The notes under the pieces are model-generated. The model saw nothing but the letters and a program-made list of their open reading frames with translations, had not been told where the DNA came from and searched no databases. A program made the position numbers and the translations under genes. This document shows positions 1 through 64,000 of a stretch of DNA of 64,000 nt, in pieces. The stretch lies in contig NC_088654.1 in the NCBI RefSeq assembly GCF_964019385.1, positions 10,333,145 to 10,397,144 of the forward strand, written 5' to 3'. Each line of letters begins with the position of its first letter. The first letter of the stretch is position 1. Source of the stretch: Sycon ciliatum (Eukaryota > Porifera > Calcarea > Leucosolenida > Sycettidae).

Positions 1-49
1 ACAATCAATGCTGATGATCGGTTTGGGTCTATACAAATTTGGCTGTCAA
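1..49. repeat. 49-bp repeat shared with 24915-24963
   Basis: The first 49 bases recur with one mismatch at 24915-24963, immediately before the DDE transposase relic. The flanks differ, so this is the edge of a dispersed repeat cut by the window start. From here to about 1400 I see no coding or structured feature beyond short unsupported reading frames. Confidence 0.6.
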
Positions 50-1410
50 GCCGTTCCGGTATCGAACCGTCGACTCTACCCTGGTAGCTGGTCTGCCATG
101 GTCCAGCCACAGTGCAAGGTGAACAGTGCGCAATGCATGGGCTTTTTTACTTTGTGGGCACCGTAGGACTGAGCATATGTGTGTCATGCTGTATCATTTG
201 CATTAGTGCAAGTACATGTATTCACAAGTGAGATGAATCCAGTATGCATCACTATGTGGCTGTACTCGATTGGAAATTAGAACCGAACACTGTATCGCAG
301 ACTTCTTTGAACAAGACCTTTCACTTCCGCATGTAGAAAACTAGAGGTTCTGAAAGCGTTATCTTCATGCAGGCTTCTATGGGAACTGAAGGGAGCGTTG
401 AATGAATTTTTCGCACAAAATCCCCATCTAATAGGGCACACAAATCCAAGTTCAGCGAGGGGTGAGAGTTTGATTGTGAACTGAAGACAAAGTGAGTTTC
501 TTAGTTTCCTGGTACTAATACCATTCGACTCAGTGCCCCACTACAAGGGAGATTTTGATTCTAGGACATGCTTCGCAATTCGAAAACAAGCTCACAACCC
601 TATGTACTGAGAAGTTAATGACGGCCTGACTTGTAGTTTTAGGAGTACAAAATGATCTTCTCTTGGAGATATTTTTAATTGTAGGTGTTTCCCAGTCAGT
701 TCCACTTACTGAACTCCACTGATTCATTCCTCAAGCCCTTTTGGTCGAAAAAAGAGAGACCTCTTGATGCTACTTGAGAGATTGGGCAGAGTGATAAATC
801 ATCAATGTAGGCTTGATGTGGGTCCATTACATTGCTACAGAAAGAAAGGAAGAAAGAAAGAAGAGTTTTAAAGTATTAACTGGTTTGAGGGAAAGAGACA
901 AACGGGAAAGGTCTGAAGAAAAAATTGACTGTCACCAGTTTTAAAGTAGTCCATTATATACACATCTTAGATACTAGATGTTATGCTTAATTGGTAGTGG
1001 TGGTTGATGGGAGTGGATTAAAAAGCATTCCTTCTGACAGGTTTTCGAATCATTGAGACAGCGTCAGAGAAAGGTGTGGTGTTGAACGACAATGCTTGTT
1101 TGAAATCTTTTATTCCCACAATGGCCTGTGGCCAATAAGAGAAAAACAATTACAGGCACGGGGATCGGATAAAGAGAAATCAAAGGTTAGCTGCTTGCTG
1201 AAAATAATAGTAGCGATGGCAATAGGGAGTTTTATCACATATGCTGGGCACAATGGGGGTATAGATGTGCTGAGCAATGTGAGCAGGTACATACGGAAGA
1301 AATGACAAGTGGTAGGATGTTTGCTTTGAAATCTCGTATGGGGTTGATTTACCGGAGGCTGAGTGGGATGCTATTAAAGAGATCAAGAGAAGCATAGATG
1401 GGGGAGTCTC

Positions 1411-2607
1411 TTAGCCGGTTTGTGCGTGTTGCGGGTAGCTCAAAGGTTCGGGGGAACCTGAGCGTGCGAATGGGTTGTATTCGGGGTAGGCGAATTGCAA
1501 GAAGTTGTGGTGGTGCATATCTATGGTGCAGGCTATGTACAAGAAGAATATGGAAGAGGGTACGGCGGCTGCTGAGTGATGGCCATTTGAGCCGGTGCAG
1601 CAGCATGGAGTGGGTTCTGTGTTCAAAGAGGGAGGAGATGCAAACAGAGGCGAGCAGCGCGCCGTTGGTGAGCCTGGCGAGTGGCAGTGCATGCTTGCAC
1701 TAGGTGATAGTGCGCGAACTGCGCTCTCGTCGGCTCGATCAACATCTGCACTAGTCCTGCGAGTAGTTTGATGCTCATCAGTGGCACTGGCAGTGTGCCC
1801 GTGCTGGTCTGCATGGCCACTTTTGCTGGGCTGGCTGTGTTCAGTGACTTCCTGTACGAGTGAGCTGGCAGAGGTCACCGGGGTCGCTGCCTGTGCGTAT
1901 GGTAAGCTGGACTGGCCTGTGGAGGCTGTCGGATCCGGTGCTGGGTCGTCGTTTTGGGTCTGTGCGTTGGTTGATGTGTGGGTCCGTGTGTTTTGGAGCT
2001 TGTTCGATTTTGAGCAGGAGCCGGGAAGGAGATTTTCTGAGTTGCAAAGGCGGCAAGTTGGCGCCTGGCCCTCGTGCTTCAAGCGGAAGGTGTTGCCTTC
2101 GGCTGTCCGCACGAATGATGGCACCTGCCTACAGCCGTTGTTCAGGCGAACAGTTGCGAAGCGTACGCCTGTTCCGACAAGTGCGCCCGACTTTGTGCGG
2201 GTACGGCCGTGGCGAATGGTGCCTCATACCGTACCGTATTTCGCGAGTGCATGGATTATGGCGGCATCGGAGATCCAAATCGGGATGTCAAAGATGGGTA
2301 GTTGCAGTGAGAAAGAATGGCGGACAGCAATATGTTTTTCGCCAAGAAAGAAACCGTGTTCTGGAATGGACTTCGTAGTGGACTCGCTACAGAATGTTAC
2401 CTTGCAGGCTGATCCGGTAATTTGCACGGAGGCGATGTCAGCATAACCCTGGTCGATGAGGGTGTCCACAATTTCCACGATGTTCTGGCCTGCGAGGCCG
2501 TCGACAAATATGACAGTATTAGCCTTCAATTCAGCCGGCGACATCGACCTTGACAGTGGCTCTGGAGGCTCAGGCTTTGAGTGGCCTGGTGGTGGGGAGT
2601 AATCCAT
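1411..2607 (-). pseudogene. LINE ORF1 (gag-like nucleic-acid-binding) remnant
   Basis: Two minus-strand frames form one protein. The piece at 2607-2224 has a proline-rich start, a divergent RNA-binding-like region and ends in ALAKYGTV. After a frameshift near 2200-2225 the reading continues from about 2190 to 1411. The second piece contains the zinc-knuckle-like stretch EGQAPTCRLCNSEN followed by a long Ser/Thr/Ala-rich tail. The order (N-terminal region, 'FGxV'-type segment, cysteine motif after a GQxPTC phrase) is that of ORF1 proteins of L1/Tx1-like non-LTR retrotransposons, which coat the element RNA. No ORF2 follows downstream on the same strand within the window, so this is an isolated fragment. 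The family is assigned by motif memory only. Confidence 0.55.
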
Positions 2608-3310
2608 GATCGGCAGGTGAATACTAGTCAGAATAGCAATGCATACAATGCTTCGAGGGTGGGGACGCAGTCACGACACTCAGAGCTTCAAAACTTGCTT
2701 CTTACTCCTGGTGAGCTTTTTTTGTTGTACGCTTCCTGTTATCATTGTGTAGAGACATATTTTCGTCTCCACATCCTTGTACTTGTGAACACTTCCATTC
2801 CCCATTCCACGAACAAAACACACGAAAAAAAAGGATTGACAAAATTTAGTCCTCGTAACAGGTTTTCATTTGACTTGATGAGACCACACAATGCTTGCAG
2901 ATGACAGCACGAACAGCTCACGAGCCATAGTCAGTGATAGCAAGTATTGTAACTGTTACTCCTGACAAGTCAAAAAAGAAAAGATACTGGTATAGACTAC
3001 ACTGAGGATAATATAAGAAAGTGTGTTAGTGAGAGTACATGTAGTGATAGCCAGGTGATAGGCGGCACAGCGTAGCAAGTAGCAACGCGAAAGGCTCCTG
3101 GGGAAAGCACTTCGTCCACTCACTCACCACACAGCACAGCACTTCACCGTTGTCACATTACAGCCATTCTTTAGTTTCCATGATGCTGTAGCTTAGAAAT
3201 GAAGTAACAAAACAGGCTCACAAAATAAAAGTCACAACTGGCTATCACTACTATGTATTTCTGTAACATTATCTGTTTTTGCTTAGCCCTAATTATCGCG
3301 TCTAAGATGC
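2608..3310. other. No recognisable gene
   Basis: AT-rich sequence with short frames and no motif, splice-bounded exon or inverted repeat that I can support. Confidence 0.5.
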
Positions 3311-3362
3311 CCCATTATGATTCCTTTTTCTGCAACGAAATGGTGAAGTTCGCTATCTGTTA

Positions 3363-3670
3363 AGTTTAAGAAAAAGAGTAAATTATCGTGTCCGTTCCCT
3401 TGGAAACTGACGACGGCCACTAACACCCGATAAACCCTAGCGGCAGATGTAGCGCCTAATGGTGGGGGTGAGTGGATAAGTCTCACAACCACTGGCACAA
3501 GTGCCAAGAACGACCCCATTAGCTGCATCCATGTACCCCTTGTGCCTGGCCACAAGTTCCCAGTTGACTGTGGGTAGCAGCATGGCTGGAAAAACCGCTC
3601 TCAGGCAGGACTTGAACCAGGTACCTCTCGTATCTCAATCATGGTCTTTGACCAACCCACTGTGCCTGCC
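3363..3670 (-). mobile_element. tRNA-derived SINE with 12-bp target duplication
   Basis: The 12-bp target cgctatctgtta stands on both sides (3351-3362 and 3671-3682). Read on the minus strand, the head near 3670 has a pol III B-box-like ggttcaagtcc and an upstream segment resembling an A box (tgggttggtcaaag). This tRNA-like head is followed by an unrelated body. A second copy, truncated at the head, is at about 29563-29719 joined to 34806-34890. That copy is interrupted by the chromovirus. Confidence 0.75.
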
Positions 3671-3700
3671 CGCTATCTGTTAGCGATTCTATAATTACAA

Positions 3701-3747
3701 CCTTCACTGACGAGATCCTGATGATCGAAACAGCTGCTGTCTGAAGG
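3701..3747 (+). ncRNA. Type I hammerhead ribozyme B1
   Basis: All core positions are present. Stem I is CCTTCA (3701-3706) pairing with TGAAGG (3742-3747), 6 bp. The core CTGACGAG is at 3707-3714. Stem II is GATC/GATC with loop CTGAT. GAAA is at 3727-3730. Stem III is ACAG/CTGT with a 3-nt loop. The predicted cleavage is after C3741 in GTC. Open stem I and a very short stem III are the form known from animal retrozymes and Penelope-like elements. Activity is inferred, not shown. Confidence 0.85.
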
Positions 3748-3760
3748 AGCAACCACTGTC

Positions 3761-5010
3761 ACTTGTGCTGATATTTGCTGGCGTGTATAGCTGCTGGCGT
3801 AAAATATCTCTTGCTTTCTCCACCTGCCATATGGCAGTGATGGGAAAGGAACAGTTGTGGCTGCCACATCGGCAATTCGAGGAACGTGTGGGCCCAGGGG
3901 GCAGCCTGATCCATGTGTCATGAAGTAGAATAGTTCGCCTCTCTCTCCACAAGTATTTGATACCATACTGCACGTTTATTTATTGCTTCAAGTTATAGAT
4001 TTTGAATTTGTACGTCGTGTTCTTCCTTTGAGACTTTGTTTACCGTTCTGTTCTTCTATCCGTACTCTGCATTCTCCGCGGCTGCTCTGTTCCTTTCTTC
4101 TCTTGCTATTATCATGTTTCCTTTCTTCTCTGACTCACACTGACTGTCAATTTGTCTAGTTTCAAATTGTTTCATCGTCTGCCAGATCGCAGAGATCGTT
4201 TCCTGCATCGTAGCTCACGGTTACTTTTCGAACGCATTTTTGCGTAGGCATTTTCACGAGTTGTGTTGACGTCATGCCCTATCAGCTACGCGTCATTATT
4301 GCGAGCATGTGCATTGCTTTTGCCTTCTGCCTTATTTGCATGCTGCGCTTGCTGCAAAGGTTAGCGTCCCCACGCTTGCTGGCCAAAGCCCCATTGACCG
4401 CGCCGCGTGCGTACTCGCACATGTCAGCCGGGCTTCTCCACGTCGCCTTGCCCCGCCCCGCCGGTTCCGTGGAGTTCCGGTTTTATTTCTCCTTGTTGAT
4501 TAGCTCTCCCAAGATTGAGTTGTTGTTTTCTATATCCTTACCTAACTAATTCATTTCCAAGTATCTGTCCTTTTATTCACACTACTGTCAGAGTCCGCCG
4601 TTGTGAGTGCTGTGTGCATGTGCGGAGTAGTAGTAGTGGTGAATAATTGTTGTGCGTGCGTTACACAACAGTCACCACGGTGTGTTTCAATAATGTCTTT
4701 GAATGAGGCACACATCCCTCTCTCCAGACAGCTGTCATACGCTCCGCTGGATACGTTGACCACGGCTCTTGTACTGTCGCTGCCAGGTAGGACAATGTCT
4801 TCTTTGCAACGATCTCGCCATCAGTTTGCAGGCTTGAAAAGAATGCCAGGTCGTTGCAGCTAAAATGTGGCGACTGAGCTGGCTGGCATGGTAACCACTC
4901 GAATGCCAAATCCCTTCTTGACCCTGTGTTGTACCCAATGCTGCCGGTTTGCCTTGGTGGTTTGGGGCCTTGTACCATCGTGCTGGTAAGTAGAACAAGG
5001 GATTCCCAGT
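3761..5010. other. No recognisable gene
   Basis: Several overlapping frames of about 70-130 codons exist on both strands, but none shows a domain, a convincing start or splice context. Confidence 0.4.
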
Positions 5011-5094
5011 TTCAGGAGTGCCAGCGCCATGACGGAACAACCAAAACTTCTCTTCAGGAGTGCCAGCGCCACGACACAACAACCAAAACTTCTC
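5011..5094. repeat. 42-bp unit, two tandem copies
   Basis: Units at 5011-5052 and 5053-5094 start ttcaggagtgccagcgcca and differ at only a few bases. There is no sign of a third copy. Confidence 0.9.
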
Positions 5095-5734
5095 ACACAT
5101 CGTATCGCAACCACCGTTCTTCTTCAGCACAACTCTGACATATCTGTCACGCTCTCCAGGTTAGGATGTCGATTTCCCCTGCTACAGTTCCGGTCTTTGA
5201 GCTGCGCTTGGCCTTTTGCAGCGAGAAGTGCCCCACTGTCCCATCCAAGTCGTATGAATCGCGATGCCATTGACGCTAGTCATGATGTTTTTTCTTCTTT
5301 TTGGTCTCCTTTGGTCTTGCCATCACAACCTCCTAAAAAGAAAGCTATTTAGATATCCCAACCGGACTGGATTTTAGCGGTCAAAAAGTGTGTGGCAGAT
5401 AAGCGACAATTGCGATGAAACGGATCAAGTAGGAAGTGTCCGAATAAATATTTGAGACATGAGTGCATACATTATTACATAATACTTACAATTTGTTGAT
5501 GACCAAGCCCGTGAAGAGATCATAAGGCAAAGTACTAATTTTATTGTTTCCAATCCATCTGTCAACAGGTGTCAAATGAAACAAGTTTATTCAAGCCTCC
5601 TGCTACACTTGGAGCAGCCATCATCCACATAAATCATCGTGCTGGGTAGAGTATCTCAGCTTGTGCTGGTGTCCCTCTCAAGGGAATGGGGAGAAACAAC
5701 TGTCTTCTTCAAGAAACTTAAACGAATATATCGT

Positions 5735-6443
5735 ATTTCTGCGCATATAAAGCCATGGCGTTATATCCGAATATAAGACCACCCTCACCTATAAAGCCAT
5801 GGCGTTATAAGTGAACAAAATTCAATGTGGAGGAAGTTGCATCTGGCGTTTAGTTCAATTCTTTCAGTGAACCTACCGTAGCGGTGATTCTATCTGCATG
5901 TACCCATCCCCACGGTCACATCGTCAGGATCAATTTGGTCCCATTGGCCAAAGCGGTAAGTACCACAGAAAACCGAAGCTTCTCATAGCCGGTAGTACGC
6001 ATGCGAACTGTTTTGACACCCTGCAAATCGTAGGTTTCATTGCTAGGCAAGTCAAACCAAAATGGAGACTCTTCCATGTTTCCAACATCAACTGGCTCCA
6101 TTATCATCCTTCAGGATCGTCTCGCGCACGTTTTCCAGAAATTGTTTGGCAATGTTCCGTGCATTGTCTGGAATCTGTTGGCCAACAGTAGTTACTGGTC
6201 TTGAGCACAAATAATTCGCCGCAGGTACCGCGAGAGCCAACCTTTAGACTCATTGAAAACTCCTGTTTGACCATCGTGCAGGTCTCTCAGCAGCTCTTTG
6301 GCCTTCGATGTTATTGCTTTTCCATGAACACCAATTCCCTCTTCACGCTGGGAAGTGATCCACTCAACCAGGCATTCCTCCATGCACACACATTCGTTGT
6401 TGCTCTTGCTTTCATTGTTAAAATTCACACTTGTAAATTTCAC
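5735..6443 (-). pseudogene. Pogo/Tigger-like (CENP-B/DDE_1) transposase remnant
   Basis: The minus-strand segment 6443-6192 contains a CENP-B-type helix-turn-helix region ending in GWLSRYLRR, preceded by VEWITSQREEGIGVHG and KAKELL. Further along, 6107-5916 encodes the start of the DDE catalytic domain, NMEESPFWFDLPSNETYDL, then KTVRMRTTGYEK. This corresponds to the family motif NMDETPxxFDMPSN...TVxxxTTGHEK. The two pieces are in different frames with stops between them, and the end of the catalytic domain is lost, so the gene is dead. On the left (5735-5815) lies duplicated sequence 'tataaagccatggcgttata', probably near the terminal repeat. The family cuts and pastes at TA sites. Confidence 0.7.
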
Positions 6444-6570
6444 TGCTGTTGTTCTTAGTGTTATTTCTCTAACTTAGATATTCTATAATAGTTCAATTTT
6501 GTTTCAGTGTCCTTCAGTACAACGGCGAATCCTGATGAGTGTTGTACGAAAACTTGTTTGAATCCTGATT
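6437..6570 (+). mobile_element. Hammerhead-bearing repeat (family C)
   Basis: About 130 bp match 40560-40420 read on the minus strand, including 'cactgctgttgttctt', 'tctctaacttag' and 'ctataatagttca'. It ends in a hammerhead at 6527-6564. Copies on the minus strand at 40423-40560 and 40736-40830 are spaced as a tandem pair. Confidence 0.65.
6527..6564 (+). ncRNA. Hammerhead ribozyme C1 (one stem I mismatch)
   Basis: Core CTGATGAG is at 6532-6539. Stem II is GTG/TAC (one G-U pair) with loop TTG. GAAA is at 6548-6551. Stem III is AAC/GTT with a 2-nt loop, with cleavage predicted after T6559. Stem I is GAATC/GAATC, 4 of 5 pairs with a central A-A mismatch. The sister copy at 40736-40773 has GATTC and is fully paired, so this one has probably decayed by a single change. 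Confidence 0.6.
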
Positions 6571-6691
6571 ATATATTTTTGTAATATTAACGCCCCTTTC
6601 TCGATATTTTTTCCAACTTCGTGTCTTTGCTACTTCACCCAGCACCCACCCGCCCCCTTTTTCGATACCAGGTTGCAACGCTAACACCAAG

Positions 6692-8000
6692 ATGTCTGCC
6701 TCTGGTTATGTCCCCGACGTCATGAACTGGTGGAAGAGCAAACATAATGGCACAACAAGGTGCTCAGCATTGGCTTTGAGGACCCTGCTTGGAATTCGAT
6801 GCCTACCTCTGAACTGCTCAGTCTCCAATAATGCATACCTCGGGACATGCTATGCTCGAGTAACAGTGGCTGCTGCTGATGATGAAAACAATGAATTCGA
6901 GAACTCATTCTGTTCGCCGACTATCCCGCACACCGTCAGGAAATGGCGATTCAAATCTGACAGCATCGTCGCAAGTGGCACGTCCCCAAGGAAGTCGAAA
7001 CCAGGCATCTCCTTCCCAGGCCATGTGTAGTCAACCATGAAACCTTCACCCCCTAGCTCTACCGTTCACGCCCACCCAACCTACAATTCACAATGAACCG
7101 CCCAGCCAACCTGTAACAACATGTCTTGTAATCTACTCTGTAAACTGTTGCTCTGTAGTGAATAAATCGGTAGAGCTGTCCGTGGTTGCAAGCCTCCGCA
7201 AACTAGACATAATTTGCTTGTCTGAAACCTGGATTAACCCAAACATTGACCTCACTGGGGCAGGATACACGACATTCCGCCGTGATCGACCGCCACATGA
7301 AAGTAAATCAGGTACTGCAACTGGTGGTGTTGTGATTCTTGTGCGAGGCAATCGTTTCAACGATGTCCGCCTTCGCTTTGATCTTCAGCGCCTCAGCTGT
7401 GAAGCTGTGTGGGTTGCGCCGAAGCCTCACTCTGTCTTGGCTTCATCTACTATTGTGTGCTGCACCTACCGACCCCCTTCAGTGAGAAACGCTGACATCG
7501 CTCACTTCTGCGACATGTTTGTTGACGTCCTGATCTCAAATGCCGGACTTTTGTTCCCTCTCTTTCTTCTTTCTTGTTGCCTTTCTACTCTTTGGCATTC
7601 CAAGTGTGTATAATATTTCTTTCCTGATAATGATTGGTAAACTACGAAGTGAGTGTTTGAGTTGGTGAGTGTGATTGCCTCCGGGGCCAGCTATTACACT
7701 AAGACCCAGTGGCACAGACTCATGGAAAGTGGTTTCCTCACTGTCTTCAGCGCATCCCAGCCCATTGTTGAGACTACCTGAATTCCGCTCTCTCAAGTTG
7801 TGACTGGTCCTTTCTGCGCAGTGGTGGATCACCCGATGTTGATACTGCCTTCCAGCGCTTCAATGCCGTTCAGGAGGATGAGTTCAGCCAGAATGCCAGA
7901 ATGCCGGATTTTGCACCCTCGTTTCGAAAAATTTCCCTGGGGACACATCCCTTCCCCGCCCCCTCTGGCCGGACCACCTCCAACGGCAATGCTACGCGCC
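6692..8000 (+). pseudogene. Non-LTR retrotransposon ORF2 fragment: AP-endonuclease domain and linker
   Basis: From about 7101 the plus strand reads an endonuclease/exonuclease/phosphatase fold: a VNCCSVVNKSVEL segment, then LDIICLSETWINPN with the catalytic E of the SETW motif, FRRDRP and GGVVILVR, then YRPPS. This is the domain that nicks target DNA in CR1/L2/Jockey-type LINEs. The frame is lost near 7540. About 240 bp later (7781 on) a stretch with SSCDWSFLRS and PDVDTAFQRFN fits the linker between endonuclease and reverse transcriptase, so a secondary insertion or rearrangement splits the copy. The 112-codon frame at 6692-7030 just upstream has no domain I recognise and may be the start of the same element. 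Confidence 0.65.
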
Positions 8001-8043
8001 CGCCTACATCGTACAACAGGATTGTGACCGGTAGTAACATAGC

Positions 8044-8205
8044 AAGGAAAGTTTTCTTTCTTCACGACTGAGCGTAGAGAAAGAGTGCAAAAATGTACTT
8101 TCCACTCACAAATATTTTCGTGCGTTTGCTCTTGTTCTGCGCAACTCCATTGAACCTGCCACCGTGGGCTTTGTTTATCCTCTTGGTAGCTGCAGTTTGC
8201 AAGTG
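8044..8205 (+). repeat. Dispersed repeat, copy 1 (pair with 9949-10107)
   Basis: About 160 bp, including ctgagcgtag and tttgctcttg, recur at 9949-10107 in the same orientation with about 15% differences. The class is unknown. Confidence 0.7.
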
Positions 8206-11105
8206 CTCCAGCCTTTTGTTTCCACTCGCAGCCACACAACACCACAAATCATCTTATTTATCTTTTCATAGTCACGAGATTTACTAGCACTCAGTAGTAG
8301 TAGAGAAAGAAACGACAGTGCTGTGCGCCGTCGATCATGATTCGGTCCAGCCTACCAAAGGTCCACATCGCCTGATTGGGCCTGCACACTGATGCACCTG
8401 AAGTTTTTGGGAGCTGCTGATCGATTTGTGAAAGGCGGAAACAGCTAAAACGAGCTGAGCGTAACCCGCCGCATGCCAGCAAGCATTGTCGTACAAGGCG
8501 GAGCAGAGTCACCGTCGACAGCTACACAAATCATTTCGTTTCGGACGACCAGCAAATATTGTGGAAGTACAATTTAGTTGACAAAAAAAAAATTGGTCAC
8601 TCAGCTCCGGCATGTCGAATCGACACCTACATGTACCGCAACCATACTCTTCAAAGGCTTCAACGAGTCCTTGAAAGTTTTTTCCATGGGCGCAGTGATG
8701 AGATCGAGAGGCTACGCAGTCAGTGAAGAGCGCTGTCGATCATAACATTGTATCCCAAATGGTGGCGAAGCTCCTGGCAGAGACACGCTGAAAGTTCCGG
8801 CAGTGGTGACACCGCAGTCATACTGAAGTAGTTGTCTGATATCGCGGCGAAGGGCAGCAAGGTCTTAGCGGTCTGTTGACAACACCAGCTGGAGTTCACT
8901 GGGACAGCCATCCAGGTTTCGGACCGCATATGGACCGGAGAGAAAACGGGTAAGTATCAGTACTTGAGATTGTGGGTGTTTTCGAGATTTTACAAAGAAG
9001 TTGACATGATTGAAAGGGTGTACATCCCTTTGTATTCACGGGAGCAAACAAATGCTTGGCCCCTACTGCCATAGGCCCTACAAAGGGTGCATGATCAATG
9101 TCACAGGACCACACGAATGTTATGGACTTGCAAAGCCATGTATATGACTGTATCGTGTTGGTGGAGGCAACCATGAACATCAAGATCAGTTAGTTTGTCA
9201 GTCTGAGTGCAAAAATCGGGCGACAATTGCATGACAGCAAAATTAATGTTGTCCAAGTCAAAAATCGTGCAAAAGTGACAGTGAAGTTTTGGCCAGGTAT
9301 AATCGGGGAGTATCCGATTTGGATGTCTGCAGCTACCGGACACACAAGGTGGGACAATTGGCAGGGCCGGCCGGCAGGGTGAGACAGACGTTTTTCCACG
9401 GGTGGGGCCTACCAGACAGGGTTCCGGAATAAATTGACGCAAATGTTGACTGCTTGCTGACTTCAAACTTGTGTTCCTGTGGTGCCCATCCGCCCCCCTC
9501 ACTTCAGATTATTAGTAATGTTATTCACACATTTCTACGGAATGAGTACGCGGCTAAGCAGTACAGGGATCCAGCATATGTTCTCTCAGCATAAAAGGAA
9601 GCAAAGAATAAGGAGTACATGGGCAATGGAAACAGTTCAAAACTGCAGCCAGGGATTGTATGGGTGCAAACAGGTATGACAATAGCCATGGGCTATTGCA
9701 GCAGCGGGCAACTTATGTGACAGCAACTGCAGGAGGGGGGCGTGCGATGTTGACCAGGGTTGGGCAGTGAATGAGTGTACTGTACGCATGGCACCAGTGT
9801 GCCAAAGTCTGGGGCACTGTGACCACCATCTGTGCTCAAGTGTAGAGTTACTATGGACATCATGGAGACCTGGCCAGAATGGCCATGGGATGATCAGCTG
9901 TTGGCCAGATTGGGTCAGGCGGCAACCGGGCGAGCACACATCAGCCAGGACAAAAAGTTTTTTTCACGGCTGAGCGTAGGGAAGGAGTGCAAAAACGTAC
10001 TTTCACTCACAAGTATTTTTGCGCATTTGCTCTTGCTCTGCGCAACTCCGTTAAACCTGCTATCATGGTCTTTATTTTTCCTCGTGATAGTTGTAGTTGC
10101 CCGCCCACCCACCCTGGTTTCATGGGGTTCTTCCGCTGTTCTTCTTGATATTCTATGCCGGTGTGTGTGGCTTATGATTACGACATACACCGGTTCATTA
10201 CATACAATTTCTTGTTGTCTCTATTCTTGGGTCCGACTGGGAGCGGGGCAGGACTTAATGAAATAGAAAGGTTTTTTGGCCGAAAGTCGTGTTTTTCCGG
10301 TTGAGCGGTCGCGGCGAGGAATGTAGGGAGTCTTTGTTTTCAGGCGCTCCCCTGCTGCCCGGTCACCCATGTTCACCATTGGCCATGCTGTTTCACTGGA
10401 TTTTGCGACCTTTTCTCCCTCCCGCTTGCTGGCGGTTCTTAGACTGATTTAAATGTTTTTCGGCTATTTATCTAATATGTGGCTGCGAGTGTGGTTTTTG
10501 CTTCTACTCATTTCTGGAAAACTACTACGGTCGTGAGTGTGATTGCTCCGGTAGACCACTACCCCATGTACTGAACAATTGCTTTGTGAGTGAATAAGCG
10601 GGTTTTGACTCCATCGTACCATGCCTCCTGAGTTAGTTCTTCGCTTATATCGCCTGTATTCTTTGGAGCAGCATACTCGCCTCAAGCTGCATGTTTTTGT
10701 GAACCGCTGCATGGCCCAGCATCTTGCTAGTCCTCTCCTTCAGTCTTTGTAATGGCTTCGGGCAATTGCACCTAGTCACCAGGCAAGGCGCGAAGAGGCT
10801 TTTTCTCCCACTTGTTGGTACGCAGCATGGCTTGCGTTCTATTTATTTTCTGGCGGCAGGCAGATGGAATTCTCCCTCAGCTGACTGTCGACAGGCCCAG
10901 TCTCTTGCTCTGTTCATAAACATGGTTAGAATTTACCTAGGGTTCCCGGTAAAAAGGCAGTAGCCTGCTGGGACTCCCCTAGTAAAAAAAAAATAGAAAT
11001 TCCTACCAAAAAGTACCGCAAGAGCGCCCCACCTTGATTTTACAGCCAAGGGAAGGAACATTGTATGGCAGAGTGCAACAAAGTTTGTGCGTTGTAAGAA
11101 ACTTA
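8206..11105. other. No recognisable gene; second repeat copy at 9949-10107
   Basis: Apart from the repeat copy I find no domain, exon or inverted repeat. Frames of 60-144 codons on both strands lack coding signatures. Confidence 0.45.
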
Positions 11106-11650
11106 AGCCTAGTTCACATTCGACGCAACGCCGACGGTACGGGACGTAAGGGCTTGTCGGGAGGGCTGGGGTGAGCTGTAAAATCCTGTACGATTCATAC
11201 GACACGACATGCAGCAGTCGTTGCGGAAATGATAGAATAGTTCGTATGTCACGCTTCTGAACTATCCCTAAATACAATAAGTGACATGAGATCTTATGTT
11301 GCAAAAATTAAACTCGAGTCGTGCCAGCCATTCTGTGAGTTATCATGGGAAGCGCAGTGTTCGAAATGCTAAAAATTTCCAAGTACGAATCGGGAGTGGT
11401 CGGCGCACGACGCCGTCTCCTGTTCACACTCGAATTGCAGCCGTTTTGTACGCTTGCGTCCCCGTCTACGACCGTCTACGGTATGAAAAGTTGGATCGAT
11501 CCAACTCTTCCCGTCGCTTCCCGATCTGTACGGTAGTACGGTTGCGTTCCCGTCCCTGGTGTTCACATTGGACGCTGTCAGACCGTCCCGTTGCTTCCCG
11601 TCGATCCTTACGTCGCGTCCCGTCACGCCCCGTCGAATGTGAACTAGGCT
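11106..11650. mobile_element. PIF/Harbinger-type MITE (545 bp)
   Basis: The ends are AGCCTAGTTCACATTCGACG and its inverse, flanked by TTA at 11103-11105 and 11651-11653. A 3-bp TTA target duplication with long TIRs is the mark of PIF/Harbinger elements. It carries no transposase. A relative at 18503-19239 shares internal sequence in the opposite orientation. Confidence 0.85.
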
Positions 11651-12741
11651 TTAGTGTACTAGGGTCACATTTGGCATGTATTTGTGTTGAGCTCGCGTCC
11701 GCTCCAGGGCAAACTGCGTCTGGATTGACTGGATAACCTGCAAGGTGTGTACAAGGTCCGCGTCATATGACCTACAGACAGGACACCACCTCCACAACGC
11801 AACCACAAAATGACGAGATGGTGGGGCGCTCTCGCGATACTTTACGGTAGAGCTTAAGATCATCCGATTTGGCCAAGGGACAGCCGAGTTACATCAGGTT
11901 GCACTTTGAAAACGTGCAATGTGCACTGGCATGGATGTATCCACACTATCGGAGTATCAAGTACACACAAGGAGTAAAACGATTCTGTTAGGCATCCCTG
12001 AGTAAAATTATGAAAATTGCAATGCACATTGCGGTGGCCTAAACTTACATTTCGTTCAGTTTGCGATTTTTAAGGAAGAAGTTGTTTGGCAAGTAAGTCA
12101 ACTGGTTCGTCATACATCCACTGTACACATATGAAGTGGAAATAACAGCATTGGCCAGACATTACACTATAATTATGTGTATATGAAAATTCGTACGGTG
12201 AAATAATTTTTGAAGATAATGACATTTTGATGTGAGCCATGGAATCTTCCAGTACTTAGAAGAGTCAAGATGATCTACGCACTTCCCACCCCTTTAGGAG
12301 CTGCATCCATTATTTGGAACAATGTAGTGTAGAGCATAGTGTTTGAAATGCCAGAATTGGAAAATTTTCCATTGCACGCATATCCACACATTGCCCTACA
12401 AGCATCGTTTCACATATTCTCATGCATGTCGACATACAGGAAATGCTTGCGGGGAAAATTGTCTTTATGTTCCTGTACTAACAACAGAGAATATTATTAT
12501 TATGGCCATGTAAATAATATTGTTTATCTTCCGCTTTTCCCGAGAAATCGGGGCGGACGGCAGGTTTTCATTTTATTTTTTATTATGCATGTACCTGTAT
12601 TGTATGGTTGCAGGGTTGGAGTGCATCGTGTATAATGTATAGATTATAACAAGGGACCGAGTGTACATCGAGATTTATCCCATGGTACGGTACGGAATAC
12701 CTGTTTCAGCCAATCAGCAGCCTTGTTGACGGAGAAATATA

Positions 12742-12845
12742 CAGTAAAACCTGTAACTAAAGACCACCCCTTGGTGCCAGCAAAAGCGGTCTTTAGTGGC
12801 AGGTGGTCTTTAGTTACAGGTTTGCACTGCACGACCATTATATGG
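12742..12845 (-). mobile_element. Partial TA-target MITE (family M1)
   Basis: It starts TA-CAGTAAAACCTGTAACTAA and holds a short inverted repeat built on ggtggtctttagttacagg. It corresponds to the inverted interior of the full element at 56155-56618. A right-end copy is at 16346-16428. Confidence 0.65.
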
Positions 12846-15166
12846 ATCCCGTATTTAGAAAAGCGATCCTGTCAGCTTTTCTATTATTGTGTTCACATGG
12901 CAGAAAAAACGACATCGCTATGCTACGTAAGTTTCTACGTAAGGTGCTCGGTATTTCACTTAGGCTACGTAAGTCTCTACGTAAGGTGCTCGGTATTAGA
13001 TCTACCAACGCGTGGTAGCCGTGTGCTGTGCACGTGCACGGCAGACATTGTGTTCAGTGCATGCAGTCCGCGGATCCGTGTTCGGATGTGCATGCGCGAG
13101 GAACTTCCTTCTTTGGAACTGCTTCTTGCATGAGCTGTTTCGGATATTTCGTCTCATGGCCTGGCTTATTTCGTTTCGGCGCTGCTGAGACCTCCTTTCG
13201 CGGAATATTACTCAATGACAGGTGAGTTGACCAGTTGCCTTTGATTCATTTGCTTGTGTTGACTCTTTCATTCAGGAAAAGTGTGCTGATTTTGGGGTGG
13301 AATGCAATAAATAATGGAAAAGTTGACAGGATCTCTTTTCTAAATTTTGCTTTTCTGCTGCCGAGCTGCGAGGCCCCCATTTACGGAATAGTCGATGATA
13401 GGTGATCTCTAAGTTGACCGGTTTCCTTCGATTCATTTGCTTATGTTCACCTTTCATTTACGGAAACGTGTGCTGATTTTATTCGGATTTAGATCCATTT
13501 TTATCTCTTTGCCCTTGTCTACAGTGTGCGAAGAACGCGAGTTCAACTTCTTGACGGTAAGGCTTATGTTAGATGTGTTGTCGAAATACTCATATTCATT
13601 GTACATTGGTACGTTACAAGTAAGGCACTGGTCAGTGGCATACTATCGTTGGCAGTTCCCAATCTGGAGGGAAAGGTTGAAGTACCAATTGACCGAGTTT
13701 GCAAAATATATTCGCATATCAGGGGAAATCTCTATTGTGGAGAGGTTCAATAACTTGTTTGTTTCATACGAAACAAGCCAATGGGTGCAGTCTCGTCTCG
13801 TGAAAATCTCGTACTTGTATGATTAGATTTGTTATCTCAAGTCTGGGCTGTTCGATTTGTGAGTACCGCCGAGATTGCACTGCGTCAAATAAAGTTTCGT
13901 GCCGCCAAAGCAAGAATTACGATCTGCAATCTGTTTGTAGTACCTGTAAGAATGTGGAGTACATGTATCGTACTTTCTCTGTCGCTGTTTCAGTTGCCGT
14001 CATGTTGCTAAAGAAATGTTCAGTACAGAGGTTCTGCAAAACGAAAATTCGAACAGTCGAACGACAGTCCTTGCGAAAGTGTGTGCGAATTTTTGCACGA
14101 ACTTTGCGTTCTGCACATTTTCGTAGTTTGCGCGGGCCAAGTGCACTTACGCCATGACCCGATCTCACGAATTTTCCTACGACAGTTCATTTCGCGTTCC
14201 CTGCAAGTTTCGCGTCCAAAGGTGCGAAGTTTCGCACTTCATGATGTAGAGCGAAAGTTTGTACGCATTTTCGTTTTGCAGAATCTCTCTAGTGACTCAA
14301 TTGTTTCATACGAGACGAGTCAATGAGTCGGTGTGGCTTAGAATCTTTCGCTGTAGAAGAAATCTTTTCGTATGTCTATTGGAGATATAATTGTATTCTC
14401 TGGTTATAAAATAGGTTAAGCTCACAGAATAAATACCATCGGTCCCTTGGTGTTCGTCCTAAAGAGGTTCGACTGGATATCATTCATACTCACCAAAAGA
14501 TGTGTAAGATTTTATTATTGTGAAGTGCCTTGTTTATCTCTCAGCACCTCCAACCATAGCCTTGCCCCTTTTCTCCTCAGGATCAGTGTAGTTGTTGGAA
14601 CGAGGTTTTGGACTCAGCAATGTATTCGTTTACATTTTAATACATGTTTATTGTTCCTCCTTTGCTGTGTTGTTTTAGACAATCGTGGACTAACAGTTTG
14701 AAGTCATTGAACTACTTCCAAAAGTTGTATCGACATCAACAGGATTACGATTTCAGTTTCAATATGATGCTGGATGACCTTATCACGATAACCCATGACT
14801 ATAAACCATTATAAACACAGAATCAACAAAAACATCTGCGACACGCACCTGCCGCATGGCTACATTTCTCAAATAAATCTGATTGAGGGTGAAGTAATCT
14901 GTAATATCTGAAAGGCAAGACAGTTTTATGAGTCATGAAATTCTGCAACAGCAACATGCACAGAATGACCTCCGTATAAAAAAAGTATCACCACCACTGC
15001 TCACATGTTTCCCCGCAGAAGAACATGCATTATGCTAGTGCCATTTTCTGCAAGAAAAGGCTTGCACATCAATGCGTATAATATGGTATTGATATGATGT
15101 GAAGGCCATCATTTACATATTGATATAGGGCATTCCATTGATTGGTGACAGAAAAAACAAAAGAAA

Positions 15167-15609
15167 TTATAGCAATAAAAACTGCTTTATGGCAGTTTTC
15201 TAAAAAAAGTTATTGTGTTCTAGTCCATGGACCCCGTCTAAAAAGTAAGAAATTAACGAAATGTGATAGCTGAAAATTAAAATTTCACACAAAACCTCAC
15301 AATAATCACACACAGAATGAAAAGCTACATGCAGAAGACCTTTTCCCCTCGCGATCCTCTTTCCTATGCATGCATGTTGCCAATTGTTGGTGCAGTACAA
15401 GTTTAGTGTTGAAAGCAGGGAGTAGTATTGTACTACTCCCTGGTTGAACGCAGCATTTCAAGTGTTGTGATTATTGTGAGGTTTTGTGTGAAATTTTAAT
15501 TTTCAGCTATCACATTTCGTTAATTTCTTACTTTTTAGACGGGGTCCATGGACTAGAACACAATAACTTTTTTTAGAAAACTGCCATAAAGCAGTTTTTA
15601 TTGCTATAA
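15167..15609. mobile_element. Foldback element with 144-bp inverted arms (copy A)
   Basis: Arms 15167-15310 and 15466-15609 are inverse copies of equal length, starting ttatagcaataaaaactgc. The loop is about 155 bp. The copy B equivalent is 44392-44807. It is non-coding. Confidence 0.9.
15418..15442. repeat. Palindromic micro-insertion
   Basis: The palindrome gggagtagta...tactactccct is absent from copy B. Here gttgaaagca (15408-15417) and gttgaacgca (15443-15452) flank it as an imperfect 10-bp duplication, while copy B has this target only once (44641-44650). Confidence 0.85.
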
Positions 15610-16345
15610 TATGATATGTATGTCAACATGCAGCTAATACGATTCCCCAGGACTTGCTCAATGCCATTCTTTTTTTCAGGTCAAACAACCCTTGGAGAGA
15701 GAGAGAGACCAGAGACGGAGAGAGACAGAGGGAGAAGACTATTTTTTGCAGACATTAAATTCAGCTGCTACTTCTGAAACCAGGAGTCAAACGTTCCCCG
15801 TAGGAGTTTCGTTTTACGTTGGGTTTCAAATTTGTTCATGTGATCAATCGTACCGACTGTCCTTGTTTTACCTTCTCGATTGCTTGAACGCGATCCTTCA
15901 GCATCAGGACCTTGCGGTGCTGCTTTGTTTCTGGATTCCATGATGCCATCGTCGATTCGTCTGTATGGCGGGGGTGTCAGAGCCGCTCTATCTTCATTTC
16001 TCCTCCGAGTAGTAACATCGATCAGAGAGCGCTTTCGATGCGCTCTCCAAGACTTTTCCTATCGTGTTTATTCTTGACAGAGCTTGAAATTTGGACAGGT
16101 GTAGTGCAGTCCACACCGATTCCACAGTCAAAATGACCTGTGTTCATTTGTTCAGCTGTAGTGTCAAAAGAGTCCTTTCAGGACCATGGAAAATCAGCAA
16201 ATTTTCCAGAAGGGGCTTCGAGCAACATTTGAATTTGTACATCGCGGTCGCTAGTTACGGGTCAATAATCATCTTTGGGGCAAGAAATGGCGGTCGGTGG
16301 TCGCGTTCAGCAGGTAGTCGCTAGTCACAGTGCATTTTGAATATG

Positions 16346-16428
16346 AGACCGTCCGTGCCTGGCGAAGTGGTCGATAGTACTAGGCTGGTCGCTGGTCACG
16401 GTGGTCTTTAGTTACAGGTTTTACTGTA
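16346..16428 (-). mobile_element. Right end of M1-family MITE
   Basis: It matches the right TIR of the element at 56155-56618 and ends ggttttactg-TA. The left end was not found, so the copy is truncated or rearranged. Confidence 0.7.
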
Positions 16429-16440
16429 GAGCGATACCCC

Positions 16441-16470
16441 GCGCTGGGGTTAAATATTTGACCCCAGCGC
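16441..16470. repeat. 30-bp near-perfect palindrome
   Basis: GCGCTGGGGT...ACCCCAGCGC with an AT-rich centre. A third half-site (ccccgctggggtca) follows at about 16487. Confidence 0.8.
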
Positions 16471-16830
16471 ATGGGTATTGCAATATTCCCCGCTGGGGTC
16501 AATAATATTAACGTGCTGGTCACGCTCTATTTTGGACAGTACATGGGATAAATGGATTATACCATTCGTACTTTGTGTATACCGTGTCCCTTCTACTTTC
16601 CCTCATGCTAACGCACTCGTGAAAATATTCGGCGGCATGCCCCTCGTACTCATGCGATAATCCATACATATACACCGGTTTATCACTCCCTTAGTATTGA
16701 CTCCCATAGATTTTTGCCATACCTAAGCAGTCAAATATTCCTGCATATTTCACTCCTTAGGGCTATATTGACCGCTTATATTTGACTCCTTTTTAGCGAT
16801 TGAACACAGGCCTTGGCTAGTTGTGATAAA

Positions 16831-16956
16831 TCTAATATTGACTTCGTACTTGGTCAGTATAGGAAATAAAAGACCTCGTAAAATACCTTGGCTTCGCTTT
16901 GGTCTTTTACTCGGCTTTTATTTCCTATATTGACCTCGTACTCAGTCAATATTAGA
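16831..16956. mobile_element. 126-bp foldback MITE
   Basis: Left tctaatattgacttcgtac and right gtactcagtcaatattaga are inverse, and the pairing extends through ggaaataaaagacc. It is almost entirely hairpin. Confidence 0.75.
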
Positions 16957-17052
16957 TACATATGTCACAGTAATGTAGTTAGTGGGTGTTAGCATCCACC
17001 AATCACACTGCCATGTTTGCATCTGCCACGAACCGCTGCGTCAGTGCTTTGC

Positions 17053-17215
17053 GCACTTCACTCACACTGCCAGCGCATAGATTTGGACGCGTTTAGCCTG
17101 ACGTCGCACAATTGCTTCCTTTTAACTTTTGCGCCCTGCACTCACACTGCCAGCGCATGGATTTGGGCGCGCTTAGCCTGACGTTGCACAACTGCTTGCT
17201 TTGAACTTTCTCTTT
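17053..17215. repeat. 80-bp tandem duplication
   Basis: The block with cactcacactgccagcgcat and gcctgacgt is present twice at an 80-bp offset, with some divergence. Confidence 0.8.
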
Positions 17216-17411
17216 CTCTCTTGCTGTTGGCTTCACTTCAAAATCTAATTAGTGGTGACTTTTAGCTTGTGCCAGCATCAAATTTTCAGCGTTCTCAGCT
17301 CCCTCAGTTTGGCTTCTAGCTTGTGGCAGCTTCGAATAACTAATTAGCCAGCCATTTCGGTTGTGTTGACAATTCGATTGTGTTCAGCTCGTACTGTTGG
17401 TGCCTGAAACA

Positions 17412-17811
17412 ATGTCATCTATTGTGCATTGGATGCGGGTGGCAGAACTGCGAGCCGAGCTGGACGATCGAGGTTGCTGACCACCGGAAAGAAATCCATT
17501 CTGGTTCAGAGATTGCTGGATGCCATTGAGCGAGAAAAACTGGGTCCAACTCCTCACCCTTCAGCAAACGACTCTGCTGGACCAACTGTGGATACGTGCG
17601 AGGTGCTCGCCGATCCCCCGGTCACCTTGGCTCTGAAGGTATTCGCGAACTTATTCCAGCTGAAATTCGTTCTGCCATCACAGACGAGTTTGGAGCCTCT
17701 CTTCTGTCGCAGCCAAGTATGGCACCAGCGCCACCAGCTGCGTCAGCCGACATTGGCGTGAGTGCTACGTGCTCCACACCGCATCACGCTGCGGGATAGG
17801 ATATTGCGAGG
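17412..17811 (+). pseudogene. SAP-domain coding segment, frameshifted
   Basis: From the ATG at 17412 the frame reads MSSIVHWMRVAELRAELDDRG and then meets TGA. A +1 shift restores LLTTGKKSILVQRLLDAIE. Together this is one SAP helix-turn-helix DNA-binding motif (hxxLRxELxxRGLxxxGKKxxLxxRL). Another shift near 17600 gives GIRELIPAEIRSAITDEF. The segment ends at a strong donor-like GAG|gtgagt at about 17811. SAP motifs occur in chromatin proteins and in some retroelement gag proteins. Two frame breaks favour a relic, though a sequencing error in a real first exon is possible. Confidence 0.5.
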
Positions 17812-17815
17812 TGAG

Positions 17816-17818
17816 TTT

Positions 17819-17912
<94 letters not shown>
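17816..17912. repeat. (TG)n-(GA)n compound microsatellite
   Basis: A GT run (about 27 bp) followed by an interrupted GA run of about 70 bp. Long Ser/Leu or Arg/Glu frames across it are artefacts. Confidence 0.95.
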
Positions 17913-17913
<1 letters not shown>

Positions 17914-18016
17914 TGTGCCTGCATGTATGCATGAATGTGTGCGGGTGTGCATGAGTGTATGTGAATGTATGTATGCGCTATAGAGAACTATGAAGCATGT
18001 GCACTCTTCTACTCAC

Positions 18017-18088
18017 AAAAGACGAAGGTCCACAAGTTTGTATAGAAGCTTGGGTGGAAACGACTTGAAACTGTTTTCGTCTAGGGCG
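18017..18088 (-). CDS. LRR protein, leucine-rich-repeat exon (72 nt)
   Basis: Minus-strand exon bounded by ...cag at 18089-18090 and GTGAGT from 18016. It reads ALDENSFKSFPPKLLYKLVD then LRL, one leucine-rich repeat of the form xLxxNxFxxFPxxLLxxLxxLxxL. It is exactly 72 nt, starting and ending in phase 2, the classical size for one repeat per exon. It joins in frame to the exon at 20094-20165, although further LRR exons may lie between them. LRR arrays bind protein ligands. A hAT-like element sits 67 bp upstream in the intron. The downstream exons and 3' end were not identified. Confidence 0.7.
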
Positions 18089-18446
18089 CTGAAAACAGAA
18101 ACAAAAGAGCATACTCCATTTAAATAGGAGAAGTTTAAATTCATTGTGTTCAGTTTAGTGGTGAAACGAGTACGAATATTGACTATCCGAATATTCTTTC
18201 TGGTAACGAACGATCGAGCGAATATTCGTTCGTTTACGACTGACATGTAGTATCACTATGTGTTCATGTTTCATGTATTTGAAGACGGTTTCATGCTGTA
18301 GGAAAGAATACAATCGTGACAGGATTTCCAGGGTCTTCCAATACACGACAGTATGGTTGGAAATCCGCAGATATATTCACGCATAAAATAGTTGTGTGGC
18401 CCAGCACACGCGAAAAGGGTGCTTATATTGTAGCTCGCTGCACACT

Positions 18447-18485
18447 AGGGAGTAGTACGATAGTGTGCGTATTGTACTACTCCCT
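18447..18485. repeat. Palindrome related to the 15418 micro-insertion
   Basis: Arms agggagtagtacgata and tattgtactactccct surround 7 nt. The arm core gggagtagtac matches that of the 15418 palindrome. Confidence 0.8.
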
Positions 18486-18502
18486 GCTGCATACCAAACT
18501 TA

Positions 18503-19239
18503 AGCCTAGTTCACATTCGATCGATGGGGCGCGACGGGACGAGACGTAAGGATCGACGGGAAGCGACGGGACAGTCTGATGGCGCCCAATGTGAAGACAA
18601 CCGTTCTGCCGTAAGGATCGGGTAGCTACGGGAAGAGTTGAACCCCGTATGTTCACGTAACTGGCAAGACAGGGTAAGGCCCTTTTTCTGTTTTCTTTTA
18701 CATATCTACGTCTTGTTTTTCGCCCGTAAAAGAGGCTTACGTCCTGTAAAAAACGAAGGGGACCCAAGCGTATGAAACGGCTCCATTTTGAGTGTGACAC
18801 AGGAGACAGCATCATGCGCCGACTACACCCGATTCGTACTTGGAAATCTTTAGCATTTCGAACACTGCACTTCCCAATGGGAAGAGAGCGAGGCTGCTCT
18901 GAAACCATTTTTTTTCCTATGAATGAAGCTGCAGGAAGCCTCACCACTGCTACAATTTGAATGGCACACTTTTCGAAGCTACTTTTCGGTCTTCATGAAA
19001 AACTTGTATTGTGAACATGATCCCGCTTCATTCAATTAGAAATAGTTGAAAAGAAGTCATCCAAAAGTCACCCCGTAACGGACCGTGCCTTATGACTCGC
19101 GCTGTTCGCTGTTGAATGACGCAATGGCTGCGGCATGTCGTGTCGTACGAATAGTACAAGATTTTACAGCTCACCCCAGCCTTCCCGACAGGTCTTTATG
19201 TACCGTACCGTCAGAGTTCCGTCGAATGTGAACGAGGCT
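18503..19239. mobile_element. PIF/Harbinger-type MITE (737 bp), nested in the hAT element
   Basis: The ends AGCCTAGTTCACATTCGA and GTCGAATGTGAACGAGGCT are flanked by TTA at 18500-18502 and 19240-19242. The interior is homologous to the element at 11106-11650 in reverse. This nesting shows that it inserted after the hAT element. Confidence 0.85.
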
Positions 19240-20093
19240 TTAGAAAAAACTGAAAAATGCATTTGAAGCTGCACATCAAATTGTCACGATTTGGAACCAC
19301 TTAAGCAGATTTCAAGCGGGCTTACACTAATAAACTGGCGATTCCGTGGAACTTCATTTATCTTCTGCGATAGCTATCACGCTCAGCTGGCGTGTCCTTT
19401 TTACAGATCAAAAATCGGCCCTTGCATCGTCGTGCAACACTTGTTTTCACTAATGGCTGTAGGCACTCAATCTGTGCTTTGAAGTTAGCTTGAGTTTGGT
19501 TCTCCTTCATTAAGCTTCATTAAATCAAGCTTTGTCTTCAACATGGAGAGTCGTCGTTGGTTCACGGAGGCTGAGACACTACGGACTACCTGCTGTACTT
19601 GCTGGCGACGATGAATTTACTGGCGCTGCCGCTGATATCGGCAGCAGCGGATAAGATCACGATTCGCCAGGTGGCAACGAAGAATTTGGCGATGCTGATG
19701 AGGAAGAGGACGATGGCGAGAGTTTGGCATGCATGCAGTATTCGTACTCGTTAATCTTAACGAATATTCGTCCGTTGAGCTTATCGAACGAACATTCGAT
19801 ATATAAAAAATATAAATAAATATTCATTTCACCCCTAGTTCAGTTAGAGAAGTGAACTGAGAGAAAAATCGCTAGCATAAAGATACCCAAAGTTCTCACA
19901 ATCTATGGGATATCCATGCTTGATTGGTAATGTATTTTGGTGATCTTGAATCACGTAGAATGGAATATGTTAGACTTGTCACATGCTCAAATTTAGAGCG
20001 GTGTGCTATGGCGGAGCGCAGTGTCCCTTTTCAAGCAGAGAATGCATAGAGTTACGCAGTGAAAGGGTAACGGATGGCCATTCCTGTACTCAC

Positions 20094-20165
20094 AGAACCT
20101 CGAGTTTCGTGGCGTTTTCAAATTGGTCTTCATCCACTGAGGTGAGCTGGTTGTTTCGTAAATCG
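20094..20165 (-). CDS. LRR protein, leucine-rich-repeat exon (72 nt)
   Basis: Minus-strand exon with acceptor tgcctccag at 20166-20174 and donor GTGAGT from 20093. It reads DLRNNQLTSVDEDQFENATK then LEV, a textbook leucine-rich repeat (LxLRNNxLTxVxxxxFxxxTxLxxL). It is 72 nt long and phase 2 at both ends, so it splices in frame with the N-cap exon at 24332-24489 and the LRR exon at 18017-18088. Confidence 0.85.
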
Positions 20166-20775
20166 CTGGAGGCACACAAATAAATAAAATTTTTGGAGAC
20201 AGGTAGCTTATCAGGGAAAGAAAAACTACAAATCTCAAGCTATCCTTCACCACCATCATCAATATGGACTCCGAAATGTATGAACCAGTTTTCAGGCATT
20301 CTCTTCAGATGAATTACAAGCAACCCCCAACCAATAAAACAGAAGGATAAGTAGCATCACTGGATTGTACATTGTTCGGGAATCGTTCACTGCTAAGTCG
20401 TACAAGATCCTTCAGCACCTGGATGCATGTATCCGTCAGCATGTCCCATTGCTAAATGTTGGTCACGAATCCAGACGAAGCATTGGACCGAACGGTAGCA
20501 GAATGATCTAAGGACATTGCTAGAATCTATCTCTTTTATAAATGTCTGCACTATTGTATTCAATTACCATTATACTTTAACATTGTCTTACAGGTAATGA
20601 AGGTTGGGAAACCGTCCGTAATCTTGGACAATTGATACGGAGGTTCTATAAAGAGTGCTGAACACAGAAAAATAGCGGCGGGTCAATGTAAGGGTAAGGG
20701 AAAGAGACAAAGACAGAGACAGCTACAGCTACATAGAGAGAGGTAGGGAAAGAGAGAAATGGAGAGATAGAGAGT

Positions 20776-20797
20776 GGGGGGGGGGAGAGAGAAAGAG

Positions 20798-20858
<61 letters not shown>

Positions 20859-20936
20859 AAGAGAGGGAGAGAAGGAGGGAGGTAGGGAGGGAGAGAGAGA
20901 GAGAATGAGGGAGAGAGAGAGAAAGAGAGAGAGGGA
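20776..20936. repeat. (GA)n microsatellite
   Basis: Long purine tract dominated by GA. A second similar tract is at 21346-21450. The Leu/Ser-rich frames on the minus strand are artefacts. Confidence 0.95.
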
Positions 20937-21362
20937 GTAAGTTACATTTATAAAGACAGGTAAGTCTAACAAATGAGGACTGAGACCTCTTCAACAGGGT
21001 TTTTACGCCTGAAAGCAGGTGCATGATTTACCAAGCAGGTTGTCAGTCTAGATTTTTGCGCAGATCGAGAAAAAAGTGCAGAATTTTTGTAATGAGATGA
21101 AAAGCATAAATAATATGAAATAATTAGGAAAGATAAAATGAAAGGCTGCTCACAACCCCGCCCAGCCTTGCGAACTGGGAATGGTGGATTAAGAACCCGG
21201 GTTCAAAGCTCGAGCAAACGCTCTCCACTCAAGGTGTTCACAGCAACTGATAGGAACTCACAGGGGGAAATGATAGAAAAGAAATAATAAGATAAAGAGA
21301 ATAAATGTCATCGCACCTCAATAAACGGAGTCCCGCATACAGGGAGAGAAAGAGACAGACAG

Positions 21363-21427
<65 letters not shown>

Positions 21428-21450
21428 AAGAGCGAAAGAGAGAGAGAGTG

Positions 21451-23500
21451 AGAGGAATAGAGCAGTGGGATAGGTGGGAAGGGTGGGGAGGGCAAATTTG
21501 GAGAGAACGAGACAGAAGCAAATTGAGCGAGGCTGAAGGTAGTCCCTCTCCCGTCTACAGCCGTAGCAATCATCCTATTTCGAAAAAACTTTGACCCATC
21601 CAATTTGTGAAAAAAGGGGTTAAGTCAATAATGTTTATTCCCGTAGCTATGCAGAAGACGTTACTTCAGTAGCGTCTGGCGCTAGCCAGGGTCCACACAG
21701 CTTTAATTTGGTGTTTGTGGCGGACGGACCTCCGTCTGGCACTATCCCGTATCTGTCCCGTACCGTACCGTGCCATCAAAGACAGCTGCCCACAATATTC
21801 AAATAGGGCTTTCAAATGCAAGATCAAAACGTGAAGCAACTTGGAAGAATGAGTATGTATGCGAAGTGTATCGGGCAATGCAGGTAGGGCAATTGTGCGG
21901 GTTTGAATCCCAGGTTATGCCTAGAAAAAAATAGGAGAAATGAAAAATTTATAACATCCCTATGCTTTTTTTTGTTGCCTAGGTCATCAAGGCAAAAAAG
22001 CATAGCGTAGGGCCCTCAGCTTCCAAGCTCTCTCGTTTCTAATCAAGTACCCCATTTAGGCAGTGCACTTGAAATCCAAGCGGAACAGCCCTTTTCCTTT
22101 GTAATTAATTTTTGCTTTCTTTGCCTTCAAATGACTGGCAGTCGCCTCAGCTTAGAAGAAAACGAAGTTTACCGACTTGATCTCAGTCTGAGAAGCACCA
22201 CATCCCGTGTTGATTGCAACTTTGGTTTTCCCCTCGGTACTATTATTTTGCTTTTTGGAAAGCTTGAACCATGAGAAGTTTGTTACTATTCTTCAAAGAG
22301 GAGCAAACATCCATACACACGTGACGCGAAATTACGCATCTATGAGCGACATCCACAGAACCTGCTGGGAGAGTACGCGTGTACTCGAGTCTCATCCTGA
22401 GCACGTTTTTCTTCTTTTTTTTCAGCCCCAGTATAGCTGTATTTTCATTGCAAAGCCGTCCTCGATTGTTGTGTTCGTTGTTCAAACGAAGTGGACCTTC
22501 AATCAAGAAGGCAGAGGACATAGGAGCCTGATTGGAGTTTCTTGTGGCATAGGACGGCCACACAGAGAGTCAGAAACACTTTTTGCGATTTTCTGAATAT
22601 AAATACTGTACGCACGATGCAGAGCTCAATTTGTGCGATATAAAAATTGTTTGTGATCTACCGCATCGAGCAGAACGCGATCTAAACACGAGCTTACCAA
22701 TGGTTAGGCTGCCTACCTGAATGGACAAATATTCCCTGGCTTCACCAGACGCCAGAAGTCGGAAACCATGTCCTTTGCCGCGACGTCCATCTCCAAACAG
22801 AACTCCACCTTCGTCTAAAAGGCTTTAAACACTCAAAATTCAACCGAGATTTGCGGTCTCACGCTTTCCCAGATCGAATCATTTTTTGTTTGTAGCAGTT
22901 GCAGGGCAGCTCCCCGCCACTACTTCAACAGGTTCTCGATTCACAGCATGCCTGGAACAAGCCATATCGAGGTTGCAAGCTACCCCTCTCAGCATGAAAT
23001 TCGAAATTTCACTGGTGGAAGGTATACTACGAACAGAATTTCAAAATTTATGGTTGGCGGCACGATCGTTCTACTTACATCATTCAAACTTTGCAGGATG
23101 GTTCTGACCTACATGCTAGGTATGGAACCACAAGGTTTGATGTCATAGCCGGCACACAAAGTCACACACACAGCACATTCGTGGGCACAGATACTAAATT
23201 AGTGGACGTCGTCATCTTCTTCCCGCTGGTTTCAAATGTACGATGACGTGCTATTTTGCCTGACGAACTTGAGTTTTAGGAATAGTGCTGTCTTGCCGTT
23301 TCGATGAACTTCTCGTGTGCTCTGAATGGCACTCTAGCGGTACACATATCATATTATTACAAGGTGGGACTGAGCTCTCGGTCATTGAAGACAAATGTTG
23401 GTATCACCTCCACCACTACACTGCGCTCTCAGCCGACTAGACCATCCTGCACACAACCATCACCACTGCGAGGACACTTCCGTCGACGATATTGCTAACA
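21451..23500. other. Intron-like sequence, no firm feature
   Basis: Sequence between LRR exons. A 98-nt minus-strand stretch at 22717-22814 has a plausible acceptor and donor and an open frame (GVLFGDGRRGKGHGFRLLAS), but its phases (1 to 0) do not fit the LRR exons and I recognise no domain. A B-box-like ggtttgaatccc at about 21900 may mark a SINE head. Confidence 0.3.
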
Positions 23501-23506
23501 TTTATT

Positions 23507-23550
23507 CCTTCAGACAGCTGTTTCGCTAATACATAGCTCATCAGTGAAGG
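23507..23550 (-). ncRNA. Type I hammerhead ribozyme B2
   Basis: Read on the minus strand: stem I CCTTCA/TGAAGG (6 bp). The core CTGATGAG is at 23544-23537. Stem II is GCTA/TAGC with loop TGTAT, and GAAA is at 23524-23521. Stem III is AC/GT closed by AGCT, and C23513 is the cleavage nucleotide. Stem II differs from B1 by compensating changes in both strands (GATC/GATC against GCTA/TAGC), which is evidence that the fold has been maintained. Confidence 0.85.
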
Positions 23551-23998
23551 TAGATGTAGAATGATTAAATAATTGTCTATTACCATCAAAATACGTGAGG
23601 ACCACTCCTAAACAGCTTCAGACATACCTTTATCGCTGTCTACTACTTTTTCAAGGCACGAAAGTCGTCTATCCACTTTCAAACCGGGAACAAGACATCA
23701 TAGTGGTCCTTTTCAGCTGCTCCATGAGCACAGGTAATGTTTACCTAGGGCCGCAGAGCAGCATCCGTTCCGGTGAAACAGCTAAAATATGAGTAAACCT
23801 GCATGCCTGAGTACACGAGTACATCAGTACAGTCATGCAGTAGATAGTCGATTTCCGTGTGTCTACTCCAAACAGCAACTAACTTTGACTAGCTACAAAT
23901 ATTACATCAAAGGATCAAGCAATAACCATTTAGTAGACTCGGGTGGGGAGCCAAGGATGTATTTATAAAGAAGAAATGAGGACCAAATGCTATTTCCA

Positions 23999-24215
23999 TA
24001 ACTTAGAACCTTCCAAGTTGGAAGGCTGTTGGAGTGCGCATCCAAGATGTGCTAGAGCTGTTAGCCAGTTAGTTGTACAACGTCAGTACCGTCGGTCAGT
24101 GTCGTGCAATGTTATCGCATGAGCTAGTTGTAAAGTAACGGGTGGTATTAGTGGATATTATAGCGCAACTTGTAGCTCTTTGGTCCTGTTTTCTTCTTAT
24201 AAATAACCATCTTCT
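23999..24215 (+). repeat. Single arm of the 54490-54852 foldback family
   Basis: acttagaaccttccaagttgg onward matches 54706-54890 at roughly 85-90%. Here only one arm is present. Confidence 0.8.
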
Positions 24216-24331
24216 TCAGCTTTTTCGGCAGAAGGCTTTTTCCCTGTGCTTGGCCCTTGCCAAAAATCTCACCTCAGAAGAGTACAAAAATTACAACTCC
24301 CAGATGTCCTTGATTGCTGGCCGTAACTTAC

Positions 24332-24489
24332 AAGTTGGTGGTGTTGGTTGGAAATACCGTCACACTTGACACAGGGATCGAATAGCAATTCACGTTGGTG
24401 CCATAGCACGAACACGTGCTGCAGGATGCCAGTGCTGAGGCAGAGAAAGCAGTGATGCTCGCCAAAGCAATTGCTAACAGACGGTAACC
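24332..24489 (-). CDS. LRR protein, signal segment and LRR N-terminal cap exon
   Basis: Minus-strand exon with a strong acceptor (pyrimidine-rich tract ending tgctcag at 24490) and donor GTAAGT beginning at 24331. The 158 nt encode a hydrophobic stretch (GYRLLAIALASITAF, SASALAS) like the end of a signal peptide. After it comes the cysteine cluster CSTCSCYGTNVNC, then SVTVFPTNTTNL, matching the LRRNT pattern CxxCxCxxxxVxC...xPxxTTxL. It ends in phase 2, compatible with the 72-nt LRR exons at 20094 and 18017. There is no in-frame ATG in this exon, so the start codon lies in an unidentified upstream exon. The product is probably a secreted or surface adhesion or receptor protein. Confidence 0.75.
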
Positions 24490-24669
24490 CTGAGCATGAA
24501 AGAAAAGAGTAGAGTGATATTGTATGGACAAACTGTCTGTTACACCATACAATCTGCTTGCCGCTAAGACCAAAAATGCCACAAAGGCACATGCATTCGA
24601 AGTATTTCGAAGTATTCACAAAGCAGAACACTTAGTGTGTAGAGGCGACGGTTTCAAATAGGACAAAGG

Positions 24670-24855
24670 TTGCAAACCGGAACGGACTCAATATTCACTT
24701 TGTCTCTTGGTATTTTGATTAGAAAACATATGTTACAGTGAGACTACGATGTGTTATACTCTGAGCCAAAATTTCAGGGCTCTGCGATGAGGAGAAGCGC
24801 CATACCGAGCAGGTGAGTTTCTGACGTGTTGCTTCGCCCTGCGAGTTTGATTGAC
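24670..24855 (+). repeat. Dispersed repeat, copy 1 (pair with 27716-27890)
   Basis: About 180 bp, including tcttggtattttg, tagaaaacata and gacgtgttgcttcgc, recur in direct orientation at 27716-27890. The two copies bracket the transposase relic. Whether they are its flanks or an unrelated family is open. Confidence 0.65.
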
Positions 24856-25026
24856 TCTGGCCTCAGAGCAAACTTCAACAGGCCAGTTTCCTTCCACAAA
24901 CATATTTCGAGTGAACAATCAACGCTGATGATCGGTTTGGGTCTATACAAATTTGGCTGTCAATGTTGTGTACCGATAGAAAGACTTTTCATGGCTTGGT
25001 AACAACTCTCCTTCACGTAGCTGGGG

Positions 25027-26050
25027 GTCGCTCACAGCTGCTTGGTGACCTGGACGGTGAAGTAGCCAAATACGCAAAAGGCTTTCCGACAAGCCGGTGG
25101 CTGCGTCAGCACACGTATCATCATCGCTGGAGCGAAGGAAATCGTCGCGCACCGGTAGCCCTCGCTGTTGAGAGAAAACAGCGAAACAGTTGTCCTCACG
25201 AATGACTTGGCCAACTCCTTTCGTCAGCGTCACGGATTTGTGAAGCGGAAGGCCACCAAGGATGCTCGAAAACTGCCTGCTTAATTTCCGGCACCGAAAC
25301 TTGTTTTCCTGGAGAAAGTAAAGGAGGCAGTGACTACGAACTCGATTCCACTTGAGCTGGTTGTCAATTGGGATCAGACTGGCATGAAGCTGGTACCAGT
25401 AAGCTCCTGGACTCGAGCAGAGAAGGGGAGCAAACAAGTCGCGGTGGCGGGGAATGACGACAAACAAGAGATAACAATCCTTCTGGCTGTGTCTGCGTCC
25501 GGATGTCTTCTGCCATCCCAGGTGCTGTACGAGAGGAAGACGAAGATGTGCCACCCGAAAGTGACCTTCCCGGATGAATGGAATGTTTCTCAAAGTGTGT
25601 CGCACTGGAGTACAGAGCAGACAATGCTTGAGTACGTCGATGCTGTGATCGTGCCGTGCGTGCGTCATGGCGTGAGGCTCATGACAAGCCGTCACAGCCA
25701 GCTCTTATGATTTATAACGCGTTTGCAGCTTACCGATGTGACTTTGTAGGATAGAAGCTGAAGACAACAACATCCGTCGCATCTTCATCTCTGCAGGCTG
25801 TACCGGTGAGCAGCACCCATTGGATCTTGCCGTGAACAATGTGTTCAAAGCCGACATGAAGCGCCAGTTCTCTGAGTGGCATGCGGTTGAAGTTAACGAG
25901 GCATTGGACGCTGGATTGGAGCTGGAGAATGTCAAGGTTGACTTGAAAGCCTCCACAGTGATGCCGCAGCACACCAGGTGACTGCTTGACGCCATTGCCA
26001 GTCTCCAAACGTCCTGGAGCCTGAGGCTTGGATTTGAGAGGGCTGAAACT
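25027..26050 (+). pseudogene. DDE_1-type transposase remnant (CENP-B-like superfamily)
   Basis: In order on the plus strand: LDGEVAKYAKGF, then in another frame RQAGGCVSTRIIIAGAKEIV (helix-turn-helix region). Next come FVKRKATKDARK and VVNWDQTGMKLVPVSSWT with the first catalytic Asp (NWDQT), then KQEITILLAVSASGCLLPSQ and HWSTEQTMLEY. After a break, IRRIFISAGCTGEQHPLDL and FKADMKRQFSEWHA complete the domain. The order matches DDE superfamily endonucleases abundant in invertebrates. Several frameshifts and stops (about 25150, 25700, 25760) make it a pseudogene. Its right end near 26050 passes into a T-rich minisatellite. Confidence 0.75.
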
Positions 26051-26109
26051 ATTGTGGAGGTAGAGTGAGACGTACATGCTTTTAACACTCTTGCTGCTGT
26101 GCATTCAGC

Positions 26110-26300
26110 TCTTTTGAAGTGCTCGGCTCTTTTCTCTTGAAGTTGCATTCCTTTTCCTTCTCTTCCAGCTTAGCACTCTGTTTCTTGCAGTTTTTTGTTC
26201 CGTTCTATTGCAGTTTTGGGTTCCGTTTTCTTGCAGTTTTGCATTCCTTTTTTTTTGCAGTGTTGTATTCTGTTCTCTTGAAGTTGTATGCCATGCATAA
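26110..26300. repeat. Degenerate about 25-bp minisatellite
   Basis: Repeated variants of 'ttcttgcagttttgcattcc' with heavy divergence. Confidence 0.6.
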
Positions 26301-28091
26301 CTGTAAGCGTGATGCTGTTCTATTACTAGTATGATCGTGCTGTTGTGTTTAGCCCGATATTCTGCAATTCCAATGCTTTGCAATGGTACTACCGTGTTGA
26401 AACTGTGTCTCTGAGCATCTCTGTGAGCTGAAAATGTAGTAAAAAGGACCACCTTAAAAGACCAAATCGCTAAAATTTCCCGTCGTTAAAACATACGTTA
26501 CGCAGGGTTTGAGCACATCATTAGACTGTCTGACAGAGGAGGACGAAATCTTGTGAAAGTTCGTTGTAGATTGAAAATTCACGCACGGAAACGCATCAAC
26601 AAATGAATCCCAACCAGTGTAATTGTTCTAGGACCTTACCTATTGTGGAAATGGTGGGCATAGGACGCTCTTATCTAACACCATAGTACTACTGTAACAC
26701 CCTTGTGGCGTCTGATGGAAGACAGTTTCACTGTGTTCTGACTTTCAAGCTCGCAACGTCGCGGAATCTTCTCGTCTGATCTTGTGACCATACCCGACAC
26801 ACTGTCGAAGGAACTTTAAAGGGCCACAAGCTTTTCAAGATTGACTTGTACCATCTCCTCCTTCTTTTTGTAAAATTGTAAGCCACGGCTAAAGTCAAGA
26901 AAAGAATGCGCTGCTTGTTAATTGTTGCTAGGAGTACACTGAGAAAGGTTCCTCTTTCGGACACTGACAAAATGCGTACCGTCCGCAGGGAAATCCACAG
27001 CTCGTCACACAGATGGTTTAGCTGCTGGCGAACATTCAGCCTGGGGAGTGGACTGTCTGCCTGACCTTTGAGCAGTGTTTTTGAACACGGTGCTGCACCT
27101 GATCTACAAAGGATAATAAAAATGAATTTGAGGAACTGCCATCTTCAATGCGTGGTGCATCGCGTGAGTGCTGAAACATACATTGCACTTTGACCTCTGT
27201 TCGCCTTCCAATAAAACCAGTTGGCTTTGAACTTTGACCTCTGTAAGAAAGTAAGAAGTAACCGGAATTGCTGAGAGCAAGGAAACGCCTAGAAGTTAGG
27301 AGTCTTAGGACTCGGGGTAGATATTCTGCTTTTTCAAGCGACTGTTCTGCCAAATTCTGCTCTCTTGTCCGTAATGCCGTTTCTGCCGAATGCTGGCATT
27401 ATTCGCAAGTCCCTAGTGCGGATTCTTTGCAATGCCAGCGCATTGATTTGTGGTCGGATTTCAGTTGACACGACTGTACAATGACTATGTATGTGCATGA
27501 CTGTAGCTGTAGTGCATGTATCGTCTATCTAATGTAGTAATGTGCTCTGCATCAGAAGTCAATTTCTAAATACGATTGCTGCCTTTACATGCTACGAGGT
27601 GCAGGAAAAATTCCCGACTTTTAGATCCACTCTGCCCATGACGAAGTATTGGATGTGCTGGGTGGACGCCTCGTGTCGCACGTAGAGGAGGGTGTTTCAG
27701 ATAGGAGATATAATTATCGCAAACTGGACCGTGCTCAATATTCGCTTTCTCTCTTGGTATTTTGTTTAGAAAACATACGGTATGTTGCAGTGAGATTGCG
27801 ATGTGTTTTACTCCGAGCCAGAAGAGAGAGATGACCAGAGGCGCCATAACGAGCAGGTGGATTTTTGACGTGTTGCTTCGCACTGCGACTTGAATTTTTA
27901 CGTCTTTCGAAAAATCAAATTCTTGTCGCAGGTAAACAGCGCTAGCGGCTCGCCTCTCGCTTATTTTTTATATTGTTTTTACAAAATACACAACTCACCG
28001 GCAGGCACATGAGGCTAGCATGCTACAGTACTTAGGATTGGCGACAATTAGGCGTGGGGTGGGAAAAGCAGGGGCATAATCCCGGAGGAGG

Positions 28092-28613
28092 CTAGAGGCG
28101 GTCGGTTGCCCAGTCCAAGTCAGACTGCATGAGGTGGTCATAGACCTTCTTCTTGAAGGTCTGCATCGACTTCTGGGAGGGGCGAGCACTGAGGATAGAG
28201 GCTGGGAGGAAATTCCAGGCGTCAATCATATAGTGAGGGAAGAGCTGAAGGACATTGTTCCGAGACTGAGGTGGGACAGTCTTGGTCAGCTGGAACGGAT
28301 GGTGGCTTGCAATTGTGCGCACACTGGCTCGGGCGCTGGCCCGGGCTGGGGCTGGAGCTGGCAGGGGTAGGAGGGCTGTGATCATGGCAGGGCCAGTCAG
28401 ATAGTGGAGCTTGAACAGGTAGCAGAGCGCAGCAACAGAGCGACGGATGTCCAGGCTGGGCAGGTAGCAGCCATCATCAATGACGCGGAGTGCCCTACGT
28501 TGGATGGCTGTGAGCTTGGCTAATGTGGAGGGTGCTGCGCTCACCCATACCAGCATCCCATACTCCAGGACTCCTATAATGCACCGTATACCAATGAAAA
28601 CTAATGGAAGCAC
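28092..28613 (-). pseudogene. Non-LTR retrotransposon, C-terminal end of ORF2
   Basis: An open 173-codon minus-strand frame reads VLEYGMLVWVSAAPSTL, then LTAIQRRALRVIDDG, LPSLDIRRSVAALCYLFKLH and later MIDAWNFLPASIL. This is the region after the reverse transcriptase catalytic core in CR1/L2/Jockey-like LINEs (LEYxxxVW...IQRRAxRxI...SLxxRR...WNxLP). The catalytic part is missing, typical of 5' truncation on insertion. It begins without a real start and runs to the element's 3' end near 28090. Confidence 0.75.
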
Positions 28614-28984
28614 GAATAGGGCTTATTGTTTCTGTTTACTAGCCATCGTGGAGCGATAGCAATTACCTAATTTCGGAACTCAGGGTGAACTTGACGTAGA
28701 CTCCATTGCGCATTCCTGTTTGGCAGAATCTGCCATTTTTAAAGCAGTGTCTGCCAAGGGCTAGGCCCAATCCTGCCATTAGCAGACTGCAGTGGATATA
28801 GATCTACAACTATTCTGTGAAAGAAACCACCCGAACGTGTATGGATCCATACAAAATCGGAATCCACGTCATGGATGCAGAAGTCAGCGCTGTCATGACT
28901 CCGGGCTGGCTGTTTGCTAACACTTTCGTGCCCTGTCATATCTGCGGACCGCAGTCCGTTAGCTAAAGTAGACGAAATCTGATC

Positions 28985-29105
28985 ATTCCACGAGGTGACA
29001 ACAATTTTAGTATCGCAACAAGGAGGACTAGCTGAAGTGACATTGAGTACTTCTTTAAGTTATGGAAACGATACAGATACAATATCTCTAAAAGCTGTCA
29101 AATCA
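28985..29105 (+). repeat. Partial family C hammerhead repeat (ribozyme lost)
   Basis: caacaattttagtatcgcaa and gctgaagtgacatt match 40585-40630. The ribozyme part is absent. Confidence 0.55.
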
Positions 29106-29394
29106 TATGATTATACTGGTATATGATTTTCCCCTATAATTATAGTCATGATCATGCTATCCCCCGGATAAGTTGGGTGATTATTGTATTGTAAGGAGTT
29201 AGAGCAGCTCCACTTGTAAGTCCGGTGAGCCGGGCGTGTGCCTGCGTGGGTGCACTAAAACTGAATGGTAAGAGGGGTGGAGGTGGCCAATTTCCAGCTT
29301 GAGGCCGGGACGAATACGAAGGACGAAAATAACCGAATGTTGACCCGTGGCAGGATAGTGGGGTATCCAGGTGGGCGACATATGGATACGAGTT

Positions 29395-29500
29395 AGGAGA
29401 GACCAAAAGAGGGGAAGGTAAGCGCAACGAAAACGAGCACAAGCTACAGTCCCACCGGAACAAAGAATGTCGATTGTTACCAGACGATGACGAGACTTCC
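29395..29500 (-). repeat. Dispersed repeat, inverse of 34960-35050
   Basis: On the minus strand it reads ctttgttccggtgggactg and gtagcttgtgctcg, as at 34970 on. The two copies flank the SINE that holds the chromovirus. Confidence 0.7.
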
Positions 29501-29562
29501 CCTTCTGTACTTATCTTTGATATTTCTGAGCCACCCAAGTTGGGTGGTGTGCTGCATTAAAA

Positions 29563-29719
29563 GTAAATTATCGTGTCCGTTCCCGAAGGGAACTCACGAC
29601 GGCCGCTAACACCCGTTAAACCCTAGCGGCAGATGCAGCGCCTAACGGTGGGGGTGAGTGGGTAAGTCTCACAACCACTGGCACAAGTGCTGAGAACGAC
29701 CCCATTAGCTGCATCCATG
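29563..29719 (-). mobile_element. SINE copy 2, left part (interrupted by the chromovirus)
   Basis: Matches 3376-3538 closely. The right part continues at 34806-34890 and stops before the tRNA-like head. The insertion point is known from the uninterrupted copy at 3363-3670. Confidence 0.85.
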
Positions 29720-29902
29720 TGTAACAGTTTTCCCCTGTTCTCTATAACTTTACACTCCCTCGCACCTCATGCGTCTTACGCCTGTCTATTAGCACCTTCA
29801 TTGGCGCCATTGCCACATGTATACTATCACATTTTGCATATAACTGGTCGAGGCACGCTCAACCAGGCCTCTTACTTTTCAAGTTTGATTAAACCTGTTA
29901 CA
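29720..29902 (+). repeat. 5' LTR
   Basis: 183 bp, tgtaacag...ctgttaca. Same length and, by eye, the same sequence as the 3' LTR. Very short for the clade. Confidence 0.95.
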
Positions 29903-29903
29903 C

Positions 29904-29921
29904 TGGTAGCAGAGGATGGTT
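29904..29921 (+). promoter_or_regulatory. Primer binding site (initiator Met tRNA)
   Basis: tggtagcagaggatggtt starts two bases after the LTR and is complementary to the 3' end of animal initiator methionine tRNA (remembered sequence). The gag ATG at 29916 lies within it. Confidence 0.85.
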
Positions 29922-30761
29922 CCTACTCTGCTTTTGGCAGGTGTTCTGGTCGCTCTGCTTACGCTCCTCGTACTCGTCGTTCGGCTGATAAACGATATCA
30001 AGACCGCTCAGCGCGTTAGCCAAGGAAACCGAACGATACATCCGAACTCGGAACCGTGGGAGCCAACACCCCGCCTTACGAAAGAGCCGCCTGTGTTTGG
30101 AGGAGATTCCGCTACATTCAAAGAATGGACGTTTGCAATGGACATGGCCCTACGGTCGTTGGCGCTCCCAAATGCGGCACAGAGGGTCGACTACGCGGCA
30201 GGATTTTTGACTGGAAACGCTCGTCTTTGGTTGATAGCGGCATTGGAAGCTAACCAAGTGTTTTCCGACTGGCCTGCTCTGAAAGCGGCACTTGGCGATG
30301 TGTACGGACCACGGCACAACGAGGAAACATCGCGTATGGGACTAATTTCCGCAGCGCAGCGCGGGTCGCTGGACGCATACATTGCTGCTTTCACTCGCCT
30401 CAGCCTGCAAGTGCCGGAAATCGACCACCACACCAGAGCGCTGCTGTTCGTCAGGGGTCTAGTGCCGCACATCCAGCGACAGGTCATGCGTGAGCATCCA
30501 CGTACCCTGGAGCAAGCTGTCATGGCAGCAAACACCGTGGAGCAGTCGTCAGGGCCACCGGCGTCGGGGCCACCAGCCAGTAGAGAGTCGCGTTCCGTGC
30601 CCAGCTTCCGTGGTCAGACTCAGGGCCTCCGCAAGCTGACGGACCAAGAGCGTGTCCAACTGCGAGCAATGGGACACTGCTTTGCTTGCAGGAAGCCAGG
30701 CCACCTCGCTAAAGACTGTACTGAGGGTGGACAGCGCTACCCAAACGCTGGTCGCCAGTAA
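29916..30761 (+). CDS. gag: Gag polyprotein of chromovirus
   Basis: 281 codons. Residues 4-27 form an uninterrupted hydrophobic segment (TLLLAGVLVALLTLLVLVVR), unusual for Gag. A retrotransposon capsid-type region follows from about residue 65 (FGGDSATFKEW, then W and L landmarks). A CCHC zinc knuckle, CFACRKPGHLAKDC, lies at about 255-268. Gag forms the particle and binds element RNA. The start codon overlaps the primer binding site, and a later ATG (residue 75, in FAMDM) would drop the hydrophobic part but also cut into the capsid region. Translation ends at TAA 30759-30761. The frame 30725-34423 overlaps it in -1 register. Confidence 0.9.
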   Translation: MVPTLLLAGVLVALLTLLVLVVRLINDIKTAQRVSQGNRTIHPNSEPWEPTPRLTKEPPVFGGDSATFKEWTFAMDMALRSLALPNAAQRVDYAAGFLTGNARLWLIAALEANQVFSDWPALKAALGDVYGPRHNEETSRMGLISAAQRGSLDAYIAAFTRLSLQVPEIDHHTRALLFVRGLVPHIQRQVMREHPRTLEQAVMAANTVEQSSGPPASGPPASRESRSVPSFRGQTQGLRKLTDQERVQLRAMGHCFACRKPGHLAKDCTEGGQRYPNAGRQ

Positions 30762-33700
30762 GAAAGGGGGTGCGCTTACTGGCGACGACCCAAGCACCCA
30801 CGCCGGTACCAGTCGCTAACCGGTTCGGAGCTCTGGAGGTTGAAGACGTTGCTCTCCAGGAACCTACGGAGCCGGAGACACCCATAGCTGTAGGAAATTG
30901 TCCCGTTGCAGAAAGGTGTCATGTCAGCAACGTCAGCGTCGGCAATGAACCTGAACACGACCTACTGCGCATACAGGGAAAGATCGGCGGTCGCCGTGCA
31001 GTGATGCTGATAGATTCCGGTTCGACGCATGACTTCATTGCAGACAGTTTTGTTCGAAAGCATCATCTTGACACGGATGCAAGCTCAGCAGTGCTGAGCG
31101 TAACATTGGCGGACGGCTCGACCAGCGAGGTCCCGCAGATTTCCACACGCACGCTAAGGGTGACAGTCGGGGGCTTCAGTGAGGAACAGCACTTTACTGT
31201 GTATCCCCTGACTCGCTACGACGCTATTCTTGGCAAGCCGTGGCTTACAAGGAACAACCCCAGCATCAACTTCCGTACGAACGAAGTTCAGTTGGACGGT
31301 GAGCCCTTTGTTGCCGAATTGCCTGCAGCTAACCCGCCGACAGCCGACCGGCCATCTGTGGAAAGCATGTTTATCAGTGGCCGACAAGCTCGTCATGCCC
31401 TGAGGAGTGGAGCCGAGGGGTTTCTTGCATGGGTCACTGCTGCAAACGAGGAGAATCGTTCCGGGCCACAACTCCAGGAATCAGAGCAACAAGACATCCA
31501 GAACCTGCTCAAGAGGTACCAGGATTTATTTCCAGACGAGCTGCCGAATGAGCTTCCACCGAAGAGACCAGTCGACCATGAAATCCAGATAGAAGATGGA
31601 GCCAGACCACCGTCTCGACCCGCCTACCGCCTGCCGAAACCAGAGATGGACGAGCTCCAGTCACAGCTGTCAGAATTACTTGAGAAGGGATTCATTGAGC
31701 CAAGTAAGTCGCCATACGGTGCACCTGTGTTTTTTGTGAAAAAGTCGGATGGTACTCTGAGAATGGTGTGCGATTGGCGAGAATTGAATAGAATTACGAT
31801 CAAAAACAAAGCTTGTCTTCCTAATATTGATGACTTATTCGACACGATCCAGGGCAGTGCATATTTCTCCAAGTTGGACTTGCGGTCGGGGTACAATCAA
31901 ATCAGAATTCAAGACTCGGATGTTTCTAAGACGGCCATTAATACGCCGTTCGGCCACTTCCAATTTAGAGTCATGGGATTCGGGCTGACTAATGCCCCGG
32001 CCACCTTTCAGTCACTCATGAACTCTATTCTGCAACCGCATCTCCGAAAATTCGTTGTAGTATTCTTGGATGACATTCTAGTTTTCAGCAAGACCTGGGA
32101 AGATCATCAGCATCATCTTCAAACAGTTCTAGAAACACTTAGAAATAGTGAGCTGTATTGCAAACAGTCTAAATGCGAATTCGGCGTGAGAGAAGTTCTC
32201 TTCTTGGGGCATAAAATCAACGGCACATCAATTTCCCCTGATCCCAAGAAGATAAGTGCTGTGGAAACATGGCCAACTCCGTCGTCAGTAACTGATGTGA
32301 GGAAGTTTCTTGGCTTTGCAAACTATTTCCGAAGGTTCATAGATCGACACTCGACCATCTCTCGTCCATTAGAAGAAATCACCGGAAAAAATTCACGCTT
32401 TGAATGGAGCGCTGCTAGACAGAAGGCATTCGAGTCTCTAAAATCAGCATTACTCGAGGCGCCAGTGTTGCAACTGGCCGATGTTGAGAAAAGCTTCACG
32501 GTAGAAACTGACGCAAGTGACTTTGCCGTGGCGGGTGTGCTCCTGCAGCAGGGAGAAGATATGGATTTGCATCCCGTAGCCTATTGTAGTCGGAAACTGT
32601 CAGCTGCAGAACGCAACTATACTGCGGCCGAGAGGGAAACGTTGGCTGTGGTATTTGCATTAAAGTGCTGGAGAATCTATCTATTCCGCCACTTTGACCT
32701 GATGACTGATAATATGGGTGTTGTCTATTTACGAACCAAACCGACTCTCACCAAGCGTGAGGCAAGATGGGTAGAGTTTTTAGCTGACTATGACTTTACG
32801 GTCTTTCACAAACCAGGAAAGAAAAACATTGCCGACCCGCTTTCACGCCGTCCAGATCTGTTCAGTGATTCTGAAATAGGCGGGTCATCCTATCCTCCTA
32901 ACATTCAGTTGAATGCCATAGAGCATACCCTAGAGATTAATCCAGACTTAGCGCAGTTAATTGTCAGCGGTTACAAGTGCGACAAGGATCTTGCTCCCAT
33001 TATCAGGAGACTGAAAAATTCAAGCCATGACAATCTGCACGACCGTTACCTTCTAAATGAAACACCCGGTTATCTTTATCTCAGATCTTCACCACAGAAC
33101 AGGTTATGCATTCCAAAGAGTAGCAAACTCCGACTCGCCCTGCTTCAAGAATACCATGACTGTGTGACTGCGGGGCATCCCGGTCGAGATCGCACCTATT
33201 TCAGACTCGCTAGATATTTCTATTGGCCCAGAATGGGACTGGATGTAAAGGCGTTTGTCAAGTCATGTGACGTCTGCCAACGAGTTAAAGGCGGCCAGCT
33301 AAAAACTGGTCTCTTGCAGAATTTACCAGTGCCCAGTCAGCCGTGGGCGGATATCTCGATGGATTTTATCATGGGTTTGCCTAGGACCGATACAGGTCAT
33401 GATGCTATATATGTATTTGTAGACCGCTTGACAAAGTGTGTACATTTAGCACCTACTTCCTCTACTATTGACGCTAAAGGAAGTGCTGATCTGTATATTC
33501 AACATGTATTTCGACTTCATGGTTTGAGTTCTAGTATTGTATGTGATCGTGATCCAAGATTTACGGCAGCATTTTTTCAGGAATTGTTTGATCGCTTAGG
33601 AACGAAACTAGCATTTAGTACTGCCAATCACCCTCAGACAGATGGCCTAACTGAACGAGTAAACAGAATAGTAGAGGATGTGCTGAGGGCTTTTGTAAAT

Positions 33701-34423
33701 CATAAACAAGATAACTGGGATATGCTCCTACCTCTCTGTGAGTTTTCTATCAACAGCGCTACTCAATCATCTACAGGAAACACACCGTTCTTCTTAAATT
33801 ACGGTCTAAATCCCAGAGCGCCACCCGACTTCCTCAACCCTATTCAGGGAGGCAGAGATTCAGCTGATTGGTTGCAAGCAAGACAAGACGCGGTCAAGAT
33901 CTCACAAGATGCGCTAGTGGCAGCTCAAGCTCGTCAGGCCTTCTATGCAGATCGGACAAGGGTCGAGGGAAAGCTGAAGGTGGGAGATTTGGTAATGGTC
34001 TACCGGGATTTCCTCCTGACTCCTGAAGCTCGGGACCGACCATCCCATAAATTACGCCCCAAGTGGTTTGGCCCCTTTCCTATAACCCATGTGGTCGGCC
34101 CGAATGCCTACAAGCTCAAGTTGCCTCATACCAGCCGCTGTCACCCGGTATTTAATGTGTCGGCACTCCGTGCCTACGAGAAGAACGCTATTCCTAATAG
34201 GAGACAGCCTACGCCTCCGCCTATCACGGACCTTGATGGTCATGCCCGCTATGTGGTGGAGAACATTCTCAGTCACCGCCGCCGGCAGAATCAGCTTCAG
34301 TACCTAGTCAAGTGGCAAGGCTACTCTGATGCCACTTGGGAGCCTGAACATTATTTGTTGGATGAATCTGGTAATGACATTGTTCCACTTCAGAAGTACA
34401 AAACCTTGGCTTCTGCCCGCTGA
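30725..34423 (+). CDS. pol: Pol polyprotein of chromovirus (PR-RT-RH-IN-chromodomain)
   Basis: The open frame runs from just after TGA 30722-30724 to TGA at 34421-34423. It is expected to be made as a Gag-Pol fusion, not from its own start. Residues are counted from codon 30770. Aspartic protease active site DSG is at 82-84. Reverse transcriptase spans about 285-480, with KLD (370) and catalytic FLDD (432-435). RNase H has TDAS (D581) and MTDN (D647). Integrase zinc domain has H796, H803, C833 and C836. The catalytic triad is D865, D926, E962 with the expected 35-residue gap. A GPF module lies near 1101, and the chromodomain at about 1158-1210 (YLVKWQGY, TWEP). All key residues are present and there are no internal stops, so it appears functional. 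Confidence 0.95.
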   Translation, partial: GWTALPKRWSPVRKGVRLLATTQAPTPVPVANRFGALEVEDVALQEPTEPETPIAVGNCPVAERCHVSNVSVGNEPEHDLLRIQGKIGGRRAVMLIDSGSTHDFIADSFVRKHHLDTDASSAVLSVTLADGSTSEVPQISTRTLRVTVGGFSEEQHFTVYPLTRYDAILGKPWLTRNNPSINFRTNEVQLDGEPFVAELPAANPPTADRPSVESMFISGRQARHALRSGAEGFLAWVTAANEENRSGPQLQESEQQDIQNLLKRYQDLFPDELPNELPPKRPVDHEIQIEDGARPPSRPAYRLPKPEMDELQSQLSELLEKGFIEPSKSPYGAPVFFVKKSDGTLRMVCDWRELNRITIKNKACLPNIDDLFDTIQGSAYFSKLDLRSGYNQIRIQDSDVSKTAINTPFGHFQFRVMGFGLTNAPATFQSLMNSILQPHLRKFVVVFLDDILVFSKTWEDHQHHLQTVLETLRNSELYCKQSKCEFGVREVLFLGHKINGTSISPDPKKISAVETWPTPSSVTDVRKFLGFANYFRRFIDRHSTISRPLEEITGKNSRFEWSAARQKAFESLKSALLEAPVLQLADVEKSFTVETDASDFAVAGVLLQQGEDMDLHPVAYCSRKLSAAERNYTAAERETLAVVFALKCWRIYLFRHFDLMTDNMGVVYLRTKPTLTKREARWVEFLADYDFTVFHKPGKKNIADPLSRRPDLFSDSEIGGSSYPPNIQLNAIEHTLEINPDLAQLIVSGYKCDKDLAPIIRRLKNSSHDNLHDRYLLNETPGYLYLRSSPQNRLCIPKSSKLRLALLQEYHDCVTAGHPGRDRTYFRLARYFYWPRMGLDVKAFVKSCDVCQRVKGGQLKTGLLQNLPVPSQPWADISMDFIMGLPRTDTGHDAIYVFVDRLTKCVHLAPTSSTIDAKGSADLYIQHVFRLHGLSSSIVCDRDPRFTAAFFQELFDRLGTKLAFSTANHPQTDGLTERVNRIVEDVLRAFVNHKQDNWDMLLPLCEFSINSATQSSTGNTPFFLNYGLNPRAPPDFLNPIQGGRDSADWLQARQDAVKISQDALVAAQARQAFYADRTRVEGKLKVGDLVMVYRDFLLTPEARDRPSHKLRPKWFGPFPITHVVGPNAYKLKLPHTSRCHPVFNVSALRAYEKNAIPNRRQPTPPPITDLDGHARYVVENILSHRRRQNQLQYLVKWQGYSDATWEPEHYLLDESGNDIVPLQKYKTLASAR
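30740..30799 (+). promoter_or_regulatory. -1 programmed frameshift site with H-type pseudoknot
   Basis: The slippery heptamer CCCAAAC (30740-30746) is in the right register with gag (C CCA AAC). After a 4-nt spacer, stem 1 pairs GTCGCCAGTAAG (30751-30762) with CTTACTGGCGAC (30775-30786), 12 perfect pairs. Stem 2 pairs GGGTGC (30768-30773) in the loop with GCACCC (30794-30799). Loops are 5, 1 and 7 nt. The gag stop codon lies within stem 1. The shift enters the pol frame, which has no ATG of its own nearby. Confidence 0.85.
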
Positions 34424-34609
34424 GTTTTGCAGTTGAACTTCTAGTTTCACCTTACACATTTGTTGAGCTTATTACACTTTATTTGCATGGAGTTTCAGTC
34501 GTCTTATTGTGTTACTTCAGTGCGAAGCCTTTTTTCGTCTCGCACGTGTTTGCGCTTATTGTACTCTATTCCACTTGAGCATTTGGGTTATAAGCTCCTT
34601 CCTCTCCAT

Positions 34610-34622
34610 AGGAGGGGGATGA
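34610..34622 (+). promoter_or_regulatory. Polypurine tract
   Basis: aggagggggatga lies directly before the 3' LTR. It is the expected primer for plus-strand DNA synthesis. Confidence 0.8.
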
Positions 34623-34805
34623 TGTAACAGTTTTCCCCTGTTCTCTATAACTTTACACTCCCTCGCACCTCATGCGTCTTACGCCTGTCTATTAGCACCT
34701 TCATTGGCGCCATTGCCACATGTATACTATCACATTTTGCATATAACTGGTCGAGGCACGCTCAACCAGGCCTCTTACTTTTCAAGTTTGATTAAACCTG
34801 TTACA
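34623..34805 (+). repeat. 3' LTR
   Basis: 183 bp, identical by eye to 29720-29902. Followed by the ccatg duplication and the resumed SINE. Confidence 0.95.
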
Positions 34806-34959
34806 CCATGTACCCCTTGTGCCTGGCCACAAGTTCCCAGTTGACTGTGGGTAGCAGCACGGCTGGAAAAACCGTTCCCAGGCAGGACTTCATTGCTGCT
34901 TCGAAATGTAGCTAGACCGTTTTGTCAACTTTCTTACGGGTTTCGTCATCGTCCAGTAA

Positions 34960-35050
34960 CTATTGAAGTGCTTTGTTCCGGTGGGATTGTAGCTTGTGCT
35001 CGTTTTTGTTGCGCTTACCTTCCCCTCTTTTGTCTCTCCTTAACCTTGAA
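34960..35050 (+). repeat. Dispersed repeat, inverse of 29395-29500
   Basis: ctttgttccggtgggattg, gtagcttgtgctcg and gcgcttaccttcccctc. The class is unknown. Confidence 0.7.
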
Positions 35051-35364
35051 CCTTCCGAGTTGGATGGCTGTTGGTTAGTGCTACGGAGATGTGTCGAAGC
35101 TAGGTGGCAGGACGTCGAATGTCTCAGCACGCTGTCCGTTTTGTGCCTAACGTTAGGTGTTGCACTTTCTGACTGTATATAGTATCTAGTTAAAGTGATG
35201 GATAGTTACTCTTCAGGTAGCAGCCTGGTCGTAAATTTCATATGGCATTCAATTGACCGTAACTTTGGTGTCTCTCAATGGATTTCAGTGAAATCTTCAT
35301 CACACCATGTCCATTTCCTTTCTACATTAATATTGGCTCAACATCAAAACCTCAGCCTTCCTCC

Positions 35365-36640
35365 CCATCTCGGCAGGAGTACCCCAGGGCTAAGTCCTGG
35401 GACCACTGCTGTTTCTGTTACACACCATCGACCTGCCTGCTGCTTGCGAGAATGCCAGCACTAGCCGCAGCCAGTTTGCCGACGACACAACCCTCCTCTG
35501 TTCCAGCAGCTCTGCCTCGCACTGCGAACTGCAGTGTGTCAGCCGCGGATGGTTGGTAGCAGGGCTGGCACCTTCTCAGCAAAACTGCATAAACGGTAAT
35601 CCTCACCTTCTACGGAAATCGCCCCCACACCTCACCCCTCACCATCACGCATAGAGCTAAACAATGTACATCTCAGAAATGTCCAGCAACATCGCCACCT
35701 CGGCATCATCTTTCAGCACGACCTCAGATGGACAGCCCATCTTGACTTTGTGCTGAAGAAAGCCATAAAATCATTTTTAAATATTCTCTTTAGGCTCAAG
35801 TCAACTCTACGCAATAAATCACTCTCCCTCTCATTAATTTTACCAAACACATACCGGTATCCTGCCTATAATTGAATGCATGCATTGCGACCGGCGGATT
35901 CTGCTCGAAAAGGTGGCAGATTCTGCTCGAAAAGCAGTAAAATTGGCAGAACCATACAAACCTTATGGCGGGCAATTCCTCGAATTCTGCTCCATTTCTT
36001 TATCCACATACCAACATGCATGAAACTTACCAGAAAAAGTACCGAATTCTGCCAATTTTCTGCTGGCAGAATCCGCTAGACCCTAATTGCTGGCACCCCG
36101 TTCTCAATCACAGCCCTTGACCGCCTTGAGCGAATCCAGCTCAAGGCGGCCAGAATATACCTCCGGCTCCCCCTCTTCACTCCTCTGAATCATTCAGCAC
36201 TGCTCCAACGGATCAATTGGCCGACAACGTTCTCTCGCCGTTAAGTAAAGCTCACCCCTCTTGGCTTGGGGGTTCTTGCACACTCCATAAAATACCAAAA
36301 TACCCCACAACACATACACATGCTCAACACCTCGCTCATGTTACGCCCCATTATAGGTTTTTCTAGGAAACTTTTGACACACTCGCACTTGGCACCTGAC
36401 GCCCAACAGAACCGACCACTATGAAAAATCCCCACTGTACAAGTCCCTAGAATACTACAATGCGCTCCGTGCTAGCAATCGCGATATTCCCTCTCGACTT
36501 GCTTTCCAACAAGAAATCTATTCCCTGCTGATTAACTCAATCTCCACTTTTATGTTCATGTATCTATGTCATTTGGATCTTCCCAAGTTGTGCATTGTAC
36601 TGTTGAGATACCGAATTCAAATAAATAATAAATCAATACC
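35365..36640 (+). pseudogene. Non-LTR retrotransposon RT fragment, interrupted by a MITE
   Basis: Plus-strand pieces in shifting frames: GVPQG and LGPLLFLLHTIDLPA (RT motif B), SQFADDTTLLCSSSS with the catalytic FADD, then HLGIIFQHDLRWTAHL. After the inserted element at 35875-36083 come ITALDRLERIQLKAARIYL, LQRINWPTTFSRR, and finally KSLEYYNALRASNRDIPSRL. The 3' end runs into an AATAAATAATAAAT tail near 36630, as in CR1/L2-like LINEs. Stops and frameshifts show that it is dead. A short tail copy recurs at 38195-38280. Confidence 0.75.
35875..36083. mobile_element. 209-bp MITE-like insertion
   Basis: It interrupts the RT fragment between two copies of taattg (35869-35874 and 36084-36089). Near-terminal inverted repeats read cggattctgc and gcagaatccg. 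A relative lies at 58040-58215, sharing agattctgctcgaaaag and gaattctgctccatttctt. Confidence 0.7.
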
Positions 36641-36644
36641 AATC

Positions 36645-37336
36645 TGCTCCTGCTAATGCAGCGCTCACAATCACCCATACATGTACTTGTAAAATTCAAA
36701 GTGGCGAAAATTACATGACAACTGTATCACACGCAGCCCCACTCACAGCTTCTCACCGTCTCATAAACCTGTCTCTTGTTGGCGATGGTGCTGTCATGAG
36801 AATAAAGACTTCAAACAAAATAAGCGATCAATGCAATGCATCGAGCTACATGGTTATCAGGCAGCGCGCAAGGAGCGAAGCCAGTAGGCAGCCAGCCAGG
36901 AGTGAAAGGTCCTTCAAATAACGCTGTTCAATGGCGACACACATCCACACCACGGCAAACACTTGTTTGGCGCAGAATTTTTTTAATGCAATACAAAATT
37001 TAATACTTATGTAGCAGCACCCGAACACTGTACCTGTACGACTGGTCTTGCCTTGTATTGCGTTGTATTGACTGAAGGATTGACAGCTAAAAAGTCGCAA
37101 GGTCTATTTTTGATGTCATGGCATGCAAAGAATGCGTGCACGTACGTACGGACAGAATTCAATCGTGATGTTCTTTTTATTGCTGGTATTATTTTTCGGT
37201 TTACCGGTATTGATTTTAATTTATTTCAAGCAGGGGTGAGGACGGGATGAAGCCCGTCACAGAACCTGCACAGGAACACCAGCCGGCAGGGTCCTGATTA
37301 CCCGTACATAAAATGAAAAACCTTGAAAATCATTTG
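36645..37336. other. No recognisable gene
   Basis: Non-coding by appearance. Short frames only. Confidence 0.4.
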
Positions 37337-38995
37337 CAGCCTGGGAAACCGCCAACGTCGCAGCAGGCTAGTGAGACCCTCTGAGGCACCCTATACAGGA
37401 GGTCAAAAGAAATGCGGCACGTGACAAATGCCATAACCCTCCCTTGCGATTCTCTACGCCTGTCGCCAAACACGATACAATTCCCTTTGACAGGTAGTAG
37501 ATCGTGATCGCGAATCGGGATACACCCAGCTCAAGCTTATCCACGGCTCGAACAATGTCATTGTTGGAAGCTGGAATAATAATTATTATATCTTTCTCTT
37601 TCCAAAGCCCTTACATGGAAGCAATACAGATAATTCGCATACCGTGTGGGATATGAAGTTATCCTTGGTGTCCATCGGCAAAATCACGCGTCTTGCGCAT
37701 CAGTCAGCACGACACTACAGCATTCATCCCCTTCGTCCTCAGGCCAAGCGATTTGAATGGATGTACACATATCCCACGCCGACGCGCATATCCAGCATTG
37801 ATGCCGAGACCATTATGGTCGGCAGAGCTTGGTACCGGTATGTCCCAGCCACCCCACTATTTCCTTTGGCGTTTGTAGCTGCTTGCTACGCCCGGAAACC
37901 CATTATTGGACTCTTCAGTGTACATTGCCGATAGTAAGTTCCCGTAGGAAGATCCGCTCAGCTACCCATGCGGTGATCGATAGGGCTAGTGATGCACCAT
38001 CCATACAGCAATGAATGCACTTTAGTTTTGTTCTTTCACCTTCCCGCTGCCAGGGAATATGGGCCAATATGGAGGGAAGGGCGATAGCCAGCCATGGCAG
38101 TAAGTAGAAACAATTCAAAACAATGCAAAATTAACAAATTACAAGAGGCAACAATAAAAATCGGGCGAGGCATGTACAGCCCACTGTAACGACTCCCCAC
38201 TGTACACGTCCCTAGAATACTGTAATGCCCTCAATGCTAGCAATTGTGATGCTCCCTCCCGACCTGATTTCAAACTAATTTTCAGTACTGCGTTCCTCTG
38301 CAGCCTCAGAAACCGCCAACATCGCAGGAGGCTCATGATGCCCTCTGACTCTGAGTCTGAGGCACGCTATACAGAAGGTGAAAAGAAATGCGGCACGTGA
38401 CAAATGCAATGACATGTGCTTGCTTGCGGTTCTCTACGCCTGTCAGCCAACGACGTTGCAGTTCGCTGTGACAGGTAGATCGTGATCGCGAATCGTGATA
38501 CACCCAGCTCAAGCTTATCCACGGCTCGAACAGTGCCAATGTTGGAAGCTGGGATCTATCTATCTCTTTCCAAAGCCCTTGCACGGAAGCAATGCAGATA
38601 ATTCACATACCGTCTGGGATATGAAGTTATCCTTGGTGTCCATCGGCAAAATCACGCATCTCGCGCATCAGTCAGTACAACAGTAGAGCATTCGTTCCTT
38701 TCGGACTCAGCCCAAGCGACTTGAATGGATGTACATGTACATAAGATCCCACGCCATCCCGCCTATCCAGCATTGATGCCGAGACCATTATGGTCGGCAG
38801 CGCATGGCACCGGTATGTCCCACCCACTCCACCATTTCATTTGGAGTTGGTAGCTGTTGATATTGGTTGATAGCTATCATTGGACTCTTCAGTGCACTTT
38901 GCCCATTGTGAAGTCCGTAGAAATATCCGCTCAGCTACGCATACAGAGATGGATAGGGCTAGTGACACACCGTGCACGAAGCAATGAATGCAATG
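37337..38995. repeat. Direct tandem duplication, offset about 960 bp
   Basis: The block 37337-38020 (aaaccgccaacgtcgcag, gatatgaagttatccttggt, atcggcaaaatcacgc, attatggtcggca) is repeated at 38299-38995 with about 10% divergence. Between them lies a LINE tail similar to 36430-36500. No coding signature is seen. Confidence 0.8.
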
Positions 38996-39722
38996 ATTCT
39001 TTGGTGCAGAACCACTTCAGTTGAGTTCGAACTCAACAGCATGCATTCTCTGGCCAACATTCACACCACCGACGCGACTCGAGGTTGTTAGAGATATTGG
39101 CGACAAAATAAATTCCCCGGTTACCCTCGTATAATGGTCACAACCTAAAAATAGGTACCACACATCAAATGTATAACATTTCCCATTGAGGTCCGGTACT
39201 ATCATGTATGGTTCATGCACATGCATATGTACATGCTTGCACTTACCGAGAGGCTGACGAATGTTGTCCGTCCCATGTTTGCCAGCTCGGTCCCCTTCCC
39301 GGCGTCTCCAGCAGGTTCAAAGAATACAGAACAACACTAACGCCACTAGAGACGTTTATTATCACGAACTGGTCGTGAATCAATTGACAAAGAATGAACC
39401 GATCGGTGTGCAGGACGGTTCGATAATTTTTGTAGACTTCACGAGCAATGATGCCGGTGCAGCAGCGATTACCGTGTGCAGAACAGATACAGCGTCGCTT
39501 TCATACGACTACCATTACTCCACTACAAGTTAGTTAGTGACAGCTTGTCGCGTCAAACATACTGCCGCCTCTGGTGGGACGTTGACATATTCTACCGATT
39601 TTAGGCCGCGTGACAAACTCTCAACTGCCACAAGAAGCATGTCAAACGTTTCACTCGGTAAAATATTGAGAAATGAATATTTTCATTTCCATTGCTATCA
39701 GGTTCGGCCTCATTCCTCTGTG

Positions 39723-39766
39723 CTGTGCTGACGAGTCCACAAAGGACGAAACAGTTCTGTCCGCAG
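39723..39766 (+). ncRNA. Type I hammerhead ribozyme A1
   Basis: Stem I is CTGTG (39723-39727) with CGCAG (39762-39766), one G-U pair. The core CTGACGAG is at 39728-39735. Stem II is GTCC/GGAC with loop ACAAA, and GAAA is at 39748-39751. Stem III is ACAG/CTGT with a 2-nt loop. The predicted cleavage follows C39761. Confidence 0.85.
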
Positions 39767-39947
39767 ATTGAGTATTTCGCTCCTGCTCTTATAGCAGTTG
39801 AGCACTCTTGCGTGGGGTAGTGCCTTTGCTGTTTGCGTTATGCAGAGCTCACTGACTTGTCAGTTTGAGCACTCTGGCAAGGTACGTTCGGGCCTGATTG
39901 GAAATTTTTATTTCCATTGCTATCATGTTCGGCCTCATTCCTCTGTG

Positions 39948-39991
39948 CTGCGCTGACGAGTCCACAAAGGACGAAACAGTTCTGTCCGCAG
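39948..39991 (+). ncRNA. Type I hammerhead ribozyme A2
   Basis: Identical to A1 except that stem I is CTGCG/CGCAG, a full Watson-Crick helix (U-G replaced by C-G). Predicted cleavage after C39986. Confidence 0.88.
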
Positions 39992-40422
39992 ATTGAGAAA
40001 TGAATACTTATCAGTGGACGAACTGTTTCATCTCTTTCTGGGGCTATTTTTAGAACGTCACAACTTTCATGGGTGCTTTTTAGGTCTTCATGACGAGCTG
40101 GTAATGTGTGCGTGATTCCGCTTCATTCCAGGAGAAATGCTTCGTGGTGTTCGTGGCCTTCGTGGTATTGTTGTATCCTTGCAGTGGTGAGCACTCTAGC
40201 AATTTGGGAACTCCCACTGGTGAATTGTAGCATTAGTCACAATAGTATTTACACAAACGGCGAGGAGACAATAATTTTGATAACCGCAATCAATAAGACA
40301 AGCTAAATCGACATTTGTCACCTTGATTTTTGTGTACTTTATTCATGCAATGTAAAGCGGTGGAGACGCCATCGTGCAATAGAACGATGAAAGTAGGAGG
40401 AAATAGTGTAGAGAAAGATTAG

Positions 40423-40460
40423 GATTCAAACATTTTTTCGTACAACTCTCAGCAGGAATT
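40423..40460 (-). ncRNA. Decayed hammerhead C2
   Basis: Same frame of helices as C3, but the core reads CTGCTGAG: the invariant A after CTG is changed. The GAAA region has gained adenines. Unlikely to cleave. Confidence 0.65.
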
Positions 40461-40735
40461 GTCATTATACTAAAATACACTGAAACAAAACTGAACTATT
40501 ATAGGAAACCTAAGTTAGAGAAATACCACCAAGAACAACAGCAGTGAAATGTACTAGTATTTAAATATTCGTCGAGGAGAAAACAATTTTAATATGGCAA
40601 TAAGTAGGACGAGCTGAAGTGACATTTGAATTACTTTATAAAGTTAAACAGTGTAAGTGATGGAGACGATGCAAAAACAATCTAAAGGGTGAGGAAAAAT
40701 ACATGTAAGAAGAAACATGCGATGGAAAAAAAGGT

Positions 40736-40773
40736 GATTCGAACAAGTTTTCGTACAGCACTCTTCAGGAATC
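40736..40773 (-). ncRNA. Type I hammerhead ribozyme C3
   Basis: On the minus strand: stem I GATTC (40773-40769) with GAATC (40740-40736), 5 perfect pairs. The core CTGAAGAG is at 40768-40761. Stem II is GTG/TAC with loop CTG, and GAAA is at 40752-40749. Stem III is AAC/GTT with loop TT. Cleavage is predicted after C40741. Intact; lies about 310 bp from C2 in the same orientation. Confidence 0.75.
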
Positions 40774-41344
40774 TCCGTTGTACTAAAGAACAAAATTAGA
40801 ACAAAGGAAATAATAATAGCAGTCAAGATAGGGTAGCAGGATACAATGACAGCACTGGAATATCGAGGTGCGATTTCTCACAAAAGTGTGCTGAAAACAA
40901 GGGTATACAAGTAAGAACTAAGCGTGAAAAGTGTGTATCAGCAACAAAAAAGTGAGCACGAATTAGGCCTCGACCAAATATGCTAAAAAAGAGCATATTA
41001 TGCTCGTCGCATATCAGGAGAGAAGACAAAATATGCCAAAGGCTTAGCAAGATATGGAAAAAGATATGCCAAAATATACCAAAATATGCTCGACATAAGC
41101 AGAAAGTGTAGATCATTTCAGTAAAATTACAACCTTGAAATATTCATTGGCTTCATGGCTATCATGCTTATGATGCAAATCAAAACACATGCGGAATAGT
41201 ATTTAGAAAAGCGATCCTGTCAGCTTTTCTATTATTGTGTTCACATGGCAAGAAAAACGACATCGCTATGCTACGTAAGTTTCTACGTAAGGTGCTCGGT
41301 ATTTCACTTAGACTACGTAAGTCTCTACGTAAGGTGCTCGGTAT

Positions 41345-41382
41345 AGGTATACCAAGAGTCCATTATGGACTCTTGGTGTACC
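41345..41382. repeat. Palindromic micro-insertion (38 bp)
   Basis: Arms ggtataccaagagtccat and atggactcttggtgtacc pair with one mismatch. GGTAT stands on both sides (41340-41344 and 41383-41387). Copy A has a single GGTAT and no insert. Confidence 0.85.
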
Positions 41383-43541
41383 GGTATTAGATCTACCAAC
41401 GGGTGGTAGCCGCGTGCTGTGCACGTGCACGGCAGCCGGCAGACATTGTGTTGCATGCAGTGCAGTCCGTGTTCGGACGTGCATGCGCGAGGAACTTCCT
41501 TCTTTGGAACTGCTTCTTGTATGAGCTGTTTCGGATATTTCGTCTCCTGGCCTGGCTTATTTCGTTTCGGCGCTGCTGAGACCTCCTTTCGCGGAATATT
41601 ACTCAATGACAGGTTCGTTGACCAGTTCCCTTTGATTCATTTGCTTGTGTTCACTCTTTCATTTACGAAAAGTGTGCTGATTTTGGGCGGAATGCAATAA
41701 ATAATGGAAAAGCTGACAGGATCTCTTTTCTAAATTTTGCTTTTCCGCTGCCGAGGTCTCCTTTTACGGAATACTCGATGACAGGTGATCGATCTCTGAG
41801 TTGACCTGTTTCCTTCGATTCATTTCCTTATGCTCACCCTTTCATTTACGGAAACGTGTGCTGATTTTATTCGGATTTAGATCCATTTTTATCTCTTTGC
41901 CCTTGTCTACAGTGTGCGAAGAACGCGAGTTCACCTTCTTGACGGTAAGGCTCATGTTAGATGTGTTGTCGAAATACTCATATTCATTGTACATTGGTAC
42001 GTTACAAGTTAGGCACTGGTCAGTGGCATACCATCGTTGGCAGTTCCCAATCTGGAGGGAAAGGTTCAAGGACCCATTGAGTTTGCAAAATAAATTCGCA
42101 TACGGTATCAGGGAAAATCTCCATTGTGGAGAGGTTCAGTAAACTTGTTTGCTTCATACGAAACAAGCCCATGGGTGCAGTCTCGTCTCGTGAAGATCTC
42201 GTACCTGTGGGATTGGATTTGTTTACTAGAGTCTGGGCTGTTTGATTTGTGAGTACCGCCGAGATTGCACTGCCCCAAATAAATTTTCGTGCCGCCAAAG
42301 CAAGAATTACGATCTGCAATCTGTTTGTAGTACCTGCAAGAATGTGCTGTACATGTATCGTACTTTCTCTATTGCTGTTTCAGTTGCCGTCATGTTGCTA
42401 AAGAAACGTTCAGTAGAGAGGTTCTGCAAAACGAAAATTCGAACGAGGTTTCGCGACAGTCCTTGCGAAAGTGTGTACAAATTTTTGCACGAACTTTGCG
42501 TTCTGCACATTTTCGTAGTTTGCGCGGGCCAAGTGCACGTACGCCATGACCCGATCTCACGAAATTTCCTACGACAGTTCATTTCGTGTTCCCTGCAAGT
42601 TTCGCGTCCAAAGTTGCGAAAGTTCGTGCGAAGTTTCGCACTTCATAACGTAGAACGAAAGTTTGTACGCGTTTTCGTTTTGCAGAACCTCTCTAGTGAC
42701 TCATTTGTTTCATACGAGACTAGTCAATGAGTTGGTGTGGCTTAGAATCTTTCGCTATAGAAGAAATCTATTCGTATGTCTATTGGAGAAATAATTGTAT
42801 TCACTGGTTATATATGTAAAATAGGTTAAGATAAACTCACAGAATAAATACCATCGTTCCCTTGGTGTTCGTCCTAAAGAGGTTCGACTGGATATCATTC
42901 ATACTCACCAAAAGATGTGTAAGATTTTATCATTTATGGAGTGCCTTGTTTATCTCTCAGTACCTCCAAGCATAGCCTTGCCCCTTTTATCCTCAGGATC
43001 AGTGTAGTTGTTGGAACGAGGTGTCGGACTCAGCAATGTATTTGTTTACATTTTAATACATGTTTATTGTTCCTCCTTTGCTGTGTTGTTTTAGAAAATC
43101 GTGGACTAACAGTTTGAAGTCATTGAACTACTTCCAAAAGTTGTATCGACATCAACAGAATTACGATTTCAGTGCAATATGATGCAGGATGAGTCTGGAT
43201 GACCTTATTACGATAACCCATGATTATAAACACAGAATCAACAAAAACATCTGCGACACGCACCTGGTTACATTTCTCAAGTAAATCTGATCCAGGGTGG
43301 GGAAATCTGAAATATCTGAAAGGCAAGACAATTTTATGACAGTCATGAAATTCTGCTACAGCAACATGCACAGAATGACCTCCGTATAAAAAGTATCACC
43401 ACGGTCCATCACTACTCACATGTTTCCCCGCAGAAGAACATGCTAGCCTAGTGCCATTTTCTGCAAGAAAAGGCTTGCACCTCAATGCGTATAATACGGT
43501 ATTGATATGGTGTGAAGGCCATCATTTACATATTGATACAG

Positions 43542-44350
43542 TACGAGGTGATTTGGCTTTTTTTAACATTTGGCATTTTTTAACAAATGTGTAAAATTTG
43601 CTTTTCTTCTGGCTGTTTCTCTGCTCCGGATGGCTGTATCGAAACATGGGTGGTGGCAAATGGGAGCCAGTTTATCGTAGATCAACATTGACCAGAAAAT
43701 TTGGTGCATATAATTTAATTCTCCCTGCCACGTTGGTATAACTAGTGGTGGGTGCTTTGCCATTTTGTGTAAAATGTGTAAAATGAGCCCCTGAATGGAC
43801 GAGGAGGGCAGTGAATTGCTTCCGCAGGGCCTTTGGACGACGTCAGGCCGTCTTGCCATCACTAGAGACAGTAATGAAGAACAGTAGGTCACGGAATGCA
43901 CTCTGTGAGAACGAAAACATCGCTGCGATGCTATGCTATCTATCCAATTCCACCGTATAACACAGCCACTAGTTACAAATACAAAACACGGCTTTCGCAG
44001 CATACAATGCAGTTCACTCCTCTGTTGACAGATTAATTTTCATCCACTAGCAATCCTTGAAGTGATATCTATCAACTTCAGAACATTGATGACCGAATAT
44101 CCCAGTTTGTGATGCCATTTTACAAATTTGTTAAAAAATGACACACCAATTATTTGAATCCTGAGAATACTGTGAAAGTAGGACATGATTCAAGACACTT
44201 TCCAAAGTGGGATCATTCCCATTTTTGGACACAACGGGCATGAAGGATAGCACTTCCACTTGCAACAATTCATTTGGACGTAGCTTGTCTAGAAGTGACT
44301 GAAAAAACGTCATTTTACAACCATGTTAAAAAAAGCCAAACCACCTCGTA
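43542..44350. mobile_element. 809-bp TIR element nested in copy B
   Basis: The ends TACGAGGTGATTTGGCTTTT and AAAAGCCAAACCACCTCGTA are inverse with one mismatch. Subterminal inverse repeats are ggcattttttaacaaatgtg and caaatttgttaaaaaatgac. It interrupts sequence that is continuous in copy A at 15125-15128 (gata|tagggc). A 146-codon minus-strand frame at 44003-43563 has no known domain. Confidence 0.8.
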
Positions 44351-44391
44351 TAGGGCATTCCATTGATTGGTGACAGAAAAAACAAAAGAAA

Positions 44392-44807
44392 TTATAGCAA
44401 TAAAAACTGCTTTATGGCAGTTTTCTAAAAAAAGTTATTGTGTTCTAGTCCATGGACCCCGTCTAAAAAGTAAGAAATTAACGAAATGTGATAGCCGAAA
44501 ATTAAAATTTCACACAAAACCTCACAATAATCACACACAGAATGAAAAGCTACATGTAGAAGACCTTTTCCCCTCGTGATCCTCTTTCCTATGCATGCAT
44601 GACTGCATGTTGACAATTGTTGGTGCAGTACAAGTTTAGTGTTGAAAGCAGCATTTCAAGTGTTGTGATTATTGTGAGGTTTTGTGTGAAATTTTAATTT
44701 TCGGCTATCACATTTCGTTAATTTCTTACTTTTTAGACGGGGTCCATGGACTAGAACACAATAACTTTTTTTAGAAAACTGCCATAAAGCAGTTTTTATT
44801 GCTATAA
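44392..44807. mobile_element. Foldback element with 144-bp arms (copy B)
   Basis: Equivalent of 15167-15609 without the palindromic micro-insertion. Confidence 0.9.
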
Positions 44808-45169
44808 TGGCTGGGGTGTGTCCCCAGCAACCGTAGCGATAGTGTTCATCCATGGGGAAATGTAGCAAACGCCTCAATCTTTCAAAATTCGTCCATAAAA
44901 GGCATTTCTGAACGCATTTGTCCATAATATGAATGTTTTGTCCTCATTTTCTTCAAAATATTTGAATTATATGCTAGCTTCATTCCAATATTCCCTTTGT
45001 CGCTCTATATGCCATATATGAACTGTCTCACAAAATATGCGGAAATACGCGCAAGCATATTTGGTCGAAGCCTAGAACGAATGATAATAATAAAAATAAT
45101 AAACAAGAAGTTGACAAAACACATTTAGGCACAAGTGGCAACAACGTTGCCACACTACACAAACGAACA

Positions 45170-45620
45170 TTATTTGAACAAGTTTAGGGTCATAATATTA
45201 TCTTTCTGGACACACAAATTCGGCTTATGAATGCGCTGACAAACAGCTTCCAAAACGTTTAAGTGCAACAGATAACCATGACGAGCACGGCACAAAACAG
45301 AGAAACAGGAATCAGAATAAGTACGGCAACAGTTAGTACTAGAGACCAAATAATTGTATACTGAAAACTTGCTATTACGAAACGTACGCACACAATCTCG
45401 ACTCACGCACACACCCTCACACCCACTGTCACCCTCACTCAGCTCACCTTCTCCCTCACTGCTCGCATAACAACTTGCTTCCCTCATCCACATCGGTTTG
45501 ACTCTCCTCCTCATTTGCATCCTCCTGCGTCTCACCTTCACCCTCAACGCCAGCCGTAGATGCCGTTGCCTTCATGTCAGTCGTCGTCCTCTCCGATTGT
45601 TTCCTGTATAATTCATAGGT
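45170..45620 (-). pseudogene. Penelope-like element, C-terminal fragment
   Basis: The minus-strand frame ends FSVYNYLVSSTNCCRTYSDS, FSVLCRARHGYLLHLNVLEA, QRIHKPNLCVQKDNIMTLNL-FK-stop. It is about 45% like the tail of the frame at 49953-50627. The pattern (SxxxxHLxxxxxC...FSVxCRAR...LxVLEAxxIxxxxPxLCxQK) resembles the end of the GIY-YIG endonuclease region of Penelope-like retroelements. The upstream part is degenerate, and an AAT-rich tail follows at about 45090. Confidence 0.5.
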
Positions 45621-45830
45621 CCGGTTGTCATCTGCTGTACATCTGCGTGGTCTGTCATTTGCTGCTTTGTATTGTGGATTAGTTGCTGTTGTTCTTAGAT
45701 CTTTATTAGTTGCTAGATCTAACAACAACAGCAACAAAAAGTCGAGCCACAGATAGCCCCGACATGGATTCGCTGTGCTCTTCATGATTTCCAACTAAAT
45801 CCATAGATAGCACCCTCAGACTTCGCTCCT

Positions 45831-45858
45831 TCCCCCCCCCCCCCTCCCCCCCCCCCCA
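45831..45858. repeat. Poly-C tract
   Basis: Two C runs separated by a T. Another poly-G tract is at 46613-46626. Confidence 0.95.
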
Positions 45859-46989
45859 CATGAATTCGCTGTGCTCTTCAAGTTTTGAGAGAAATCCACA
45901 GATAGCACGAGCCATGCACTGGAATGTTGCACTGCACTAATGTTGTTAGACTGTGGTACTAGACTGTTTTCACAGCCATTTTTGCTCTCTCGACTGTTTT
46001 CACAGCCATTTTTGCTCGTTTTTCTTCCGGTGCTGTTGAGGTTGCACTCGTAATAATTATTGTGTTTATTTTGCCCATACAAGAGGCTTGGTTGCGTTGA
46101 AAAAAAGACTGGAATGTTGCACCACACATACTTGGGCGTGCTCCCAGAAGTCTCACAGGAGCTCAGGCACGCAGTTTTACCATGCATAGGCTGCGAAATC
46201 TGGAAATTCTCAGATTGCGTGGAACTCCCTGCGCAATCTGCAGTTTGCGCAGGCAATCTGGAATTCTCAGATTGCGCAAATTCTCAGATGGCGCGGAACA
46301 CATCGATCGGCGCTTGTGATCCTGCAGTGCCGCTTATATTTTCCTCATAATCTGCCCGTAATGAGTAGCAGCTGTTATGCACTTGTTCGCTGATGGAGAT
46401 GCGCTGCTTATCCTAGAGGTTTGCGAGCGGGGCGCGAAAGCGTGATACACTCTATTTTGTGTTGTGACGATGCTACGATCCCTGCCACAGCAGTCAGTAT
46501 TTAGACATTGGATAGATTGTGAGTTATGACGCTTCTCCGCGTCCACTACATGCGTCCACTACATGCGACACTAGTGACGTATCCTGATAGTGATAGAGGT
46601 AGGTGTGTGTTTGGGGGGGGGGGGGGTAGGGTGGGGGTGGTGGCAGGCCCTCGCGCCTTGTAAAATGACTAACACCTCTGAGATAACGCTGAGGACTTCA
46701 ACAGAAAAAACTCATGGATCAGGAAATTGTCCATAATTTACGAGAAGCTCGTATTGTGCAGAAGAAGCGGTTGTTGCGACTTCGGCGAGACTTCCTGAGA
46801 ATGGACCTGTACACACCCCATGGATGTCCATGTCTTCATACATGTATATCCAGGCTGGTCACACGGGAAGGGAGATTTCCGGGATGCGGTGGCGTTGCGT
46901 TAAGACTGGGCACTGGTTGATGTGCCTACTACCTGCTCTTGTACCCAACCCTTTAGTCCCGCCCATGCCATGTGTTGCCCTACTGGTGG

Positions 46990-47588
46990 TTTACTTTCCC
47001 CACCATTCTGCACCATGAAGTTCGCGACATTCTTGCCGACTTACTAACTGAGGTTTGCGCAGATGACGCTGTCGAGCCTCGCGCCAGTTGTGAACGCAGC
47101 TTTTAGCTTGCTCCGGTTTCGGGAGAGGTGTTTCTGGCAGCCTCAGCTAATACAGCCAACGATGCTCGCGCTGACATCCGGGCTCGAGGGCGGTGGACCA
47201 GGGCACAGAATGCTTTCCTGGCTGTCCGGGTTTTTCATCCCGATGCTTCGTCCTATGCCACCAGACCTCTCGAGAAACTGTTGGCGGAGCATGAGAGGAA
47301 GGAGAAGCTAAAGTATGCTGAGCGTTTCATCAATGTGGACCGTGGGACATTTAGCCCACTAGTTTTCACAACGGCCGGTTGTTGTGCGCCAGATTTGTCA
47401 AGCGCCTGTGTGGTCTCATTTCAATTGGGGACGCGAAGTTGTATGCCGAGACAATGACATATGTCTGGTGTCGACTCACTTTTGCATTTTTGCGTTCGGC
47501 GATCAGGTGCATCCGCGGGGCCCGATCATCATATCACCGTCCTGTAAATGCTTTGCGAGAGTTGGCAATCTCGGAGGGCCGGCTGTGA
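46990..47588 (+). pseudogene. Retroelement-encoded protein, C-terminal fragment
   Basis: The plus strand reads HHEVRDILADLLTEVCADDA, then NTANDARADIRARGRWTRAQ, VRVFHPDASSYATRPLEKLL and AERFINVDRGTFSPLVFTTAG. After a frame change at about 47380 it reads LTFAFLRSAIRCIRGARSS. This block is common at the end of retroelement proteins in invertebrate genomes (NExDDARADIRARGFW...VRVFHPxA...E..K+..Y..R+...E.GxFTPLVF...LxFxLLRSxxxCIRGxR). Frameshifts show that it is not intact. I cannot name the clade. Confidence 0.6.
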
Positions 47589-47805
47589 GGTTTTTGGAGA
47601 TGATGATGGGTAGGACAGTGCCCTTGTATTTCCTGGCTTTTTCTTTTCTTTTCATTTCCTTTTTTCTTGTTTTTTTTTTCTTGATTTTGATGTTAAAAGT
47701 GGATTATGGACTATTGGGTTTTTCCTCTACCAAATTTTTCTGTTCACACATACAATTGTTTTCATTCTTTTGGTGTCGTGTTCTATTCATTTATTATTTC
47801 TACCA

Positions 47806-48113
47806 CCACACCACGCCGCTGCGCTCTCCGGCCGACCTCGACACATTGCCACAGCACACCATCAGGAACAGGACACTTCAGTTGGTACTCTGCTCCTTCA
47901 GTCAGCAGCTGTTTCGATCTTCAGGATCTCGTCAGTGAAGGTTGATAATGTGGAATAGCTAACGGATAGTGAACTTCACCCTTTTGTTGCAAAAAAGGGA
48001 GGAACTGTCTGAAGGAGCAGAGTAACAACTGAAGTGTCGTTTTGCTGATGGTGTGCTGTGGCAACGTGTCGAGGACGGCCGGAGAGCGCAGCGGTGTAGT
48101 GTGGTGGTTGACA
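47806..48113. mobile_element. Inverted pair of family B repeat arms
   Basis: The left arm (about 47806-47903) and right arm (about 48010-48113) are inverse: ctgaaggagcagagta, gatggtgtgctgtggcaa, gagagcgcagcgg. The left arm joins the decayed hammerhead B3 and the T-rich family B start. The right arm begins close to the hammerhead cleavage position (ctgtctgaagg). Confidence 0.7.
47895..47941 (-). ncRNA. Decayed hammerhead B3
   Basis: Stem I CCTTCA/TGAAGG, CTGACGAG, stem II GATC/GATC and GAAA are intact on the minus strand. The base before the cleavage nucleotide is A instead of U (CTGAC for CTGTC), which breaks the last stem III pair. Confidence 0.8.
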
Positions 48114-48115
48114 AG

Positions 48116-48880
48116 AATCTGGACAAGGCCGAATGCTGCTACTTACCCCTCTTGATCTTGTGTTCTATTCATTCACCATGCCACCGTGAACTGTATTCTG
48201 TTTGCCCGTAAAAAAGGCTTATGTTCCATTCTACCCTTTTCCGTTTATTATGGTAGTTTCACATGTGTAAGCTGCATGTAATTGAGTGTACACATCCTGC
48301 GTCAATATCTTCTGTAAAATCAGCACTTAGCTCCACCTTTTCATCCAAAAGCTGGTGTATTTTTCCAATGATGGGTTACCGTTAAAGACTTTCATCGCCG
48401 CTCACTCAAATCTAGTCCCATTGCAAACAAACTTACATCACTGGAAAGCGAAGCTCATTACCTTTCAAGTACGAGATGTGACTAACAGTCCACCAAGGCA
48501 ACGAGGTATTAACATAATTATTATAATACCGTCACATAGTGCGACAACAAGGCACGAATCTGACTCGGCGCTCTGCTCACTCCCTGTGGAATGAACTCAC
48601 ATTTATTATTTGCCTTATCTCAGAGTCAGAAATGTCTGGACAATGATCAATATAGGGGTCCATACAAGTCGCTGGTCAAGACGCTGGGGTACGTTTTTTA
48701 AACGCGAGCAAAGCATTCATTCTTAATAATAAAATCACATTGAAAGACGCATGAATAATAATAATAATAATAAAACAGGTCGCGTAATGAAGCAGCATAA
48801 CGATAGATGTGCAAAGTCATGATGCCTGGTCCGCTTCTGTCCTGGGTTCACTACCCCGTGCGTTGCAGCCGCGAGCAAAA
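48116..48880. other. No recognisable gene
   Basis: Short frames and a small (AAT)n at about 48753. Nothing supportable. Confidence 0.4.
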
Positions 48881-48885
48881 CCAGC

Positions 48886-49140
48886 TCAGGCTGAGAGTTC
48901 CCTCCATGATTGCTTGTCCAAAGCGCGCATTCTGAGCCCACTCAGATCAGTCATGGTCTTCAGTGGCATGTCTCTGGCAGCTGTGCTTGCCTTGACTGCC
49001 GTGGCCAGGTTCGATTTCGGGCGTCCACGCACACCGGTGACATCTCGACGGAAGTAGTTGTCCATTGCCTGCTGTGGCGGGGCATCTGAGGGCATCCTCA
49101 GAACATGACCCAACATCCGGAAACGGCGGACAGCAACGGT
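48886..49140 (-). pseudogene. Non-LTR retrotransposon ORF2 tail
   Basis: The minus-strand frame reads RRFRMLGHVLRMPSDAPPQQ, GVRGRPKSNLATAVK, ARDMPLKTMTDLSGLRM and WRELSA-stop. This is the classical end of LINE reverse transcriptases (LGHVLRMPxxRxPxxAL...GxRGRPKxTW...W..L.). 5' truncated. Confidence 0.8.
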
Positions 49141-49275
49141 GTGCGAAAGTGGCTGTGTGTGTGCTCTGGCGCATGATCAGCCCAAAAATGATCAAATGCA
49201 ATGGAATACGAAAATTGAACATAGGAGACTCCTGAGTGCAACGAGAGTTAAGAAAAGTGAGCAAGGAAACGCTTC

Positions 49276-49331
49276 TAGGAACACAAACACACACACAAAC
49301 ACGCGCGCGCGTGTGCACACACACACACATG
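49276..49331. repeat. (CA)n/(CG)n microsatellite
   Basis: cacacac, cgcgcgcg and cacacac runs. Confidence 0.9.
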
Positions 49332-49834
49332 GACTGCTATGCTGAGAGAATGCATGTGATGAAAATTGGGGGAAATGCAGAAGAAACAGAGCGCAACTAT
49401 ACCTAATCAGCCCAATACCATAATGTAGCAAAAAGTGTTATACATCCTTGAACTGGACACATCAGCCAATGATGTGCCTAGTATAGCCCTGCAGATGGAA
49501 TTGTTCCAAACGTTATACTGAAGTGCACAGTCCAGCAGAGAACTTTATGAGAACCCAGAACCAAGGGTAAAATGTGACAATACAGCGAGGGACCACCTCA
49601 CCCAATCCTGGGTTTCGGGTTCAGCGGAAGGAACAAGCTTCAATGACAACAAATTAGAATTAGCAGATAACGGAATTATCTTATTACGCGTGCTGTGGCA
49701 CGTGGCCTCTAATTTCCTAAAACTTTGAAATTCTCCGTGAAGTCCAAATTTGAAATTGCAATTATTATTATTATTGCAATGAAAAATATCAATTGTGCAC
49801 TCATAATCATGTATAAACAATTAAAATGAAACAA

Positions 49835-49870
49835 TTCCAGAACGTTTTCGTGTGACCATCATCAGTGGAA
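49835..49870 (-). ncRNA. Hammerhead-like motif in Penelope-like 3' region (left arm)
   Basis: Stem I TTCCA/TGGAA, core CTGATGA, GAAA, short stem III AA/TT and cleavage C are present. Stem II (TGGTCACAC) is poor and lacks the G-C closing pair, so it is probably decayed. The same motif is at 51070-51105 on the plus strand. Confidence 0.45.
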
Positions 49871-49952
49871 CATCGTCACATAGTAAGAATCACTAAAACA
49901 ACCAGTTATATAGCTAGAGTAACATGATAAGAAGCGTGAGAATGCAGCACAG

Positions 49953-50627
49953 CTAGCGGTTATGCATAACGCGTGTAGTGTGAACCTTTGCAGTGTATCT
50001 GAGAATGGTAGCAGTAGATGAATGTGGCAGCTGTGAGTGCGTGTGAACAAAAACTGGTGAGTGTGTATTATTTAAAAGTGTGAGTGCTACAACATTTTCT
50101 TTTTGCTTGCATAGAACAGGGTCACGTGTGCGAATATATACAGCTTCCAACACCTGCAACTGCTTAAAGAAACGCGCGCGACAAATAACACTAAACCAGG
50201 AATCGTCAAACAACTTACGACAATCCGGACTGGACACCAAATGCTTGTAGATGGCAGACTTGCTCTTGTCGATGTCGAACTCCTCCTCGTCCGTATCACT
50301 CTCATCCTCCACTTCCTGCTCCCGCTCACCCTTGCTTTCCTCCTGACCATCCTGTTCATCCCCATCATCATCCTCCATCTCCATCTCCTCATGCCATCGC
50401 TTCTTTCTCCTTGACGTGTTCACTGCTGCGCCCGTACTTTCACCTGCCACTACTGGTTCCGCCTTCTCCATTCTTCTCAGTCGTGTCTCCGCTAGTCTCT
50501 GGCTTCTCCTCAGATTCGTTTTTCCTCCATTTTCATTTCGTTCTCCTGGTGATCTTTCCGTTACCGCCGTCAGGTTTGTTAACGAACGATCGTCCGGTGG
50601 TCTCCCATGCCGTGTTGTTGTCGTCAA
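49953..50627 (-). CDS. Penelope-like element protein, C-terminal part
   Basis: A 224-codon open minus-strand frame. The N-terminal half is basic and acidic low-complexity sequence (LRRSQRLAETRLRR, then Glu/Asp-rich). The C-terminal half reads KSAIYKHLVSSPDCRKLFDD, SWFSVICRARFFKQLQVLEA, YIRTRDPVLCKQKENVVALT, resembling the end of the GIY-YIG region of Penelope-like elements. The right arm carries the same C-terminus on the plus strand, ending in TAA at 50870-50872 (VVALTLFK). In this copy that ending is altered, so the frame runs on to 49953. The reverse transcriptase is absent, so this is a 5'-truncated copy. The family assignment is by pattern and not certain. Confidence 0.5.
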   Translation of the reverse strand: MTTTTRHGRPPDDRSLTNLTAVTERSPGERNENGGKTNLRRSQRLAETRLRRMEKAEPVVAGESTGAAVNTSRRKKRWHEEMEMEDDDGDEQDGQEESKGEREQEVEDESDTDEEEFDIDKSKSAIYKHLVSSPDCRKLFDDSWFSVICRARFFKQLQVLEAVYIRTRDPVLCKQKENVVALTLLNNTHSPVFVHTHSQLPHSSTATILRYTAKVHTTRVMHNR

Positions 50628-51069
50628 GAGTTACACCAGATTCGTGTGTTGAGGAGGAGTTCGACATCGACAAGAGCAAGTCTGCCATCTACAAGCATTT
50701 GGTGTCCAGTCCGGATTGTCGTAAGTTGTTTGACGATTCCTGGTTTAGTGTTATTTGTCGCGCGCGTTTCTTTAAGCAGTTGCAGGTGTTGGAAGCTGTA
50801 TATATTCGCACACGTGACCCTGTTCTATGCAAGCAAAAAGAAAATGTTGTAGCACTCACACTTTTTAAATAATACACACTCACCAGTTTTTGTTCACACG
50901 CACTCACAGCTGCCACATTCATCTACTGCTACCATTCTCAGATACACTGCAAAGGTTCACACTACACGCGTTATGCATAACCGCTAGCTGTGCTGCATTC
51001 TCACGCTTCTTATCATGTTACTCTAGCTATATAACTGGTTGTTTTAGTGATTCTTACTATGTGACGATG

Positions 51070-51105
51070 TTCCACTGATGATGGTCACACGAAAACGTTC
51101 TGGAA
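51070..51105 (+). ncRNA. Hammerhead-like motif in Penelope-like 3' region (right arm)
   Basis: TTCCA (51070-51074), CTGATGA (51075-51081), GAAA (51091-51094), cleavage after C51100, TGGAA (51101-51105). Weak stem II as in the left arm. Confidence 0.45.
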
Positions 51106-51301
51106 TTGTTTCATTTTAATTGTTTATACATGATTATGAGTGCACAATTGATATTTTTCATTGCTATTTTACGACTGTTGTCTCCTCGTCGGTTATTTAA
51201 ATTATTATTATTATTATTATTATTATTATAAGATAACGGAAACAAGTAACTATATGCGCAGTAGAGGAAGAAAATTGAGAGGGCAAATTGGCTAGTATTC
51301 G

Positions 51302-51640
<339 letters not shown>

Positions 51641-51718
51641 AAGAGCGGGACAGAGACATAGGGACAGAAATAGAGATAGAGAAAGAGAGAGGGAGAGTTG
51701 TTATACACTTTATCCGAG

Positions 51719-51868
51719 GGGGTGCAATGTGAGGGCAATGTGAGGGCAATGTGAGGGCAATGTGAGGGCAATGTGAGGGCAATGTGAGGGCAATGTGAGG
51801 GCAATGTGAGGGCAATGTGAGGGCAATGTGAGGGCAATGTGAGGGCAATGTGAGGGCAATGTGAGGGC
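51719..51868. repeat. 11-bp minisatellite, about 13 copies
   Basis: Near-perfect gggcaatgtga units. It ends 16 bp from the EGF gene's stop codon, so it lies in that gene's 3' untranslated or downstream region. Confidence 0.95.
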
Positions 51869-51884
51869 TTTGTGTGCTCAACGT

Positions 51885-52378
51885 CTAGGTGGTCATTTCG
51901 TACCCTGGTTCCTCAAAGCTAGGAGAACTCATGATGGTCTCCAGATGTGGGTTATGTTCATCGCCTTGTGGTATGCCTGTGTTCACATGAATGCCATATG
52001 CCTCGTTCCGCACCAAGCCACATTGCTGGGAAGTGTCACGGTTTACCGCCTGCTGAGAATTGATGTTGGTGCGCCCATGCCGCGGACTCTTTGCACGAGG
52101 AGCAGAGGTGGATCCGATGTTGGCGGTCACTGTCGAAGGTTCAGCTTGAGAATTGCCCAGCCGTGCATGGCTTGGAAACCCAGGCCTGGGGTGAAGGATA
52201 ACCTCCTGCATCTCTTGATCGCGCCCGGCATTTTCTAAGTGCATTATCTTGTCACACTGCTGTTGTTTTCTCACCTTGCTGACCACGAGAAGGTTCGCGA
52301 TGGCACAAGCGAGCAGTATGGTTCCCACGGCTAGCGTGGCGATTTGAACAGCTGCTGTTGTGCTTGTAGTGCTATCAC
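51885..52378 (-). CDS. Multi-EGF membrane protein, last exon (transmembrane and cytoplasmic tail)
   Basis: Acceptor ttctattcag (52388-52379), phase 1, 164 codons to TAG 51885-51887. After a Thr-rich juxtamembrane stretch (GDSTTSTTAAVQ) comes a hydrophobic helix, IATLAVGTILLACAIANLLV, a basic stop-transfer VSKVRKQ, and a cytoplasmic tail of about 125 residues. Tail tyrosines lie in NEAYGIHVN and, at the very C-terminus, EPGYEMTT, contexts that could be phosphorylated and bind SH2 proteins. Phase 1 matches the EGF exons at 57157-63472, the nearest upstream exons found. Extracellular exons in the 4.8-kb gap may be missing. Confidence 0.75.
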
Positions 52379-52740
52379 CTGAATAGAAAGAACGAAGGAA
52401 AGATTGGACTTTCCAAAAAAAGGTCTTCTTCACAACCCCAAGTTTATTTAATGCCATCAGCCTGAAGGCTTAGTTTAAATACGTACATTCTGTATTGCTG
52501 AACCCACAAAATGCGATACAGATTGTAAAGAACCATTAATTTAGAGGTAAAAGAAAAATGCCATTAATTAATGAAAACAGGAAAAGAAGAAGCAGAAAGG
52601 TTATTATACCATGCCAGCCGGCGGTTATTGATTAAGTACATAAAATAGCATTCCCGCATGTCACGTGATTGTCGCCTTAGAGTTGACCAATGACAGATCT
52701 AACAGCACGGGCTGGAAAGCCTGTCTGCTCAAAGGTAATG

Positions 52741-52860
52741 GAACGGACTCCACTGCCTGCCATCAAGTGACGACGGGCAGGAACGGATTCCACTGCCCGT
52801 CGCTACTTGGCGACGGGCATTAACGGATGCGACTGCCCGTCGTCACTTGACGACGGGCAA
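52741..52860. repeat. Three tandem 40-bp units, each a hairpin
   Basis: Units at 52741, 52781 and 52821. Each contains gcccgtcg...cgacgggc (the first imperfect) around acttg/tcaag-type loops. Confidence 0.9.
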
Positions 52861-53810
52861 TAGTGCCAGTAGCCACTGGACTGACTCTCTACTTCATGGT
52901 CTTTCATTGGTTACTTGCAGCGTGTTTCATAAAATACAAGGCACCGGATTGCGCGAAAATAGCGACTAAGTGGAAAACCAACAAGATAAAAAAAGAGCTT
53001 ACTAATAAATAACTAAAGCAGAAGAGCGACTGTTTGCAACCACAACTGTCATCATGGTGCTGAAACATTTGATCTGGAACTGGGAGAAAAGAAACTTCTT
53101 TGCTGAACGATATTGGCAATGTGAATGAGCTCCTCCAAAAAGTTGAGGAAGAGACTGAAACCTTTATTGCGGAGTCGCTCACGAAGGACATCTTGGACGA
53201 GTCGGATGAACCTCAACCAAAGCCCGTAATGCTCAGCAACCTGCAGGAACCGCGCAATTTTCCCAGGTTTCCGATCAAGACCTGGGAAAAATCCGTAGGA
53301 ACAGAACTGTCAGAATGCCCGATTCCCAGTCGACAATGTCAATGGCCACCACGAGAAAAAAGCACTATGGAGTACTACTGAGTACTGTACCAGTAAACAA
53401 TCAGAAAACACAATGCATGGGCACGTGGTGCGCATGTCATGTATCTCTTTGCTTATTTGGCTTGGGTGCATACGGAAACACGTTCCAGTCACTCATACTC
53501 GGTCACCACCGGCACCGCTGTTCATGCAGCTCTTGACGCTATGGCGGCGCGGGCTGGATTCCGCGGTGCTGCCCTCGAACTCATGCAGGAACCTGTACGT
53601 TACACACCTACAAAATAGTATTGCTGGATTAAAATTGCCAAGCACGGCTACAAATCCGCAGAACATGCCGATTTGGAGTAGGGAATAGGCCGATATATGA
53701 AAATGAAGGTGTTAAAAAAAATTACTCTCTGTGGACAGTATAGTGTTGTAAATGTGGGTCAAGAGCACAATGTTGTGTGGTGTAGTGTTCCGAAATTTTT
53801 AAATGTCAGG
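52861..53810. other. Intron-like, no firm exon
   Basis: A plus-strand frame at 53100-53381 (Glu-rich start, ELLQKVEEETETFIAE) has no known domain and lies opposite the gene. Not called. Confidence 0.35.
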
Positions 53811-53813
53811 GTA

Positions 53814-54054
53814 CTGTATAGCAGGACATTTTCGGACGGAATTATTTTCGGACAAAGCCGAATTTCGACCTTTCGTACGGATTTTATTTGCGTACAGTGC
53901 TGCATGCTAAATGCACGTATTCGCAAGCAGTACCCATGTACAGTGTACATAAGTCACATGAACAAATTTTAGTACGGAATTAATTTTAGTACAAAAAGGC
54001 CGTGTACGAAATCGTCCGAAAATATATTCCGTCCGAAAATTTCCTGCTATACAG
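53814..54054. mobile_element. 241-bp TA-target MITE
   Basis: Ends CTGTATAGCAGGACATTTTC and GAAAATTTCCTGCTATACAG, flanked by TA. Inner repeats of ttcggac. Tc1/mariner-like target. Confidence 0.85.
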
Positions 54055-54089
54055 TACTTCGCAGCTTCTACGTTACACTGAGACATTAA

Positions 54090-54204
54090 GGGCACAAAAC
54101 TCACAGGCTACGGAGACATTCAATGACCTGAGACCTAGCTCTGGAGGTGTGAAAGCGAGGTCTTGGGTCATTGAATGCCTCCGTAGGCTGTGAGTTTTGT
54201 GCCC
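54090..54204. repeat. 115-nt near-perfect hairpin
   Basis: Arms of about 45 bp, gggcacaaaactcacag... and ...ctgtgagttttgtgccc, around a loop of about 25 nt. Confidence 0.85.
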
Positions 54205-54489
54205 TGTTATCACACTTTCTGACTGCATATAATCTTGTTAAAGTCGTGAATAGTTGCTTCATAAGTCGTTTCCTCGTGATTCTTTTCATTTTATAATTAT
54301 ACAAGTCGCACTTTTTCATTTTTCATGTTGGAACAATTTTTTTGGAGTTGCAAAAATATTTCTTCCTTGGTTTAACCGTATGCAGTACATGATGCTAATG
54401 ACGCTAGAACACAACACAAAAAATACTTCTTTTGAATATGGTAAAGAAAAAAGGACCAAGAAACAAGAAGTAACGTTATAATGTTCACT

Positions 54490-54852
54490 AACACCACCAT
54501 TTACTAAACAATCAGCTCATGCGATAACATTGCACACCACTGACTTACGGTACTGACCTTCTACAGCTAACTGGCCAGCAGTTCCAGCACATATTGGATG
54601 TGCACTCCAACAGCCTTCCAACTTGGAAGGTTCTAAGTTATAGAAATAACATGAGGAGGGGAAGTTGAGCCCAACCAAGATAAGCACGATCATGTTATGT
54701 CTATAACTTAGAACCTTCCAAGTTGGATGGCTGTTGGAGTGCACATCCAAGATGTGCTAGAGCTGGTAGCCAGTTGGTTGTAGAACGTCAGTGCCGTCGG
54801 TCAGTGTCGTGCAATGTTATCGCATGAGCTGATTGTTTAGTAACTGGTGGTG
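54490..54852. mobile_element. Foldback MITE with about 155-bp arms
   Basis: Left taacaccaccatttactaaa and right tttagtaactggtggtgtt are inverse, and pairing extends through ccttccaacttggaaggttc. One arm recurs at 23999 and a fragment at about 35043. Confidence 0.8.
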
Positions 54853-54912
54853 TTTGTCGGCAGTATAGCGTAACTTGCAGCTTCTCGGTCCTTTTTTATT
54901 TACTATAAATTT

Positions 54913-55604
54913 TAGTGTTGAAACGAGCGTATCTATAACAAACAAGCGATCAGTTCCACTAACGAGCAAGCTATCGAGCGAGCTAACGAGTTTCATTGAT
55001 GTGGCAAATATGAATATTTTTTTGAATATTTTTTTCTAAGTTCGATTTTTTTCAGCTGGTTCAAATTATCACCGCCGGCATTTGGGGTTGCTGCTGCTTC
55101 ACTTCGGACTGCTGTTTGGTGTCGAGATGTCTTTTCAGCGCCATCGTCGATTAGCCTTTGTAAGAATAGACCGTTTTGCAAAGATTGCAAGTAGCCCTGG
55201 TCTTCGCTGCATCGCGGGAAAAAACTTCCAAACGACTGAGCGTAACTTTCACTCGAATGGAGAGGTGACCGAAGCATATCCTGCGACAGGTCAGCAGATG
55301 CGGAACAAGACATCAGTAGAGTCCACCAAAGCTGCAACGACAACTGAAACAACTCAAGTGTCGTGCAGGCATACAGTCACCTGTAACTGCGAGTGATTTT
55401 CACTTTGCGCGGGACTGGACTCTCGATCGACCAGGGAGTCGTAAAATATTTTACGACTCCCCGCGCGGCCCCGGTCGACATGTACTGCCATGTGTACGGA
55501 GTACGGTGTACGGTGTTCGTTAGTGCAAACGAGCTGGCCGCACAAACGAGCCGAGTTTCTGGCGAGCGAGATAACGAGTATCCGGTGAGATCGTTTCAAC
55601 ACTA
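54913..55604. mobile_element. hAT-type non-autonomous element (692 bp)
   Basis: Ends TAGTGTTGAAACGA and TCGTTTCAACACTA, with perfect 8-bp duplication ataaattt (54905-54912, 55605-55612). Short frames inside are not recognised. Confidence 0.9.
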
Positions 55605-55736
55605 ATAAATTTATCCTTGGTTCTCCATCCGAGTTCACCTCTTTTGACGTAAATAGAGTAACGTGGTGCAAAAAGAGGAAAATAGAAATTAATAATGATG
55701 CCCCAAAGCGCTAAGTTCATAATAGACTCATGCAAG

Positions 55737-56152
55737 TACAGTAAAACCTGTAACAAAAGACCACCGTGACTAGCGACCAGCCTGGTACTACAGTAAAACC
55801 TGTAACTAAAGACCACCGTGACTAGCGACCAGCCTGGTACTACAGTAAAACCTGTAACTAAAGACCACCGTGACTAGCGACCAGCCTGGTACTACAGTAA
55901 AACCTGTAACTAAAGACCACCGTGACTAGCAACCAGCCTGGCACTACAGTAAAACCTGTAACTAAAGACCACCGTGACTAGCGACCAGCCTGGTACTACA
56001 GTAAAACCTGTAACTAAAGACCACCGTGACTAGCGACCAGCCTGGTACTACAGTAAAACCTGTAACTAAAGACCACCGTGACTAGCGACCAGCCTGGTAC
56101 TACAGTAAAACCTGTAACAAAAGACCACCGTGACTAGCGACCAGCCTGGTAC
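55737..56152. repeat. 52-bp satellite made from a MITE end (8 units)
   Basis: Eight exact-length units starting tacagtaaaacctgtaac and ending cctggtac, at 52-bp steps from 55737. A ninth start at 56153 is the left end of the full M1 element. Confidence 0.95.
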
Positions 56153-56154
56153 TA

Positions 56155-56618
56155 CAGTAAAACCTGTAACTAAAGACCACCGTGACTAGCGACAAGCCTG
56201 GTTGTAGAGACCACTTCGCCAGGCACGGACGGTCTCACATTGTGTACGCTTCTCGTTGGCTGAGAATTCGAAAGAAACGAGAAGCAATGTTCTCTCGAAC
56301 TTCGAATATTTGCGAAGCTTGTTTTTTGCTCTTTGTCTTGCAATGTGGCTGTTCGCAGCCGACCCTGCACTGTGGTTTTGCTGTTGCAAATGTGAGGTGT
56401 GAGAGAGAACATATAATTATGGTTGTGCGGTGCAAACCTCTAACTAAGGACCACCTGCCACTATGTACCGCTTTCTCTGGCGCCAAGTCGAAGGGGTGGT
56501 CGTTGTTCACATGTTTTACTGTAAATATGTGAATGTGAGACGGTCCGTGCCTGGCAAAGTGGTGTGTAATACCAGGTTGGTCGCTAGTCAAGGTGGTCTT
56601 TAGTTACAGGTTTTACTG
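56155..56618. mobile_element. Full-length M1 MITE (464 bp, TA target)
   Basis: Ends CAGTAAAACCTGTAACTAA and TTAGTTACAGGTTTTACTG, flanked by TA. TIRs of about 90 bp extend through the gcacggac/gtccgtgc segment. The interior has a second, smaller inverted repeat homologous to 12742-12845. Confidence 0.85.
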
Positions 56619-57156
56619 TACAGCACTTCAAAAGTACGAGCCAGGTTCAAATTCCACGAGCACTACATTGTATGTTTGAACTCATAGAATGTGACAATGT
56701 GTACATTACAAGTACAGGTGCGGACCAGTACCACTAGACCGAAATACTCCATCTTAAGTGTACACAGGCGCCATGATAAAATAATTATAATAACAGTGTC
56801 CTCGAGTCAAGTCCTCTTCAAATTCCGAACTCTTGAAATATGTGAAAAAGAAGAAGAAAACACATGTGAACGAGTTAAGAAGCAACTACCCACAGCTGTT
56901 ACAAAAACAGTCAGAACGTGCAATAACACGGCAAAAAACGGACAGGCTACAGACATACAACAACTTAAGGCCTGGGTCTAACACATCTCCAGTGTGCAAA
57001 CCAACTTATTTACAGTCGTGGATAGTTGCTTCATAACTCTTTCCCATGGGTTTCCTTCTTCTACTTTTACATTCAATTCTGGCCCATTATCCGAGTTCAA
57101 TCTTAATATGCTTCACCCTTCCAATGGCACCCCAGATAAAACTATGATGGACTCAC

Positions 57157-57315
57157 TTGCTTTGCTGGAAGTCGACGATGGGAAAAGAGCTTCTCCACGC
57201 CAAGTTGGCAGACACACAAATGATCCATCGGTATCAATGCACTGTGATGTGGTCGTACAGGGATTCTCAGCAGAGGTTTGACACTCGTTGATATTTTCAC
57301 ATACGTCATCTTTTC
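57157..57315 (-). CDS. Multi-EGF membrane protein, EGF-like exon
   Basis: 159 nt, phase 1 to 1. Acceptor gctgtccgcctag (57316), donor GTGAGT from 57156. It reads KDDVCENINECQTSAENPC, TTTSQCIDTDGSFVCLPTW, a calcium-binding EGF pattern (DxNEC...C...CxDTxGSxxC). The usual last cysteine after GSFVC is not in place and the exon continues with a Ser-rich stretch, so this domain may be degenerate or completed by the next exon. Confidence 0.75.
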
Positions 57316-57504
57316 CTAGGCGGACAGCATAAGCATTGACAGTCACGGATTGTCAGCATCGGTTGCAAGGAAGAAAGTTAGAAGCCATTGCCCCAGATGT
57401 CTACAGATGTTGTCAGTGCAGCTGCATATCCTTGCAGTTGCTAGCTGCTCTTGCTAAACAGTCCTTTTCCAAGGTACTGTCAAATGACAGTCTTGTAGTT
57501 GGAT

Positions 57505-57719
57505 TACTGTAATTTCACAAATTTTCGGTGTACTTTTATTTTCTGTACTTTCGGTGCGCTTGTTTCATACCTAAAATTTCAATACACCAAACAAACACTA
57601 ACACACATAATGATCCAATAGGGAACTGCTTCTCTGTACCGAAAATTTCTGTTCACCTAACCCGGCCTGTTGCCCTCATACCGAAAATATTGAGCACCGA
57701 AAATTTCTGAAATTAGAGT
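57505..57719. mobile_element. 215-bp MITE-like element
   Basis: Ends TACTGTAATTTCACAAATTT and AAATTTCTGAAATTAGAGTA are imperfect inverses. Inner accgaaaatttctg repeats. Confidence 0.7.
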
Positions 57720-58039
57720 AGTTTACTTAGCACCAGTACATTTCATACACAGTCATAATATTTCAACTCCTCTTCTATCTACATGTGAGGCATTGGCAGC
57801 AAGAACCGGAGTCCTGGCGATTTTTCAAAATTCGAATGTTTGCAGAAAACAGAACCGATGTCGTTATTTGGTCACCGCGATCAAAGCGAAAAGACTTCTT
57901 GCGCTATCGCTTTGAAAGTGACTTCTTCTTGGTGGTAGTCGTCAATAAAATTGGTCGTTGCTGTTGTAGTTTATCTGAAAACACGTTGGACGTCCAGGTA
58001 GACGGTTTTAGCCGCCATGGAGACGCTAGCCTTTGGTGG

Positions 58040-58215
58040 ATAAGGCTCGAACAGTTGGTAGATTCTGCTCGAAAAGAAATGAATATGCCAGAACCATACA
58101 AAAGTCAAGTCACTCACCCTCCTTGAATTCTGCTCCATTTCTTCGCCAACATACCAAACATGCATGAAACCGTCCAAAAAAGAGACAACACGTTGCCAAT
58201 TTTCTGCGGGCATTA
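58040..58215. mobile_element. Relative of the 35875 MITE
   Basis: agattctgctcgaaaag, gccagaaccatacaaa, gaattctgctccatttctt and gccaattttctgc are shared in the same order. Confidence 0.7.
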
Positions 58216-58619
58216 TCCGCCAAACACTACTCCAGGCCCGCCCAAGGCATATTCATTGTGTCGTGTTGAGTTCTGTTGAAAGCTATATCATGCACCTGCT
58301 TTTTAAAAGTTGCACTTAAAGGGACAGCCGTCAACAGCAGTGACAATAGTAATCTCAATAGTTATGCGATGGTATCCTACCTTGAAGGCAAAATCCCGCC
58401 TTGCAAACACATCGATAGCTTCCTTCAGTATCGTTACACTGCTCATTTAAACCGCACGTTACACTTCAAAGTGATTTTTGGCATCTATTATAAACATGCG
58501 CTTAGACTAGCTTCCAGCACTGCAGCTCAAGATAGACCTCAACCTGTCTGGAACCACACAATGGTTCAGAGCCATGGAGGTGCATTACCGTTACCATTCT
58601 CCTGAAACCAGCATGTTAA

Positions 58620-59172
58620 CCCTTTAAGAGCCGCCCCATACTTGAATGCGTCGTAAATGACGCATTCAAATGCAAAACTGCAAAAGATCGTAACTCAGTC
58701 CAATCTCGCTCAAACCCAGTGATCGAAATATCCAGGGCGAAGAGAAAACTCTCACCTGTCGGGAGAAACAATCCGCGAAATGCTGCGAGCAACGATTCCT
58801 GAGATAAATCACTCGTAAGTTGAGCCGCGATCGCGGCAATTTCAAAAGCGGGAAGTGCGACTTTAGTGTTGAAAATTTTGAGACTTTTCGTCACGCTGGT
58901 TTACTCGAATTTGCACGGATTTCACTGTTGATATTGTCAAGAGTACACAGCGAAATTTTTTTACAACTCCACGATCGAGTAAAATGAAATATCTGGAGCG
59001 GGACGCAATTGGACGCATTTGGGGCTATCATGATCGACCTCATTCTCTTCCTCTCGCGGAGACCTTTCCAGGAAGCCCTAGATTTTGAGGATTGAGTGAG
59101 TAGAACTGAAGCTATGATCCAAGGAACACGAAAAATGCAGAATTATGAAATTTTCCTGTGGCTCTTAAAGGG
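58620..59172. mobile_element. piggyBac-type MITE (553 bp)
   Basis: Ends CCCTTTAAGAGCC and GGCTCTTAAAGGG, flanked by TTAA at 58616-58619 and 59173-59176. TTAA targets with CCC-starting ends are the piggyBac mark. A 92-codon frame inside is not a transposase I recognise. Confidence 0.9.
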
Positions 59173-59400
59173 TTAAGGTGGCAGCCTAACCATAAATTTC
59201 ATGTGGCGTTCAATTGACCGTAACTTTGGTTTCTCTCAATGGATTTGAGTGAAATTTTCACCACACACTCCTGCCACTATCCCGGTCCTCTGGACATGAT
59301 TTAAAAGTTCTTGCGCTTCACTGACAGGCTTTACAGGCCGGAAAAACTCACAACTCCGGCATATTGCCACGGTGCGCGAGTCACTCAGGGGCAAAAAAAT

Positions 59401-59735
59401 TAGTGCTGAAACGAGTACGCCGAGTACTCGAGTACCCGCTCGTTGAGTACTCGACTCGATATCAAAAAAGGACTCGATACTCGATAAATAAATAAATAAA
59501 ATATAAAACTAAAAAAACTTGATAGTGACGTACACGTCCGTCGTCCATGTGGCTTTGCAATGAAAATGTGTGTTTATTGAAGGATATTGAATTGCGTAAA
59601 TGGTGTGCAAAAAATTGGGTATGTGGTACTGACGTCATGACATATATGCGCATGTGTGCTTATAGAGTACTCGATACTCGACTCGATAGTGACAGTACTC
59701 GCTCGATAGCTTATGGAGTACTCGTTTCAGCACTA
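59401..59735. mobile_element. hAT-type MITE (335 bp)
   Basis: Ends TAGTGCTGAAACGAGTAC and GTACTCGTTTCAGCACTA, between A-rich flanks that fit an imperfect 8-bp duplication. Full of actcgatactcg-type repeats. Same family as 54913-55604 by its ends. Confidence 0.8.
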
Positions 59736-60168
59736 AAAAAATGCATTTACAATTTTTTTCACATTATCTTGCCCATTCTGTCCGTGTGCGGGATTCAAAC
59801 CGAAAAAAGTCCAGAAGCAGCCATGGGTGGTGGGATAGGGCTCCTCAACGTGGCCCTGGAATCTGTCACAATGGCACGAGTGGGCGTTCTCTGACAGACT
59901 CCCAAAGAACCAAGTGAATTTTTGAATTTTTTTAGGTTCAGGGCGTGCTACGAGGTCGTACCTTTGATACAACATCCAGTCCTGGGACCTCCACAGTAAG
60001 CCATTTCCACAGCGCTGCACACCAAATCAAGGATACCCTCAAAAATCGGCAAAGACTACCACTCACGTTCCACTACCGCCTAGTACTGAATCCTACCTGA
60101 CTTCTTGACACGACTCAAACTTGCCAAAGTCACTAAATCAACGTCAACTACAATAATCCAGCCACATA

Positions 60169-60932
60169 CAGTCAGACCTCGTTTATCCGGTCCTCGTTTA
60201 TCCGGATCCCTCGCCATCCGGAAGAAAATCGCTGGTTACCAATGTGCAGCATATGTTATGCATACAACATAACCGGACCTCGCGATCCGCATACCGGTGC
60301 ATGATTTTGTGTACAAACTGGTTAAAATGTGTACAAAATGCTTTGTCGTATCCGGTTGCATGTGGCTGGCTAGCGCCTGCAGAAGCTAGTATCAATGAGT
60401 TGTACAAGCAAATGAGGTCCTTGACCTGCTGGGTGTGTGCGGACAGCACTCAGTTGCATCAAGAGTACATGAAAACAAGAGTGTGCAGCTCGGATGGGTT
60501 GCTGTCACGGCGAAATTCCGTGATTACATCATTTTAGTGATGTAGTGCGTACAAGCAGGATTCAAGCAGGTCTCTTTCTGCACAACTGCAGCTCAGTTGT
60601 ACGCACTACGCCATTTCCCGCCTAGATCTGGGCCAAATATGATGTAATCACGGAATTTCGCCGTGACAGACACCCATAGCAGAAAAGGCCCCAAGCTGCA
60701 CACTCTGGTTTTCATGTACTCTTGGTTGCATGCACTTGTCATTTTTCTCGCTTGGTTTACATACTGGGCACGCTAGTTGTACTGCATAGGACCCGTCTAC
60801 ATGTATGTATGATGTCACTGCTTTTGACATGCCACATGCATATACAGTATGTGTGTTCAGTTATCCGGTTACCTCGCCTATCCGGATGTTTTTGTGGAAA
60901 ACAGATGTGTGCGGTTAAGCGAGGTCTGACTG
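60169..60932. mobile_element. Pogo/Tigger-like TIR element (764 bp) with nested elements
   Basis: Ends CAGTCAGACCTCGTTTATCC and GCGAGGTCTGACTG, flanked by TA (60167-60168, 60933-60934). Inside, gagtacatgaaaacaagagt pairs with its inverse near 60705, and a second TIR element lies at 60506-60668. Confidence 0.85.
60506..60668. mobile_element. Nested MITE with 30-bp TIRs
   Basis: Ends tgtcacggcgaaattccgtg and cacggaatttcgccgtgaca are perfect inverses, and the pairing continues through attacatcat. Confidence 0.85.
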
Positions 60933-61258
60933 TATCTGCAACATCAGGAGGGTTCTGGCAAAAGTCCTGCTGCACGGCGGTGGGCTTTGCAGCCCAATAC
61001 ATGGCTAAAAAATGTGATTTTTTGAACTTGGAGCAAAATTCTGCACACTTTCGCGTTTTCCATGATACGACAAGTTGCACGGTCTCCCCAGATTCAAATA
61101 CAGTGCTGCCAAAAAGTGACAGCGTGGAACAAAAAAACGTTCCTTACAAAGGCACAATTTCGGCCAGAACTCTTGAACGGCTGGTCAGATCGAGGCAAAA
61201 CTTTCAGATCTGTTGCAGTTGTTCATGCTCTTTCAACTGATATTGTCAGCAAACATAC

Positions 61259-61540
61259 CTTGCCAGACAAATCCCGTTTTGCACAAACATTGATATGATC
61301 CCACGGTATCTTTGCATAGCATATCAGCAGAGCAGTCCGCCTGGCCATTACAGCATTCATCAATGTTTTCACAACGAGGAGATGTCAGCGATGTGGGTTG
61401 TAGAATATCCTGGAAGCCAGCATCACACCTACACTCATACGACCCGATTGTATTTAAGCAAGTTGAGTTCTGTGGACATGTGACAGCACTGCTACTGGTT
61501 GTAGAACATTCATTGACATCCGAACATGTTCTCCCAGATC
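61259..61540 (-). CDS. Multi-EGF membrane protein, two-EGF exon
   Basis: 282 nt, phase 1 to 1. Acceptor ttttctttccaatcccag (61541), donor GTATGT from 61258. Two calcium-binding EGF domains: first CSDVNECSTTSSSAVTC, NSTCLNTIGSYECRCDAGF; then CENIDECCNGQADC, DMLCKDTVGSYQCLCKTGF. Each has the D/N-x-(D/N)-E-C start and the G-S-Y-x-C-x-C core used for calcium binding and rigid domain packing. Joins in frame to the exon at 62624-62749 upstream and toward 57157-57315 downstream. Confidence 0.9.
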
Positions 61541-61604
61541 CTGGGATTGGAAAGAAAAACAGGCACAATTAGTTGAATTAGAATGGTTTGGAGAACTTCA
61601 AATT

Positions 61605-61945
61605 CAAAGGATCAGTCGGGGAAGTGAACTGCCTGAAAAGAGAAAGAAATTCCAGACCCAACAGGGCTCAACACGGGACCACGCTTGTCATGCGCAATGT
61701 TCTAACCAACTGAGCTTTGGAACCAGGCTGAAACTAGGAGGCACTGACAAGTTTTTGTCACTCCAAAGGCAGCTCACAACACGTGCCACACATCCTGATG
61801 GCACTCGGGTCATTTCCCTTCCCAGGAGTCAGTCACTTTCTGGAACGTCCTACCGGAAGAGAAAGAAAGGGATTAATTTTTAAAGGATCGAGAGAAATTC
61901 AAGTTCAAAGGATCAGTCGGGGAAGTGAACTGCCTGAAAAGAGAA
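61605..61945. repeat. Direct 45-bp repeat flanking a SINE-like insertion
   Basis: aaaggatcagtcggggaagt through gaaaagagaaa is present at 61610 and again at 61901. The intervening 61649-61735 is tRNA-like on the minus strand. The stretch at 61835-61880 (tctggaacgtcctaccgga) resembles the WNVLP end of a LINE. Confidence 0.65.
61650..61735 (-). mobile_element. tRNA-derived SINE head
   Basis: The minus strand carries an A-box-like agctcagttggttagaac, a possible anticodon stem-loop cgcatgacaagcg (loop atgacaa) and a weak B box gtgttgagccc. The acceptor ends pair partly. Too degenerate for a tRNA gene. Confidence 0.55.
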
Positions 61946-62623
61946 AAAGGCAACTATTTGAGACTCTTGTACTCCCCAATGCCGTAGACGGCAAGCTGTT
62001 TCGGCCATAAAGAGGGCTTATGTTGAGTTGTGAGGGCGACTGAATTGTCATTTACTAATTTGAGCTAGCACTCAGAAACTTAGATTAGGCCTTGAAAGCT
62101 ATGACGTCAGAAGGCAATTTCTTTAGGCAAATACTGACTCTTGGATTCACTATGGCCATGGTGAATTACATGTATGAGGTGTGATGGGTGGACGAGTCGA
62201 ATGTACTTCCTCCAAGTGATCGCAATTGTTGCTTCCCAGAGCGATTGTTTCAAATCTATTCCGTCCACTCGAAGTAAATAAATCAGCTGGAAATTGAGGC
62301 AGGGCATTGCTGACAGACAAAGCTTGAGTTTGTGGCGTCCAGCTTTGCTGCACTTGCGGCTGAGGATGTCTTCATGAGACTTTGAGGCAGACCCTTCAGA
62401 AATACAGAAGATGTTGAACAAGCCGGGCATCCAGGTTCAGGTCTTGAAACTTCGATTTCCAAGCGATCTATGGTTCAAGGTAGCAGGCAGTGATGGCAAA
62501 CTAACATTTATGAAGGACACCGTACCGACCCTCCAGCGGCCGTACCACCTTAAATTACCTTCCAATGCCCCTGTGTGACATAGCACTTTCAAACATTGTA
62601 ATAATCACCACAATAGAATTTAC

Positions 62624-62749
62624 CCGAAAATCCGTTTGAACATTGGCATGTGTATGACCCTGGTGAGTCAATGCACACCTCATTTGTTGCACAGGGTGTG
62701 AATCCACCAACCTCACATTCATTGGCGTTGGTGCAAATCCCACCACCTC
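62624..62749 (-). CDS. Multi-EGF membrane protein, single-EGF exon
   Basis: 126 nt, phase 1 to 1. Acceptor cttgtcctgttag (62750), donor GTAAAT from 62623. Reads GGGICTNANECEVGGFTPC, ATNEVCIDSPGSYTCQCSNG, one complete six-cysteine EGF domain with an NxNEC start. Flanking introns contain no other exon that I can support. Confidence 0.88.
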
Positions 62750-63115
62750 CTAACAGGACAAGAATGCATCCGACCAAAAAAAGAAAAAAACACATTGAAA
62801 TTGAACATAGAACGCAGCATCCATGCATTCTGAAATGAAATCGGCGAAACTGTTCAAAATAGGACAACATAGTGCTACAGCTGTCAAGTTTGTACTCTTT
62901 TACTGATGCCTGCATGCAGCTGATCACATTGTTTGATCACAGAGTATCCCAAGGAACCACTTCCACTATGAAGTTAATACTAGCTTTTACTGTATGTTCA
63001 ACTCTGATGTAATCTACATGTACTGAAGAACAAGACAAAGAGTACCGTACAGTCAAATACATTTTAAATGACTAGGTGCGGATTCCTATGACATCAAATA
63101 TCTTTATAGACTCAC

Positions 63116-63472
63116 TGTAGTATCCTGATTTGCATGTACAGTAATAACTTGCCAACGTATCAACACAGATTTCGTTCATTGCACACAGCGAGGTATTCAC
63201 CGCACATTCATTTATCTGCTGGCAGTTGGATCCGTTATTCGACAACGTCAGCATGGGCAGACATACGCAGTTGTAGTTCAAGGTGCATGGCAGTAGCGTG
63301 CAGGTTGGAAAGAGGGTACACTTGGTGCTAAACTGCTGGCGGCAAACGCTCGCGTCCTGGCAGCCAAGATCACGACCGCCGTAGAGTTTCCCGCTCGGGC
63401 ACTCACAGAAGAACTTGGTTCTGTTATCATCATGATAGCATCCCACATATGCTCCTTTGCATGTGTCTATCA
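63116..63472 (-). CDS. Multi-EGF membrane protein, cysteine-rich plus EGF exon
   Basis: 357 nt, phase 1 to 1. Acceptor pyrimidine tract ending catgtgcag (63473), donor GTGAGT from 63115. The first 75 residues or so are cysteine-rich without clear EGF spacing (DTCKGAYVGCYHDDNRTKFF, CECPSGKLYGG). A calcium-binding EGF follows: CQQINECAVNTSLC, MNEICVDTLASYYCTCKSGY. This is the most 5' exon seen; the gene starts beyond the window or in unrecognised exons to the right. Confidence 0.82.
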
Positions 63473-64000
63473 CTGCACATGGAGAGGAGAAGGCAAACAA
63501 AAAACTCACGGTAAACCAGTGCAATTATTGTGAATACAGATACACCTCTTCAGCACTGATGCAAAGGAATATTAGTATATTCGGAATCATGATTCAAGAA
63601 TACCGACATCAAAAAGGATATGTACGAAAGCAGGCAGTGACAGTCGAATATACGTTTACTCGAAGATTCGTGCTGCGTTGCTGTAGTATGCTGCTCCAAC
63701 GATGATTTCCTCCGCATTGTTGATGATGAGAGGGAAGACATAATGTTTTGAGAACTGTGAAGCTTGTTCTGTGAACAAAATTGCTCTGTCACCAGTGGAT
63801 CTTGCTACTGTATCTACATTATCTGTACACAACATGAATATTGGGTCTGATTGAGTGAAGTGATTGAGCCACTTAAGAAGAATGCAGAATATTCGTTCGT
63901 CGCGCCGAAGCGATATTCGAGGGAGTATTCGTTCGAAGAAAATACCATTTGTTGCATGACTGCTCTCCAGGATAAACACCAATGGGCCGTTGGTGTTTCA
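63473..64000. other. No firm feature to window end
   Basis: A 108-codon minus-strand frame (63982-63656) shows no known domain. The last 120 bases hold tattcgttcg repeats like those in the hAT-type elements, probably another such end. Confidence 0.35.

Follow-up and report, generated by a model that had tools for sequence, protein, structure and literature searches.

A type I hammerhead retrozyme family in the sponge Sycon ciliatum: fixed 3' insertion ends and a candidate Penelope-like insertion cycle

A stretch of 64,000 nucleotides from the calcareous sponge Sycon ciliatum (NC_088654.1, positions 10,333,145 to 10,397,144 of assembly GCF_964019385.1; hereafter the window) carries two hammerhead ribozyme motifs in tandem, which the original prediction likened to those of retrozymes and Penelope-associated repeats. 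What kind of element do these motifs belong to, and what do its copies reveal about the way in which it is inserted into the genome?

The hammerheads and the insert that carries them

The motifs had been proposed to be two type I hammerheads with cleavage sites 225 nt apart, and closer analysis confirmed this: their 34-nt cores on the plus strand (39728-39761 and 39953-39986) are identical, contain CTGACGA, GAAA and GTC in this order, and place the predicted cuts after 39761 and after 39986, at exactly the expected distance. The claimed difference between the copies in stem I, a U-G pair in one and a C-G pair in the other, is likewise present in the sequence. Both copies align from end to end with the Rfam type I model RF00163, which was retained as the best of its clan, and their scores of 30.1 and 28.1 bits correspond to E-values of 5.8e-5 and 2.8e-4 in a 1.8-kb search and of 0.0021 and 0.01 in a search of all 64 kb. 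The covariance-model check thus supports the motifs by full-length alignment and low E-values, but not by threshold, as both scores lie below the curated cut-off of 34 bits; for this reason a default Rfam scan of the window listed neither hammerhead, and scans by E-value recovered them. The motifs are embedded in a 99-bp direct repeat (95% identity, spacing 225 nt), and a 39-base hammerhead stretch had no exact match among viral contigs.

These hammerheads are not chance matches, since a 25-nt core searched with up to 3 mismatches gave 3,809 matches in the 538-Mb genome, and the same pattern read backwards, as a control, gave 0. Four hammerheads elsewhere in the genome (loci L009-L012) exceed the RF00163 cut-off, all of them within copies of the same retrozyme family (the one at L009 in a family piece of only 50 nt), and an RF00163 search of 14 named control genomes matched in 0/14. 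The suggestion that a short stem III would make these ribozymes act as dimers proved unnecessary. Stem III comprises 3 to 4 pairs here. According to PMC7761336, most type I hammerheads of invertebrates possess a stable helix III and cleave as monomers, although many type I motifs in which that helix is weak do depend on dimers (here and below, publications are cited from partial texts).

The insert itself spans approximately 312-318 bp and consists of a 5'-truncated unit followed by a full one, the two being enclosed by 15-bp target-site duplications (Table 1). The idea of a tandem pair therefore holds for the hammerheads and less so for the units, as the first is truncated and the element amounts to 1.4 units rather than two full ones. 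The element closes with ATTGAG, six bases with which the duplication also opens, so that the right border of the element falls somewhere from 39991 to 39997. One T of the family consensus is missing from both units, which disagree in 3/95 shared columns, and for this reason we regard the window insert as probably one of the older family copies. No open frame of at least 150 aa overlaps the element, which can consequently only be a client and not an autonomous Penelope-like element; no long terminal repeats were found beyond the units within 38500-41500. The GC content is only just under 50% (0.489 in the window unit, 0.496 in the family consensus). A 15-mer of the TGAGCACTCT type occurs twice inside the unit (39799-39813 and 39866-39880) and once some 180 nt outside the element (40188-40202).

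Table 1. Features of the retrozyme insert in the window
Feature	Position	Strand	Remark
Left target-site duplication ATTGAGAAATGAATA	39665..39679	+	15 bp; reaches 39682 with one mismatch
5'-truncated retrozyme unit up to the first cleavage site	39680..39761	+	82 nt; begins at about unit phase 143
First type I hammerhead	39723..39766	+	Stem I CTGTG/CGCAG (one U-G pair); RF00163 28.1 bits
Full unit between the two predicted cuts	39762..39986	+	225 nt; family consensus 226 nt
GACTTGTCAGT, predicted to pair with the ribozyme core	39854..39864	+	11 bases, in the circular minimum-energy fold
CTCA, predicted 5' arm of outer helix I	39934..39937	+	Predicted partner TGAG 39994-39997; family-consensus fold
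Second type I hammerhead	39948..39991	+	Stem I CTGCG/CGCAG; RF00163 30.1 bits
CGCAGATTGAG, from the cut to the family's commonest insertion end	39987..39997	+	11 nt; last 6 nt overlap the duplication
Right target-site duplication ATTGAGAAATGAATA	39992..40006	+	15 bp

Other repeats share the window. A Ty3-type LTR retrotransposon with gag, protease, reverse transcriptase, RNase H, integrase and chromodomain occupies 29910-34423 in two long open frames, and nine nearly identical 52-bp tandem repeats lie at 55737-56202. Hairpins at 53811-54056 and 54121-54173 resemble microRNA families at scores far under the cut-offs and are probably palindromic repeats.

Folding predictions and the spectrum of variants bear on ribozyme function. 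In the local fold of lowest energy, stem II and outer helix I are preserved and stem I pairs in another register, so that this is not the catalytic fold. Folded as circles, the family consensus (MFE -75.6, z -3.1) and the window unit (MFE -69.7, z -2.0) are stable, and the predicted circle is 66% paired. The pairing of the core with GACTTGTCAGT in this model might keep the circle closed by blocking re-cleavage; by eye, GACTTGTCAGT can alternatively form a hairpin of its own. Ten hammerhead variants retain 13/13 pairs, three of which have changed on both sides, a full score that reflects their choice by hand from 34 distinct sequences, as the omitted ones include broken pairs. When the arms of this ten-variant alignment were slid by 1-3 columns as a control, no such pairs appeared. 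Across all 31 distinct stem sets, 342/367 pairs are kept and 16/31 sets keep every pair; in addition, the L068 variant, in which three pairs have changed, was not picked for its stems and adjoined another copy. As far as the alignments go, the compensated pairs stand despite the choice of variants.

Among otherwise-perfect cores across the genome, N7 was changed in 388, G8 in 15, G12 in 33 and the U of GUC in 45. These counts agree with a working ribozyme. We nevertheless rejected the contrast between N7 and the other three positions as a sign of ribozyme function, given that an old N7-T subfamily would produce an equal contrast, and made no use of core variant rates at the loci found by pattern, which, being picked by their core, can hardly vary there.

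Insertion ends and target-site duplications of the family

To describe the family at its insertion sites we used 60 loci, namely those covering the core-search matches listed for the first 68.7 Mb of contig C1 (five at 71.1-71.3 Mb were left out), which together with the window gave 70 blocks, or 61 after nine duplicates were dropped. All were found through the hammerhead, which adjoins the 3' end, so that the sample consists of copies that reach the hammerhead, those truncated before it being unsampled, and a differing 3' end would still have shown up. The unit spacing, 225 nt in the window, is mostly 226 nt elsewhere, and a search for longer arrays, as the original prediction had advised, was rewarded with arrays of as many as six successive cut sites among these 60 loci.

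The two ends of the inserts behave very differently. The 3' end lies +9 to +17 nt past the ribozyme cut in 58/61 non-duplicate blocks (uniform expectation 2.4), the exceptions being a piece of 45 nt at L048, the plus-strand block that comes first in L084 and a block that runs off the end of L087; the same 3' end recurs in 19/23 blocks, not de-duplicated, of loci found by the Rfam model. By contrast, the 5' ends of the 58 blocks are scattered across the unit (phases 1-222), and the inserts measure 0.24-5.55 units. Clear target duplications, defined as those matched by at most 1 of 60 shuffles, flank 49 of the 67 blocks tested (duplicates included), and they start exactly +11 past the cut in 24/49 and at +9 to +12 in 40/49. 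At the 33 non-duplicate clean sites their median length is 14 bp; 23/33 open with TA, as against 5.7% in the flanks, and T prevails at base 13 (22/33) and A at base 14 (23/33). The +11 position is the foot of outer helix I (CTCA/TGAG in the local fold, which is otherwise not the catalytic one).

A single duplication pair may enclose an entire array (5 cut sites in L046, 6 in L032), so these arrays most likely arrived whole. Only 1/84 blocks across the core-search and Rfam-model loci (at L029) has its end precisely at the cut. A linear RNA that has cut itself terminates in GTC, and inserts begun from that terminus would stop there as well, which argues that the template spans the cut; judging from these junctions, reverse transcription would so start inside an RNA that is continuous across the cleavage junction, either rejoined or uncut. 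Read from sequence, the dispersed copies, flanked by target duplications, constant at the 3' end and truncated at the 5' end, bear the marks of retrotransposition.

As to its kind, the element is, on the sequence features examined, a metazoan non-LTR retrozyme, and the retrozyme reading put forward at the outset is borne out by its 225/226-nt tandem units, type I hammerheads, thousands of copies and stable predicted circle. Metazoan non-LTR retrozymes (Acropora millepora, 220-240 bp, mussel and axolotl; PMC7229834) likewise have type I hammerheads in dimers to multimers, GC below 50%, duplications of more than 4 bp, stable predicted circles and thousands of copies, and units of about 150-450 bp in tandem, the range taken here for membership, include those of the window family; the kinship is one of features. 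Most metazoan retrozyme circles leave the hammerhead free to fold (PMC7229834), whereas the circle predicted here pairs the core. Plant LTR retrozymes are also noncoding, with ribozyme-bounded circles as presumed intermediates, but they have type III hammerheads, circles of 600-800 nt, LTRs, a primer-binding site and 4-bp duplications, in contrast to the type I hammerheads, 225 nt, duplications of ~14 bp and lack of visible LTRs (38500-41500) found here. The new part is the anatomy of insertion and its likeness to Penelope-type priming. The available text of PMC7229834 gives no fixed 3' end or start position and names LINEs or Penelope-like elements (PLEs) as the source of the enzyme, with PLEs as a strong candidate, and we found no insertion-end maps of animal retrozymes in the literature searched, which comprised partial texts and few subscription papers.

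A rejoined circle or an uncut multimer as template

An RNA continuous across the junction could be a circle or a transcript that was never cut. The second possibility, which we consider unlikely, keeps the same element and the same fixed start and takes an uncut multimeric transcript as the template, making ribozyme cutting unnecessary for insertion. A precedent is the Penelope-like enzyme of Anolis, which worked with unprocessed RNA and on which mutations of the ribozyme had no effect (PMC11167929); the compensatory changes in the ribozyme stems described above speak against this possibility. The arrays provide evidence of both sorts.

Units within arrays are nearly identical, with a divergence of 0.0088 in 14 arrays (0.0109 once the badly aligned plus-strand block of L072 is included) compared with 0.0155 between arrays, figures that leave out the ribozyme core and the first 17 positions. 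Together with the accepted duplication pairs, in which 8/510 bases differ, this low divergence indicates that the units were near-identical at insertion, as copies of one circle rather than of a multimeric transcript would be. In the same direction, ribozyme subfamily B, which differs from the main type by five changes and a two-base insertion, occupies every hammerhead of three arrays (three in L011, two in L027 and five in L087). Conversely, L065 mixes two subfamilies in one array, which favours an uncut template; L010 also has both, in a merged block that perhaps represents two neighbouring inserts.

A further array that speaks against an uncut template is L032, the units of which are identical over 226 columns except at base 225 (the U in the cut triplet GUC), where live and mutated triplets alternate (C T C T C T) in a perfect period of two. 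An uncuttable unit and the one beside it would remain together in a circle of 452 nt, and about three rounds of copying would yield the array. Were self-cut circles the sole template, one would not expect a dead cut to recur in adjacent units, and two loci are contrary to this: L103, a long satellite-like array in which adjacent units 226 nt apart share a dead core, and L105 (C2:3.87 Mb), which belongs to an old subfamily whose unit, lengthened by 13 inserted nt, measures 239 nt, and in which two adjacent units have GCC for GUC. Side-by-side repeats were seen for 2/93 dead units and for 6 of the 100 neutral units listed (of 388), a difference that is not significant (p 0.28). As regards dead units spaced by 452 rather than 226 nt, L032 is a clean positive, a 450-nt pair lies in a satellite-like region of C13, and L103 and L105 are contrary cases. 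On the sequence evidence we consider a circular template about twice as plausible as an uncut multimer.

The inserting enzyme and the proposed cycle

The enzyme that inserts animal retrozymes is left open in the available texts of PMC7229834, PMC7761336 and PMC11722881. By analogy, the best candidate for the retrozyme family described here is a Penelope-like enzyme, which we favour because of the internal start, the AT-rich target, the candidate head-to-head copies, an open frame with reverse transcriptase and GIY-YIG matches, and a second hammerhead family. Purified Anolis Penelope-like protein cuts both strands of AT-rich DNA, begins reverse transcription inside the RNA, downstream of the hammerhead and from the same start on both strands, and inserted RNA regardless of the ability of the ribozyme to cut (PMC11167929). 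In one rotifer, Penelope copies often stand head to head; the duplications, when there are any, measure 8-10 bp, a 31-bp tail is optional, and the authors favour self-priming on an antisense template, not priming on both strands, for the head-to-head arrangement (PMC3846280). The retrozyme resembles Poseidon of Anolis (PMC11167929) and Adineta Penelope (PMC3846280) in the hammerhead upstream of an internal start, in an AT-rich target cut on both strands, and in tandem and candidate head-to-head copies with duplications. Unlike Penelope-like elements, it has no long reading frame and a unit of only ~226 nt; its start lies 11 nt past the cut, versus 85-92 nt in Poseidon (PMC11167929), and its duplications measure ~14 bp, versus 8-10 bp in Adineta Penelope (PMC3846280).

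Candidate enzymes exist in the sponge genome. An open frame at L100 matches RVT_1 with 27.4 bits (under the cut-off of 29.6) and GIY-YIG with 25.7 bits (over the cut-off), and GIY-YIG has 13 matches in the genome. A hammerhead motif script run on these 13 loci (~3 kb each) and on one 9-kb Penelope-like region (L116) found no motif, and the retrozyme unit showed no similarity to that 9-kb region. Among the retrozyme copies, L070 consists of two head-to-head arms with both outer ends, by eye, at the same RNA position +11, inside a 13-bp duplication that is uncertain because it lies in a 39-bp host tandem repeat; L027 is also head to head, with no duplication seen.

The second hammerhead family, with 230 exact pattern matches in the genome, has a member in the window at 23508-23550 on the minus strand (core 23513-23544, stem I CCTTCA/TGAAGG, minimal stem III). 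Its 12 aligned copies show, by eye, two 3' ends ~44 nt apart with six copies each (six and four when the flank-sharing L106, L108 and L111 are counted once), and L112 and L114 contain head-to-head copies inside 11-13 bp duplications (by eye); on this evidence the family looks like a Penelope-type repeat. A third hammerhead-like motif at 3701-3747 (plus strand, core 3707-3741), with stem II GATC/GATC and a longer stem III, has the same stem I as the second-family member near 23.5 kb and, by eye, different flanks.

An invariant 3' end, truncation at the 5' end and duplications of 10-20 bp are general features of LINEs and SINEs. The retrozyme copies fit these features too, and a LINE-type enzyme might mobilise it by target-primed, SINE-like parasitism in place of a Penelope-like one. 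We rate this prospect as low, on a par with that of the uncut multimer: the start inside the RNA, beyond the ribozyme cut, and the lack of a tail do not suit it, nor do the head-to-head insert L070, whose two outer ends coincide in RNA position, and the Penelope-like paired 3' ends and head-to-head copies of the second family. It is most improbable that the family is plain satellite DNA in which the hammerheads are passengers and which was spread through DNA circles or unequal crossing over. The dispersed copies contradict this by their target duplications, their constant 3' end and their truncation at the 5' end; satellite-type evolution may apply to the long arrays L103 (C11:4.10 Mb) and L104 (C13:15.74 Mb), which are satellite-like, have mutually differing units and look, from their sequence, as if they had evolved by unequal exchange.

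Taken as a whole, the window element is quite probably a copy of a non-autonomous metazoan-type (non-LTR) retrozyme with a circle-templated, Penelope-like insertion cycle. In such a cycle, a tandem-copy transcript would cut itself at the hammerheads and the resulting 225/226-nt RNA would be closed into a circle by a host RNA ligase, as proposed for animal retrozymes (PMC7229834). A Penelope-like reverse transcriptase/GIY-YIG endonuclease would then cut AT-rich DNA at TA, with the two strands cut about 14 bp apart, a pattern deduced from the copies. Synthesis, to judge by the copies, would begin inside the RNA at a constant point, most often 11 nt beyond the rejoined cut at the base of helix I, and would proceed backwards through the ribozyme and then round the circle until the enzyme falls off. 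A fixed start followed by fall-off would give the constant 3' end, the ragged 5' ends and inserts from 0.24 to 5.55 units, and since the 3' end is just past the cut, truncated copies keep a complete last hammerhead. Occasionally, both cut ends would be primed at the same RNA site and their products joined head to head, with L070 as the one candidate.

The retrozyme junctions described here bear directly on the identity of the inserting enzyme, for the 3' end is fixed past the cut and the template must span it; they also predict exactly what a purified enzyme should do and what reads across the junction of a circular RNA should show. That a Penelope-like enzyme inserts animal-type retrozymes at large, by target-primed reverse transcription of the rolling-circle type starting at the base of the rejoined helix I, is a more tentative proposition, to which we give slightly less than an even chance. 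If it is true, the ribozyme would also mark the start site and its cut sites would set the size of the circle, and a dead cut site that leads to a dimeric circle and thence to a period-two array, as in L032, would be a natural experiment in the genome.
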